A stretch of DNA of 36,665 bases, taken from a virus. The notes under the pieces were generated by a model. That model was not told the origin of the DNA. It did no database searches and saw only the letters and a list, made by a program, of their open reading frames with translations. Positions 1-36,665 of the stretch are shown piece after piece. The position numbers and the translations under genes are program-made. Where the stretch lies: positions 1 through 36,665 of IMG/VR virus record IMGVR_UViG_3300044800_000058; one strand, given 5' to 3'. Every line of letters begins with the position of its first letter. Within the stretch, counting starts at the first letter, position 1.

Positions 1-408
1 GAGGCCCGGGGAAATGCGTCCGTGAAGGCCTGGGGAAATGCGTCCGTGGAGGCCCGGGGAAATGCGTCCGTGGTGGCCCGGGAAAATGCGTCCGTGGAGA
101 CCTGGGAAAATGCGTCCGTGGTGGCCGCGGGAAATGCGTCCGTGGTGGCCTGGGGAAATGCGTCCGTGAAGGCCTGGGGAAATGCGTCCGTGGTGACCCG
201 GGGAAATGCGTCCGTGGTGGCCTGGGGAAATGCGTCCGTGGTGGCCGCGGGAAATGCGTCCGTGAAGGCCCGGGGAAATGCGTCCGTGGTGGCCTGGGGA
301 AATGCGTCCGTGGTGGCCGCGGGAAATGCGTCCGTGGAGGCCCGGGGAAATGCGTCCGTGGAGGCCCGGGGAAATGCGTCCGTGGTGGCCTGGGAAAATG
401 CGTGTATC
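1..408 (+). repeat. 24-bp tandem repeat array, left part (17 units)
   Basis: Seventeen contiguous 24-base units encode 8 residues each. The 11-base core AAATGCGTCCG is constant until the final unit (385-408), which degenerates. Variation is concentrated in the first codon (GTG, GAG, AAG), the third codon (TGG, CGG, GCG) and the fourth (GGA, GAA). There are no spacers, so this is not a CRISPR array. All changes keep the reading frame. The array continues at 36240-36665. Confidence 0.97.
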
Positions 409-897
409 CGTTTGTGGGATAAAATAAAGACGCTCTCCGTCTATGGTTTTTCCGTTGTCTTCGTGCCCTTCGATCTTAAATTCAAATTCAAAAAAGAGAA
501 AACCTGCCTTATTCAGAAATTCAAGCCAAAAAAATATTTAGACCGCGAAGGGATTGAAGCCAAAAAAGGCAACGTAATTCTATTTAAGAAAACCTCCAAG
601 GATTTTAAAACCCAGGAAGGCACTAAGAATGAAACGTCATGGTTGATCGGTTCGACGGTCACGCACCTAGCGTGGAAGCCCGAAGAATCAGAATGCGGCA
701 ACGGTAAATTTCACGCCTGTTCGCGTCCGTATTTCTGTGACGAATTTAGAAACGGCAATCGAGAAGATAAATATATTGCCGTCCAGATCAAGGCGGCAGA
801 TTTATACGAATGGCCTAACGCGTCCTATCCACATAAAGTCGCTTTCCGCGAAGGCAAGGTTCTTTATGAATGTGATAAATTCGGCAAAATGCTGTAG
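1..897 (+). CDS. GNASV-repeat protein, C-terminal part (gene cut by the window end)
   Basis: The reading frame is open from base 1 to the TAG at 895-897 (298 codons) and continues the gene that starts at 36120. The first 17 units of 8 residues follow the pattern [V/E/K]-A-[R/W/A]-[G/E]-N-A-S-V, the last one degenerate. A non-repetitive C-terminal domain of about 160 residues follows, with segments such as GIEAKKGNVILFKKTSKDF, HACSRPYFCDEF and HKVAFREGKVLYECDKFGK. From memory, repeats like these followed by this kind of C-terminus occur in other phage proteins of unknown function; a parallel beta-helix is a plausible fold. If the ends are joined through their 162-base overlap, the protein is about 426 residues with about 28 repeats. 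Function unknown. There is no signal peptide or membrane segment. The start at codon 8 of this frame is not the true start. Confidence 0.85.
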   Translation, partial: EARGNASVKAWGNASVEARGNASVVARENASVETWENASVVAAGNASVVAWGNASVKAWGNASVVTRGNASVVAWGNASVVAAGNASVKARGNASVVAWGNASVVAAGNASVEARGNASVEARGNASVVAWENACIRLWDKIKTLSVYGFSVVFVPFDLKFKFKKEKTCLIQKFKPKKYLDREGIEAKKGNVILFKKTSKDFKTQEGTKNETSWLIGSTVTHLAWKPEESECGNGKFHACSRPYFCDEFRNGNREDKYIAVQIKAADLYEWPNASYPHKVAFREGKVLYECDKFGKML

Positions 898-953
898 TCT
901 TGCGTCGGGACTGTGCGGGGACTGCCAGATGAGGTGCTGGGAAGGAGGGGGTG

Positions 954-1031
954 ATGAGTCACGAATGTCCCGACTGCGCGGTACTTTACCGCGCAGAGAA
1001 CATGTTGACAATAGAGGGGGCAAAGGGATGA
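954..1031 (+). CDS. Mini zinc-knuckle protein or remnant (25 aa)
   Basis: A 25-codon frame starts at an ATG 3 bases downstream of an in-frame GTG. It is preceded by a very strong ribosome binding site (GAAGGAGGGGG), and its TGA overlaps the ATG of the next gene (ATGA at 1028). The peptide (MSHECPDCAVLYRAENML and a short tail) is almost identical to the C-terminal half of the 84-residue zinc ribbon at 35881-36135, including its CPDC knuckle. Just upstream, in the frame one base away, lies the Cys-rich stretch CGDCQMRC. The locus could therefore be a full zinc ribbon broken by a one-base shift in the G run at about 944-951. A short real peptide that couples translation to the next gene is also possible. 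Confidence 0.5.
   Translation: MSHECPDCAVLYRAENMLTIEGAKG
966..1013 (+). repeat. 48-bp direct repeat, copy A, with perfect hairpin
   Basis: These 48 bases are identical to 36040-36087, and weaker similarity runs on to about 1027. Inside lies a perfect inverted repeat, CTGCGCGGTA at 974-983 and TACCGCGCAG at 987-996, around a 3-base CTT loop. In both copies the sequence encodes CPDCAVLYRAENMLTI. On the circular map the two copies flank the GNASV-repeat gene on its two sides. Confidence 0.95.
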
Positions 1032-1243
1032 AAACAAAAGTCATTTATCAAGAGAAATATCGCAAACCTTATCCGACAATCCGAGAATCCCTCTTACCTG
1101 ACACATTACCCTATTTCACGGAGGGAAGTATGCTGGTAAGGATTGAAGTGCTTACCGCTGGCAAAGTCCAAGACCAACAGGGATGCGTTTTAGAATTTCA
1201 AGACATCAGGGTGTTTACAAAACAGAAGGAGCCACCCAAATGA
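1028..1243 (+). CDS. Hypothetical protein (71 aa)
   Basis: I do not recognise the family. The protein begins MKTKVIYQEKYRKPYPTIRE and is soluble, with no membrane segment. The start at 1028 is chosen because it follows GAGGGGGCAAAGGG and overlaps the stop of the mini-ORF before it (ATGA). The frame is open much further upstream, but that part is out of register with any ribosome binding site and overlaps the repeat gene. Its stop overlaps the ATG of the nuclease gene at 1240. It sits in the early recombination/nuclease operon, and its tight coupling suggests co-translation with the nuclease. Confidence 0.65.
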   Translation: MKTKVIYQEKYRKPYPTIRESLLPDTLPYFTEGSMLVRIEVLTAGKVQDQQGCVLEFQDIRVFTKQKEPPK

Positions 1244-1770
1244 GTGATCTTCCGAGGGTCACAGAAATCTTAAAACCATATGTTGATTATTCGATGATCG
1301 CGTCGGACGTGTTGGACGCGGCATCCGACAGGGGGATCAGGGTTCACAATTATTGTGCAGCCTATGCAAAGGGCATTTACTCCGAGCCCATGGACGCAGA
1401 CTGCCACGGCTATCTCGAGTCATTTTTGATCTGGTTCAATAAGTACGTTGCCGAAGTCCTGGCGGTCGAAATCGAACTGGTATCACCATTCGGTTATATC
1501 GGACACGCAGATCTGATCGTGCGGCTGAAGGATAAGCGAGTACCATTGATTGACCTGAAGACCCCGTTGACTGGCTCAAAGACATGGAAGGCACAAATCG
1601 CAGCGTATTTACATGAGGCGGCCAAACCGCCCTACCATGCCGAGATTGCTGGCACATTACAGCTTAACTCAAATGGTCGGACTCCAAGGATGGCTTGGCT
1701 CGAAGACGACGGAATGGCGTTTCAGGCGTTCTTGGGCAGTCTCAACGCTTTTCGATATTTCAGAAAATAA
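1240..1770 (+). CDS. PD-(D/E)XK family nuclease (Cas4/RecB-like exonuclease)
   Basis: A 176-residue protein with the core signature of the PD-(D/E)XK superfamily. The motif GYIGHADLIV (about residues 87-96) supplies the first acidic residue, LIDLKTP (about 107-113) supplies the D-x-K pair, and QIAAYLHEA further on matches the conserved Q-x3-Y of Cas4/RecB-type nucleases. Such proteins in phages usually act as recombination exonucleases, resecting DNA ends for a single-strand annealing protein. A candidate partner lies downstream at 3281. The start overlaps the previous stop (ATGA at 1240), about 7 bases after AGAAGGAG; a longer upstream frame is not needed. It lacks the four-cysteine iron-sulfur cluster of true Cas4. 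Confidence 0.8.
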   Translation: MSDLPRVTEILKPYVDYSMIASDVLDAASDRGIRVHNYCAAYAKGIYSEPMDADCHGYLESFLIWFNKYVAEVLAVEIELVSPFGYIGHADLIVRLKDKRVPLIDLKTPLTGSKTWKAQIAAYLHEAAKPPYHAEIAGTLQLNSNGRTPRMAWLEDDGMAFQAFLGSLNAFRYFRK

Positions 1771-1779
1771 GGAGGATTT

Positions 1780-1971
1780 ATGAAATGGTGGGGATATTTA
1801 CATGCAAACGGAAGCATTCAGACCAAGCGGTGGCTCGGCGATCACAAGGATTATACTGATGACTGCATAGGCAACCCGAATGTCGTCAGAGTCATAACGC
1901 CATTCGATGCTCACTCAAGGGCAGAAGCAGAGGAAATTCTGGTTGCCAGATTAAAGGGGGAAAGGGACTAA
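1780..1971 (+). CDS. Hypothetical protein (63 aa)
   Basis: A small soluble protein beginning MKWWGYLHANGSIQTKRW, preceded by AAGGAGGATTT at ideal spacing. Its stop overlaps the next ATG (TAATG). I do not recognise it. The N-terminal GYLHANGSIQ.KRW looks like a short beta-hairpin domain seen in small phage proteins. The C-terminus (SRAEAEEILVARLKGE) is predicted helical. Position between the nuclease and the coiled-coil gene suggests a role in the same recombination/early module. Confidence 0.7.
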   Translation: MKWWGYLHANGSIQTKRWLGDHKDYTDDCIGNPNVVRVITPFDAHSRAEAEEILVARLKGERD

Positions 1972-2924
1972 TGAACTTCAACGAAGTTATGGAAGAAAAA
2001 CAGCCGGAGAATGGCGCATTGGTCGAAGCCGGAACGTGGTCGCTTGAAAAGGTGAAGCCCACATTCGCAGAGTTTGTCGCCATCGTGGACGCTAAAATAA
2101 AACAGGCCATAGAGATCGAGGTCAGGGACGAGGCCAGCCAGAAATCGGCTGTGGCACTGGTCGGAGAGGCGAAGCGGATTATCAAGGCTATCGACTCAAA
2201 GAAGAAAGAGCTTCCGTCCTACCGCGAGGCGAAGAGCTTCCTTGATGGTTTAAATTCATTTGCGACAGCACTCACTGAGAAATTCAAGAAGATCATCGAG
2301 GCCGCTGACCCAAAGGTTGTGCAATATACGACGAGGGTCGAATTTGAGCGGAGAGAAGCGGAGCGGAAAGCGAAGGAAGAAGCCCAAAAGCTCCAGGATG
2401 AGCTCGACAAAAAAGCAAGAGAGGCTAACGAGAAGGCAGCGGCAGAGGCCAGGGCAAAAGCGGAGGCGGAAGCCAAGATCAAGCGCGAGAAGGAAGAAGC
2501 GGAGGCAAAGGAAAGAGCGAGGGTTGAACTTGCCGAAGCGAAAAAGAATCAGGTCAAGAAGGATGAGATTGCAGCATTGAAGAAGAAGCAGGAGGAGGAA
2601 CGGAAGGCGGCCGCGGAGAAGGCGGAAGAAGAAAGACTTGCAGCCATAAAAAAGGCGGAGGAAGACGCGGCCAGGATCGCAATCGCGGCCCCGACCGTCG
2701 TTTCCCCGATGATGCCCAAAAAGGATACGATCACGCGGACAGAAGAAGGCGTATCGGCTTTTACCAAGAAGCCCTGGAAGTTTGAAGTTATCGATCCAGA
2801 TCAGGTTCCCCGTATCTACTGCTCGCCTGATCCTGGGAAGATCAAGGATGCCGTGCGGATGGGGGTCAGGGTTATGGCCGGGGTGCGGATATATGAGGAT
2901 GTTCAGATGAATTATAGGAGTTAG
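1971..2924 (+). CDS. Coiled-coil phage protein (317 aa), recombination-module associated
   Basis: Residues 1-110 are mostly helical. Residues about 115-230 form a very long, charged, Ala/Glu/Lys/Arg-rich coiled coil. A compact C-terminal domain follows, beginning WKFEVIDPDQVPRIYCSPD and ending with IYEDVQMNYRS. That C-terminal pattern (W-x-F-x-V-x-D-x-D-x-V-P-R-x-Y, then a helix and R-I-Y-E) recurs, as far as I know, in phage proteins encoded next to recombination exonucleases and annealing proteins; DUF1351-like proteins are similar in architecture. A structural or nuclease-modulating role is inference. The ATG overlaps the previous stop. The coiled-coil DNA is purine-rich and leaves long open frames on both strands, which are not genes. 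Confidence 0.75.
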   Translation: MNFNEVMEEKQPENGALVEAGTWSLEKVKPTFAEFVAIVDAKIKQAIEIEVRDEASQKSAVALVGEAKRIIKAIDSKKKELPSYREAKSFLDGLNSFATALTEKFKKIIEAADPKVVQYTTRVEFERREAERKAKEEAQKLQDELDKKAREANEKAAAEARAKAEAEAKIKREKEEAEAKERARVELAEAKKNQVKKDEIAALKKKQEEERKAAAEKAEEERLAAIKKAEEDAARIAIAAPTVVSPMMPKKDTITRTEEGVSAFTKKPWKFEVIDPDQVPRIYCSPDPGKIKDAVRMGVRVMAGVRIYEDVQMNYRS

Positions 2925-2932
2925 GGGGGAGT

Positions 2933-3265
2933 ATGAACTTAGGATCATTTTCAATTAGGGCAGAAAGGGTTTTATCGGCTACTTTTCGGGGTCTGCATCA
3001 TTGCCCCAAAATAAAGAAAAGCAGAGCAGGCAATCCCTATGAGGTGTGGGAAACAAATGTATATAATGATTTAAGCACCTTTGATTTCGATTTATTAACA
3101 CGCCTTGTTATTTCATGTCATGACGAATGTATAAGGGCTACGATAGGTTCAAGCGGCCCGGGTATGGTAAAAATACAGTTGTGGCCGCGATTTGGAAGAG
3201 AAGGAAGTATTTTGCTCCGACATCCTACCATAGAACAAGCTATTGAATCATTCAGAAAATCATAA
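2933..3265 (+). CDS. Hypothetical protein (110 aa)
   Basis: The start at 2933 follows TTAGGGGGGAGT. The product begins MNLGSFSIRAERVLSATFRG and has paired Cys/His positions (HHC near 24, SCHDEC near 66), but these do not form a clear zinc site. I do not recognise a family. It has no membrane segment and is predicted alpha/beta. Base composition is more AT-rich than the neighbouring genes, so it may be a later arrival in the operon. It lies between the coiled-coil gene and the candidate annealing protein. Confidence 0.65.
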   Translation: MNLGSFSIRAERVLSATFRGLHHCPKIKKSRAGNPYEVWETNVYNDLSTFDFDLLTRLVISCHDECIRATIGSSGPGMVKIQLWPRFGREGSILLRHPTIEQAIESFRKS

Positions 3266-3280
3266 GGGAGGGAAACACAA

Positions 3281-4480
3281 ATGGAAGGAAAAGAATTAAC
3301 AACGATGAGCAACAAGGCTGGATCGCTGATGTACGTTGACCCAGCAGCAGTCGCCGCAGCGGAATCCTCGAAAGCAAGAATACAATCCGCCTATATCATG
3401 GCCATGCAGAGACCCAGGGACGTTGACGTATCCAGGGACAGAATACTCAAGGCTTGCAAGCGCTCCATGTTCGCCGAGAAGGTAGAATTTTCAAAGCCGG
3501 TCGGCGGCAAACAGATCAAGGGGCCATCAATCAGGTTCGCGGAACTGGCGCTCAGGGAATGGGGCAATATTCTTTCAGATGTCCAGGTGCTGTATGAGGA
3601 TGATACTGTCCGGCGATCGCGTGTCTTGGTCATTGACCTGGAAACCAACGCATCATTCTCGAAGGAAATCCAGGTAACCAAAACAGTGGAGCGCAAAAAG
3701 GCGCAAGACAGGGAAGTCATCTCAGAACGGATCAATACAAATAACGAGAAGGTCTATATCGTCAAGGCCACGGATGACGAGCTTCATAATAAAGAGGCTG
3801 CGCTAATTTCCAAGGCACTGAGAAACGAAGGGCTGCGGATAATCCCGTCAGACATCATAGATGAATCAATCGAAGTGGCGAAGGCAACGCTGGCTGCCAA
3901 GGACCGCGAGGACCCGGACGCCGCGAGAAAGAAGGTTTTGGATGCCTTCTCGGAAATCGGCGTGAAGCCAAAAGACCTTGAAAAATATCTCGGCCACAAA
4001 ACGGATACATTGAATCCCAAGGAACTGGCGGATCTCCGCTCGATATACCGGGCTATAAAGGACGGCGAGGCAACATGGCTGGACTACACGCAGGAGAAGG
4101 CGCCCGGAGATCCAGGACCCAAGGCTACCGCCGATGATCTCAAGAAGTTCAAGAAGGCGATCCCAAAAGGAACGGATGACAAGTTGCTTGAGGCATATCT
4201 GAAGGTCTGCGCGGATCACTTCAAGAAGACCGTGGACGAGGTTAAGGTCGGGGCCCTGGCGGACATGCCCGCATTCTTGCAGTCTTTCACCAAGTGGGCG
4301 GCGTTGCAGGGGCAGAAGGCGGCTGTAACTGGCGGGGGAGGAAAGAAGGAACCAGGTGATGTTCCAGAGCCGGAAGAGATGGCCCCAGCAGAATGTCCAA
4401 ATTCTCCAGGGAGCACGATGCTGAAAAAGTTCTGTGAGAATCAATGCAAGGATCAACCAGGATGCCCGGTGTGGGAATGA
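3281..4480 (+). CDS. Candidate single-strand annealing/recombination protein (399 aa)
   Basis: The N-terminal 230 residues contain SAYIMAMQRPRDVDVSRDRI, KACKRSMFAEKVEFSKP and GPSIRFAELALREWGNI. From memory, these motifs mark a phage protein family found beside PD-(D/E)XK exonucleases. A central segment, LGHKTDTLNPKELADLR followed by IYRAIKDGEATWLDY, resembles the C-terminal portion of RecT/Red-beta-type annealing proteins. The C-terminus has a compact cysteine cluster (C-P-N-S-P ... C-x3-C-x4-C) that may bind zinc. Together with the nuclease at 1240 it would form a two-component recombination system, but the annealing assignment is inference. The start follows AAGGGAGGGAAACACAA; an internal ATG at codon 9 is a weaker alternative. 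Confidence 0.6.
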   Translation: MEGKELTTMSNKAGSLMYVDPAAVAAAESSKARIQSAYIMAMQRPRDVDVSRDRILKACKRSMFAEKVEFSKPVGGKQIKGPSIRFAELALREWGNILSDVQVLYEDDTVRRSRVLVIDLETNASFSKEIQVTKTVERKKAQDREVISERINTNNEKVYIVKATDDELHNKEAALISKALRNEGLRIIPSDIIDESIEVAKATLAAKDREDPDAARKKVLDAFSEIGVKPKDLEKYLGHKTDTLNPKELADLRSIYRAIKDGEATWLDYTQEKAPGDPGPKATADDLKKFKKAIPKGTDDKLLEAYLKVCADHFKKTVDEVKVGALADMPAFLQSFTKWAALQGQKAAVTGGGGKKEPGDVPEPEEMAPAECPNSPGSTMLKKFCENQCKDQPGCPVWE

Positions 4481-4484
4481 GACG

Positions 4485-4703
4485 ATGATTCTTCGCTTCG
4501 GCCATTACAGGGACCATGACCTCAGGGATATCCCCGACGATTACCTTTTTTATCTGTGCAGCCGGGGAAAATCAACTTACTATAAGTCGCTGCACAGCCT
4601 CGATGTGACATGGAAGGTGCCGTTTCATGTATGGGAGGCGGCGAGGGCGGAAGCGGAGCGGAGGGGATTTACGAAGATAGGGGAGAGGTGGGAAAAGAAA
4701 TGA
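4485..4703 (+). CDS. DUF3820-like small protein (72 aa)
   Basis: The product starts MILRFGHYRDHDLRDIPDDY and continues with LFYLCSRGKS. This matches the DUF3820 pattern F-G-x-Y-x-x-x-x-L-x-D-I-P-x-x-Y-L-x-x-L. The family is common in phages and has no settled function. The start at 4485 is chosen because it lies just after the previous stop (gap of 4 bases) and keeps the family N-terminus; an in-frame upstream ATG at 4434 lies deep in the preceding gene. The stop overlaps the ATG of the ASCH remnant (ATGA at 4700). Confidence 0.7.
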   Translation: MILRFGHYRDHDLRDIPDDYLFYLCSRGKSTYYKSLHSLDVTWKVPFHVWEAARAEAERRGFTKIGERWEKK

Positions 4704-4792
4704 AAGCGATATCATTATGGCAGCCCTGGGCGTCATTGGTTGCGCTTGGCGAGAAGGCAATAGAGACTCGCTCATGGGGAACAAAGCCATGA
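4700..4792 (+). pseudogene. Truncated ASCH-domain gene (30 aa N-terminus only)
   Basis: The 30 codons read MKAISLWQPWASLVALGEKA followed by IETRSWGTKP and a stop. This is the typical start of phage ASCH-domain proteins (K-A-I-S-x-W-Q-P-W-A-S-L-I-A-x-G-x-K-x-x-E-T-R-S-W). Family members are normally about 120-180 residues and continue with an R-G-P-L-A-I-H-A segment, absent here in all frames. The start is well formed (GGAAAAGAAATGA, overlapping the previous stop), so the promoter-proximal part is intact and the rest has been lost. It ends exactly where the plus-strand operon meets the convergent minus-strand operon, next to a duplicated tape measure fragment, which suggests a recombination scar. 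Confidence 0.75.
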
Positions 4793-4867
4793 CCTATATT
4801 TTCCCCATAATCTCCCCGTAAAAAATTAAGACGTAACTACCTGAAATTACGAATGGCGAATGGTGGT

Positions 4868-4893
4868 GGCGGCGGGAAGCGACCCCCGCCGCC
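4868..4893. terminator. GC-rich hairpin between convergent operons
   Basis: A perfect 9-bp stem (GGCGGCGGG at 4868-4876, CCCGCCGCC at 4885-4893) closes an 8-base loop. It lies in the 189-base gap between the last plus-strand gene fragment (ends 4792) and the last minus-strand gene (ends 4982). No long T run follows directly on either side, so intrinsic termination is inferred from position and stem strength only. The rest of this gap holds no gene I can support. Confidence 0.5.
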
Positions 4894-4974
4894 CGATACA
4901 TTAACTACCTATAAACGCTTATCTTTATTTAATCGCCCCGCAATTCCCCCGCAATCCTACAACGACGCCGAGGC

Positions 4975-5156
4975 ATTCGCCCTAGCAAGAGTCGGGAGAC
5001 TTAGGATCGTCATTCCTCCTCCCGCTGGCATAGGCAAAGGCACCACCACGCTGCATGCTGCTAAAGATTTCCGCCTTCGCCTGCTCTTTGGCCTGGACCA
5101 TGGCGACGTTTATCCTCTGTTCTACTCCTGGGTCGGCTCCGCGCGCATCGATGGTA
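4975..5156 (-). repeat. Duplicated copy of the tape measure 3' end
   Basis: This segment matches 15359-15541 at about 95 percent identity (seven mismatches and one single-base gap by eye). The source spans the last ~48 codons of the tape measure gene, its stop and the first ~13 codons of the following gene. Here it has been joined in frame to the end of a membrane-protein gene. The one-base deletion removes the tape measure stop codon, so reading runs into the neighbouring gene's sequence in a new frame. Confidence 0.93.
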
Positions 5157-5437
5157 TCGACCTGAGTTGGTGCCCGCCCAAACTGTATCGAATTGCGCAC
5201 AAAATCAAGAGCATTATTGGTCGGGGTGTTTTTATCCATGACTGCCAGCAGTTTCGCTGCCAATGCTGCCAGCGCGGGATAGACAAAAACGCTTATGAAG
5301 GTAATCAGCATCGCATGGGTTGAGGTGAAGGTGGTGATCTGGCTGTCTGTCAGGAAGTTCGTATAGAGAAACAACCAAGATAGGATCACCGCCAAGACGA
5401 CAACGGCGATCAAACTCCATAACGTAGATTTTTTCAT
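4982..5437 (-). CDS. Chimeric two-TM membrane protein (holin-like) with tape measure tail
   Basis: The 151-residue product has two N-terminal hydrophobic segments, about residues 7-30 and 42-65, and a short charged stretch. This topology and the position beside the lytic hydrolase genes suggest a holin-like or lysis-associated protein. From residue about 95 the sequence becomes TIDARGADPGVEQRINVAM and continues as a near copy of the tape measure C-terminus. It ends with about 12 out-of-frame residues (NDDPKSPDSC) from the next gene. It is thus a fusion created by duplication. The start follows GGAGAATGATTGA at acceptable spacing. Whether the fused protein still works is unknown; the two membrane segments are intact. 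Confidence 0.7.
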   Translation of the reverse strand: MKKSTLWSLIAVVVLAVILSWLFLYTNFLTDSQITTFTSTHAMLITFISVFVYPALAALAAKLLAVMDKNTPTNNALDFVRNSIQFGRAPTQVDTIDARGADPGVEQRINVAMVQAKEQAKAEIFSSMQRGGAFAYASGRRNDDPKSPDSC

Positions 5438-5452
5438 TCAATCATTCTCCTT

Positions 5453-5638
5453 TCAAATGTTAATTATCTTCACCAACGGTCCCGATCGCTCTGGGTATCT
5501 TTCAAGAACCACAATCTCAAAGTCGTCACCCTCTTGGCAAAGTGTGAACCATTCACCCTTGCTGTTTTCAATAAAGACAGGTTCGCCCAATTCGCTGAGG
5601 ACGATTGCTTTTTTTGCTTCGCCGACCCGGATCTTCAT
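5453..5638 (-). CDS. Hypothetical small protein (61 aa)
   Basis: The product begins MKIRVGEAKKAIVLSELGEP and is acidic, soluble and predicted mainly beta. I do not recognise the family. Its start overlaps the end of the YiiX-like peptidase gene by 4 bases, so it is probably translated with it, and the downstream neighbour is the chimeric membrane protein. The segment ...EWFTLCQEGDDFEIVVLERYP has a short beta-strand pattern. A regulatory or inhibitor role for the adjacent peptidase is possible but has no direct support. Confidence 0.65.
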   Translation of the reverse strand: MKIRVGEAKKAIVLSELGEPVFIENSKGEWFTLCQEGDDFEIVVLERYPERSGPLVKIINI

Positions 5639-6153
5639 AGTATCCCCTCAAAAATAACATCAAAGTATCTGCTGATCCTGACCTCGTCCACAATTCCCTG
5701 GGGCGTGATCCCCCACCAATTTTTCCCTTCTGTCATGATCGCGCCGGCATTGAGAATGAACTTCTCGTAAAGCTCTGAACATACCGTATCCTTTCCCAAG
5801 TGAATAAACTTAGCCAGCCCTATAACGTGCAGGACTAATCGATAGTAGGGATACGTCATGCCGATTTCATCCTTCACAGCATCAAAGCCTTTCTGGTACG
5901 CTTCGGGGGTCATTAATGTCCATCTGAAAATAATAACCTTCTGCCCCTTGTAGGCATCAAAGATATTCTGCTCCTCGATATGCCAGACAGCTTCAAGGGT
6001 CTTGCCATGAGCATCTTGAATGATTCCGGCATGGGAATATTCAGCCGTTATGCTATTGGCTTTCAAGGCTTCGATAAAAGTAATTGCTTTGCCTAAGCTC
6101 TGTGGATTTGCAGTAGCGAACCCATCTCCTGGTTGTAGAAGAATGTCACTCAT
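5635..6153 (-). CDS. YiiX/YaeF-like permuted papain-fold cysteine peptidase
   Basis: In this 172-residue protein the conserved blocks occur in the permuted order seen in the YaeF/YiiX (C92-like, NlpC/P60-related) group. An N-terminal PGDGF loop is followed by YSHAGI with the probable catalytic His near residue 41, an acidic or polar strand (AVWHIEEQNIFDA), and VCSELYEKF with the probable nucleophile Cys near residue 125. Such enzymes hydrolyse amide bonds in peptidoglycan peptides or lipids. Placement next to a SleB-like hydrolase and small membrane proteins fits the lysis or host-envelope module. The gene starts within the last bases of the preceding gene (4-base overlap). No signal peptide is present. 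Confidence 0.75.
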   Translation of the reverse strand: MSDILLQPGDGFATANPQSLGKAITFIEALKANSITAEYSHAGIIQDAHGKTLEAVWHIEEQNIFDAYKGQKVIIFRWTLMTPEAYQKGFDAVKDEIGMTYPYYRLVLHVIGLAKFIHLGKDTVCSELYEKFILNAGAIMTEGKNWWGITPQGIVDEVRISRYFDVIFEGIL

Positions 6154-6401
6154 GTCTGCTTCCTCATAAGTAAAAGTTTAATGTCTTTCGAGATACTCTC
6201 CAACCACTTCTCATGCTTGCCTGCGGATTCCTTTATGTTGCTGAGAGATTCCATAACACCGGAGTGCTCAGAACAATGCTTCACGACCACGATTCCATTG
6301 CTGTTGCCGCCTTTAGGCCATATAGCGTCTACAACTTTATAGGTAACGGCCACTGCTCCTAAGATTCCACTTGCTGCTGCTATTCCTGAGCCTATGTCCA
6401 T
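6150..6401 (-). CDS. Small lysis-module protein with one hydrophobic segment (83 aa)
   Basis: Residues 5-25 (SGIAAASGILGAVAVTYKVV) form a small-residue-rich hydrophobic segment that could cross the membrane. The C-terminal half is a charged helix (ESLSNIKESAGKHEKWLESI). The single segment plus a helical tail is compatible with a class III-like holin or a spanin-like accessory protein, but no family is recognised. A strong ribosome binding site (AAAGGAGATAGACA) precedes the ATG. It lies between the SleB-like endolysin and the YiiX-like peptidase. Confidence 0.65.
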   Translation of the reverse strand: MDIGSGIAAASGILGAVAVTYKVVDAIWPKGGNSNGIVVVKHCSEHSGVMESLSNIKESAGKHEKWLESISKDIKLLLMRKQT

Positions 6402-6414
6402 TGTCTATCTCCTT

Positions 6415-6906
6415 TCAACTGAACTCATCGTAGAAACGCTGTGCGCCAATTATCTTTTCAATCTTTGGATCTCTGCCGAGTTTCTCCACAAACTGATTCC
6501 ACAGCCCTTTTGACCTGAGGGTCTCGTAGTAAATCGCCTTGACGTTCCGGGGAATATTCCCTGTCAATACAGCTTGTGCAAATGCATAGCATTTCAGTAA
6601 CACCGGAATAGCTACGCAAAAATGATCGAAGTCCTGGGCGATCGCTTTCAACTTGGGGAAGTTCGGGTCATTCGCGTTGAATGAGCTGAACTGCCAGGGG
6701 TTAAGAATAACTTCATTCGCTGATGCCCCACCATAATGCTTCCCCCATGCCGGATGCTGAAGGCCAAAATCCTCACGATTAAGGACCACGCTGCATACCG
6801 CGATCTTCCCCTCATCAATTTCCCCACGCGCCTCTCCAAAGATCTCAAGGGCCATGCATCGGTCTTGAGGAAGCGCCATAAATATTTGTCTATCTTCCGG
6901 GGTCAT
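6415..6906 (-). CDS. Cell wall hydrolase, SleB-like (phage endolysin)
   Basis: The 163-residue product contains ALEIFGEARGEIDEGKIAV followed by VVLNRE, matching the SleB/Hydrolase_2 signature E-A-R-G-E ... G-x-x-A-V-x-x-V-x-L-N-R. The Glu in the EARGE block is the expected catalytic residue of this lytic transglycosylase-like family. Later blocks PAWGKHYGGASANEVIL and NPWQFSSFNANDPNF are also typical. It would cleave peptidoglycan glycan strands during lysis. I chose the start at 6906 (codon 7 of the longest frame): it has AAAGGAATGAAAAA before it and overlaps the stop of a mini zinc-ribbon gene (ATGA). The longer start at 6924 also has a plausible GAGGTG. No signal peptide is seen, so export would depend on a holin. 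Confidence 0.85.
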   Translation of the reverse strand: MTPEDRQIFMALPQDRCMALEIFGEARGEIDEGKIAVCSVVLNREDFGLQHPAWGKHYGGASANEVILNPWQFSSFNANDPNFPKLKAIAQDFDHFCVAIPVLLKCYAFAQAVLTGNIPRNVKAIYYETLRSKGLWNQFVEKLGRDPKIEKIIGAQRFYDEFS

Positions 6907-6986
6907 TTTTTCATTCCTTTGCATTGCTCACACCTCAACGAGTGTGCTACATTAAGATGTCTGCACCTTAAGCAACGCCATTTCAA
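6903..6986 (-). CDS. Mini zinc-ribbon protein (27 aa), TTG start
   Basis: A frame of 27 codons begins at a TTG that overlaps the stop of the tail spike gene (TTGA) and ends at a TGA that overlaps the ATG of the endolysin (ATGA). The peptide reads LKWRCLRCRHLNVAHSLRCE plus QCKGMKK. It has the classic four-cysteine layout C-x2-C-x10-C-x2-C of a minimal zinc ribbon. The combination of a clean zinc motif and overlaps at both ends argues for a real gene. The absence of a strong ribosome binding site means it would depend on translational coupling. Confidence 0.6.
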   Translation of the reverse strand: MKWRCLRCRHLNVAHSLRCEQCKGMKK

Positions 6987-9370
6987 TTCGTCGCCCAGGT
7001 CCCTATCTCGGTCTTGCAGTTCCAGTAATAAGGCTTCGTGTAAGCGGCCGTAGAGTAATAATGTGCCGTCACTCCGGTCCCGTTCAGGGCAGTCGTGCCT
7101 GCAATAAATCCGCCTGTGGTTGTATTCGTAACAGTAATATAGCCCATATCTGCCGACGATCCAGGTGTTGCTGGTAATCCTGCGATGGCAAGAGCTTCCG
7201 TGTCATATCCTGTTGCATTGCCTGCCGCTGGAGTTACGGCTACTGTCCCATTTGCAATAACAGAAATCTCATAAAGCCCCCACTTGCTTGCGGGTATGAC
7301 TCCTGTTGAGATTGCTGTCCCCGCAGCGTTCGCCGATTGAGAATAGCCATGCCCGGCAATGTCATAAGTGAATGCACCGTTGGCTACCTGCTTAAAGGGT
7401 GTCGTACTTATTGCCAAGGCGGCAGAAGAATTAACGCCTAACAATGTTGCTTGATAAGTTTTACAGAGAAGCTCCGCTCCTTGTGTCGGCACCGCAATTC
7501 CTACCCAGTTCTTTCCGCAAGTTCCGTCAAGACAGATATTGCCCGGTGTGAAAGCTGTCAGGTGGCAGTAATTTGCAGCCTGAGCTTCACCAATAATTAA
7601 ACTAAACTTTTGCCCTGATTTTTCAGTGGGGAGAGGGTTATTTATTGAATTTGGTCCTTGCCCCGTATTCGTGATTATCGTATCACTCACCTGAGCCACG
7701 GAGAGGCCGACTGCGGTGATTTCTATGGTGAGACCTGTTCCTGTACTCCCTGGAGTTATAGCTGTAGTCACCCATCCCGTGGCAACCGTGTAATCCCTGT
7801 CGCCACTATCTATTAAGGCAACGGTTGCGGCAGCGTTTCCACTTATGGTGAGAACCTTTCCAATTGCAGTACCAAGACCGGCATACCCATTGTAATCCAC
7901 TTGTGGGATTTCTATTTTGAACAGATCGCCGATAGCCCAGGCTGAACCTCCAGCAGTAGGTGTGGAGTTAATCGTAGTTATCGAGCCAGAACTCACAGCG
8001 GCGGGGACAATTTGCTCTGTAGTATTTCTACCACCCCCCTTGAGGACGCCCTGTTTTGGAAGATTAATATTCCCCAAATCATCTATATAGGAAACATCCC
8101 TCCAAACTTCATACTGTATGGAGTAAATGGGAATCTTATTACTTGGTAAAAGAATATTCTCAGTAAGGGTTAATGTTTGACTGTCAGTGCTGACAGATTT
8201 TACAGTCCAAAAACTTTTTTGTAATCCAACTGCTGCCGTCATTGAAAGATTGGGAATATGAAGAATATCACCAGCCTTTACATACTGGAAAGGCAATGAT
8301 GTATCCCGGTCATAGAATGTGTTTGGTGAAGTTATCCCCGCAGAGCCGTATCTATTGTTAGAAGCAATCATGCCGTAAAGACCCCACACATCAGTTTTCT
8401 GTCCACTTGTAAAAGTCTTTATATTTGAAGCCTGTTGATATATCGCCCCTCCGTTAGTTACATTGCCACTTGCATGACCCCCTGATTGCCCAAAAACTAT
8501 AGCCGTAAGAACAAATCGGAACATATTATCTGTCACAACAGGGTCGTAACCACCAAGCCACATACCGAGTGGTGTATTTGTAATTATATTGCGGGATGTG
8601 GCAATCCAACTTCCATATTCCGATATTCCCTGAGCGAGGATGTTATCAAGTTTATTATCAGAAATATTATTATATTCACCCCCTTGTTCATAAATGCCCC
8701 ATTCGAGGTACGAAAGGTAGTTAAAAGTAATGTCAGTATCATTATTATTACCAGCAGTATAAATCCCGAAACCATGAGTATTTACAGTCTGGATAATCTT
8801 GTTATGATGCCATGAACTGCCGGTATCATTAGCCAAATAGACGTGAGGATAACCCGACACGCCTTTATTGCCAAGAAACCAGTTCGTGAAAAACTCATCA
8901 CCAACCGTGTAATTGGTCGAAAGGCCGCGATAGGGGCAAGCATTGAACTGAACCTTGGAGATAGTTGAATAATCAAGATAAGAAGCCGAGATACAGCTCG
9001 CCGTCGCATCTGTGCCGCTTACACGAAAGTTTGAAAGGTTGATGCCACTTAGATGAGAGCCACTTGACCCAGTAAGGTCAATCGTATCCCCTGCGCCGGA
9101 GTTTGTAATCACAGTAAAAATGCCGGCTCCAGTACCGGTCTGTTCATTGAGAATTGAAAGCGGCGTACCTGCCATGTCATAAGTGCCGCTCGGGACCCAC
9201 CATGTTCCTCCGACCCCCGCCACATTTATACAGGTCTGAAGCGTCGCGTACTTGCCGCAGTCGGTGAGGTTGGTGAGGGAACCGCCTGGGCCGATAAGCT
9301 CGGATGCCTGTACCAAAGGCGTCCAGGCGATCAACAAGAACGCTATGATTAACATGAGATACTTTTTCAT
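6983..9370 (-). CDS. Parallel beta-helix tail spike/fibre protein with signal peptide (795 aa)
   Basis: The start at 9370 is preceded by ATGGAGGATTCTAAA; an in-frame start at 9400 gives ten extra residues. The N-terminus MKKYLMLIIAFLLIAWTPLV followed by QAS is a textbook Sec signal peptide, unusual for a virion protein. Residues about 25-330 show the short repeating strands of a right-handed beta-helix (pectate-lyase-like; many N-N-x-I-S-D-N-x-L, HHNKII and NIITNTPLG motifs), as in phage tailspikes that bind or cut polysaccharide. The C-terminal part (about 480-795) is Gly/Thr/Ala-rich and fibre-like. It is probably the receptor-binding or depolymerising appendage, placed between the tail fibre-like gene and lysis genes. 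Confidence 0.75.
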   Translation of the reverse strand: MKKYLMLIIAFLLIAWTPLVQASELIGPGGSLTNLTDCGKYATLQTCINVAGVGGTWWVPSGTYDMAGTPLSILNEQTGTGAGIFTVITNSGAGDTIDLTGSSGSHLSGINLSNFRVSGTDATASCISASYLDYSTISKVQFNACPYRGLSTNYTVGDEFFTNWFLGNKGVSGYPHVYLANDTGSSWHHNKIIQTVNTHGFGIYTAGNNNDTDITFNYLSYLEWGIYEQGGEYNNISDNKLDNILAQGISEYGSWIATSRNIITNTPLGMWLGGYDPVVTDNMFRFVLTAIVFGQSGGHASGNVTNGGAIYQQASNIKTFTSGQKTDVWGLYGMIASNNRYGSAGITSPNTFYDRDTSLPFQYVKAGDILHIPNLSMTAAVGLQKSFWTVKSVSTDSQTLTLTENILLPSNKIPIYSIQYEVWRDVSYIDDLGNINLPKQGVLKGGGRNTTEQIVPAAVSSGSITTINSTPTAGGSAWAIGDLFKIEIPQVDYNGYAGLGTAIGKVLTISGNAAATVALIDSGDRDYTVATGWVTTAITPGSTGTGLTIEITAVGLSVAQVSDTIITNTGQGPNSINNPLPTEKSGQKFSLIIGEAQAANYCHLTAFTPGNICLDGTCGKNWVGIAVPTQGAELLCKTYQATLLGVNSSAALAISTTPFKQVANGAFTYDIAGHGYSQSANAAGTAISTGVIPASKWGLYEISVIANGTVAVTPAAGNATGYDTEALAIAGLPATPGSSADMGYITVTNTTTGGFIAGTTALNGTGVTAHYYSTAAYTKPYYWNCKTEIGTWATN

Positions 9371-9432
9371 TTTAGAATCCTCCATTTTCATTATTTTCAT
9401 TTCACATTTGTTATTTCAAATTGCCAATTCTC

Positions 9433-10128
9433 TTAGTTCGGAAATACCAGCGAGATATTGTAAGTTACCGTCAGCTGCGCTCCGACACCAACTGGTACAG
9501 GTGTACCGAGGACGTTACGTTCAATCATGTAATAGTTTTGGCCTCCACCAAAATTATAATTATAGGAATACAAGCCAGTTTCGTTGACCGAAATGGAAGC
9601 AAGTGAATTATTGTTAAAAATCCTCGTATGAACTGCCTTCCATGTCAGAGTTCCACCTGTCCAAGAAATAGTTGGCATGGCTTGTGCTGCATGGACAAGG
9701 TTGTCAGTACCAGTTCCATTTACACATTGGGACGCTAAAGCATACTGCTCAAAGTTGAAGGCAGTAGCAGTCTTGCCAACGACAATACCAAGGGTTGAGC
9801 TGTTAATCGCACCTAAAAAACCGGTGCCCAGGGTATTTCCATAAGGTTCGATAAAAGTACTACCCGCCAGATAAGACAGGGTTCCATTCACACCCTTTAC
9901 GGACATATAGCCACTTCCAAAGTTATTACTCCCTCCTCCCGTACACTCGACTACGCAAGAAAAGAGAATATTCCAAAAATTCCTCGTCCAACTATGCGCA
10001 GGCTCTTCCTTGTCATAGCTTATCCTGCCGTCCGATTCCTTGACGGTCAGCCGCACGGTTATCTTGAGCGGCGGCTTTTTGATAATTCCACTATGTTCGA
10101 TCTTAATTTCTCTCAGATTATTTCTCAT
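9433..10128 (-). CDS. Tail structural protein, probable minor tail/fibre component (231 aa)
   Basis: The 231-residue, beta-rich protein (MRNNLREIKIEHSGIIKKPP start) follows the tail-tip gene and has a strong ribosome binding site (AAAGGAGAACGACA). Its middle contains Gly/Asn/Ser-rich stretches (GGGSNNFGSGYMSVKG, YSYNYNFGGGQNYY) and ends with the strand pattern VGVGAQLTVTYNISLVFPN, typical of structural virion proteins. I do not recognise a named family. Its place between the J-like protein and the beta-helix spike suggests an adaptor or baseplate-decorating role. Confidence 0.65.
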   Translation of the reverse strand: MRNNLREIKIEHSGIIKKPPLKITVRLTVKESDGRISYDKEEPAHSWTRNFWNILFSCVVECTGGGSNNFGSGYMSVKGVNGTLSYLAGSTFIEPYGNTLGTGFLGAINSSTLGIVVGKTATAFNFEQYALASQCVNGTGTDNLVHAAQAMPTISWTGGTLTWKAVHTRIFNNNSLASISVNETGLYSYNYNFGGGQNYYMIERNVLGTPVPVGVGAQLTVTYNISLVFPN

Positions 10129-10140
10129 TGTCGTTCTCCT

Positions 10141-13047
10141 TTATGGGGTAGTCGCTGTGGCCGATACCGTAACTGGATTTGCAGTAACCAGATCAACAGT
10201 CAGGTTTACGCCAATCGAATCAAGTTCCAAAATCACTCCCGTTGATGCGCTCACGCCGAGAATTTGTAGATTCTTATAGCCCGCAGACACAAGTGCGCTC
10301 GGTGGTGTATCGTTGAAATCAACGGTGGCCACGCCCTCACTCGGATTACCGATAATGGAGATGCAGGGGAACATTAAACCGGAGAGTCCCGTGACGGCGA
10401 CGCCCAACGGAACGTCGTTTTTATAAAAAGCCAAGGTTCCGTCGTCCATGTCGAGTGCGACGCCAAGACTGTCGCCTACATGAAGGGCAGTTCCATAAAC
10501 AGTCGCGCCATTGTTATGCCTTATGGTTCCGTCATTGCTCATGTAGGCCCACGCATAAGCACCATATCCGAGGTAAACATTGTTATCTAAGGGGTCAGAT
10601 GATGTGGCTATGCCAATACATATCGAATCTACTGCTGAACCGCCTATCGTGACCTTCCACCACCATTTACCGACTGATACGGAGATGTTGGCTCTTGCGG
10701 CCCCTTGATTGCCCTCATTCATGCTCGTGGCTATTCTATTCCCGCCGGTGAGGGTAAGCCAGGCGTTCATGTCTGCCGGGTTCCAACCCACCACCAATGG
10801 CACATTCAAGGCAGGGGCAAGGTATGAAAGTTGCCCTCCAGGGAAGACATAGGTGATCACCGTTAAATCGACCATCGCTGGCACCGCCGAGTAATTACCC
10901 AGGGCATCAAAGGCGCAAATCAGGAATGTATAATCACCAGATGCGATCTTCGCACAAGTCGTGGCTGTTCCTGCTTTTGTTGTCAGAAACGTCGCTCCTA
11001 TCCAGGTATTATTCCCATGGGGCCTATACCTTATTTCATAACTGACCACCGTCGGCCACGATACGGCATCCCAGGTGAAGGTGAGCGTGTCAATTCCCTG
11101 CGATACATAGAAATTTGTGACATTGGGGATTGGCACGACATATGGAGTGACGTATGGTTTTGATGGTGGCGAATACGGTTCTTCATCCGATAATGTCCAT
11201 CCGTAAATTGTGGAATCTTCTTCCCTGAGAACGAGATCCACGCCGCCATTCTCGGAGAGCTTCCAGTCCGCGACGCGGAATCCTTTTTCATCCCAACTTA
11301 ATTGGTCGATGCTGAGATTGAGGACGTCGCCGGGCTGATAGGGGAACGCCGTCAATTTGGCTGGGAATGTCACAGTTATGCCGCGCAGATTCTGATTGAG
11401 AAAAATTGCCGCGAGCCGTTGCGCCATTGTTGCACTGATCGTATAGTCCAGCTGAAGCGTCTGGCAGATTTCAAAACTTTCATCCGCCGCATATTGATTG
11501 GCATTCTGCTGAAAGGGAAAATCGACTTGCTGCCAATATTGGTCAGGACTCACGAAGGTCCCGCGCACGGTGTTGAATCGCTGCTGGCGTGAAGGCGCCG
11601 GGACTACGGAGATATCATCTCTCAAATCTGTTTCAGAGAGACCGGGGCCGACGGGATAACTATATGCGGCCGGGAATAGACTATATGTTCCCTGGGACCA
11701 TACCAGGCGTCCGGCGCAGGCCGTCAGCATCTTTTTCATGATATCAACCGGCTTCTGGTCAAGGGTAAATGAGCCATTGCATGTGTAACGGCTCTCCTGA
11801 TTCGCGTTATGGACCGCGATAGTGCAGGCAGTGGGAGGAATTGCGGCGATCAGACCATTACCGGCCAAGACGAGATACCCGGAGGAAAGGGAGGTTTCCA
11901 CGACATAGGAATTGGCGCTTGCCGGAAAATGCGTATTGACGCCATCAATCACGTACCAGGCATCATCAATAGTAATTATGACCATATCGCCGGCAATGAT
12001 AGTGCCAGTCCCGGTGATAAGGTTGATTCCGACAGTTCCTGTGGGATAATATGAACCGTCAGTCGTATATGCCGCTCCAGTGCCTATCCTCACCGGAACC
12101 GGTTCATCACAGATATTCGCCGCTGCGATGAAATTTGCATCATTGATGTCCGCCGAATCTACATCTATGCCGTAGGTTTTTACGAGGTAATCGCGGACGC
12201 ACAGGGCGGCATTATCTGACCATGCAGGATCTGCTTCTGGATATCGCGGGTCATAGATATCGCAGACGCCTCTTACGACAGCCTTAATGTTGGGCAGGCC
12301 GGCTGCAAAAATAGTGGAATTATATTCTAAACGCACAACAAGATAGGATCGTCCTGACAAAGTGTGCGCCGCCGTCCAGATATGATTATCAGCGCGGTCA
12401 ACGGCATCAGCGATTAAATCCGGATCGGCGGTTTGGCCCGGCGTACCGAGATATTTCGCGATCGTCACAAATGATTTATAATGATTAACCATACCGGTTG
12501 AACCGGCATGAATTGGATCAAAATAGACTGTCCTGCCAACAATGGTATAATCGCTGGTGGGAATATTATCAATGTAGACGGCATTCCGGTTATCAAATGG
12601 CGGACTATCGAGTCGGATCGTGCCATCGACTGCAATCGTATGACTCTCGGAGATTGGTATGAGGTTTACTCCGTCGGGGGTCGCAAATTTTATATCCGTC
12701 GAAAGTGTGTCGCCAAGGTAAACATCGTCAATTCCTGCAACCTCATGGGAAGTCAGGGCAATTACCAGATAGACATATAAATTATTAGTTCCGCATGAGA
12801 ATGCAGCGACCAGCGGCCCGGAGATGCAACATTTTCCGTAAACTACTCGATGAGGAGCGGTTGCAGTGCGAAGTATCTGGGTACGACCCGCTATGCCTGA
12901 GTCGAAACCGGGTATCTTGGCCATCGAGGCGACAATATATGAACCTGCTGCCGCTGCGAGAAGCGCCGCAGAAAGCCAATACTGACCAAACCAGGCCGCT
13001 GCGGCGGCTCCGATTACCTCAGCGACTTGGGTGACTACTGGAGGCAT
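10141..13047 (-). CDS. Tail tip / host-specificity protein (gpJ-like) with FN3 and SPRY domains (968 aa)
   Basis: The N-terminal ~60 residues are hydrophobic and Ala-rich (VAEVIGAAAAAWFG, LSAALLAAAAGSYIV). The segment TQILRTATAPHRVVYGKCCI and the later body match J-like/GTA-type tail tip proteins that form the central cone of the tail. Around residues 640-730 there is a fibronectin type III-like domain (TLTFTWDAVSWPTVVSYEIR). Around 790-925 lies a SPRY-like domain (GKWWWKVTIGG, GVALDMDDGTLAFYKNDVPL). SPRY folds mediate protein or ligand binding, so this C-terminal part may contact the host receptor. The start overlaps the previous stop (TGATG). The preceding gene is a DUF6950/NlpC-like protein, the usual order in siphoviruses. 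Confidence 0.85.
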   Translation of the reverse strand: MPPVVTQVAEVIGAAAAAWFGQYWLSAALLAAAAGSYIVASMAKIPGFDSGIAGRTQILRTATAPHRVVYGKCCISGPLVAAFSCGTNNLYVYLVIALTSHEVAGIDDVYLGDTLSTDIKFATPDGVNLIPISESHTIAVDGTIRLDSPPFDNRNAVYIDNIPTSDYTIVGRTVYFDPIHAGSTGMVNHYKSFVTIAKYLGTPGQTADPDLIADAVDRADNHIWTAAHTLSGRSYLVVRLEYNSTIFAAGLPNIKAVVRGVCDIYDPRYPEADPAWSDNAALCVRDYLVKTYGIDVDSADINDANFIAAANICDEPVPVRIGTGAAYTTDGSYYPTGTVGINLITGTGTIIAGDMVIITIDDAWYVIDGVNTHFPASANSYVVETSLSSGYLVLAGNGLIAAIPPTACTIAVHNANQESRYTCNGSFTLDQKPVDIMKKMLTACAGRLVWSQGTYSLFPAAYSYPVGPGLSETDLRDDISVVPAPSRQQRFNTVRGTFVSPDQYWQQVDFPFQQNANQYAADESFEICQTLQLDYTISATMAQRLAAIFLNQNLRGITVTFPAKLTAFPYQPGDVLNLSIDQLSWDEKGFRVADWKLSENGGVDLVLREEDSTIYGWTLSDEEPYSPPSKPYVTPYVVPIPNVTNFYVSQGIDTLTFTWDAVSWPTVVSYEIRYRPHGNNTWIGATFLTTKAGTATTCAKIASGDYTFLICAFDALGNYSAVPAMVDLTVITYVFPGGQLSYLAPALNVPLVVGWNPADMNAWLTLTGGNRIATSMNEGNQGAARANISVSVGKWWWKVTIGGSAVDSICIGIATSSDPLDNNVYLGYGAYAWAYMSNDGTIRHNNGATVYGTALHVGDSLGVALDMDDGTLAFYKNDVPLGVAVTGLSGLMFPCISIIGNPSEGVATVDFNDTPPSALVSAGYKNLQILGVSASTGVILELDSIGVNLTVDLVTANPVTVSATATTP

Positions 13048-13445
13048 CAGTCAATCCTCCAGGCAGTTATGGCATCAGTCATACGACGCGTGGCAAGTCC
13101 CTTCTTTCCAGCGGCAATTGCCATCTCTCCGACGCAAATCGCGAGCGCAGGCGCTCCATCCTGCTCTATCAAGACGAAATCTCCACGCCGGGCAAATTTG
13201 GATGAGATTTCCGGGCCGACATTGTTCGTAACAAGTTGCCGAAGAGTTCCCGCTTTTTCGATAATGGCAACGGCCTCTTCCTCTGTCGTATAACCCCTGT
13301 ACTTCGCAGCCAGATCGGTGCCAGTCATGGCCTTGGCACAGTCACAGGCGAAAAGAACGCAATCCTGAGATCCCCACTGAAATGGTGCCTTCTGGCGGGA
13401 TTTGATAAAAGCCATCAAATCTATGTCCCAGGTCTCTTTCCTCAT
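13047..13445 (-). CDS. DUF6950 / NlpC-P60-like tail assembly protein (132 aa)
   Basis: The sequence FQWGSQDCVLFACDCAKAMT matches the F-x-W-G-x-x-D-C-x-x-F-x-x-D-x-x-x-x-x-T-G pattern of phage DUF6950 proteins. These are related to NlpC/P60 peptidases and sit just before gpJ-type tail tip proteins, like lambda gpK. The Cys in WGSQDC would be the nucleophile. GDFVLIEQDGAPALAICVGE supplies the later strands. The ATG at 13445 overlaps the stop of the upstream HNH gene (ATGA) and gives the natural N-terminus MRKETWDIDL. An in-frame TTG four codons earlier is less likely. Confidence 0.8.
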   Translation of the reverse strand: MRKETWDIDLMAFIKSRQKAPFQWGSQDCVLFACDCAKAMTGTDLAAKYRGYTTEEEAVAIIEKAGTLRQLVTNNVGPEISSKFARRGDFVLIEQDGAPALAICVGEMAIAAGKKGLATRRMTDAITAWRID

Positions 13446-13906
13446 ATTTGCACCCAAGCCTTGTGCAGCAAAATTTTGTTTATTTGCGATTTCTTCACGC
13501 CATATTTTAAAGCAATATCTTTCTGCAACACAAGGCCGTGAAGTGATCTTATTTCCAAAACCTTCTGGTTACTCAACACTGAGAGTGGATGCTTTTCTCC
13601 GGGCATAGAACCGTTTCTACTTCGCCCTTTTTTTCTGCAATCTTCAAGGTTATCTATCTGTGAACCTAAAAATAAATGATCAGGATTAACGCATAATGGG
13701 ATATCGCATTTATGCAAGACGCAGAGATTATTTTCAATTTTCCCATAGTGGATTATCCACGAAAGTCTGTGTGCATAGACATTTTCCCCGTCAAGCGAAA
13801 AGATCCCATAGGAATAAATCCTTGATTGTCGTCCGCCTTTCCAGAACCAACATCCATCAGTCTTTTCCACTTTGGAAAAAAATTTATCTAATGCATTCTG
13901 GTCCAT
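13442..13906 (-). CDS. HNH homing-type endonuclease inserted in tail operon (154 aa)
   Basis: Residues 1-55 contain CWFWKGGRQSRIYSYGIFSL and VYAHRLSWIIHYG, and residues about 60-100 contain VLHKCDIPLCVNPDHLFLGS. This is the HNH_3-type ββα-metal core (H-K-C-D ... C-x-N-P-x-H-L). The C-terminus has a helix-turn-helix-like segment (QKDIALKYGVKKSQINKILL) for DNA binding, a common architecture of free-standing homing endonucleases. The ATG at 13906 follows GAGGAAGA, just after the upstream stop, and the gene ends with ATGA onto the next. It is lower in GC than its neighbours, consistent with insertion. A longer frame up to 14065 overlaps the preceding gene and is not supported. Confidence 0.85.
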   Translation of the reverse strand: MDQNALDKFFSKVEKTDGCWFWKGGRQSRIYSYGIFSLDGENVYAHRLSWIIHYGKIENNLCVLHKCDIPLCVNPDHLFLGSQIDNLEDCRKKGRSRNGSMPGEKHPLSVLSNQKVLEIRSLHGLVLQKDIALKYGVKKSQINKILLHKAWVQI

Positions 13907-13913
13907 TTCTTCC

Positions 13914-14789
13914 TCATGTATTATATGGTCGTCCCCAGTAAATTTGTTGGTCCACCATTTGCGCCACGAACTCAAAACCCTTGTCGGTGGCATATTCGCT
14001 TTGTTGATCCGAATTGCCAAACACCCTTGATTTTCCACGTTCCCATTGAACCAGGTCGCTCTCAATCGTTACCTGGATGGCCGCCTGGTTGCCCAACTTG
14101 ATCGGCATGGTGTCCATCTTCCCCTTGAACACGATTATGGGGTCGGAAAGTATATTATAGTCTGCGCCGAGTGGCGCCATCCAGATCGTTCCATTGCGCC
14201 CGGAATAGACGACGCCAAAGCATTCGGCGATATATTGAGACTGAATCCCGGAAAGCGTCAGCGTGATGCCGTACATCTGCAGATCGATACCTTCCTCAAT
14301 GGCCGATATACTACCGAGGTCGCCGGCGCCGATCCATGTATGGCCATTCCAGTCGAAATCGTATCCGGCATTTGTCAGACGAACGGTGCCATATAATTCA
14401 ACCAGCCAGTTTTTCGCATATGCGGTTGCACCTACAGCGTTTTTAATCCAGAGTTCGCATGTATCGCCGACCACAAATCCAGAGATGGTTTGCATTTTCG
14501 TAACATAGGCACCCGTATTGTCTGTCTGCTCTACGCCCACATTCACGCCATTTTTCTTAATCTGCCCGTAAGCTATTCCCGACGTCCCTTTCAAGTCAAA
14601 AGACACAATAAGGGTTCCGGCGCCCGTGACCGTAAAAGATTTTTTCAGCAAATAACCGTTGGTCCCGTTGCTGTATTCCGTTACACTTGAATCCAATGTC
14701 TCATCATCAAAATCGAGCTCGACCATGACCAGATAAGGAACGTTCTCGTTCTGTATGGCATTTCCCGGATCTGTCAGGATTGTTCTCAT
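13914..14789 (-). CDS. Baseplate hub / DUF2163-like tail protein (291 aa)
   Basis: The 291-residue protein starts MRTILTDPGNAIQNENVPYL and contains TNAGYDFDWNGHTWIGAGDL, followed by SAIEEGIDLQMYGITLTLSG. This resembles DUF2163 / phage_BR0599-type baseplate hub proteins placed between distal tail and NlpC-like proteins. An inserted beta domain (about residues 35-130, with VSFDLKGTSGIAYGQIKKNG) looks like a carbohydrate-binding or jelly-roll module. The last part, with SDQQSEYATDKGFEFVAQ, follows the usual family end. The gene starts with a 4-base overlap with the upstream gene. Confidence 0.7.
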   Translation of the reverse strand: MRTILTDPGNAIQNENVPYLVMVELDFDDETLDSSVTEYSNGTNGYLLKKSFTVTGAGTLIVSFDLKGTSGIAYGQIKKNGVNVGVEQTDNTGAYVTKMQTISGFVVGDTCELWIKNAVGATAYAKNWLVELYGTVRLTNAGYDFDWNGHTWIGAGDLGSISAIEEGIDLQMYGITLTLSGIQSQYIAECFGVVYSGRNGTIWMAPLGADYNILSDPIIVFKGKMDTMPIKLGNQAAIQVTIESDLVQWERGKSRVFGNSDQQSEYATDKGFEFVAQMVDQQIYWGRPYNT

Positions 14790-15397
14790 GAAAATGACTC
14801 CGTTGCTGAAATCGTGATTGTAGGGTGCCGGTCTGGATCGAAATTCGCCACGTCCTGCTTGTCATCATTCAATCGAAAAATGGCCGTAGGGGACGCTATA
14901 ATTATGGCCGATGAATCAGTCGGACTTGACCGCAAAGGCGGCTCAAAAACGAGTGTGGCATGTCCAGAACCGTCCAGAGAGATAACAGCAGTTATGATTT
15001 TCAATTCATTATTGACACTGAAATAATCTCCGGGCAAAAACCAATTGGAAATGCTTGAAGTTCCCCATGCTGTAACAAGAGAGGTTCCCGTTTGACTCGC
15101 CCCGTAAACCGTCCCGGAACCAGTCACATTACCGCTCGGGGTCTTATGCGCCATATCGTAGGCATAAAAGCGGCCTGCAGCCCCTCTGAGTTTTGCCAGC
15201 CATGCCTTGAATATCCGGGCATCGGCCTGATTCAGATTCTGCCATGTCGCCGTCAATAGCCATCTGGCACCCGGCAATTCATAAGTTTGAACGGTTTTAT
15301 TCAATGGAGATTCGAAGGTCTGCGTATTCGGCTGCAGACCGAAGGTGCATTGAGAGGTATTCGCCCTAGCAAGAGTCGGGAGACTTAGGATCGTCAT
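14786..15397 (-). CDS. Distal tail-like protein (203 aa)
   Basis: The protein begins MTILSLPTLARANTSQCTFG, then QPNTQTFESPLNKTVQTYEL and PGARWLLTATWQNLNQADA. This arrangement is typical of phage proteins encoded directly after the tape measure that form the distal tail ring. The middle GAAGRFYAYDMAHKTPSG is a further recognisable block. Its ATG overlaps the tape measure stop. The first 13 codons of this gene are included in the duplicated fragment at 4975-5156. Assignment to the distal tail position relies partly on gene order. Confidence 0.65.
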   Translation of the reverse strand: MTILSLPTLARANTSQCTFGLQPNTQTFESPLNKTVQTYELPGARWLLTATWQNLNQADARIFKAWLAKLRGAAGRFYAYDMAHKTPSGNVTGSGTVYGASQTGTSLVTAWGTSSISNWFLPGDYFSVNNELKIITAVISLDGSGHATLVFEPPLRSSPTDSSAIIIASPTAIFRLNDDKQDVANFDPDRHPTITISATESFS

Positions 15398-15541
15398 TTC
15401 ATCCTCCCGCTGGCATAGGCAAAGACACCACCACGCTGCATGCTGCTAAAGATTTCCGCCTTCGCCTGCTCTTTGGCCTGGGCCATGGCGACGTTTATCC
15501 TCTGTACTACTTCCGGGTCGGCTCCGCGTGCATCGATGGTA
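15359..15541 (-). repeat. Source copy of the duplicated tape measure 3' end
   Basis: This 183-base segment covers the C-terminal coding part of the tape measure gene and the first codons of the next gene. A near copy (one base shorter, about 95 percent identical) is found at 4975-5156, in the same orientation, fused to the membrane-protein gene. The copy here keeps both genes intact and is in its expected position, so it is the source. Confidence 0.93.
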
Positions 15542-17868
15542 ATGTGCTGGGTAACATTCGCGCCGCCCACTTTATCTGCGGGCGTGATCATCCCGGATGC
15601 TCCGGGTGTAAATAATTCGGGCGCTCCCTTTTCGCCTACCCAATAGGACTGGCCTGCAGAGACAGCGCCGCCGAATTCCCGTCCCTGGTATTGTGTACCG
15701 GCGATAATGCCGACCTGGGCCATGCCTATCGCTCCGGCCATGTAGGCAAGGGGAATAGCTGCTACCCCTAACTTGGATGCTGCACCCAGAATCCCGGCCA
15801 CGGCAAGGGCGGTCGATATGATGGCCTGCCCTATTGCGAGGGCTTTCCACATCTCGAATTGAGTCTTATCGTTTTTATTCATCATCCCGGCAATCTGTCC
15901 CAATTGGCCAGCGACAATGCCGCCGATGCTGGTCCACTTTTCCATTTCGAGGCGCTGAGATTCGGCGCTGTATTGCTGATCGAGGAGTTTTTTCTTCTCT
16001 AAGACCAGCTGATAATCAGCCAAGTCCTTCCCATATAGTTCTTTCATCTTTTCATATGTGGCAATCTGAGCGTTGATCATCGCCATATCCTGATCGTGCT
16101 TCAATGCAAGGTCAGCCTGGGGGCCTGCCATATTTCCAAAAATATCAGGAATTCGATTCGCTATCGCCCTATTCCCAAATTGCCATCCCGCGGTAATCGA
16201 CTGTTCCCGTTGCTTGCTCTGGAAGATAGAAAAATTATCAAGGATATCCTTCAACTGCTTTTGTGCTAGACCTTCCGGAGAGAGGGAAAGTCGCTGGTAC
16301 TCGGGAGATGCCTGAGTGAAAGCAACCCGCGCTTTAGCGACTTTTTCATACGATCCCACCAGTTCAAGAATCTGGATCTGGAGATTGTTCAGGTCTCTTG
16401 ATTGATCATAGAGTTTTGTTTTTGTTTCATCCGCGTCCGCAATCTGTTTTTCATGCCATTTCGCTTCGACTGCATTAACAGCCATGATAGCCTTTTGGGT
16501 GGTTTCATATGACTTATTGACCTTCGCTGCCATTTCATCGGTGGGATTTGCATTGTATAGCGCGAGCGCCTTTTTCTCTGTATCCTGGGCAGCTTTAAGT
16601 TCTTTCTGTTTGGCGTCGAGCTCGATCTGCAGACTGTTCTCATTGAGGGAATGCTTTTTATCAAGATAGGATTGCAGGGCGGTCAGGCCCCAATTGTAAG
16701 AAATCTGGTTCACCTGTTCCGAGGCATCGTTGGCCTGCTTCTGTAACTGAGCAATGGTCTCATAATAGGTCTTCAGATAAGCGAGGTAGGCATTCGCGGC
16801 CGCAAGTTCCTTGCTTCCTCCTTTGTTGGGAACGGCTGTGAGATCGCCGGTCGGTGCTGCACTTGTTTTGGTTTTTCTGTCATAAGCCTTGGCAATGGCC
16901 TCAAGCGATTCTGCCTCCGCCTGGGCGATGATGGCCATCCGATTCTTGTATTCCTCAGCAACCTTGGTATCGTCGATTAAGTCAGAGGTTAATCCGCCCG
17001 TACTCGCCCACGCGGTAATTCTGTCCGCAAACGACGTCCAGAACACCGTGGCTTCCTGGATGTCCCTGACCAATTCCTTGATCGCATGCCCGAATCCGCC
17101 TGCAGCATTGACTCCCTGATCATTCATCGCGGACGCGACCGAAATAACCGCTGGCATCAGCTCGTTGCCAAACTGCACCGCCAATGATTTACTGACGAGT
17201 TCGAGGTCATGTATGCTTTCTTTGTATTCGTAGGCTTTGGCAACGCCCTCCGGGCCTACAATCAAGTGTAACCGTTCCGCCGTGTCCTGGGCCTTTTGCA
17301 TGGCTTCAGGCGTCAGCCTGAGGATCTCCTGCAACTGGCCCCATGACCGGCCATAGAGCGCCATGGCTATCACGTTGCGGTCAGCCCCGGACTTCGTTTC
17401 CAGTAACTTCTCATTAACGTTCGCCATAATCTGGGGCATCGGCAAGAGATGGCCGCTGGCATCCTTGACGGATATCCCGTATTCATCGAACTTGTCCGTT
17501 CCCTGGGCTAATGTCCGCGAGAGTTTGAGGGCGGCATTTACAGCGGTATCATGTTCAATTCCGAGTTCCTTGATTGCAACTTCAAATACGCTGGCGGCCT
17601 CCGTTGTGATGCCAAAGGTGTTGGACAACTGCTTGGCCTGGATATTCCAGTTCGCTGCGCCATCTATCAGTTTTGCGAATCCGGCTCCGGCAGCTATCCC
17701 GACGAGGGCTTGCCCGATCTTATTAATGGCACCGGCAGCGGCATCGAGGGAACCCACCATCTGTTTGGATGAGTCCCCGACAATCTTCGTCACTTTGCCC
17801 ATGTCGCTTGTGAACTTCGCCATATCAGCAGACATTGAAACAACGAGATCTCCGAGTTGCCCGCTCAT
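15394..17868 (-). CDS. Tape measure protein (824 aa)
   Basis: The longest tail gene in the minus-strand operon, next to the tail chaperones. It starts MSGQLGDLVVSMSADMAKFT, has an N-terminal Ala/Gly-rich helix (AAAGAINKIGQALVGIAAGA), long helical and coiled-coil segments (about residues 370-500), and a hydrophobic region near 690-740 (GIVAGQLGQIAG, AVAGILGAASKLGVAAIPLA). A conserved C-terminal segment (GREFGGAVSAGQSYWVGEKG, PELFTPGASGMITP) is the hallmark of lambda-like tape measure C-termini. The protein sets tail length and takes part in DNA injection. Start and stop overlap the neighbouring genes by 4 bases. Confidence 0.9.
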   Translation of the reverse strand: MSGQLGDLVVSMSADMAKFTSDMGKVTKIVGDSSKQMVGSLDAAAGAINKIGQALVGIAAGAGFAKLIDGAANWNIQAKQLSNTFGITTEAASVFEVAIKELGIEHDTAVNAALKLSRTLAQGTDKFDEYGISVKDASGHLLPMPQIMANVNEKLLETKSGADRNVIAMALYGRSWGQLQEILRLTPEAMQKAQDTAERLHLIVGPEGVAKAYEYKESIHDLELVSKSLAVQFGNELMPAVISVASAMNDQGVNAAGGFGHAIKELVRDIQEATVFWTSFADRITAWASTGGLTSDLIDDTKVAEEYKNRMAIIAQAEAESLEAIAKAYDRKTKTSAAPTGDLTAVPNKGGSKELAAANAYLAYLKTYYETIAQLQKQANDASEQVNQISYNWGLTALQSYLDKKHSLNENSLQIELDAKQKELKAAQDTEKKALALYNANPTDEMAAKVNKSYETTQKAIMAVNAVEAKWHEKQIADADETKTKLYDQSRDLNNLQIQILELVGSYEKVAKARVAFTQASPEYQRLSLSPEGLAQKQLKDILDNFSIFQSKQREQSITAGWQFGNRAIANRIPDIFGNMAGPQADLALKHDQDMAMINAQIATYEKMKELYGKDLADYQLVLEKKKLLDQQYSAESQRLEMEKWTSIGGIVAGQLGQIAGMMNKNDKTQFEMWKALAIGQAIISTALAVAGILGAASKLGVAAIPLAYMAGAIGMAQVGIIAGTQYQGREFGGAVSAGQSYWVGEKGAPELFTPGASGMITPADKVGGANVTQHITIDARGADPEVVQRINVAMAQAKEQAKAEIFSSMQRGGVFAYASGRMK

Positions 17869-18398
17869 GTGTTCACCTGCTTTGGCGCTTCTTTGTCTAT
17901 CCGCTCATGAAGGTATTCACGCATCTGCTCAACCGCTTCCATTTTTTTGGATTCAAAGGCAGGACGAAGGAAAGATTTTGCTGCCATTTTTGAGGTTCCG
18001 AATTCCAAGAAGCGCCAATAAAAAGCAAAAAATTTGCTGGCGCGATCTTTCCAGCCAGCAATACCCGTATTGAATGTCACAGCATACGGACTTTTGCGCG
18101 TTTTCCATGACGCAATCTTGCTCTTCATAAATCCAGGCGGAACGGTTATTTTTTGTCCGTTGAATTCCCGTATCGTTCCGATGTCGCCCCTATTGATGAG
18201 GGCACTTAATATCAAGGTCATCTTGCCAGATACTTGTGTAGTGGCTCTTTGCCGCGCTTCATTTCTAATGGACTTTGCCCCGGCGCGGACACCGCCAATA
18301 AGAATGTTTTTTGCTATTTTATCGGGAAACGCCAAAAGAACTTTTTCCAGTTCGGCGAGCCCCTTAATTTGGACAGTTCCGGTATCTATGTCGTTCAT
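17865..18398 (-). CDS. HK97 gp10-like head-tail/tail completion protein (177 aa)
   Basis: The N-terminal pattern VQIKGLAELEKVLLAFPDKI is followed by GGVRAGAKSIRNEARQRA. It matches the HK97 gp10-like family (K-G-x-x-E-L-x-x-x-L-x-x-L-P ... R-A-G-A-x-x-I-x-x-x-A-R). These proteins act at the head-tail interface or in tail completion. The C-terminal half holds a basic stretch and RFLEFGTSKMAAKSFLRPAF, where F-L-E-F-G-T and R-P-A-F are again family motifs. The ATG overlaps the stop of the frameshifted tail chaperone. In most phages this gene lies nearer the connectors; here it lies between chaperone and tape measure. Confidence 0.8.
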   Translation of the reverse strand: MNDIDTGTVQIKGLAELEKVLLAFPDKIAKNILIGGVRAGAKSIRNEARQRATTQVSGKMTLILSALINRGDIGTIREFNGQKITVPPGFMKSKIASWKTRKSPYAVTFNTGIAGWKDRASKFFAFYWRFLEFGTSKMAAKSFLRPAFESKKMEAVEQMREYLHERIDKEAPKQVNT

Positions 18399-19059
18399 TT
18401 TCCGAATACCCTTGTCGCGTAGGCTTCAAGTTCTTTTACCGTTAATTGTCGCTCCTTCTCTTCCGGCTTATCGTAAAAGTTCATAAAATCGGCAGTCGTA
18501 AAGGGATCTGGGCGCTTCTGCGAATCCCGGTTTATATTCGCGGTCAGGGTCATTATCTGGCCATGTCTCAGTTCGGATCGAAACTCTCCGAATGGTTCAA
18601 AACTGTTATAATTAAGCCAGCCGTTGAGTTGCCGTGCTGTCAGGCGTTGAAGCAGATGATCGGGATGTGGAAACCCGAGGTGAAGGGCCAGCCGGTAAAG
18701 GAATAAGACTCGCGGCTGGCTCTTTATTTTTTTGATTCATCGCCTACAAGTCCGTTCAGTCGCCGTGCAACTTGGGCCAATTTGCCGAATTGCGAACTGG
18801 CCGCTTTTTCAAGGAGCGGAATGTCCTCATCTGAAAACAGTCGTTTACCGTCTTCATCAATCGCACTCACAGCGACGAGGGCCGGGATGAATTTTGACAT
18901 GACAATGTCGCCGTTCTCGTTTTGCAGTTCCTTTCGGGTATAGAGATTCATCATGTCGGTTGCTCCGAGTTCCGAAAGGACCACTTCTCCGCCCTCAATC
19001 GTGACGGTTTCCTGTTTCAATTTCATTGATTCAAGGAACGCATTCTTATCAAGAATCAT
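18395..19059 (-). CDS. Tail assembly chaperone GT fusion by -1 ribosomal frameshift (221 aa)
   Basis: Reading 19059-18727 in the first frame, slipping back one base on the seven A residues (18733-18727), then continuing from ATA (18727-18725) to TGA at 18397-18395 gives 111 + 110 residues. The second part has no start codon of its own near its beginning. It contains FLYRLALHLGFPHPDHLLQ, LTARQLNGWLNYNSFEPFGE and RPDPFTTADFMNFYDKPE. These match the gpT/DUF4035-type extension (L-A-L-H-L-G ... L-T-x-R-x-L-x-x-W-x-x-Y-x-x-x-E-P-F-G ... D-F-M). Such GT proteins recruit major tail protein to the tape measure. The stop overlaps the next ATG (ATGA). Confidence 0.88.
18687..18733 (-). promoter_or_regulatory. 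Programmed -1 frameshift site: A7 slippery run plus stimulatory hairpin
   Basis: On the minus strand the slippery heptamer A-AAA-AAA lies at 18733-18727 and is followed at once by the zero-frame stop TAA. Six bases downstream begins a perfect 8-bp stem, GCCAGCCG (18720-18713) pairing with CGGCTGGC (18694-18687), around an 18-base loop. The spacing of a slip site and hairpin fits known -1 frameshift signals in tail chaperone genes. Confidence 0.85.
18724..19059 (-). CDS. Tail assembly chaperone, gpG-like (zero-frame product, 111 aa)
   Basis: The 111-residue product begins MILDKNAFLESMKLKQETVT. It carries the ELGATDMMNLYTRKELQNEN segment typical of lambda gpG-like tail assembly chaperones (a strand-rich N-terminus and then acidic helices). 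It lies between the major tail gene and the tape measure gene, as expected. Ribosomes reaching its end meet AAAAAAA followed by TAA, and a minority should shift to make the longer product listed separately. A ribosome binding site GGAAAGGTGATTT precedes the start. It directly follows the tRNA gene. Confidence 0.85.
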   Translation of the reverse strand: MILDKNAFLESMKLKQETVTIEGGEVVLSELGATDMMNLYTRKELQNENGDIVMSKFIPALVAVSAIDEDGKRLFSDEDIPLLEKAASSQFGKLAQVARRLNGLVGDESKK

Positions 19060-19079
19060 AAATCACCTTTCCTGAGTAT

Positions 19080-19155
19080 TGGTGGCGCGGGAAGGAGTCG
19101 CACCTTCTTTTTCAAGTTTATGAGACTTGCGAGATAACTGTTTCTCTACCGCGCG
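19080..19155 (-). tRNA. tRNA with anticodon CAU (Met or Ile2), inside the tail operon
   Basis: The minus strand folds into a 76-base cloverleaf ending in an encoded CCA. Acceptor CGCGCGG pairs with CCGCGCC in six of seven positions (the first is C-C). The D stem is GAGA/UCUC with an 8-base loop. The anticodon stem is CAAGU/ACUUG with loop CUCAUAA, giving anticodon CAU. A 5-base variable loop follows, then T stem GAAGG/CCUUC with loop UGCGACU, and finally ACCA. The D loop lacks the usual GG pair and the T loop has G where Ψ55 is expected, so it may be decaying or divergent. Whether it reads AUG or, with lysidine, AUA cannot be decided here. Confidence 0.78.
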
Positions 19156-19165
19156 ATATTTAATC

Positions 19166-19831
19166 TTATGAACGTGTCACGGCGCCGCTGATCTGAAGCT
19201 CGAAACTTCCGGTTTGAACTCCGTCAACCGCTGCATCCGGAATGGTCCCGAATTTGAGAACGGCAGCTTTAAATGTCCTGATGCTTCCACCAGTCAAAAC
19301 AACCTTGAAATCGGAGACAACCGATCCCACAAAAGCAGCGAGGGCCGCCATTTGGCCAGGATCATCAACTTTTTCAAAATACGACATAGCCACAGTACCG
19401 TTATCAATGAGACCCGTCTCAAATTCCTTTGCGAGACTGTCAAGATCAGTGACATCAATCTTGCTGGCCTGTGCACCACCCGGCTTTATATCCTTGATTT
19501 CTTTTATCTGAGTCCAGGCTGCGGGTGTCGCGTGCGCCGTTCCGTAAGTAATGGTCTTCCCGGTCGTGTCTATATCGACCGCAAACGTATCATTGGTGAC
19601 GCCCGTAGCATAATGCGTTGCGACGGCGGTCTTACCGTTAAGCAAGGCGTCGTCCGCTCCGGCAAAGCCGCTGTCAAATGTGACAACGTCGCCATTGGCG
19701 ACTCCTCCATGGCCGGTCATGGTCAGAATTGTAGGGTTTCCGCATACAACTAAAGTCAATGCCTCGGCTGCGGTTGCTGCACCTGCAATATAAATTTTTG
19801 AACCTTGTGCTAATTGGGCTGCGACAGACAT
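19166..19831 (-). CDS. Major tail (tube) protein (221 aa)
   Basis: The C-terminal part contains IKEIKDIKPGGAQASKIDVT, DLDSLAKEFETGLIDNGTVA and a later SFELQISGAVTRS. This is the lambda gpV-like tail tube pattern: a loop rich in G-G-x-x-x-x-x-I-D-V-T-D-L, then strands. Between the N-terminal strand (residues 1-20) and this core there is an inserted region of about 80 residues with GNPTILTMTGHGGVANGDVV, probably a surface domain. The gene lies between the tail terminator and the chaperones, has a strong ribosome binding site (AAAGGAGGACATTGAA), and should be the most abundant tail protein. Confidence 0.82.
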   Translation of the reverse strand: MSVAAQLAQGSKIYIAGAATAAEALTLVVCGNPTILTMTGHGGVANGDVVTFDSGFAGADDALLNGKTAVATHYATGVTNDTFAVDIDTTGKTITYGTAHATPAAWTQIKEIKDIKPGGAQASKIDVTDLDSLAKEFETGLIDNGTVAMSYFEKVDDPGQMAALAAFVGSVVSDFKVVLTGGSIRTFKAAVLKFGTIPDAAVDGVQTGSFELQISGAVTRS

Positions 19832-19871
19832 TTCAATGTCCTCCTTTTTTTAAATTTTTAATTTCCGCTCA

Positions 19872-20558
19872 TCAACTCCCTCCACAATTGAAGTCCATGT
19901 GCGAATAATAACGTCTCGTTTCCTCTTCAAATCCGTCAACCGGGACGGAGGATGAATAATTAAACAGTGCCGTGACCGTCGTCGCAGGATCTGAAGTTTG
20001 CGCGAGTAGCGATGCCGCTGCCATTGCCACATTGACAGCCGCGACAATTGACACGAGATCCGCACTATTCACGGCATAAACGCTGATCTGAATACGCGGC
20101 CGCTCTACTCCCGTATCGCCTTCCAGATTTTCGTAACATGCGCCGCCTATGATGGTAAAAACGCCGTATGTCTGCGCCACCGTTGCTGCCGATCCGTCCG
20201 GGTCCGGATGTTGTATGTAATAGAGCTCGCCTCCAAAAACAGCCGACAGAATGGCGTCGATTTTTTGTTGAAGAGTCAATCCGGGGCTGATCGTAATCGG
20301 ATAGGTGCCCATGAGCGAAGAACCAGGGCCGAAATATACACCTGCTTGTACCTGGGCGGCCGTAGGGACATGATAAGTGCCGGCAACACCATTGACAGTA
20401 TCCGTATCGAGGACACCGGCGACATCGGGGAAATCCGCATTGAAGGTCAGGTCAAATCCGGTAAGGTCAATGGTATCTCCAACGATGGGGATCCTAGCCA
20501 GGTCCCAAACGGTAGGGTCATTCCAATTACCTGCTTTTAATGCCGTGATTTTTGCCAT
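19872..20558 (-). CDS. Tail terminator (DUF3168-like) fused to an N-terminal beta domain (228 aa)
   Basis: The C-terminal ~130 residues (LQQKIDAILSAVFGGELYYI ... PRIQISVYAVNSADLVSIVA) fit DUF3168-like tail terminators, which cap the tail tube and join it to the head (lambda gpU / HK97 gp10-region function). The N-terminal ~90 residues are different. They begin AKITALKAGNWNDPTVWDLA and contain PIVGDTIDLTGFDLTFNADF, a G-N-W-x-D-x-x-x-W / P-x-x-G-D-x-V-x-L motif seen in phage decoration or carbohydrate-binding beta domains. The fusion would display an extra domain at the neck. The start follows GAATGACTCG and an HNH gene upstream. Confidence 0.7.
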   Translation of the reverse strand: MAKITALKAGNWNDPTVWDLARIPIVGDTIDLTGFDLTFNADFPDVAGVLDTDTVNGVAGTYHVPTAAQVQAGVYFGPGSSLMGTYPITISPGLTLQQKIDAILSAVFGGELYYIQHPDPDGSAATVAQTYGVFTIIGGACYENLEGDTGVERPRIQISVYAVNSADLVSIVAAVNVAMAAASLLAQTSDPATTVTALFNYSSSVPVDGFEEETRRYYSHMDFNCGGS

Positions 20559-20562
20559 CGAG

Positions 20563-20910
20563 TCATTCCTTTGGCCTGTTCTTTATCTTTGCATTCCAGA
20601 TCTTCGCGTCATCGCGCACGGTCACATTGAAACTCCTGAAATTTCCGAGATGCCCAAACCCCAGATGGCAGTCGTGGCCGAATTCATTGGACTCGCAGAG
20701 CGTTATGAAATTATTCCGGTCAAGTTCCAGGTCCGGATGAAGATGAAAGGGTCTGATGTGGTGAACCTCCAGGACCTTCGTGCCGCCGCAGACGGTGCAT
20801 ACGTCATTATCTTTAAGATATGCGGCGCGAGTCTTGGACCATTGCCCCGACCGTTTGACATTGGCCGGGACCTTTGCCCTTTCTCTCTCAAGGCTCTGTT
20901 TAAGATTCAT
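20563..20910 (-). CDS. HNH endonuclease in the connector cluster (115 aa)
   Basis: A classical HNH core is visible: CTVCGGTKVLEVHHIRPFHL (zinc-binding C-x2-C and the H-H pair), then LDRNNFITLCESNEFGHDCH, with the conserved N and the second C/H pair, and a short tail. The N-terminal basic helix (LERERAKVPANVKRSGQWSK) may bind DNA. The gene overlaps the head closure gene by 4 bases (ATGA) and lies 5 bases before the tail terminator, so it is embedded in a structural operon without breaking it. It may be a free-standing homing nuclease, or an HNH protein that helps terminase cutting, although another HNH protein lies next to terminase. Confidence 0.85.
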   Translation of the reverse strand: MNLKQSLERERAKVPANVKRSGQWSKTRAAYLKDNDVCTVCGGTKVLEVHHIRPFHLHPDLELDRNNFITLCESNEFGHDCHLGFGHLGNFRSFNVTVRDDAKIWNAKIKNRPKE

Positions 20911-21236
20911 GCCGCCTTCGCTCCCGCTTCGCAGGTCATATATATCTCGCGGTGACGACCATCAATATCTTCAGGTTGCCCCAGGATACTGTAAATCATT
21001 CCATTCTCATCGACTATCCGCATATTCCCCGTCACGCCCGGGATATATCGAATCCCGATTGTGAAATTGGCCCCCGGCCATGTCGCCTGTGCATTCGCTC
21101 TGTCAAAACCCCTCAGCATTTCTATAGAGGCCATGGGGGTTGCGAATGTGGCCCATGTGGTAGTTGAGACGCCGTTGGTCTTCGTGGTCGTCGGTATCTG
21201 GATGGTCACTTTGTGCCGTAATGCTCCCGATCTCAT
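20907..21236 (-). CDS. Head closure / head-tail adaptor protein (109 aa)
   Basis: The sequence MRSGALRHKVTIQIPTTTKT ... TWATFATPMASIEMLRG, followed by RIVDENGMIYSILGQPEDID and REIYMTCEAG, matches the phage head-tail joining family (SPP1 gp16 / HK97 gp7-like): M-x-x-G-x-L-x-x-x-V-x-I, then W-x-x-x-x-x-x-x-A-x-I, then a Y-x-I-x-x-x-x-D strand. The protein closes the portal after packaging and bridges to the tail terminator. It follows the gp6-like connector in the usual order. Confidence 0.85.
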   Translation of the reverse strand: MRSGALRHKVTIQIPTTTKTNGVSTTTWATFATPMASIEMLRGFDRANAQATWPGANFTIGIRYIPGVTGNMRIVDENGMIYSILGQPEDIDGRHREIYMTCEAGAKAA

Positions 21237-21239
21237 CGC

Positions 21240-21872
21240 TTACCACCCATAAATCCGGTAGTGCTCCAGAAGACCATCTGCAAGCGTAGACAGATCCACC
21301 TGCATAAGGCGACCCGACGCCACGGTTTCCGTTTCACGATTTTCCCAGAGATTCGCCACATTGAGCAACATCCAGTTTTTTATTCCTTCAGGGATGTCGC
21401 TTCCTGCAACTCCATAACCTGCTGCAAACCTGATCGTCACAACTTCAAGGTCGTCGATGGTAGACGGCCACACCTGGCCATAAATCGGCAAAACCTTTCC
21501 CGGCTGGCATTTCGGCGTTATCAACGTGGTTCCTTCTGAAATAACGCGATAGAGCGATGAATCCAGGGGCTGCGTGTTACCGTCCGGGTCAATATAAGTA
21601 ATGCTCGTTATCAACTGCAGGGGTGGTAGCGGAATTTCTATCGGATTCCGAACATTCGGAAATCTATCAAGAAGCAGATCCCATGACGCATTGATCAGTT
21701 GCCGCCGCGTTATGGCCTCACACTTTTGCCGGATCGCGGAAATATAAAGCGTCACCATTGCCGTCTGGCCAAGAGAAGCAATATATCCTGTACCCAGTCT
21801 CGAATGTACCTCAAGGTCGCCTGGGGTGATCGGCTCGACTGCCGGTGCCGTGTGCAGAACGAGGCGCATCAA
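21240..21872 (-). CDS. Head-tail connector, gp6/phiE125 gp8-like (210 aa)
   Basis: The protein begins MMRLVLHTAPAVEPITPGDL and has ISAIRQKCEAITRRQLINAS, WDLLLDRFPNVRNPIEIPLP and LITSITYIDPDGNTQPLDSS. These are hallmarks of the gp6-like connector family (P-I-T-x-x-x-x-x-x-H-x-x-x, then A-R-x-x-x-E-x-x-T-x-R-x-L, then W-x-x-x-x-D-x-F-P, and I-x-Y-x-D-x-x-G). It would form the adaptor ring under the portal. The start follows the stop of the signal-peptide protein gene with a 4-base overlap. Confidence 0.87.
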   Translation of the reverse strand: MMRLVLHTAPAVEPITPGDLEVHSRLGTGYIASLGQTAMVTLYISAIRQKCEAITRRQLINASWDLLLDRFPNVRNPIEIPLPPLQLITSITYIDPDGNTQPLDSSLYRVISEGTTLITPKCQPGKVLPIYGQVWPSTIDDLEVVTIRFAAGYGVAGSDIPEGIKNWMLLNVANLWENRETETVASGRLMQVDLSTLADGLLEHYRIYGW

Positions 21873-22270
21873 TAGCCCTCTTCAAAATATGCCACCGTAG
21901 CAGTCAGTCCGGCTGCGCAGATCCCATAAATTGCCGCATAATTTCTATCCATGACAAACGTCTCTCCGGCCTTCAGGGGGAATCCCGTTGAAGAAGTAAC
22001 GCCAGAAGCCCCCAGATAAACCGTGTTCGTGGTGTCAGTGTTTCGAATTGCGATTGAATATCTGTAGTGTCCAGCAGTCGGCGCCGCCTTGATGAGATAA
22101 CCCGGAGCGGTAGTTCCTATTGACACTGAAGCTGCATTAACACTCGGACTCAGTGCCGTTTTCATCCACTGAATGGTCGGACGTGATAACTCAATGGGGT
22201 CTACCGCAAAGGCAATCGTGGGTATCAGCAGGAGCGCAATGCAGAAAATGAACAAAATAATCTTTTTCAC
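21869..22270 (-). CDS. Secreted or virion-associated protein with signal peptide (133 aa)
   Basis: The N-terminus MKKIILFIFCIALLLIPTIA followed by FAVDP is a clear Sec signal peptide with an A-x-A cleavage site near residue 22. The mature ~110 residues are beta-rich (VSIGTTAPGYLIKAAPTAGH, YRYSIAIRNTDTTNTVYLGA) and resemble small structural beta-sandwich proteins in phage head modules. The gene is stop-start coupled to both neighbours: the Lys-rich protein upstream and the connector downstream. A secreted protein in the connector cluster is unexpected; it may coat the cell surface or be an exported virion-like moron. No family was recognised. Confidence 0.65.
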   Translation of the reverse strand: MKKIILFIFCIALLLIPTIAFAVDPIELSRPTIQWMKTALSPSVNAASVSIGTTAPGYLIKAAPTAGHYRYSIAIRNTDTTNTVYLGASGVTSSTGFPLKAGETFVMDRNYAAIYGICAAGLTATVAYFEEGY

Positions 22271-22512
22271 TTTTTACGCCCTCCCTTTTTGATCTTTCCG
22301 TTTTCCTCTTCGGATGCCCTTTCGGGAGCCTCGATGGTTTCCTTTTCCGGCGGTTTAATAACAGTATCGGCCGGAGGTTGGATGGTCGCATATTCGGCGA
22401 AACCGCCCTTTACGAGAGCGGCGGCCTCTTCCTTGGGAATATGATATTTCTTACCTGGATGCCGGATACCCCTCGGACTCGCATCCAGAGATTTCATTTT
22501 TACTTCACGCAT
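22267..22512 (-). CDS. Small Lys/Glu/Pro-rich structural-module protein (81 aa)
   Basis: The first 45 residues (SPRGIRHPGKKYHIPKEEAA, LVKGGFAEYA) resemble the short domain of phage proteins that begin with G-K-x-Y-x-V-x-x-x-x-A-x-x-L-x-x-x-G-x-A, often encoded between capsid and connector genes. The C-terminal half is a disordered, charged tail (EKETIEAPERASEEENGKIK) ending in basic residues. The start follows AATAGGAGCTCACC; a second ATG at codon 6 is possible. It overlaps the signal-peptide gene by 4 bases. Role unknown, perhaps head assembly. Confidence 0.65.
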   Translation of the reverse strand: MREVKMKSLDASPRGIRHPGKKYHIPKEEAAALVKGGFAEYATIQPPADTVIKPPEKETIEAPERASEEENGKIKKGGRKK

Positions 22513-22574
22513 GGTGAGCTCCTATTTTAGGGAATGGCGGGCATCAATGAGACCACCCGCCCAAAGAGGTTTAA

Positions 22575-23555
22575 TTAAGCCGGGACAAGTCTGCTAAGTC
22601 CGGTCGCATCATCAACCTGCGTGTCATGGGTGCGGTCAACGCAGTAGTTACCGGCCCATTCGTCGGCACCGGCACCGGCAGTAACAGCCGCTTTATAAAC
22701 AGAGGTCTGATAAAGGCCGCCGAGGTCGTTGCGGGTAACTACATTTGCACCCACACCAGAACTGCCGCCGCTGAGATCAATTCCGATAGCCGTGATCTGA
22801 GCCGCTCCCGCAGGGTTTACGCCAACAGACGCAAAACCATTTTCTTTGATCTGGCTCTGGCGCATAGCACAGACAATGTGATTGAGATTTGAGAAGAACT
22901 CGTTTCTCTTGATTACCCAACCCGTCGGGTCGGCGGTGGCATAGGTCTGCCCCTTGATCGCCGTCCCATAAGTGTCGGTGTTGATGTAACAGAATTCGTT
23001 ATCGAGGATATGCACGTCACCCTGACTGCCATCCGAAAGAATTCCATAATAGGAACCGGTCTTCCCCTGGATTTTACTCATCTCCAGTCGGAAATAATTG
23101 GAAGCGCCGATAAGTGAAATCGCCGCATTGTGAAGAGGCGGGCGCATCTTGATGTTGATAACTCGGCAATCAGGAGAGGCACTTAGAGTCAAAGCAGGTG
23201 CCGCCGTGTCGGGTGCCGTCCAAACAGCCTGATTGGGATTCGTTCCACCACCAACAAAGGTAATACCGTTCAAACCCGTCAGTGTTATGGCTTCGTTGAT
23301 TTGGTAGGTATTCCCGGTGCCGGTGTAAATGTAGATTGTGTCTCCGGATACCGCGAGTGCGGTGGCCTCGGTCAAGGTCTTAAAGGCAGTCGCCCAGGAG
23401 GTACCCGCACCACTTGCTGCCACAGTCGTATCCACGAAATAGACGTGCTTCCGGGGTGTGATCATAACGATCTGCCCGCCCGGATCAATAACCACACTGC
23501 CGCCGATGTGCCACTCTTTCCCGCCCTGCCGCATATAGTTTTTCGCTGTATTCAT
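22575..23555 (-). CDS. Parallel beta-helix protein in the head module (326 aa)
   Basis: After an N-terminal segment (MNTAKNYMRQGGKEWHIGGS) the sequence from about residue 37 shows the start of a pectate-lyase-like beta-helix: HVYFVDTTVAASGAGTSWAT, AFKTLTEATALAVSGDTIYI. Turns such as VHILDNEFCYINTDTYGTAI and WVIKRNEFFSNLNHIV follow. Proteins of this architecture placed just after the capsid are sometimes head fibres or decorations; the N-terminal segment may bind the capsid. It has a strong ribosome binding site (AACGGAGGATTAAA) with a hairpin just upstream. No catalytic residues can be assigned by eye. Confidence 0.7.
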   Translation of the reverse strand: MNTAKNYMRQGGKEWHIGGSVVIDPGGQIVMITPRKHVYFVDTTVAASGAGTSWATAFKTLTEATALAVSGDTIYIYTGTGNTYQINEAITLTGLNGITFVGGGTNPNQAVWTAPDTAAPALTLSASPDCRVINIKMRPPLHNAAISLIGASNYFRLEMSKIQGKTGSYYGILSDGSQGDVHILDNEFCYINTDTYGTAIKGQTYATADPTGWVIKRNEFFSNLNHIVCAMRQSQIKENGFASVGVNPAGAAQITAIGIDLSGGSSGVGANVVTRNDLGGLYQTSVYKAAVTAGAGADEWAGNYCVDRTHDTQVDDATGLSRLVPA

Positions 23556-23569
23556 TTTAATCCTCCGTT

Positions 23570-23593
23570 AAGGAGTGTAACCCGACACCCCTT
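23570..23593 (-). other. Intergenic hairpin upstream of the beta-helix head gene
   Basis: On the minus strand AAGGGGTGT (23593-23585) can pair with ACACTCCTT (23578-23570) around a 6-base loop, with one G-U pair. It lies between the decoration-like gene and the ribosome binding site of the beta-helix gene. It could be an RNA processing or attenuation element. No T run follows, so it is not a clear terminator. Confidence 0.4.
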
Positions 23594-23625
23594 ATTTCAA
23601 ATTACCTGCGGGCCAGGTATTATGT

Positions 23626-24087
23626 TTATACTTCCGCCGGACTCTGGTTAAAGAACGACGCGATCACACTGCCGATAGTAGCAGCGGAAACATCCGGTTT
23701 TACCTTGGCGCCATAGAGGATCGCCACAATTCCGAGAATCTCCTGGCTCGCCGTAGCAGGAGTAACGTTGCATTGGATATATTGTTTCAAGGGTTGATAG
23801 ATATCCAGGACGATGCAGGATCTTGCCAGGAGTGCATCGGCAGCGGTAACTGTATGCACCGTTGTAGTCGCGGGGATTCGTGCCATGCCACTCGTTTGAT
23901 TGAGCGTATGTTCCTCTGCATAAACATCGATAGTTCCCCCTCCACCGACGAGAAGTGTTCCAAATCCGGCGATGAACAGGACGCCTTCAAATCCGGCCAT
24001 GCTGATTATGCCGGAGGTTCTTTTTGTCTGACCGGCCGCGAAGTAGCCAAGAACCTGAATAACTTTTACATTTTTGCTGAGATTCAT
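23626..24087 (-). CDS. Putative head decoration/stabilising protein (153 aa)
   Basis: The gene lies directly downstream of the major capsid gene. The product begins MNLSKNVKVIQVLGYFAAGQ and is a compact Gly/Ala/Thr-rich beta protein (FEGVLFIAGFGTLLVGGGGT, IDVYAEEHTLNQTSGMARIP). Small proteins of this kind and place usually decorate capsids or act as stabilisers, but the family name is not recognised. Start preceded by AAAAGGAGAACGATC. The C-terminus holds a helix (AATIGSVIASFFNQSP). Confidence 0.65.
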   Translation of the reverse strand: MNLSKNVKVIQVLGYFAAGQTKRTSGIISMAGFEGVLFIAGFGTLLVGGGGTIDVYAEEHTLNQTSGMARIPATTTVHTVTAADALLARSCIVLDIYQPLKQYIQCNVTPATASQEILGIVAILYGAKVKPDVSAATIGSVIASFFNQSPAEV

Positions 24088-24111
24088 GATCGTTCTCCTT
24101 TTGTTTAAATC

Positions 24112-24133
24112 CCGCCCCCGTTGCCAGGGGCGG
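24112..24133 (-). terminator. Hairpin after the major capsid gene, partial terminator candidate
   Basis: A perfect 7-bp stem (CCGCCCC / GGGGCGG, arms 24127-24133 and 24112-24118) with an 8-base loop lies 33 bases beyond the capsid stop, followed on the minus strand by GATTTAAAC. Read-through into the decoration gene would be needed, so it could be an attenuator or mRNA-stabilising 3' end for the abundant capsid message. Confidence 0.45.
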
Positions 24134-24165
24134 TAATGTTATTTGCAATTAATTATCGATATCGC

Positions 24166-25401
24166 TTACGGGGCCAATACGATCCGCGAAAATGCCTCTG
24201 ATAGGACAGGCATTCCGTCACTTTCCATGCGCCCGATAAACCCCACCTGGTTGGTGAGTGCATACAACTCATTCAATCTCTGGAACTGGAGGGCTAGTGA
24301 ATCAGCGATCCAATAATGAGAGAAATCGGCGAACATGCCGACGTAATCCCCGGCGGCGAAGGTATTTGGAACATACTCGCTCATCATTAACGGCCGACTG
24401 AGCAGCATATCGGGTGCCTGGGGCTGCTGGGCCAGGTTGAATAGGTACTGCCCATCGCCTGTCTTGAGAGCGGCGATCTGCTTTACCGCATCCCTATGAA
24501 AGAGCCACTTTGCCTTTGCCATGTACTGGGCTTTCAGTGCGTACTTGGCCGCGATCAAGCCATCAGCTCCTATTGCGGTTTCCGTGTTCGCGGCATCCAT
24601 GCCGACTCCGTAAAAGTCGCGGTCGGTGTTGATACCCAACGCTGAAGCAACAAAAAGTCCCAGGGGCTGTTGCACTCCACTTCCGGTGAGGTAGCCCTTT
24701 TCCATCGCTACGCCGAACTTGTATGCGAGACGATCCATGACAATGGCCTCGGGATCGAGAGCCGCAGCGCGAAGCAGCTTGTTGCTGATCTTGACCAGTT
24801 TGGAAAGTGGGTGCGGAGTGAGTTCGCGCCTGCCGAACGCGAGACTGGCATCCTCCGCAACTGCCGTGATTTCCCCCGTCCAATCGGGATCATCCACGTC
24901 GGTTTCCAGAGAGGGAGCGCCCATGCTTACGCCGGCATTGAGCGGGAAGGTTGTCGCTTCGCCACGAATAAAGACAAGGTTTTTAACCTTAACGATGAGC
25001 TCCTTGATGAATTCCATAGGAGCCACAAGGAACCCGGCTGCTGTGTCCGTTCCGGCTGATAATGCACGAGACTCGTCGGCGGAAAGTGCGCTGGTGCCGT
25101 TCAGGACGAAATTGCGGAAAGCCTTCTTGCGGAGTTCAGCGTCGGGCGTCTTGGGGGTCGAGGGATCCTGCGTCTGGCGCTGCAGTGCAGCTTCCGCGTT
25201 CTCCTTTTCCGCTGCAATGACCTGGTTCTCCCTGTCGATTTTTTCCCGGATCTCGACAGCATCCTTCATGATGGTGTCATACTGACCCTTTTCCTCGGCA
25301 GAAAGATTGCGATTTTCCCTCTCGACCTTGTCCAACAGTGCGCGGGCGCTGGTGACAAGGGTATTTCTCTTGTCCAACATTTCTCTCAGTTTTACGCTCA
25401 T
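24166..25401 (-). CDS. Major capsid protein, HK97 fold (411 aa)
   Basis: Residues 1-105 form the charged coiled-coil delta/scaffolding domain (VKLREMLDKRNTLVTSARAL, EENAEAALQRQTQDPSTPKT region), removed by the prohead protease in this family. Then GTDTAAGFLVAPMEFIKELI is the classic HK97-family entry into the mature domain. Further landmarks are the segment ending LVKISNKLLRAAALDPEAIV, the GSGVQQPLGLFVASALGIN stretch and the C-terminal VGFIGRMESDGMPVLSEAFS. It follows protease and portal in the usual order and has a good ribosome binding site (TTGGAGGAATAGAC). The likely cleavage point is near residue 105-110 but cannot be fixed by eye. Confidence 0.93.
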   Translation of the reverse strand: MSVKLREMLDKRNTLVTSARALLDKVERENRNLSAEEKGQYDTIMKDAVEIREKIDRENQVIAAEKENAEAALQRQTQDPSTPKTPDAELRKKAFRNFVLNGTSALSADESRALSAGTDTAAGFLVAPMEFIKELIVKVKNLVFIRGEATTFPLNAGVSMGAPSLETDVDDPDWTGEITAVAEDASLAFGRRELTPHPLSKLVKISNKLLRAAALDPEAIVMDRLAYKFGVAMEKGYLTGSGVQQPLGLFVASALGINTDRDFYGVGMDAANTETAIGADGLIAAKYALKAQYMAKAKWLFHRDAVKQIAALKTGDGQYLFNLAQQPQAPDMLLSRPLMMSEYVPNTFAAGDYVGMFADFSHYWIADSLALQFQRLNELYALTNQVGFIGRMESDGMPVLSEAFSRIVLAP

Positions 25402-25417
25402 GTCTATTCCTCCAATT

Positions 25418-26350
25418 TTAAGATATTGACTCGATGTGATGCCTCATTTTCTGAAATCCTATATGGTCAAAAGGCGGTTTTTCAGCCGCCCTGATTTTGT
25501 CCAGGGACCGTACGGCACATGATGTGTCCGGATATGCCGGGTACGTCACTGGTGAAACGTCATAAAGTCGCGCCACAACGTGAATCGACCGTGTCCACAT
25601 TCCGGCATTGTCTTTCTGCCAGGTGTCGCCGCCATCATCCACGGCAAAACTGAACGAACATTGATTGATGTCTCCGCGCTGCACACTGACGGCAAGGTCC
25701 CGAGCATATGACGTGTCCGGGGCATCGCAGTCCCATTCGAGACCCTTGTCCGTTTCGGCCAGTCGGAGCGTCTTTGACGTCGTGCGACCCATGATCTTAT
25801 CCGGGTTGTGGTTTATGAGGGCGCGGATATCGGCATTGTTCAGGCACGATTTGAAGGCGCCAGGCACGATCTGCTCGCGGAAGCCGCCGAGATCTTCGGA
25901 GAGAGAATTAAAGACCGCAGCAACGCCGCCGATCTTCGGTGTCTCGTCTTTGCTGACTGCCCTGAATGCCATGGGGAATATCCTGTGTTCAATGTACGAA
26001 TCCATGCTGTCGCCTTCCTTCTTGCCATCGATCTTTTCCAGGAGTGTACCAGCAGCCTTGAAAATCTCATCAACTCCTTGCTGGCCTGCTCGCTGGCGGA
26101 TCGCAATCAGGGCGGAGCGATAGACTTTTCCGTTTTTTCCAAATGGATAATGCCAATGTGCCTTTGTTTCCTTATCGGCGCTGGCATCGACGCCGAGAAA
26201 CCATTTTCCATATTCAGTCCAATTCTTGTCGCCAAGAATCTTATTTTCATCGTCGGCGGACATCGACCATGAAGAGTCCTTGTCAACCTTCCCGGTAGCG
26301 ATCAAGGAGGCAGCGTGTGATTTTCCGGCTCCGTTCAGAGATATTGCCAT
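25418..26350 (-). CDS. Prohead protease (HK97 gp4-like) with N-terminal extension (310 aa)
   Basis: From about residue 125 the sequence is a typical HK97-family prohead protease: GGVAAVFNSLSEDLGGFREQ, IVPGAFKSCL, LINHNPDKIMGRT (probable catalytic His near 181), and QCSFSFAV (Ser near 232-234), then YDVSPVTYPAYPDTSCAVRS. The first ~115 residues are an extra domain (AHWHYPFGKNGKVYRSALIA, IRQRAGQQGVDEIFKAAGTL). It resembles an N-terminal module found in some phage protease proteins, in which the substrate prohead or self-cleaving region is fused. The enzyme would remove the capsid delta domain. It sits between portal and capsid genes. Confidence 0.9.
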   Translation of the reverse strand: MAISLNGAGKSHAASLIATGKVDKDSSWSMSADDENKILGDKNWTEYGKWFLGVDASADKETKAHWHYPFGKNGKVYRSALIAIRQRAGQQGVDEIFKAAGTLLEKIDGKKEGDSMDSYIEHRIFPMAFRAVSKDETPKIGGVAAVFNSLSEDLGGFREQIVPGAFKSCLNNADIRALINHNPDKIMGRTTSKTLRLAETDKGLEWDCDAPDTSYARDLAVSVQRGDINQCSFSFAVDDGGDTWQKDNAGMWTRSIHVVARLYDVSPVTYPAYPDTSCAVRSLDKIRAAEKPPFDHIGFQKMRHHIESIS

Positions 26351-26352
26351 AA

Positions 26353-27675
26353 TTAACCTCCCACTGTTTGCGCTGGGGCCGTCCCTTGTTTCGCCAAGAC
26401 TATTTTCCCAGCATCTTGTAGTTTAACCATGTTTGACATTATGTAGGCGCTGTCACTCCCGTCTTCTTGTGATGGGTTTTCGTTTTCGTAGATACGCACC
26501 CCATTGGGAGTTATCGACGCCATCTTGAATCGATTGTTTAAATATGTGGAACGCGCAACCGCGTCGCCGCGCATCATTTTGTCCATGTCGATATCAATTT
26601 CAATCACATCCATTTCAGAAGGATAAAGGAGATCCCTTTCCATCGCCTCTTCCCATCGCGTGACATTGGGTTGCATGGTATGGACCTTGAACGAAAGAAA
26701 GAATTGCTCTGCACTGGCAAAGGTCGGGGTCTTATCATTGCTCGCTCCAATCATAATGAGGGGGACGTTGAAGATCCGGGCTATATCTTCAACCTGAAAT
26801 TTTCTTGTTTCGAGGAACTGTGCGTTTTCCATTGTCATGGAAAGGTCTTCTATACCCATGCCCTCTTCCAAAATCATGGTTTTATGCGCGTTCTTCACAC
26901 CGGCGAACTCTTTGTTGAGTTGCTCTTTCATGCGGCCATAGACGACATCGCTCATCTTGGTAGGATGCTTGTAGACTTTGGCGATCTGCGCCCCGTTGGA
27001 AAACAGGCGCGCTCCGTGTTCCTCGGTGGCCATGGCAAGGCCGATGGCTTCACGCGCAACCCTGGTGATCGGATTCATGCCGACAATGCCGTTTGTTGAA
27101 TATCCGCGAACGTGATGAATCTCTTCTTGCGTGAGGACCTCCGTGTTGGCGTTGATCGGGAAGTATTGATAAAAGAGTTTCGATCCAACTGGGGGACAGG
27201 GAGAATTGTCATACATGTAATATGTGACACCATTGGGGGTGATGACGAACGGCCACACGCGATCAGGGTGAAGCGGCACCAGCTCGTTTATGCCGCGTCC
27301 AGGGAAGGACACGATCTTCGCATAAGCGTTCCCACGCAACAGTCGCTGCCCCTCCATCATTTCAAAATATTCAAAGCTCGACTGCCAGCGGTTTGGGCGG
27401 TTATGCAGTTGCTTATAAAGCCTGTGATTTGTGACAACATCCTTTCCGCCATCGGCCCGGACCCTTTTAATTGTTTTGGGGAGCATAGCAAGGGCTTGCG
27501 AAAGGACGGTTACGCATGCAAAAACGGCGGAGACGCGGAGCGCCGTGTCAGACGTGACGTTCTGTCCGCTTGCGGAATCGACGACGGCGAACATATTCGC
27601 CAGGGCAGGGTCCCTGGGAGAAAGGGCTGTTGTCGTCCCGATGCGTGATTCTCTTGCGAGGCTAAGAAGTCCCAC
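26353..27675 (-). CDS. Portal protein, HK97 gp3-like (440 aa, GTG start)
   Basis: The frame is open upstream to 27717, but the GTG at 27675 is preceded by AAGGAGGACGCAA at ideal spacing and gives the typical short N-terminus (VGLLSLARESRI). Family motifs follow: TSDTALRVSAVFACVTVLSQ, HPDRVWPFVITPNGVTYYMY, EEIHHVRGYSTNGIVGMNPI and GARLFSNGAQIAKVYKHPT. IARIFNVPLIMIGASNDKTP then marks the clip/wing region. It forms the dodecameric DNA entry ring of the head. It overlaps the small membrane-protein gene by 14 bases. Confidence 0.92.
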   Translation of the reverse strand: MGLLSLARESRIGTTTALSPRDPALANMFAVVDSASGQNVTSDTALRVSAVFACVTVLSQALAMLPKTIKRVRADGGKDVVTNHRLYKQLHNRPNRWQSSFEYFEMMEGQRLLRGNAYAKIVSFPGRGINELVPLHPDRVWPFVITPNGVTYYMYDNSPCPPVGSKLFYQYFPINANTEVLTQEEIHHVRGYSTNGIVGMNPITRVAREAIGLAMATEEHGARLFSNGAQIAKVYKHPTKMSDVVYGRMKEQLNKEFAGVKNAHKTMILEEGMGIEDLSMTMENAQFLETRKFQVEDIARIFNVPLIMIGASNDKTPTFASAEQFFLSFKVHTMQPNVTRWEEAMERDLLYPSEMDVIEIDIDMDKMMRGDAVARSTYLNNRFKMASITPNGVRIYENENPSQEDGSDSAYIMSNMVKLQDAGKIVLAKQGTAPAQTVGG

Positions 27676-27877
27676 TTGCGTCCTCCTTCTGCGCCAGCAG
27701 ATAGGCAATATAGACAAATATAAGCCCCAGAACGATGAGTGCCGCTGGCCGATAGATCAGATAAATCCCGATAAAGAGAGCAGCGACACCCGTGCTGAGG
27801 TAGACGTTGCTCTCTTCGGGCTGAAGGAGGTTGAGGAATTTATGAAAGCGATTGATGAGTTTCAATGCATAACCCAC
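27662..27877 (-). CDS. Small membrane protein between terminase cluster and portal (71 aa, GTG start)
   Basis: About residues 25-62 contain two closely spaced hydrophobic segments (YLSTGVAALFIGIYLIYRPA and LIVLGLIFVYIAYLLAQK) forming a hairpin. The N-terminus is amphipathic (ALKLINRFHKFLNLLQPEES). The start is a GTG with a weak ribosome binding site. I do not recognise it; membrane proteins at this place in other phages are sometimes superinfection-exclusion or packaging-associated, which is only a guess here. Confidence 0.6.
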   Translation of the reverse strand: MGYALKLINRFHKFLNLLQPEESNVYLSTGVAALFIGIYLIYRPAALIVLGLIFVYIAYLLAQKEDASGTS

Positions 27878-27962
27878 ATCTCACTAAAAAGTTAAAGTCT
27901 ACTTTAAAAATCAAAAGGGAATTGCTGTACGGGGGAATTGTGAATGACTAAAAAGAATAATG

Positions 27963-28004
27963 ATAGGGGCGAAAATAGGGAAGAAATAGGGAAATAATAG
28001 GGAA
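27963..28004. repeat. Three AATAGGGAA repeats at exact 11-bp spacing
   Basis: AATAGGGAA occurs at 27974, 27985 and 27996, each 11 bases after the last, with a weaker related element (ATAGGGG) at 27963. The period is close to one DNA turn, so a protein could bind all sites on one face. It lies in a 140-base gene-free gap between the small HTH gene (28018-28194) and the membrane protein before portal; the rest of the gap (27878-27962) is AT-rich without a recognisable gene. Confidence 0.75.
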
Positions 28005-28017
28005 AAAGATAGACAGG

Positions 28018-28194
28018 TCAGACGGATTCCTGTTTTAAGCGCCATTTATCGGCTTCATATTTTGTTATGACAGGATGCCCCGCCGGATCCATCGTGACAG
28101 GTAATTTTTTCTCCTTGCGATATCGGAGCGCTGTCTTTTCTGTCACACGCAGATATGTGGAGATGTCTTTCCAGCCGACAAGAATTTCATTCAT
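28018..28194 (-). CDS. Small helix-turn-helix (HTH_17/MerR-like) DNA-binding protein (58 aa)
   Basis: The 58-codon frame has an excellent ribosome binding site (AAGGAGGGGG, 7 bases before ATG). The product reads MNEILVGWKDISTYLRVTEK, TALRYRKEKKLPVTMDPAGH, PVITKYEADKWRLKQ. It is the winged-helix arrangement of HTH_17 excisionase-like proteins: W-x-x-I-x-x-Y-L-x-V-x-x-x-T-x-x-R-x-x-x-x-x-x-L-P, a wing with G-H-P-V, then a helix. It resembles the DNA-binding region of small terminase-type or regulatory proteins near packaging genes. The 11-bp-phased repeats just downstream are possible binding sites. Confidence 0.82.
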   Translation of the reverse strand: MNEILVGWKDISTYLRVTEKTALRYRKEKKLPVTMDPAGHPVITKYEADKWRLKQESV

Positions 28195-28209
28195 GAATCA
28201 TCCCCCTCC

Positions 28210-28458
28210 TTACTTTTTCAGTACCGCCTTGCATTCCATGCAGACCAGGACGGGTACCTGTGCCGTTAACTGTTGCCCAGTAGGTGACATTAATGCAGAA
28301 ACAATATACACGGTCATGACGGGGATAAAATATTTACACCCGCATTCACAAAGTTTTGGAGAGCTCTTAGATAAATCAATTGAGACTTGTATTGATTGAT
28401 CCGGTTGTAATGCCTTCATCTGAAACCCCATGCCCGCGCGTCGTTTAATTTCTCCCAT
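28210..28458 (-). CDS. Zinc-ribbon phage protein (82 aa)
   Basis: Four cysteines in two knuckles are visible: LCECGCKYFIPVMTVYIVSA and VPVLVCMECKAVL (C-x-C-x-C and C-x2-C). This spacing defines a zinc ribbon found in small phage proteins encoded near terminase or portal genes. The sequence between the knuckles (SALMSPTGQQLTAQ) is typical of that group as I remember it. The start has a strong ribosome binding site (AAAGGAGATTAATT). Function unknown; protein or nucleic acid contact in packaging is possible. Confidence 0.75.
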   Translation of the reverse strand: MGEIKRRAGMGFQMKALQPDQSIQVSIDLSKSSPKLCECGCKYFIPVMTVYIVSALMSPTGQQLTAQVPVLVCMECKAVLKK

Positions 28459-28460
28459 AA

Positions 28461-28844
28461 TTAATCTCCTTTCACTGCTTCATCTTTAAGGCTGATTTCC
28501 GCCTTCATTCCGGTGCTCCAGACAGCGAAACGCATCATGAGCAATGCAATCGTTCTCCGTAACCACCACTGGCATTCGCCAACAATTTTAATTTTCCAGG
28601 TCAGTTGCTTCATGATGCTCGATAACGCAAGTTGGGTGCGTCCCACTTCTTTGATTTCCTCAAGGCGGTATTTCTTTAATATGTCTGGCAGTCCCTCTAA
28701 TTCGCGTTCGTCGGGAAAGCATTCTGTTTCCACAGTGGTAATTTCACCAACGGCCATTCTCAGGACAAATCGTTTACAGTTTTTGATGCCGAGTGCGGTC
28801 ACTATCTCTCTATTAACTTTGCTTCCCACCCATGTTGCTGCCAT
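28461..28844 (-). CDS. Hypothetical protein (127 aa), start uncertain
   Basis: The frame is open to 28937. The ATG at 28844 has AAAGGTGGCGAAG before it, whereas the ATG at 28862 has no ribosome binding site. The product is alpha/beta with TWVGSKVNREIVTALGIKNC, then VLRMAVGEITTVETECFPDE, and a C-terminal Trp-rich hydrophobic segment (CQWWLRRTIALLMMRFAVWS) that may associate with membrane or form an amphipathic helix. I do not recognise a family. It overlaps the end of the upstream gene and is followed directly by the zinc-ribbon gene. Confidence 0.55.
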   Translation of the reverse strand: MAATWVGSKVNREIVTALGIKNCKRFVLRMAVGEITTVETECFPDERELEGLPDILKKYRLEEIKEVGRTQLALSSIMKQLTWKIKIVGECQWWLRRTIALLMMRFAVWSTGMKAEISLKDEAVKGD

Positions 28845-29067
28845 CTTCGCCACCTTTCCCATGAAAAAATAAATCCCGTAAAATCTGAGGCAACCATTTT
28901 TTATAGTTAATCTTACGTTTGGCGATAAATACCTCATCGTTCTCGGTGATTATTACTTTGCGTGGTAACTTCGGGCCGACATGTGCCTCTAAAAATGCAC
29001 ATATAATTTTTTCTAATTGTTCGGATGATAATAACTTTGTGGGATCATGGCAATCGTCCTCCTTCAA
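28813..29067 (-). CDS. Hypothetical protein (84 aa) after terminase
   Basis: The product (MKEDDCHDPTKLLSSEQLEK start) is soluble, with a helical N-terminal half and a basic strand region (PRKVIITENDEVFIAKRKIN). The ATG overlaps the terminase stop (ATGA). Its 3' end overlaps the following gene by 32 bases if that gene starts at 28844. No family recognised. Confidence 0.6.
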   Translation of the reverse strand: MKEDDCHDPTKLLSSEQLEKIICAFLEAHVGPKLPRKVIITENDEVFIAKRKINYKKWLPQILRDLFFHGKGGEDGSNMGGKQS

Positions 29068-30812
29068 ACCGATCTGATTACATCTTCACCCTTTGCCGCT
29101 CGTTCATCAAATCCTGACGCCACCACCTGCTCGATAATGCCGCAAGCCATGACGGCACTGATTATCCCGTCTATTCGGCCGGTGGACCGGGACTTGTCGT
29201 ACTTCTTGTTCTTCGCCGCATCCTCTATCGCGACCACGTTCGCCGCATTCCATGTAAGGCAGGGATTCCCATCATGCCGGAGCGTGCCTTCAATTAGTTT
29301 CGTCTCAAAGACCTTAATAGCGGGACTCATAGACTGAAACCCCTGGCCGAATTCTATTAACTCTGGTAATTCAGCTCCAATTCGCACCAATTCTTTTTCA
29401 AAATTCTTGTAACCCCAGCGGTCGTAAGCAATCTTTTGAACCTTGAATCCGGCACAGATGTCCACGATATCTGGAATTACAAACTCATATTCGATGGTTT
29501 TCCGGTCAATTGCCTTGATAAATCCGGCATCACGCCACGCAACATAGGGCACGCGGTCCTGATCGGTCTTCTTAACAATACCGATCCCAGGGATCCAGAA
29601 CCAAACCTTGAGCCGCCAAAAGAGATCATCAATGCCAGGTTCGAATAAAAGTGCAAATGACGTGAGGTCCTTGACCGCCGAAAGGTCCAAACCGCCCCAG
29701 CATCGCCGACCCTTCAAAATATCAATCGCATAATCCTTATCCTGGCACGCAAACCAGACGTCCTTCCCAATGGCGGGATTCTCTGCCTCTGTCCACTGAC
29801 AGAAGCACAGGCGCTTTACCGTTGCCATCTTGGAGGGCATTCCCTGCGCCTCTCTGACCTGGGCGCGAATGTAATCATACCCAGGCAGTCCATATTCGAG
29901 AGATGGATTGACCTTCGGCCACAAGGATTCATCGGTAAGATATTTATCGTCTTCCAAATCTTCGTCGTCGAGTGAACAGATGTATGAGAAAAATTCATCA
30001 TTCTCGATTTGCTCACAGGCCACTTTCACGCCAAGGTCATGGTATTCCCAACAGATAGATGTTTTGTCATGTCCAGAATTGGTGATCATAACCGAAAGGG
30101 GCTGACGGCGGAACTTAAAACCGGCGCGCAGCATTTCAATTATCGTTCCGTCCCGGTGTTCGTGTATCTCGTCCAGGAGGGCCATGTGCGGGCGAGGACC
30201 AGACTGGCCTTTCTTCTCACTCGAAATAACACGGAAGAATGATCCTTTTTCGAGGTATGCGAGGTTCCAGCGAAGCGCACCCGCACCGGATGCTGTAAGT
30301 CGCGCCTGCAGTTCAGGAGATTGATCATAAAAAGCCACAGCATCACGGAAGAGAACCATCGCCTGATCGCGAAACGTTGCCGCAGCGTAGATCTCGGCAC
30401 GTGACTCATTGTCAGCGACAAGCCCCTTCAGGCCGATGCCGGCACAGAGGGGACTTTTGCCCGATCCTTTTCCGCTTTCTATGTAGCAAACCCTGAAGCG
30501 GCGCATGCCATCGCCCTCGCGCTTCCAGCCAAAGACGCTGCCAACGATAAAGGCCTGCCAGGGGAACAAAATAAAAGGCTTGCCCTCATATTGACCGCCA
30601 TTCAAACAGAGGATCGTCTCAAAGAAGGCAATCGCTTCAGCGGCTTCGTGCTCGTCATAATAAAATCCTCGCCCTGCGGTGTTCTTCAGGTCATTACGGT
30701 GACGCTGACAGGCAGCTGTCACGTATGGACCAGCGGGAATCTCTCCAGAGAACACCATCTGGGCATAGGCGGTCGCACGGTCGCTGGACTTCTTTTCTTT
30801 TTTGCCCTTCAC
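29064..30812 (-). CDS. Terminase large subunit (582 aa)
   Basis: ATPase: ILFPWQAFIVGSVFGWKREG leads to the Walker A loop ESGKGSGKS (about residues 112-120). The Walker B DEIHEH follows at about 214-219. Nuclease: an RNase H-like core starts with GGLDLSAVKDLTSF (first Asp near 376), then IAYDRWGYKNF (near 461-471), and a final acidic loop GRIDGIISAVMACG near the C-terminus. This is the HK97/P27-associated TerL type that cuts at cos or pac sites and pumps DNA into the prohead. It is coupled by ATGA to the small subunit upstream. An HNH gene near the small terminase is typical of phages with cohesive ends. Confidence 0.94.
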   Translation of the reverse strand: MKGKKEKKSSDRATAYAQMVFSGEIPAGPYVTAACQRHRNDLKNTAGRGFYYDEHEAAEAIAFFETILCLNGGQYEGKPFILFPWQAFIVGSVFGWKREGDGMRRFRVCYIESGKGSGKSPLCAGIGLKGLVADNESRAEIYAAATFRDQAMVLFRDAVAFYDQSPELQARLTASGAGALRWNLAYLEKGSFFRVISSEKKGQSGPRPHMALLDEIHEHRDGTIIEMLRAGFKFRRQPLSVMITNSGHDKTSICWEYHDLGVKVACEQIENDEFFSYICSLDDEDLEDDKYLTDESLWPKVNPSLEYGLPGYDYIRAQVREAQGMPSKMATVKRLCFCQWTEAENPAIGKDVWFACQDKDYAIDILKGRRCWGGLDLSAVKDLTSFALLFEPGIDDLFWRLKVWFWIPGIGIVKKTDQDRVPYVAWRDAGFIKAIDRKTIEYEFVIPDIVDICAGFKVQKIAYDRWGYKNFEKELVRIGAELPELIEFGQGFQSMSPAIKVFETKLIEGTLRHDGNPCLTWNAANVVAIEDAAKNKKYDKSRSTGRIDGIISAVMACGIIEQVVASGFDERAAKGEDVIRSV

Positions 30813-31288
30813 CTAAAGAATCGCTCCCTACCTTCTTTTTTTGGCTGTTCATTCCCGGAAGTCTTCTCCACCTTCCGCGCACTCGCAGGAGTCAAGCCGA
30901 GTTCAATCAATAGCGACTGTGCCTGTCGCCATGCCGCCCTTCTTTGGGAGACCTCTGGTCTAGCTTTTAATATTTTGTCACCAAAGGAATTAGACGTTAC
31001 ATAAGAAAAAGATGGGCTTCCGTCTTCTGTGGTGAGTACCCTATTACAAAGTTCTGCTTCTTCGTGTGCCTGGGCGCATATGGCAATAATCTCCGTATGC
31101 GTCTTCGATGCCCAACCCTCCATGCGTTTAACAAATAACTTAAAAATTTGCTTCGCCCGCTTACTGAGTGCCTTCGGCGGCTTTGGCAAATCGGTTGATG
31201 GTTGTGGATGCTGCTTCCCATGGCGGTCCTTGCGGTAGGTACCATTAAGAAGATGTACGTTTGTTGGTTTCTCTTTTCTGCCTTTCAT
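30809..31288 (-). CDS. Terminase small subunit, P27 family (159 aa)
   Basis: The N-terminus MKGRKEKPTNVHLLNGTYRK followed by PPKALSKRAKQIFKLFVKRM is the P27/Terminase_4 signature (M-x-G-R-x-x-x-P-x-x-x-x-x-L-x-G ... P-x-x-L-x-x-x-A-x-x-x-W/F). A central helix region (TEIIAICAQAHEEAELCNRV) and a basic C-terminus follow. It recognises the packaging site and delivers DNA to the large subunit. Ribosome binding site AAGGTGATTAT. The upstream ~190-base gap holds a G/C homopolymer and a broken zinc-ribbon frame. Confidence 0.9.
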   Translation of the reverse strand: MKGRKEKPTNVHLLNGTYRKDRHGKQHPQPSTDLPKPPKALSKRAKQIFKLFVKRMEGWASKTHTEIIAICAQAHEEAELCNRVLTTEDGSPSFSYVTSNSFGDKILKARPEVSQRRAAWRQAQSLLIELGLTPASARKVEKTSGNEQPKKEGRERFFR

Positions 31289-31396
31289 ATAATCACCTTA
31301 ATCCTAAAATCTAATTTTGACATGTTGCGAAGAGAGCTGCTCGTACGGTTTTTTTTGGAAAAATTTTCAAGATTTTTTGCCCCCCCCCTGCCATGT
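31289..31396. other. Low-complexity gap upstream of small terminase; possible cos neighbourhood
   Basis: This stretch holds no supported gene. It has unusual homopolymers: eight T at 31349-31356, six T at 31373-31378 and nine C at 31380-31388 (nine G on the minus strand), plus a small inverted repeat GAAAA/TTTTC. Placement between the HNH gene and the small terminase is where cohesive-end phages often carry cos; nothing here proves it. Confidence 0.3.
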
Positions 31397-31487
31397 TCAA
31401 GGCTCTAGTAATAACTTCTCCTTCGTTGCTTTTCCAATTTCACAACCTGCGCATTCATCCCCCGCATTTCGGGCAATGCTTAATCAT
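31397..31487 (-). pseudogene. Frameshifted mini zinc-ribbon gene
   Basis: The minus strand starts MIKHCPKCGG and stops at TGA. If one G is removed from the run of five (TGCGGGGGATGAATGC), the frame continues as DECAGCEIGKATKEKLLLEP to a stop at 31397. That gives a 29-residue zinc ribbon with C-P-K-C and C-A-G-C knuckles. The ATG overlaps the end of the membrane-protein gene. Either the gene is broken, or the G run contains a sequencing or assembly error. The presence of a second C-x2-C in the shifted frame argues that it was once one gene. Confidence 0.55.
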
Positions 31488-31773
31488 GGCGTTTTTCTCT
31501 GTCAATTATTCTTATAAGTTTGCCACCTGCGCCTGTGGGATTGATAATGCTCGTTTGTCCGCCCCGTTTCCTATCCAGTTCTTTTTGTATGTCGTTAATT
31601 GAGAATCCAACGCCGCCACCCATCTTGACCATTCTACAACTGAGCTCTTCAAGTTCGGGAAAAACCTTAAGTCGCAAATGCCTCTGCATTAATCCAACGC
31701 CGCAAATCAGACCAAGAACGAATGAGCCGAAAACTATAAGCATGATTACAATGATTAGAAGAAAAATTGTCAT
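31480..31773 (-). CDS. Small membrane protein with an N-terminal TM segment (97 aa)
   Basis: The first 30 residues are strongly hydrophobic (IFLLIIVIMLIVFGSFVLGL), a single membrane anchor with the C-terminus likely in the cytoplasm. The rest is basic and partly disordered (DIQKELDRKRGGQTSIINPT). The start has GAGGTGAGTT before it and is spaced just after the HNH gene. Not recognised; possibly an early moron gene. No signal cleavage site. Confidence 0.65.
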   Translation of the reverse strand: MTIFLLIIVIMLIVFGSFVLGLICGVGLMQRHLRLKVFPELEELSCRMVKMGGGVGFSINDIQKELDRKRGGQTSIINPTGAGGKLIRIIDREKRHD

Positions 31774-31776
31774 AAC

Positions 31777-32115
31777 TCACCTCCAATGATGTCTTTCATC
31801 CACGGGTACTCCGTCCACATCGCAATCCCCTACGGGTTTACCGCTTGTCTTGTGGCCAAACCCGCCGTCCTGTCGCGCCGTCTTTACCGAATGACAGGTC
31901 TCACATAAATTCTGATGGTTTGTCGGTTCCCAGAACAATGGATCGTCTGGGCCACTTACCGGAACGACATGATCGACGTGGCCGCCTACCTTGACAATGC
32001 CACGCTTAAAGCAGTCCGCACAGAGTGGATGGTTCTTTCGGAACCTTCTAGAATATCTAGCCCACCGTGAAGTATAGCCGCGTTCTTGTGCGGATAACCT
32101 ACTTTTGATTGGCAT
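31777..32115 (-). CDS. HNH endonuclease next to terminase (112 aa)
   Basis: The core NHPLCADCFKRGIVKVGGHV, DHVVPVSGPDDP and NHQNLCETCHSVKTARQ has the full zinc-binding and catalytic layout (C-x2-C ... H-x-D-H-V-x-P ... N-x-x-x-L-C-x-x-C-H). This is the terminase-associated HNH type (HK97 gp74-like), which stimulates TerL cutting at cos. The start at 32115 has AAAGGGAAAAG before it; the longest frame, to 32145, overlaps the preceding gene more. The C-terminal tail is Gly/Asp-rich (GDCDVDGVPVDERHHW). Confidence 0.87.
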   Translation of the reverse strand: MPIKSRLSAQERGYTSRWARYSRRFRKNHPLCADCFKRGIVKVGGHVDHVVPVSGPDDPLFWEPTNHQNLCETCHSVKTARQDGGFGHKTSGKPVGDCDVDGVPVDERHHWR

Positions 32116-32281
32116 TCTTTTCCCTTTCCTTTGCGAGTGCGTCATGCAGATCCATAATGTCGTTCAATTGCCGGTTGATGATCTTCTGTTGTTCATTCAG
32201 TTGTGTATCTTGATAGACGACACGATTCTGCAGGGCAACGATAACCTCCTGGACGGTTTCTATATGGATTCGTTTCGTCAT
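32099..32281 (-). CDS. Small coiled-coil protein (60 aa)
   Basis: The product (MTKRIHIETVQEVIVALQNR) is a single amphipathic helix with regular hydrophobic spacing (IINRQLNDIMDLHDALAKER), ending in Lys/Asn. The ATG at 32281 has GGTGGAG before it and overlaps the stop of the small membrane-protein gene (ATGA). It overlaps the HNH gene by 17 bases. The longer frame upstream is the membrane gene in another frame and is not part of it. Function unknown. Confidence 0.6.
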   Translation of the reverse strand: MTKRIHIETVQEVIVALQNRVVYQDTQLNEQQKIINRQLNDIMDLHDALAKEREKNANQK

Positions 32282-32403
32282 TTGAATACTCCACCCCAGA
32301 CCATTAGCAGGGTTATAATCAATGCAATTAATACGATCGCGATGTAGGCTTTTGCTGCTAGTATCCATCTTCTACGATGCCTGACTGTCGGGAATTGGAT
32401 CAT
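32278..32403 (-). CDS. Very small membrane protein (41 aa)
   Basis: The frame starts 3 bases after the replication gene's stop and ends in an ATGA overlap with the next gene. The peptide has a basic N-terminus (FPTVRHRRRW) and a single membrane segment (AYIAIVLIALIITLLMVWGG), a clean positive-inside arrangement. Too short for family assignment, but the TM pattern, the overlap and a modest ribosome binding site (ATAGGGTGAGAA) support it as a gene. Confidence 0.6.
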   Translation of the reverse strand: MIQFPTVRHRRRWILAAKAYIAIVLIALIITLLMVWGGVFK

Positions 32404-32406
32404 TTC

Positions 32407-33162
32407 TCACCCTATCCTGCTTGCGAGTTCTTTGACGCGCTTCATATTCTCAATCCTATCTGCCTCACTGATCTCCGGCATTTCTTCTGAGATGTATTCT
32501 TTCGGCTTCATAATGGGTATAATTGCCAGAGTCTTCGTTGGGGGTGTGAAATTTCTTTTCTCCCAGTTCCTGACCGCCGCCTTCCAATCTTTCATTTTAT
32601 TTTTGCCTACCATCCAACCGTTTGAAGTGTAATGGTCAATAAATGCCTGAGGGTCTATTGAGTTGTTGCGTTCTTTGCAATATCCGGAAACCTCTTGAAG
32701 CATAGGAGGGACAAAAGGCGCAGTCCTTTTTCCCTTATCTTTATTCTTTGAAACTGTAACTGAAACTGAAGAAGGGACGTGACGTTTCCGTGACGGCGGC
32801 GTTACTTCGGCGTTAGGGCCTTCCTTTCCCCTGAACCTTCTTTGTCTTAACCTATTATGTTCCCTGTCTTTTTCATCTTGCATCATGCGCCGTGACCAGA
32901 GCGTTACATAGCCGTTAGCCTCACGCTGTCCAGAGGCAATTTTTTCATTTAATAGATAATCAATAATGCGATTGGTGGTATCAATATCCTTATTTAAAAT
33001 AACGGCCCATCGTTCAGGTCTTAATGTTAATCTGCCCCTTTGTGGAGCCCACCACATGCGGCAACAAAACCTCTGCCATGCACCCTCGATTTCAATGTCG
33101 TGATCATCGAGATCGCGCTGCCAATCACCGGGATAAAAAAGGTAGGCGGGATTTTTCCCCAT
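32407..33162 (-). CDS. Replication initiation / replisome organiser-like protein (251 aa)
   Basis: The N-terminus NPAYLFYPGDWQRDLDDHDI followed by EGAWQRFCCRMWWAPQRGRL is the DUF1376/YdaU-like pattern (P-x-x-x-F-Y-P-G-D-W) of phage replication initiators. The middle is basic and linker-like (REHNRLRQRRFRGKEG). The C-terminus FIDHYTSNGWMVGKNKMKDW, then KAAVRNWEKRNF, is the DnaD/replisome-organiser-type segment that recruits host helicase loaders. The ATG at 33162 overlaps the methyltransferase stop (TGATG). The phage origin may lie within or near this gene, but no iterons are seen in it. Confidence 0.8.
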   Translation of the reverse strand: MGKNPAYLFYPGDWQRDLDDHDIEIEGAWQRFCCRMWWAPQRGRLTLRPERWAVILNKDIDTTNRIIDYLLNEKIASGQREANGYVTLWSRRMMQDEKDREHNRLRQRRFRGKEGPNAEVTPPSRKRHVPSSVSVTVSKNKDKGKRTAPFVPPMLQEVSGYCKERNNSIDPQAFIDHYTSNGWMVGKNKMKDWKAAVRNWEKRNFTPPTKTLAIIPIMKPKEYISEEMPEISEADRIENMKRVKELASRIG

Positions 33163-34079
33163 CAAATCACCCTATACTCGGTTTCTAACATTGCCTTCAT
33201 AATCTGATATGCTACTTGTGGAACTATCGCGTTTCCAAGTGCTTTAAGTCTGTGTACCCTATCGGATACCCCATCATCCACTCGACAAAGGCGGGTTGCA
33301 ACTTCAAGCCACGGTTCTTGCCAATGACCACTCCTACTGATGGGGAGTATTCCCCGTGTGGCTTCGTGTCCCGGCTCTGCCCGGATGCCCCCGGCGTTGG
33401 CAGAATTGCATCGCAATATTTCGGGCGTTTTGAACTGTGAAGCTTCGCTTGAACCATATCCTGCATCGTCACCATTGAATCGGTCGGTGTCGGGAGCATG
33501 GCAATCTGTCTGCCCAAATTCAACCCCCTGCTTCCCTCTCCATTTTTCTGTTTCCTTCTGCCAGTTTCCGTTAGTTCGCAATCCGATTCCACTTCCTGGG
33601 TGTTCGGTGTTGAAAGCAACAATCCATACCCTGTCCCTTCTGTGCGGGGCGTTGACGGCACAAGCTGGAATAATAAATGTCTGTGTCTCGTATTGAAGCC
33701 CCTCCAAGTCAAATAGACATTGGTCGAGTTCCATATTGATGATTCCAGCAACATTCTCCCCAATGACCCAAGTGGGCCTTGCTTCCGATATAACTCTGAG
33801 CATTTCCGGCCAGATTGCACGGTCATCTTCCTTGCCTCGTCGCTTCCCGGCGCAACTGAACGGCTGGCAGGGGAATCCTCCGGTGAGAATAAAGGGGCGT
33901 TCTCCTGCCCATTTGAATGTTTTGATGTCATCATGTATTGGTACCCCCTTAAAGTTCTTCCGCAAAACCTTCTGGCAAAATTTATCTATTTCTACAAATT
34001 GAATTGTCTCAATCCCCGCCCACCTTGCGGCGAGAGCAAAGCCGCCAATGCCACTAAATAAATCAATATGGTTATACAA
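33162..34079 (-). CDS. dcm: DNA (cytosine-5-)-methyltransferase (305 aa, TTG start)
   Basis: All main C5-methyltransferase motifs are present: motif I DLFSGIGGF (residues 6-14), motif IV GGFPCQPFS with the catalytic Cys near 71, motif VI ENV near 108-110, motif VIII PHRRDRVW near 145-152, and motif X ALGNAIVP near 285. The target recognition region (about 170-265) is variable. The enzyme would methylate phage DNA to evade host restriction; no partner restriction enzyme gene is seen. The start is a TTG overlapping the upstream TAA region and gives the family N-terminus. A second long reading frame overlaps most of the gene and is listed separately. Confidence 0.92.
   Translation of the reverse strand: MYNHIDLFSGIGGFALAARWAGIETIQFVEIDKFCQKVLRKNFKGVPIHDDIKTFKWAGERPFILTGGFPCQPFSCAGKRRGKEDDRAIWPEMLRVISEARPTWVIGENVAGIINMELDQCLFDLEGLQYETQTFIIPACAVNAPHRRDRVWIVAFNTEHPGSGIGLRTNGNWQKETEKWRGKQGVEFGQTDCHAPDTDRFNGDDAGYGSSEASQFKTPEILRCNSANAGGIRAEPGHEATRGILPISRSGHWQEPWLEVATRLCRVDDGVSDRVHRLKALGNAIVPQVAYQIMKAMLETEYRVI
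33224..33934 (-). CDS. Long overlapping ORF in another frame of the methyltransferase gene (236 aa)
   Basis: This frame lies in the +1 register relative to the methyltransferase. It opens with an ATG and encodes a product with motifs I remember from annotated phage proteins: RKMTVQSGRKCSELYRKQGP, LGSLGRMLLESSIWNSTN, and a C-terminal LQPAFVEWMMGYPIGYTDLK like the L-x-P-x-F-V-E-W-x-M-G-x-P-x-G-W-T-D-L ending of a phage protein family. It may be truly dual-coding, or conserved only because the methyltransferase frame is conserved. No strong ribosome binding site was found. Treat it as a candidate. Confidence 0.4.
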   Translation of the reverse strand: MMTSKHSNGQENAPLFSPEDSPASRSVAPGSDEARKMTVQSGRKCSELYRKQGPLGSLGRMLLESSIWNSTNVYLTWRGFNTRHRHLLFQLVPSTPRTEGTGYGLLLSTPNTQEVESDCELTETGRRKQKNGEGSRGLNLGRQIAMLPTPTDSMVTMQDMVQAKLHSSKRPKYCDAILPTPGASGQSRDTKPHGEYSPSVGVVIGKNRGLKLQPAFVEWMMGYPIGYTDLKHLETR

Positions 34080-34311
34080 CCCGATACTCTGTCAATCCCT
34101 GCCGGATATACTGGCAGTCATAGTCAAGTCCATGTTTTCTAAGATATGGCCGAATATCCGTTCTTAGTCTTGCCGTATCAACCTTCAGCGTATGGTGCAG
34201 CTCATGCAGTGTGATCCGCCCGTTCTCGCGCAGCCATTCATAGACGCGATGATTGCCCGTTCCCGGACGGTAAGGATTTGGCGGGAAAAATTGGAGTTCG
34301 GTTTGCGTCAT
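34072..34311 (-). CDS. Small HTH-like protein (79 aa)
   Basis: The ATG at 34311 overlaps the VRR-NUC stop (ATGA). The product contains PYRPGTGNHRVYEWLRENGR, ITLHELHHTLKVDTARLRTD, IRPYLRKHGLDYDCQ. This is a winged-helix-like unit (helix, turn, L-x-x-x-L-x-V-x-x-x-x-L-R-x-D-I) usual in small phage DNA-binding proteins. The C-terminal strand QYIRQGLTEYRVV would be the wing. The longer frame upstream overlaps VRR-NUC and is not needed. Confidence 0.65.
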   Translation of the reverse strand: MTQTELQFFPPNPYRPGTGNHRVYEWLRENGRITLHELHHTLKVDTARLRTDIRPYLRKHGLDYDCQYIRQGLTEYRVV

Positions 34312-34721
34312 ATCTTTTTCTTCTCGGGATCCAATATAAAACAGGCGACATGCCTTCCGGACCCACGCGGATTCACATAATTTGATTGACCGCATTTCCT
34401 ATTCTTATACTCCACAAATTTATCCTGCAGACCCAGGGCCTCGATCACGTCCTCGACGGATCTGGCGCAGACAACGACACCTCCATGAAGTTTGATCTCT
34501 GATAGGAACAGTGCCTGGGCATCACTTAATTTACCTTTGGGAGCCTTGCATTCGATTGCCAGCATTTTTCCGTCTGGCATGATTCCGAGAATATCCGCGA
34601 TTCCAGGCTTTGATCCCATGCCCTGCCATGCTTTCCAATGGTATATGCGTGCGTGGCTGAGCACGTCACGGATCTGGCGGGTGAGGATGCTTTCTGCTGT
34701 GGGCTTTCTATAGGGTCTCAT
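34308..34721 (-). CDS. VRR-NUC domain nuclease (137 aa)
   Basis: The core GMGSKPGIADILGIMPDGKM, LAIECKAPKGKLS and DAQALFLSEIKLHGGVVVCA contains the VRR-NUC signature: G-x-P-D/G-I-A-D-x-x, then an E-x-K motif (IECK) and Q-x-x-F-L. These phage nucleases act on branched DNA, possibly as Holliday junction resolvases that debranch DNA before packaging. The stop overlaps the next gene (ATGA). The start lies in an 11-residue leader's stop overlap. Confidence 0.88.
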   Translation of the reverse strand: MRPYRKPTAESILTRQIRDVLSHARIYHWKAWQGMGSKPGIADILGIMPDGKMLAIECKAPKGKLSDAQALFLSEIKLHGGVVVCARSVEDVIEALGLQDKFVEYKNRKCGQSNYVNPRGSGRHVACFILDPEKKKI

Positions 34722-34753
34722 TTACACCATTCTTTAAACGATAAGAGTTTCAT
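34718..34753 (-). CDS. Possible 11-aa leader peptide before VRR-NUC
   Basis: A 12-codon frame, MKLLSFKEWCK then TGA, ends in an ATGA overlap with the VRR-NUC start. Its first residues resemble the start of a longer phage protein (M-K-L-L-x-F-K-E-W), so it could be a remnant. Alternatively it couples translation. No strong ribosome binding site. Confidence 0.3.
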   Translation of the reverse strand: MKLLSFKEWCK

Positions 34754-34784
34754 TGGAAAGCCCCTGTCTGCAGGCGTATAATTG

Positions 34785-34976
34785 TTAGTCTGTTAGTAAA
34801 TCCTTCACGTTGTAGTCAAGGATTACAGCGATTTTTTCAAGGGTTTTTAAAGTAGTGGAACCATTGCCAAGCAAATCATAATATGCCTGCCGTGACATTT
34901 CCATTCGGCGTGACATTTCCATCTTGCTGATTTTGAGGCGTTTTCGTTCCCGTTCGATCTTTTGAATGTTAATCAT
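34785..34976 (-). CDS. Cro/CI-like HTH transcriptional regulator (63 aa)
   Basis: A compact XRE-type protein: MINIQKIERERKRLKISKME, MSRRMEMSRQAYYDLLGNGS, TTLKTLEKIAVILDYNVKDL. It has the HTH_3 arrangement (R-x-x-x-x-I-S-x-x-x-M-S-x-x-x-x-M-S-R-Q-x-Y-x-x-x-L-x-x-G ... T-L-x-K-I-A-x-x-L). The ribosome binding site GAGGGTG precedes the ATG. It is the first gene of the leftward unit, facing the divergent control region with three operator-like sites, which it probably binds. At 63 residues it is closer to Cro than to a full CI repressor; no self-cleavage domain is present. Confidence 0.85.
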   Translation of the reverse strand: MINIQKIERERKRLKISKMEMSRRMEMSRQAYYDLLGNGSTTLKTLEKIAVILDYNVKDLLTD

Positions 34977-35018
34977 GGTACACCCTCAATAACACAAATA
35001 CGGCTCATGTCAATATAT

Positions 35019-35080
35019 TTCTTGAAGAATTTTAGGGGCTGAAAATAGTTTGAAGAAATGTAAAGATTTTTCTTGACGAA
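35019..35080. promoter_or_regulatory. Three operator-like sites in the divergent control region
   Basis: The palindrome TTCTTGAAGAA (35019-35029; arms TTCTT/AAGAA around G) recurs as AGTTTGAAGAA at 35047-35057 (8 of 11 match) and TTCTTGACGAA at 35070-35080 (10 of 11). The third site covers the -35 hexamer of the rightward promoter. This arrangement of three related sites facing a small HTH gene is what a phage switch looks like. Confidence 0.65.
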
Positions 35081-35101
35081 CGAAAAGAATAGGCATATCC
35101 T
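35073..35101 (+). promoter_or_regulatory. Rightward early promoter (sigma70-like)
   Basis: TTGACG at 35073-35078 and TATCCT at 35096-35101 are separated by 17 bases. It precedes the plus-strand early operon. The -35 element lies inside the third operator-like site, so binding there should block it. Confidence 0.6.
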
Positions 35102-35277
35102 ATATTAAACAAAACCCGAAAAGTCGCTCTCTTTAAATCTCTTTCGCTCCTGACCGCATCCCGGCCATCCATCGCGACAGGCCGCTAAGGGATACGGCAA
35201 GGCGGATCGAGGTAGGGGCGAACCCGGGCGCGATCAGCGAGAGTCGGCGCCGGAGGTAGGGTTAGAAAGAAGACACA
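35102..35277 (+). other. Untranslated leader of the early operon, structured and GC-rich
   Basis: About 175 bases between the promoter and the first gene hold no coding frame I can support. They switch from AT-rich to GC-rich and contain short inverted repeats such as CGGCC/GGCCG (35162-35166, 35180-35184) and GGCGC/GCGCC (35227-35231, 35247-35251). A long leader could act in antitermination or regulation, but no known element was recognised. Confidence 0.35.
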
Positions 35278-35361
35278 ATGATCGAAAATTTATTACCAGT
35301 CTTTGTAATGTTCTTTTTAATCATGGCGGCTGCCCATGGGGCACAGAACCGGCTCCGGTGA
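35278..35361 (+). CDS. Mini membrane protein (27 aa)
   Basis: A 27-codon frame (MIENLLPVFVMFFLIMAAAH then GAQNRLR) has a single hydrophobic segment at residues 4-20 and a basic C-terminus. It follows GGAGGTAGGGTTAGAAAGAAGACACA, a moderate ribosome binding region. It is the first gene after the early promoter. Too short to classify. Confidence 0.5.
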   Translation: MIENLLPVFVMFFLIMAAAHGAQNRLR

Positions 35362-35408
35362 TCCGTTGCATGTTATGGGATTGCCCTGCCGCCATTAATC
35401 AAACCAAA

Positions 35409-35429
35409 GGGGCTGCCTCGTGCGGCCCC
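35409..35429 (+). other. Hairpin between early genes
   Basis: GGGGCTGC and GTGCGGCCCC form an 8-bp stem with one U-G pair and a 5-base loop, 10 bases before the ATG of the next gene. With GGAAAGGGG on its 3' side it may modulate ribosome access or transcript processing. No T run. Confidence 0.35.
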
Positions 35430-35439
35430 GGAAAGGGGA

Positions 35440-35724
35440 ATGATGTCAATCGAAATCTATCTCAAACTTTACACGTCTATTCTGTTCTGCGGGATCTACA
35501 CATTCTTTGTTTTGGCCGTTCTGATCCTCTTCGGCTTCTATGCGCTGAAATGGGTACAGGTCGGCATGAGGCTCATCAATCGACATTTTGAGAGAAAGAT
35601 GCGTGGCGGCCAGATTGTCAAGAAGATCAAGAAGGCAAAGGTAGCCCTGGTCAAGGCATTGTCTTTTGAGGATAGGAAGAAAATCGTTAAGACGAACGGG
35701 AAGAAGGCCGAGGAGGGAAAATAA
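35440..35724 (+). CDS. Early membrane protein with basic C-terminal tail (94 aa)
   Basis: Residues 10-38 form one long hydrophobic segment (LYTSILFCGIYTFFVLAVLI and onward). The C-terminal half is strongly basic (ERKMRGGQIVKKIKKAKVAL, DRKKIVKTNGKKAEEG). The positive tail would stay in the cytoplasm and may contact the membrane surface or nucleic acid. Start at 35440 or the next codon 35443; ribosome binding site GGAAAGGGGAA. Not recognised; early membrane proteins of phages can block superinfection. Confidence 0.6.
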   Translation: MMSIEIYLKLYTSILFCGIYTFFVLAVLILFGFYALKWVQVGMRLINRHFERKMRGGQIVKKIKKAKVALVKALSFEDRKKIVKTNGKKAEEGK

Positions 35725-35725
35725 T

Positions 35726-35884
35726 ATGCCGCTCAGAAGATACATGACATCATTAATACTACAGCCCGTTTCTCTAAAGAAGAATAAGAAGCGGCGACGC
35801 AAAGCCATATATTGGCTGTTCATGAGTATCATCGCTGCCGTAACCTATCTGCTGCTCTACTTCGCGGGAATGGTGAGATCATGA
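35726..35884 (+). CDS. Small early membrane protein (52 aa)
   Basis: The ribosome binding site GAGGAGGGAAAATAAT is ideal. The product has a basic N-terminal half (VSLKKNKKRRRKAI) and a C-terminal membrane segment (YWLFMSIIAAVTYLLLYFAG). It is coupled to the next gene by ATGA. No family recognised. Together with the two preceding genes it makes a run of three small membrane proteins in the early operon. Confidence 0.65.
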   Translation: MPLRRYMTSLILQPVSLKKNKKRRRKAIYWLFMSIIAAVTYLLLYFAGMVRS

Positions 35885-36135
35885 AGTGGCCCAAATCCGC
35901 ACATACGACCGTCCATGGCGTCCTGCAGTCGATAAAGGAGCGAACAGGGCAGTCCTATATCATTGCTGTCTGTATACGCTGTGATGAAGTTCGGGGCATA
36001 AAGGATGGCAAGGGCGTGACAGGGATTTCGTACGGTTTTTGTCCCGACTGCGCGGTACTTTACCGCGCAGAGAACATGTTGACAATAACCGAACCGGAAG
36101 GGGGGAAGGGAGAAAATAAATGCAAGAAGTTATAA
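35881..36135 (+). CDS. Zinc-ribbon early protein (84 aa)
   Basis: The product contains SYIIAVCIRCDEVRGIKDGK and FCPDCAVLYRAENM, a C-x2-C ... C-x2-C zinc ribbon (Cys residues near 26, 29, 54 and 57). The N-terminal HTTVHGVLQSIKERTGQ is a helix. Its C-terminal half is copied as the mini-ORF at 954-1031. The 48-bp identical segment with a perfect hairpin lies here at 36040-36087. Its last 16 bases overlap the start of the GNASV gene. The ATG overlaps the previous stop. Function unknown; such proteins often bind RNA, DNA or host polymerase. Confidence 0.72.
   Translation: MKWPKSAHTTVHGVLQSIKERTGQSYIIAVCIRCDEVRGIKDGKGVTGISYGFCPDCAVLYRAENMLTITEPEGGKGENKCKKL
36040..36087 (+). repeat. 48-bp direct repeat, copy B, with perfect hairpin
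   Basis: Identical to 966-1013. The hairpin arms are at 36048-36057 and 36061-36070, 10 bp with a 3-base loop. Here it encodes part of the intact zinc-ribbon protein and lies upstream of the GNASV gene, while copy A lies downstream of that gene on the circular map. Confidence 0.95.
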
Positions 36136-36665
36136 TTAATACCCAAGCGGAAATGGACAGGGTTAAGGTCGATTTTGACGGCATCATAAAAGTGCTCGGT
36201 ATCGGTATCCGCGTGAAAATTAAATATCGCCATCGCGTGGTGGCCCGGGGAAATGCGTCCGTGAAGGCCTGGGGAAATGCGTCCGTGGTGGCCTGGGGAA
36301 ATGCGTCCGTGGAGGCCCGGGGAAATGCGTCCGTGGTGGCCTGGGGAAATGCGTCCGTGGAGGCCCGGGTAAATGCGTCCGTGGTGGCCGCGGGAAATGC
36401 GTTCGTGGTGGTCTGGGAAAATGCGTCCGTGGTGGCCCGGGGAAATGCGTCCGTGGAGGCCCGGGGAAATGCGTCCGTGGTGGCCCGGGAAAATGCGTCC
36501 GTGGAGGCCCGGGGAAATGCGTCCGTGAAGGCCTGGGGAAATGCGTCCGTGGAGGCCCGGGGAAATGCGTCCGTGGTGGCCCGGGAAAATGCGTCCGTGG
36601 AGACCTGGGAAAATGCGTCCGTGGTGGCCTGGGGAAATGCGTCCGTGGTGGCCTGGGGAAATGCG
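36120..36665 (+). CDS. GNASV-repeat protein, N-terminal part
   Basis: The ATG follows GGGGGGAAGGGAGAAAATAA. The first ~40 residues (MQEVIINTQAEMDRVKVDFD, GIIKVLGIGIRVKIKYRHR) form a short alpha/beta lead-in known to me from phage repeat proteins that start M-x-E-x-I-I-N-T-Q. Then 17 full 8-residue units and a partial one run to the last base, in frame (182 codons). The frame continues at base 1, where the last 54 codons of this segment match the first 54 almost exactly. One unit has an A-F substitution and one has V in place of G. No membrane segment or signal peptide. The repeat could form a beta-solenoid; this is inference. Confidence 0.85.
   Translation, partial: MQEVIINTQAEMDRVKVDFDGIIKVLGIGIRVKIKYRHRVVARGNASVKAWGNASVVAWGNASVEARGNASVVAWGNASVEARVNASVVAAGNAFVVVWENASVVARGNASVEARGNASVVARENASVEARGNASVKAWGNASVEARGNASVVARENASVETWENASVVAWGNASVVAWGNA
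36240..36665 (+). repeat. 24-bp tandem repeat array, right part (17.75 units)
   Basis: Units are the same 24-base type as at 1-408. Only two of the core bases vary in rare units (GTTCGTG at 36400-36407 region; GGGTAAAT at 36368-36374). Merged with the left part after removing the overlap, the array has about 28 units, though assembly may have collapsed or expanded it. Confidence 0.97.
36504..36665 (+). other. Terminal overlap with bases 1-162
   Basis: Aligned without gaps, 36504-36665 and 1-162 differ only at the third codon of one repeat unit (TGG here, GCG at 127-129; two mismatches). This is the expected pattern for the joined ends of a circular or circularly permuted molecule, or for two loci of the same array family. 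Confidence 0.85.

Follow-up and report, generated by a model that had tools for sequence, protein, structure and literature searches.

The window analyzed here is a viral DNA stretch of 36,665 nucleotides (IMG/VR record IMGVR_UViG_3300044800_000058) that carries, on its minus strand, a C5-cytosine methyltransferase (MTase) ORF, which we call alpha. A second frame, beta, lies wholly within the alpha ORF in the +1 register (Table 1). A sequence-only reading of this DNA had reported a 236-codon +1 frame with an ATG inside the methyltransferase gene, and we found it exactly as described. The MTase adjoins replication-type genes, and the neighboring minus-strand ORFs at 34308-34721 and 31777-32145 resemble, by eye, a nuclease of the VRR-NUC type and an HNH endonuclease.

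Table 1. Features of the overlapping methyltransferase locus in the window.
Feature	Position	Strand	Remarks
Alpha, C5-cytosine methyltransferase ORF	33162..34079	-	305 aa, TTG start; motifs I-VIII and X
Alpha motif I (DLFSGIGGF), outside beta	34038..34064	-	Sequence; region A omega
Shine-Dalgarno-like AAGGGGG	33944..33950	-	9 nt upstream of the beta ATG (33932-33934); inside the alpha codons for (K)GVPIHDD
Beta, overlapping second gene	33224..33934	-	236 aa, ATG start; +1 register relative to alpha
Region B, dual-coding: alpha motifs IV-VIII and beta N-terminal domain	33623..33926	-	Substitution analysis, AF2
Beta module array, three L/I-x-TP-anchored modules	33305..33616	-	Proposed target-recognition cassettes
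Beta module TQEVES..	33497-33616	-	
Beta module TDSMVTMQD..	33404-33496	-	
Beta module GASGQSRDT..	33305-33403	-	
Beta C-terminal KLQPAFVEWMMGYPIGYTDL, motif IX-like block	33245..33304	-	Spacing as in M.HhaI and the Streptomyces in-frame motif IX
Alpha motif X (RLKALGNAIVPQVAYQI), mostly outside beta	33200..33244	-	Sequence; region E omega

Alpha has the features of a C5-MTase, namely a match to PF00145 and motifs I, IV (PCQ), VI (ENV), VIII, and X. The PF00145 match (E = 8e-42) spans residues 3-167 only, and the alignment with M.HhaI covers residues 4-158 only. Beta, which contains FVEWMMGYPIG, matched PHROG_1008 ("DNA methyltransferase") along almost its entire length (E = 1e-29, residues 13-229); Pfam and NCBIfam gave no match. 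A match to PHROG_1008 was seen for 41/41 aligned beta proteins. The AF2 model of the whole of beta is of low confidence (pLDDT 59), with two helices and a hairpin predicted at modest confidence in the N-terminal domain (pLDDT 60-88, residues 31-100).

Could the +1 frame be open merely by chance? We shuffled synonymous codons, leaving the encoded MTase and the codon usage unchanged, and took the longest +1 ORF as the measure. In the window MTase, it reaches 253 codons, compared with 92 on average after shuffling (p = 0.001; p = 0.003 under a junction-preserving shuffle). Among 65 relatives, 59 were significant at p < 0.01 in the +1 frame, compared with 3 in the +2 frame. Power is much lower with the junction-preserving shuffles (30/65 at p < 0.01), which are uninformative for high-GC loci such as L007. 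Because the 65 relatives had been selected in part through second-frame similarity, an independent sample was drawn by alignment to MTase motifs I-VIII only, in which 71 MTases reach motif X. In this sample, the +1 ORF was significantly open in 70 of the 71 complete MTases; stops in the second frame of relatives, named beforehand as the observation that would speak against a second gene, are absent in this MTase clade. The exceptions are L129-131, canonical MTases whose own frame includes motif IX and whose +1 frame is full of stops. Loci L150 and L153, in which both frames are broken at once, were treated as indels and excluded as evidence. Their register changes at a single point in both frames, as if by one indel (assembly error or decay); for L153, a natural fusion of the alpha N-terminus with beta is a further option.

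The second frame might nevertheless be a mere shadow of methyltransferase conservation, with the database entries being miscalls. We therefore scored real +1 frames against synonymously recoded MTases, using a leave-one-out HMM of the other second frames. The window second frame scored 234 bits compared with 92 ± 13 for its recoded versions. Such an echo is real, as about 40% of the beta profile score outlasts the synonymous recoding of alpha, and the presence of the ATG is also mostly forced by alpha. However, it is partial, amounting to about 92 of the 234 bits for the window, and held-out second frames stood about 11 SD above the recoded methyltransferases overall (z = 7.8-13.7 in 16/16 loci). 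Averaged over 12 loci, the beyond-echo z was 6.1 for beta and 9.4 for alpha across motifs IV-VIII, and 8.3 and 3.9, respectively, from motif VIII towards X. The open +1 frame in nearly all of the independent sample also speaks against the echo.

Which frame is constrained where was evaluated in 81 independent pairs (mean identity 77%) taken from a set of 177 dual-frame MTases. Each substitution was assigned to a class according to what it changes in the two frames, with dNN/dNS as the measure for the +1 frame and dNN/dSN for alpha (95% bootstrap intervals in parentheses). The regions before (A) and after (E) the overlap served as internal negative controls, and there the +1 frame was unconstrained, with omega values of 1.11 (0.98-1.25) and 0.84 (0.65-1.08), compared with 0.26 and 0.16 for alpha. 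Across motifs IV-VIII (region B), both frames were constrained (beta 0.70 (0.65-0.75), alpha 0.36 (0.33-0.39)). From motif VIII to 30 codons before motif X (region C), beta was constrained at 0.27 (0.23-0.30) and alpha was neutral at 0.96 (0.82-1.10); over the 30 codons directly preceding X, beta was at 0.34 and alpha at 0.55. These results show that the controlling frame switches along the gene. They also answer the synonymous-site check that had been proposed for this locus, with a strong excess of constraint at MTase-synonymous sites inside the overlap and none outside.

A dNN/dNS of 0.27 over a stretch where alpha is neutral is impossible from constraint on alpha, and consequently the echo cannot hold there. 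As a full explanation, it is ruled out by codon shuffling, profile scoring, and substitution classes, and we give it virtually no credence. The second frame is a genuinely selected gene. The suggestion that both frames are used is supported by the profile, shuffle, and substitution tests, which point to selection on both. Alpha was continuous in 71 of the 73 uncut loci of the independent sample (2/73 were without it). About 4 alpha stops would be expected over region C and the last 30 codons before X if selection acted on beta only; since alpha stays open despite this expectation, it is read through. Between motifs VIII and X, alpha behaves as a sequence-neutral linker that must only stay open.

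What does beta encode? Its end, KLQPAFVEWMMGYPIGYTDL, has the same spacing as motif IX of M.HhaI, RKLHPRECARVMGYPDSYKV. No motif IX was recognizable in the alpha frame of the window or group-wide (0/71), and among the 71 MTases of the independent sample the motif was found in the +1 frame of 59, in frame 0 of none, and in the +2 frame of none, with 12 escaping the regular expression. In a larger set of 190 distinct MTases, motif IX was in frame 0 in 54, in the +1 frame in 110, and in both in 0; the remaining 26 escaped the pattern, and among those displayed, either one frame holds the block or there is an insertion. Streptomyces and Gulosibacter MTases carry a near-identical block, RLTPAFVEWMMGLP, in frame with motifs I-VIII and X, and in the Streptomyces MTases the in-frame LTPAFVEWMMGLP lies 23 residues before the GN of motif X, compared with 20 in M.HhaI. 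A predicted model of the Streptomyces-type in-frame MTase aligned with M.HhaI over 222 residues (Z 21.6, rmsd 2.8), with the stretch between motifs VIII and IX unstructured (pLDDT 23-31). Because the beta profile found no match in the PDB, its identification as motif IX rests on spacing, position, and in-frame homologues, by which the C-terminus of beta is best read as the motif IX missing from alpha.

The segments are arranged differently in other lineages. In two viral contigs (L084/L085), alpha ends right after motif VIII, and an overlapping +1 ORF carries the modules, IX, and X; we considered these contigs as instances of a stand-alone beta and rejected them, as alpha lies upstream. In a Gulosibacter and a Streptomyces locus (L152, L156), the MTase frame itself holds both the PTP modules and motif IX, without conservation of the +1 frame, an arrangement that appears to be the natural single-chain version. 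In the Streptomyces type (11 pairs), the module ORF is constrained at 0.39 compared with 0.99 for the MTase frame, whereas at motif IX the MTase frame is at 0.40 compared with 1.12. From the Streptomyces-type, L152/L156, and L084/L085 layouts, it would follow that, in the layouts examined, any given segment (modules, IX, X) is assigned to one of the two frames.

These layouts also bear on whether beta is a part of the enzyme at all. It might be an independent regulator or anti-restriction protein whose overlap with the MTase is incidental, and its divergent N-terminal domain and lack of a PDB or Pfam match would fit such a role. However, a motif IX match is confined to one of the two frames and never present in both, the modules are fused with IX and X in L084/L085, and L152 and L156, without a conserved +1 frame, have modules and IX in that of the MTase; we consider an independent beta very unlikely. 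The evidence, compared across hundreds of related loci, indicates that beta is the missing target-recognizing part of the same enzyme. The second product had been proposed to modulate the methyltransferase, and it is better read as this missing part, with motif IX and probable target-recognition modules. Similarly, the search for a second frame encoded without the first, which the earlier reading had called for, found no stand-alone beta among the phages, plasmids, viral contigs, and genomes examined, and every full-length beta relative overlaps an MTase frame.

Upstream of motif IX, beta proteins carry a mean of 2.8 L/W-PTP anchors (range 0-7), each followed by ~40 residues. Module pairs that share 55% identity or more despite a backbone identity of less than 50% numbered 465, of which 266 were at differing array positions; in the most extreme pair, the modules are 100% identical and the backbones 47%. 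As far as their sequences tell, the modules are tandem, exchangeable, and located in the recognition region, and in their mosaicism they resemble exchangeable target-recognition cassettes. Part of the module identity may reflect recent recombination.

The way in which beta is translated separates two further readings. An internal ATG at alpha codons 40-58 was present in 106/144 relatives compared with 101 expected in shuffles, and is not enriched. On the other hand, a +1 ATG preceded by a Shine-Dalgarno-like site was found in 31/144 relatives compared with 12.5 ± 2.7 in shuffles, a clear enrichment; a null that also loses the open frame gives a larger excess, and we prefer the comparison of 31 with 12.5. 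Furthermore, several +1 ORFs open directly after a stop beside such a start. The main rival to a separately translated beta is a programmed frameshift past motif VIII, by which ribosomes would leave alpha for the +1 frame and yield a single chain with the modules and motif IX. It agrees with the control of region C by the +1 frame, and the L084/L085 layout, in which alpha stops after VIII and the modules, IX, and X lie in +1, fits a shift equally well. Yet a shift after motif VIII would leave no need for the constraint on the +1 frame upstream, across motifs IV-VIII, nor does it account for the enriched starts, the ORFs that open directly after a stop, or an alpha frame that stays open through region C against the stops expected if only beta mattered. 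We regard the frameshift as unlikely.

We consider it highly probable that one DNA stretch, read in two frames, encodes a heteromeric C5-cytosine MTase, in which alpha would be the catalytic subunit and beta would provide target recognition and motif IX. In this proposed two-subunit enzyme, alpha (frame 0) would form the catalytic large domain with motifs I-VIII and X, joined by the neutral linker between VIII and X. Beta, probably translated independently from its internal ATG and Shine-Dalgarno-like site in the +1 frame, would consist of tandem exchangeable L/W-PTP modules followed by motif IX, and would bind alpha and supply the small domain with target recognition. The beta modules would set the sequences that are methylated, and the methylation probably protects the phage DNA from host restriction.

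Both frames were read directly in phages of Paenibacillus, Lactobacillus, Escherichia (ZCEC5), and Klebsiella, in mycobacteriophage Spikelee, in a Nostoc and a Leptospira plasmid, and in E. coli prophages, with further loci from MAGs of several phyla. The phage database entries mentioned in the earlier reading for the second frame do exist: SHELLY_56 of phage Shelly bears the annotation "g55 internal gene", and the two Leyra frames (LEYRA_61 and LEYRA_62) are each called DNA-cytosine methyltransferase. In E. coli XYEH3314 (L415) and a Bacteroides finegoldii plasmid (L417), such loci are annotated as pseudogene fragments or short separate proteins; as a result of such annotation, both subunits are under-represented in the records.

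Among known systems, M.EcoHK31I, which has M.EaeI as a relative, recognizes YGGCCR and consists of subunits of some 309 and 176 aa, with the small ORF nested out of frame within the large one. According to PMC3404938, which cites Lee, Kam and Shaw (1995), the large polypeptide carries motifs I-VIII and X and the predicted TRD, and the small one motif IX only; two proteins are required according to the title of Lee, Kam and Shaw (1995), and the enzyme is called naturally split in PMC3439449. M.EcoHK31I is a precedent for a separate motif IX polypeptide, and the present system shares with it the placement of motif IX on the second polypeptide and of I-VIII and X on the first, here at the sequence level and there by description. 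It differs in spanning phages, prophages, and plasmids of many phyla, and in the mosaic module arrays carried by beta. Moreover, the VIII-X region is ruled here by the small-subunit frame and is neutral in alpha, whereas there the TRD is predicted in the large subunit (PMC3404938), a placement at odds with this neutrality of alpha.

M.AquI (CYCGRG) is a two-polypeptide C5-MTase split in the variable region, with motif X on the small subunit (PMC3404938). L084/L085 share this I-VIII / TRD-IX-X partition, with the genes overlapping, and their +1 ORF has the content of an M.AquI-type small subunit (part of the TRD, IX, and X); in contrast, the window beta stops before X, which remains on alpha, and the two genes overlap over most of their length. 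Single-chain enzymes of the M.HhaI type resemble the locus in motifs I-VIII and X of alpha and in the motif IX spacing of beta, but they carry motif IX and target recognition in the same chain, and the +1 frame of the canonical relatives is not open (L129-131). Multispecific C5-MTases of Bacillus phages carry several short exchangeable recognition modules in tandem in the MTase frame. The tandem exchangeable modules described here are similar, as judged by sequence alone, but are located in an overlapping +1 gene.

An out-of-frame gene inside a phage methylase gene is also known from the actinophage ShiLan, where a hidden HNH endonuclease gene forms a mobile insertion (PMC11855218). The overlap described here differs in that it runs through the conserved enzyme core; the window beta contains no HNH motif and overlaps conserved MTase motifs. 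An HNH-like insertion was seen only in two viral contigs (L114, L116). There, the MTase gene contains a large insert that leaves the MTase frame open and codes, in +1 and past the end of beta, for a zinc-finger protein that is HNH-like (YCEFCGK..CQKCGAEKDLHVHHKDFQPINNDPQNLETLCSSCHLKYH); this recalls the ShiLan element. We found no account of a phage-wide overlap in the literature searched, with most subscription journals outside its scope.

In dsDNA phages and bacteria, long pairs of overlapping genes are considered rare, and annotation usually drops them. The overlap described here is widespread, comes with internal selection controls, and would join the two halves of one enzyme. In a large viral C5-methyltransferase clade, the target-recognition subunit is probably an overlapping +1 gene, with cassettes being acquired, lost, and swapped in a stretch where the catalytic subunit need only stay open, and lineages differ in the frame that carries each segment. 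If true, this would account for PHROG_1008, a common hypothetical or mislabelled phage protein, and the expression of these methyltransferases from a single ORF is predicted to fail or to lose specificity. It would also provide a natural setting for tracing specificity modules in one frame against a neutral partner frame.

Follow-up and report, generated by a model that had tools for sequence, protein, structure and literature searches.

We found that a phage gene split between the two ends of a virus record carries a 24-bp repeat array that is homogenised and reshuffled by recombination. Three single nucleotides of the unit nevertheless stay polymorphic in almost all phages. The encoded repeat is predicted to form a β-solenoid, and it precedes a domain that shares its ancestry with the C-terminal domain of T4 RIIB.

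The window, that is, the whole stretch of DNA analysed here, corresponds to a 36,665-bp IMG/VR virus record with a standard siphophage gene set. Its minus strand encodes the terminase, portal, protease, major head and tail proteins, tape measure and tail fibre, and its plus strand holds the early region, which continues across the record ends. The features of the array gene and its surroundings are as follows.

36120..36665, plus strand: 5' half of the array gene, an ORF of 182 aa with an ATG start, open at the right end of the window
36120..36248, plus strand: N-terminal lead-in or predicted solenoid cap (MQEVIINTQAEMDRVKVDFDGIIKVLGIGIRVKIKYRHRVVAR), 43 aa; its TQxExD motif region is kept in relatives
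36249..36665, plus strand: 24-bp (8-codon) repeat array, 17 full units and a partial unit
1..897, plus strand: 3' half of the array gene, a 5'-open ORF of 298 aa with its stop at 895-897
1..402, plus strand: 24-bp repeat array, 16 full units and one degenerate last unit
1..162, plus strand: terminal near-repeat, identical to 36504-36665 at 160 of 162 bases
36504..36665, plus strand: terminal near-repeat, partner of 1-162
403..576, plus strand: predicted solenoid C-terminal cap strands running into the DUF7666 domain (structure models)
577..870, plus strand: DUF7666-like (PF24703) domain, homologue of the T4 RIIB C-terminal domain, with an ART-like fold in the model
966..1013, plus strand: downstream copy of an exact 48-bp direct repeat that flanks the array gene
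1183..1770, plus strand: exonuclease (phrog_298, PHROG match) of the early/recombination module, neighbour of the array gene
33162-34079, minus strand: C-5 cytosine DNA methylase (PF00145, E 8e-42)
36040..36087, plus strand: 48-bp exact direct repeat, upstream copy, in the 3' part of a zinc-ribbon-like ORF (CxxC...CPDC)

One gene across the ends of the record

The repeat arrays lie where a previous reading of the sequence, made without database searches (the sequence-only reading), had placed them: TRF reports 17.9 copies of a 24-bp unit at 36236-36665 (89% matches) and 16.7 copies at 3-403, and the units translate as GNASVVAW-type octapeptides. The two ends of the window share no exact repeat of at least 15 bp. 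The last 162 bp differ from the first 162 bp at two adjacent positions, and every other register is at least 8.5% different. At the same length, the best matches among internal in-register comparisons carry 9-12 mismatches, and none of 5000 shuffles of unit order matched the observed overlap. In addition, a phage from another sample (L021) has a single ORF of 371 aa that matches both halves: it includes the lead-in (MKEIIINTQAEMDAVKADFDGIIK against MQEVIINTQAEMDRVKVDFDGIIK) as well as the C-terminus, at about 75-77%. About 25 more relatives also have cap, array and C-terminal domain together in one ORF. Since the overlap beats the shuffles and L021 has one ORF, it is well supported that the two end ORFs are one gene, as the earlier reader had proposed, split where the assembly broke inside the 24-bp repeat. 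Many contigs of relatives likewise stop within the array, which would be expected if the repeat is hard to assemble. Although the missing exact terminal repeat and the two adjacent mismatches would fit two separate genes, or an array that is an assembly artefact, either is hardly credible given the undivided ORFs of the relatives, their own breaks within the array and the outcome of the shuffles.

The single gene of the sequence-only reading therefore stands, and its figures of about 28 copies, about 426 aa and a circular genome are conditional: the joined gene would have about 28 units and encode about 426 aa if the ends overlap, and would have at least 33 units if they do not. We favour about 28 units; the higher count is conceivable because long higher-order duplications exist in the relative L086. 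In that phage (MW202485.1, 2581-3747) the duplication comprises about 11 units, and a duplicated block is found in Squirty gp51 too. Minus-strand open frames through the array were not counted as genes, because the repeat length is divisible by three. Both halves of the gene match PHROG 15773 (E 6e-28 for the 5' half and 1e-22 for the 3' half), partly through the repeat; the value for the window C-terminus alone is 0.0068. The 43-aa lead-in, described before as distinct, is conserved in relatives, and the proposed early-region location is consistent with the adjoining exonuclease gene.

The 48-bp direct repeats flank the array gene as if it had been recombined in, or could be deleted between the copies. 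Upstream, a small ORF with two CxxC pairs (35881-36135) shares 16 bp with the start of the array gene, which suggests translational coupling. Elsewhere, the window carries a sole tRNA-Met (CAT) at 19080-19155, on the minus strand amid the structural genes, and an 11-bp tandem repeat (AAAATAGGGAA, 3.6 copies, 27972-28012) between the portal and terminase genes. An 8.2-kb stretch of window DNA had no near match in phages, and a search through the exonuclease yielded no closer relative. A strict link with RecT/YqaJ across relatives was considered and dropped, as these genes are nearby in some relatives' contigs only.

Three switch positions in a homogenised array

In the window units, variation is nearly limited to codon 1 (Gly/Glu, once Val), codon 6 (Val/Glu/Lys) and codon 8 (Trp/Arg/Ala), the three codons singled out earlier. 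We extracted 44 arrays comprising 540 units. Polymorphisms were counted in the 40 arrays that have six or more units and come mostly from unrelated phages. Heterozygosity within arrays is about 0.41-0.42 at unit nucleotides 2, 17 and 22 and at most 0.11 at the other positions, and heterozygosity between arrays is mostly 0.45-0.68 at silent third positions. Each of the three nucleotides is polymorphic in 36 of the 40 arrays, against 7 for the next-ranked position. The alternatives are Gly versus Glu or Asp, Val versus Glu, and Trp versus Arg, and single-nucleotide codon variants in these arrays comprise 506 non-synonymous and 29 synonymous cases. Silent positions vary among phages and scarcely inside one array. 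The Arg of the Trp/Arg switch is encoded only by CGG in 26 arrays, only by AGG in 10 and by both in none. This homogeneity at silent sites within a phage agrees with the recent expansion and homogenisation suggested from the window alone.

All eight switch combinations are common, with 27-66 occurrences each among 409 fully scored units. Alleles that are two nucleotides apart remain linked (GTC/GAG in L051 and GGT/GAG in L086), which indicates that units are copied and not remade through point mutation. The order of units changes fast: in two pairs of phages (L032/L034 and L059/L062) the C-terminal DNA is 100% identical and the array order is different. By motif count, Redi and BabeRuth have four units each, those of BabeRuth being different from those of Redi, and Raymond7 has three; among Bordetella phages, BPP-1 has 14 units, BMP-1 and BIP-1 have 20 each and vB_BbrP_003 has 7. 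Between neighbouring units, Arg at position 8 is modestly associated with an acidic first residue in the unit that follows (z 3.6), and no clear period was seen in the switch correlations. We rejected DGR-driven variation, as the window record has no reverse transcriptase (RVT_1) and the linked alleles fit unit copying. In our reading, recombination quickly homogenises the array while selection keeps three residues diverse.

The repeat as a predicted β-solenoid

The AlphaFold2 model of the complete L021 protein is a regular β-solenoid (mean pLDDT 89.1) with a four-residue strand per unit, running from the cap to the C-terminal region. In VIA, this model has β-helix matches up to Z 18.9 (Ag43, 236 residues, rmsd 3.0). 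The model is that of a homologue, built without partner molecules, and covers the joined window gene by extension. On this basis we predict that the repeat folds into a regular β-solenoid to which each unit contributes one β-strand. A β-solenoid, as opposed to disorder, is what the sequence-only reading had put forward. The invariant Val5 and Ala7 alternate with switch positions 6 and 8 in or beside the strand, an arrangement from which we infer that Val5 and Ala7 face inward and positions 6 and 8 outward. A sequence search of solved structures with the full-length profile gave weak repeat matches only. In Pfam, the repeat has weak matches to the β-helices of trimeric spikes (Gp5_trimer_C, DUF2345), which makes an intertwined oligomer conceivable.

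The C-terminal domain

The window C-terminal region was modelled at pLDDT 91.9. A C-terminal domain had been noticed from the letters, correctly, while its DUF7666-like and RIIB-like nature had been missed; homologue searches led to DUF7666, to T4 RIIB and to 60 IMG/VR loci. The window protein matches Pfam DUF7666 (PF24703) at E 8e-5 to 5e-7, with scores of 23.5-25.4 bits that fall slightly short of the cut-off (27), and 25 of 57 relatives match it at E<=0.01. The Che8 and BPP-1 homologues score above the cut-off, and an hhalign comparison with DUF7666 (A2-A5) gave a probability of 98%. Among viral models, Foldseek retrieved many T4-like and N4-like RIIB proteins (best E 6e-7 to 1e-5). In agreement with these matches, hhalign aligned the C-termini of 11 RIIB proteins with those of the 57 relatives (probability 95%, E 2.6e-8) and with the DUF7666 domains of Che8 and BPP-1 (80%, 1.3e-5). 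For the 57 relatives the real score was 55.9, whereas 60 column shuffles reached no more than 20.3 and the reversed control reached 18.4. In the joint alignment of RIIB proteins and relatives, a K, C, G, H and K are invariant. In Pfam, T4 RIIB itself gave no match to DUF7666 and two other RIIB proteins match weakly. By these computational comparisons, DUF7666 and the T4 RIIB C-terminal domain are homologous, a relationship that appears to be new. We do not class the window protein as a RIIB, because the cap and solenoid replace the helix-turn-helix N-terminus of T4 RIIB.

When solved structures were searched with Foldseek, the top match was the rifampin ADP-ribosyltransferase Arr (probability 0.97, E 0.018), and the VIA rows for the domain model are dominated by Tpt1, TreTu/TreX, Arr and PARPs (Z 4-6.8). 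The domain model thus resembles the ADP-ribosyltransferase (ART) superfold, which we take as resemblance and not as membership, because a Z below 8 can reflect a common arrangement. ARTs have Arg or His where this domain has Lys, and the usual catalytic residues are not evident. A CGKGLHFC segment in Che8, which we presume to be like a PARP motif, serves as a lead only. Sequence searches of solved structures with C-terminal, RIIB and Che8-type profiles returned no credible relative and no ART match. In the literature searched, which lay largely outside subscription journals, we found no paper linking RIIB to an ADP-ribosyltransferase fold and none on DUF7666. The domain model also matches pentapeptide-repeat (Rheinheimera phage) and ankyrin-repeat (giant virus) proteins at E 4e-4 to 4e-3, so this domain may be joined to repeat modules more generally.

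Relatives and known systems

The same C-terminal domain occurs in the 60 IMG/VR loci and in 3 genome contigs, nearly always after a repeat array, and in complete relatives a lead-in of the same type precedes the array. Searches by tblastn of the window C-terminus against INPHARED and of the 5'-open ORF against plasmids gave no matches. Several relatives have other repeats. L033 (1-981), L026, L031 and L083 have a ten-residue unit (GSSSPHIEAW) whose alternatives, G/E, V/E and W/R, are of the kind described above, and L077 has other octapeptides before the same domain. In L070 (1-780) and L075 (1-557) the domain follows an LPEGVKF-type repeat (LPEGVKFENGGYVYLSS type). The repeat module thus seems to be exchangeable, because these two carry a quite different repeat before the same domain.

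Among named phages, Che8 gp59, Squirty gp51, Redi gp44 and others constitute PHROG 15773, which has no assigned function, and combine cap, octapeptide repeat and C-terminal domain in one protein. Che8 gp59 and its cluster F/N homologues share with the window protein a cap with a TQxELD-type motif, an octapeptide (GSAHVVAW) and a C-terminal DUF7666. They differ in showing about 25-29% identity to a window-type relative and a wider choice of residues at position 8, and their copy number ranges from 3 to about 21. Bbp36 of BPP-1 (variable region 2, VR2) also combines DUF7666 with a 24-bp octapeptide array that has variable last residues, close to an exonuclease gene, and BPP-1-type arrays differ among near-identical phages. 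Unlike in the window protein, the domain order is reversed (DUF7666 is N-terminal), the unit is GTATAGYR, only codons 7-8 vary, and an extra C-terminal region lies beyond the array. According to Pham et al. (2007, PMC2884959), who cite Liu et al. (2004), VR2 has 9 to 20 copies and bbp36 is dispensable. Hence, the repeat/DUF7666 architecture and the array variation in BPP-1 VR2 and Che8 gp59 were known before, and the claim that such proteins are not characterised holds for their function and not for this pairing.

T4 RIIB, a classic rapid-lysis and anti-exclusion protein, resembles the window protein in its homologous C-terminal domain and in being an accessory early phage protein, and differs in its helix-turn-helix N-terminus, the lack of a solenoid and its partnership with RIIA. 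Tweety gp54 and Che8 gp57, tetrapeptide-repeat counter-defence proteins, likewise vary in repeat length between conserved ends and have a neighbouring place in the Che8 map. Tweety gp54, however, has a WSAA/GSAA repeat, belongs to phrog_3416 and lacks DUF7666. Transferring its counter-defence label by neighbourhood was rejected, as the proteins are not homologous. The ART superfold (Arr, Tpt1, PARPs) supplies the best solved-structure matches to the domain model, at Z 6.8 or less and with no sequence match.

Accessory status and proposed function

Over 12.5 kb around the gene in L021, close similarity to the window is limited to the array gene. Of the 370 mycobacteriophage records that have Che8-like DNA at that place, a minority contain a homologue. 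The copies in EleanorGeorge (L093 479-976) and Soul22 (L094 499-978) are frameshifted or truncated, so the gene is dispensable in these two phages. In BPP-1, bbp36 is near the exonuclease gene bbp38, and the Redi homologue lies between a Cro-like repressor and RecE. From its distribution, the window gene looks accessory.

RIIB acts with RIIA to counter λ RexAB, a role kept across divergent phages, and is dispensable without Rex (PMC11879866, PMC8594841). We tentatively propose, giving it somewhat less than an even chance, that the product of the window gene, made early and accessory, is a counter-defence protein of RIIB-like type in which the solenoid serves as a combinatorial binding surface. 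The outside of the solenoid would carry a two-state code (Gly/acidic, Val/Glu, Trp/Arg), the solenoid would bind a variable protein partner, and unit shuffling would retune this binding surface. The RIIB/ART-like domain might act on the target or cap it. The protein would then work like RIIB, in counter-defence or anti-exclusion, and be needed on some hosts only. Several facts weigh against parts of this proposal. RIIB works with RIIA, and T4 RIIB has no solenoid; a RIIA-type ATPase (PF13589) was not found in the window record or in most relatives, in a search that found the positive control T4 rIIA. If the protein is RIIB-like in action, it would have to act without RIIA, because no such ATPase was found in the window. 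Selection could also favour charge balance or solubility of the solenoid instead of a binding code, and the Z below 7 and Foldseek E of about 0.02 amount to fold resemblance for the ART part.

An unlikely but serious alternative is that the solenoid is a molecular ruler, a rigid spacer whose length alone sets the distance from the cap to the RIIB-like domain and is tuned by changes in copy number. Arrays of 3 to about 28 units between conserved ends fit this idea, which has been proposed for Tweety gp54, whose escape mutants vary in repeat number (PMC9262239). However, Tweety gp54 is not homologous, and length alone leaves three polymorphic positions in 36 of 40 homogenised arrays unexplained.

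It is less probable still that DUF7666 is an active ADP-ribosyltransferase that modifies a host protein, as T4 Alt, ModA and ModB do, with the solenoid selecting the substrate. The superfold resemblance would agree with such an enzyme, as would the strong conservation of K62, E97, G99, H104, R116, D122 and K145 in the 57 relatives. On the other hand, the fold scores are weak, a canonical catalytic triad is not seen, no solved ART matches in sequence and RIIB is not known as an enzyme.

Unit copies clearly recombine, and the three polymorphisms could in principle be ancient alleles under drift, in arrays otherwise homogenised by unequal recombination, with no selected code. We consider this quite improbable, since the same three positions recur, at near-maximal diversity, despite differing unit sequences and silent codons, and the variants are so predominantly non-synonymous. 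It is highly improbable that the protein belongs to the virion, as an adhesin or as a receptor-binding protein whose variable β-helix is tailspike-like: tailspikes and autotransporters are among the β-helix matches and weak PHROG tail matches arise from the repeat, but the gene lies away from the tail module on the opposite strand, beside an exonuclease, as its BPP-1 and Redi homologues lie beside recombination genes, and its C-terminal domain is RIIB-like.

Going beyond the window protein, there may exist a widespread phage class that joins a RIIB-type, ART-fold domain to a shuffled solenoid with a two-state code, with RIIB as its helix-turn-helix-bearing branch; we regard this wider view as doubtful, though worth stating. 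Some seventy years of work on RIIB have not made clear what its interaction is specific for (PMC11879866). If the RIIB C-terminus is DUF7666 with an ART-like fold, this would provide a structural starting point and numerous domain swaps made by nature that can be compared. If the wider view holds, the array would serve for modular recognition, as a surface that evolves by the shuffling of its units, without a dedicated mutator. The three-switch array is in any case a clear natural example of a surface that is seemingly diversified via unit shuffling, with selection seeming to keep three positions variable.
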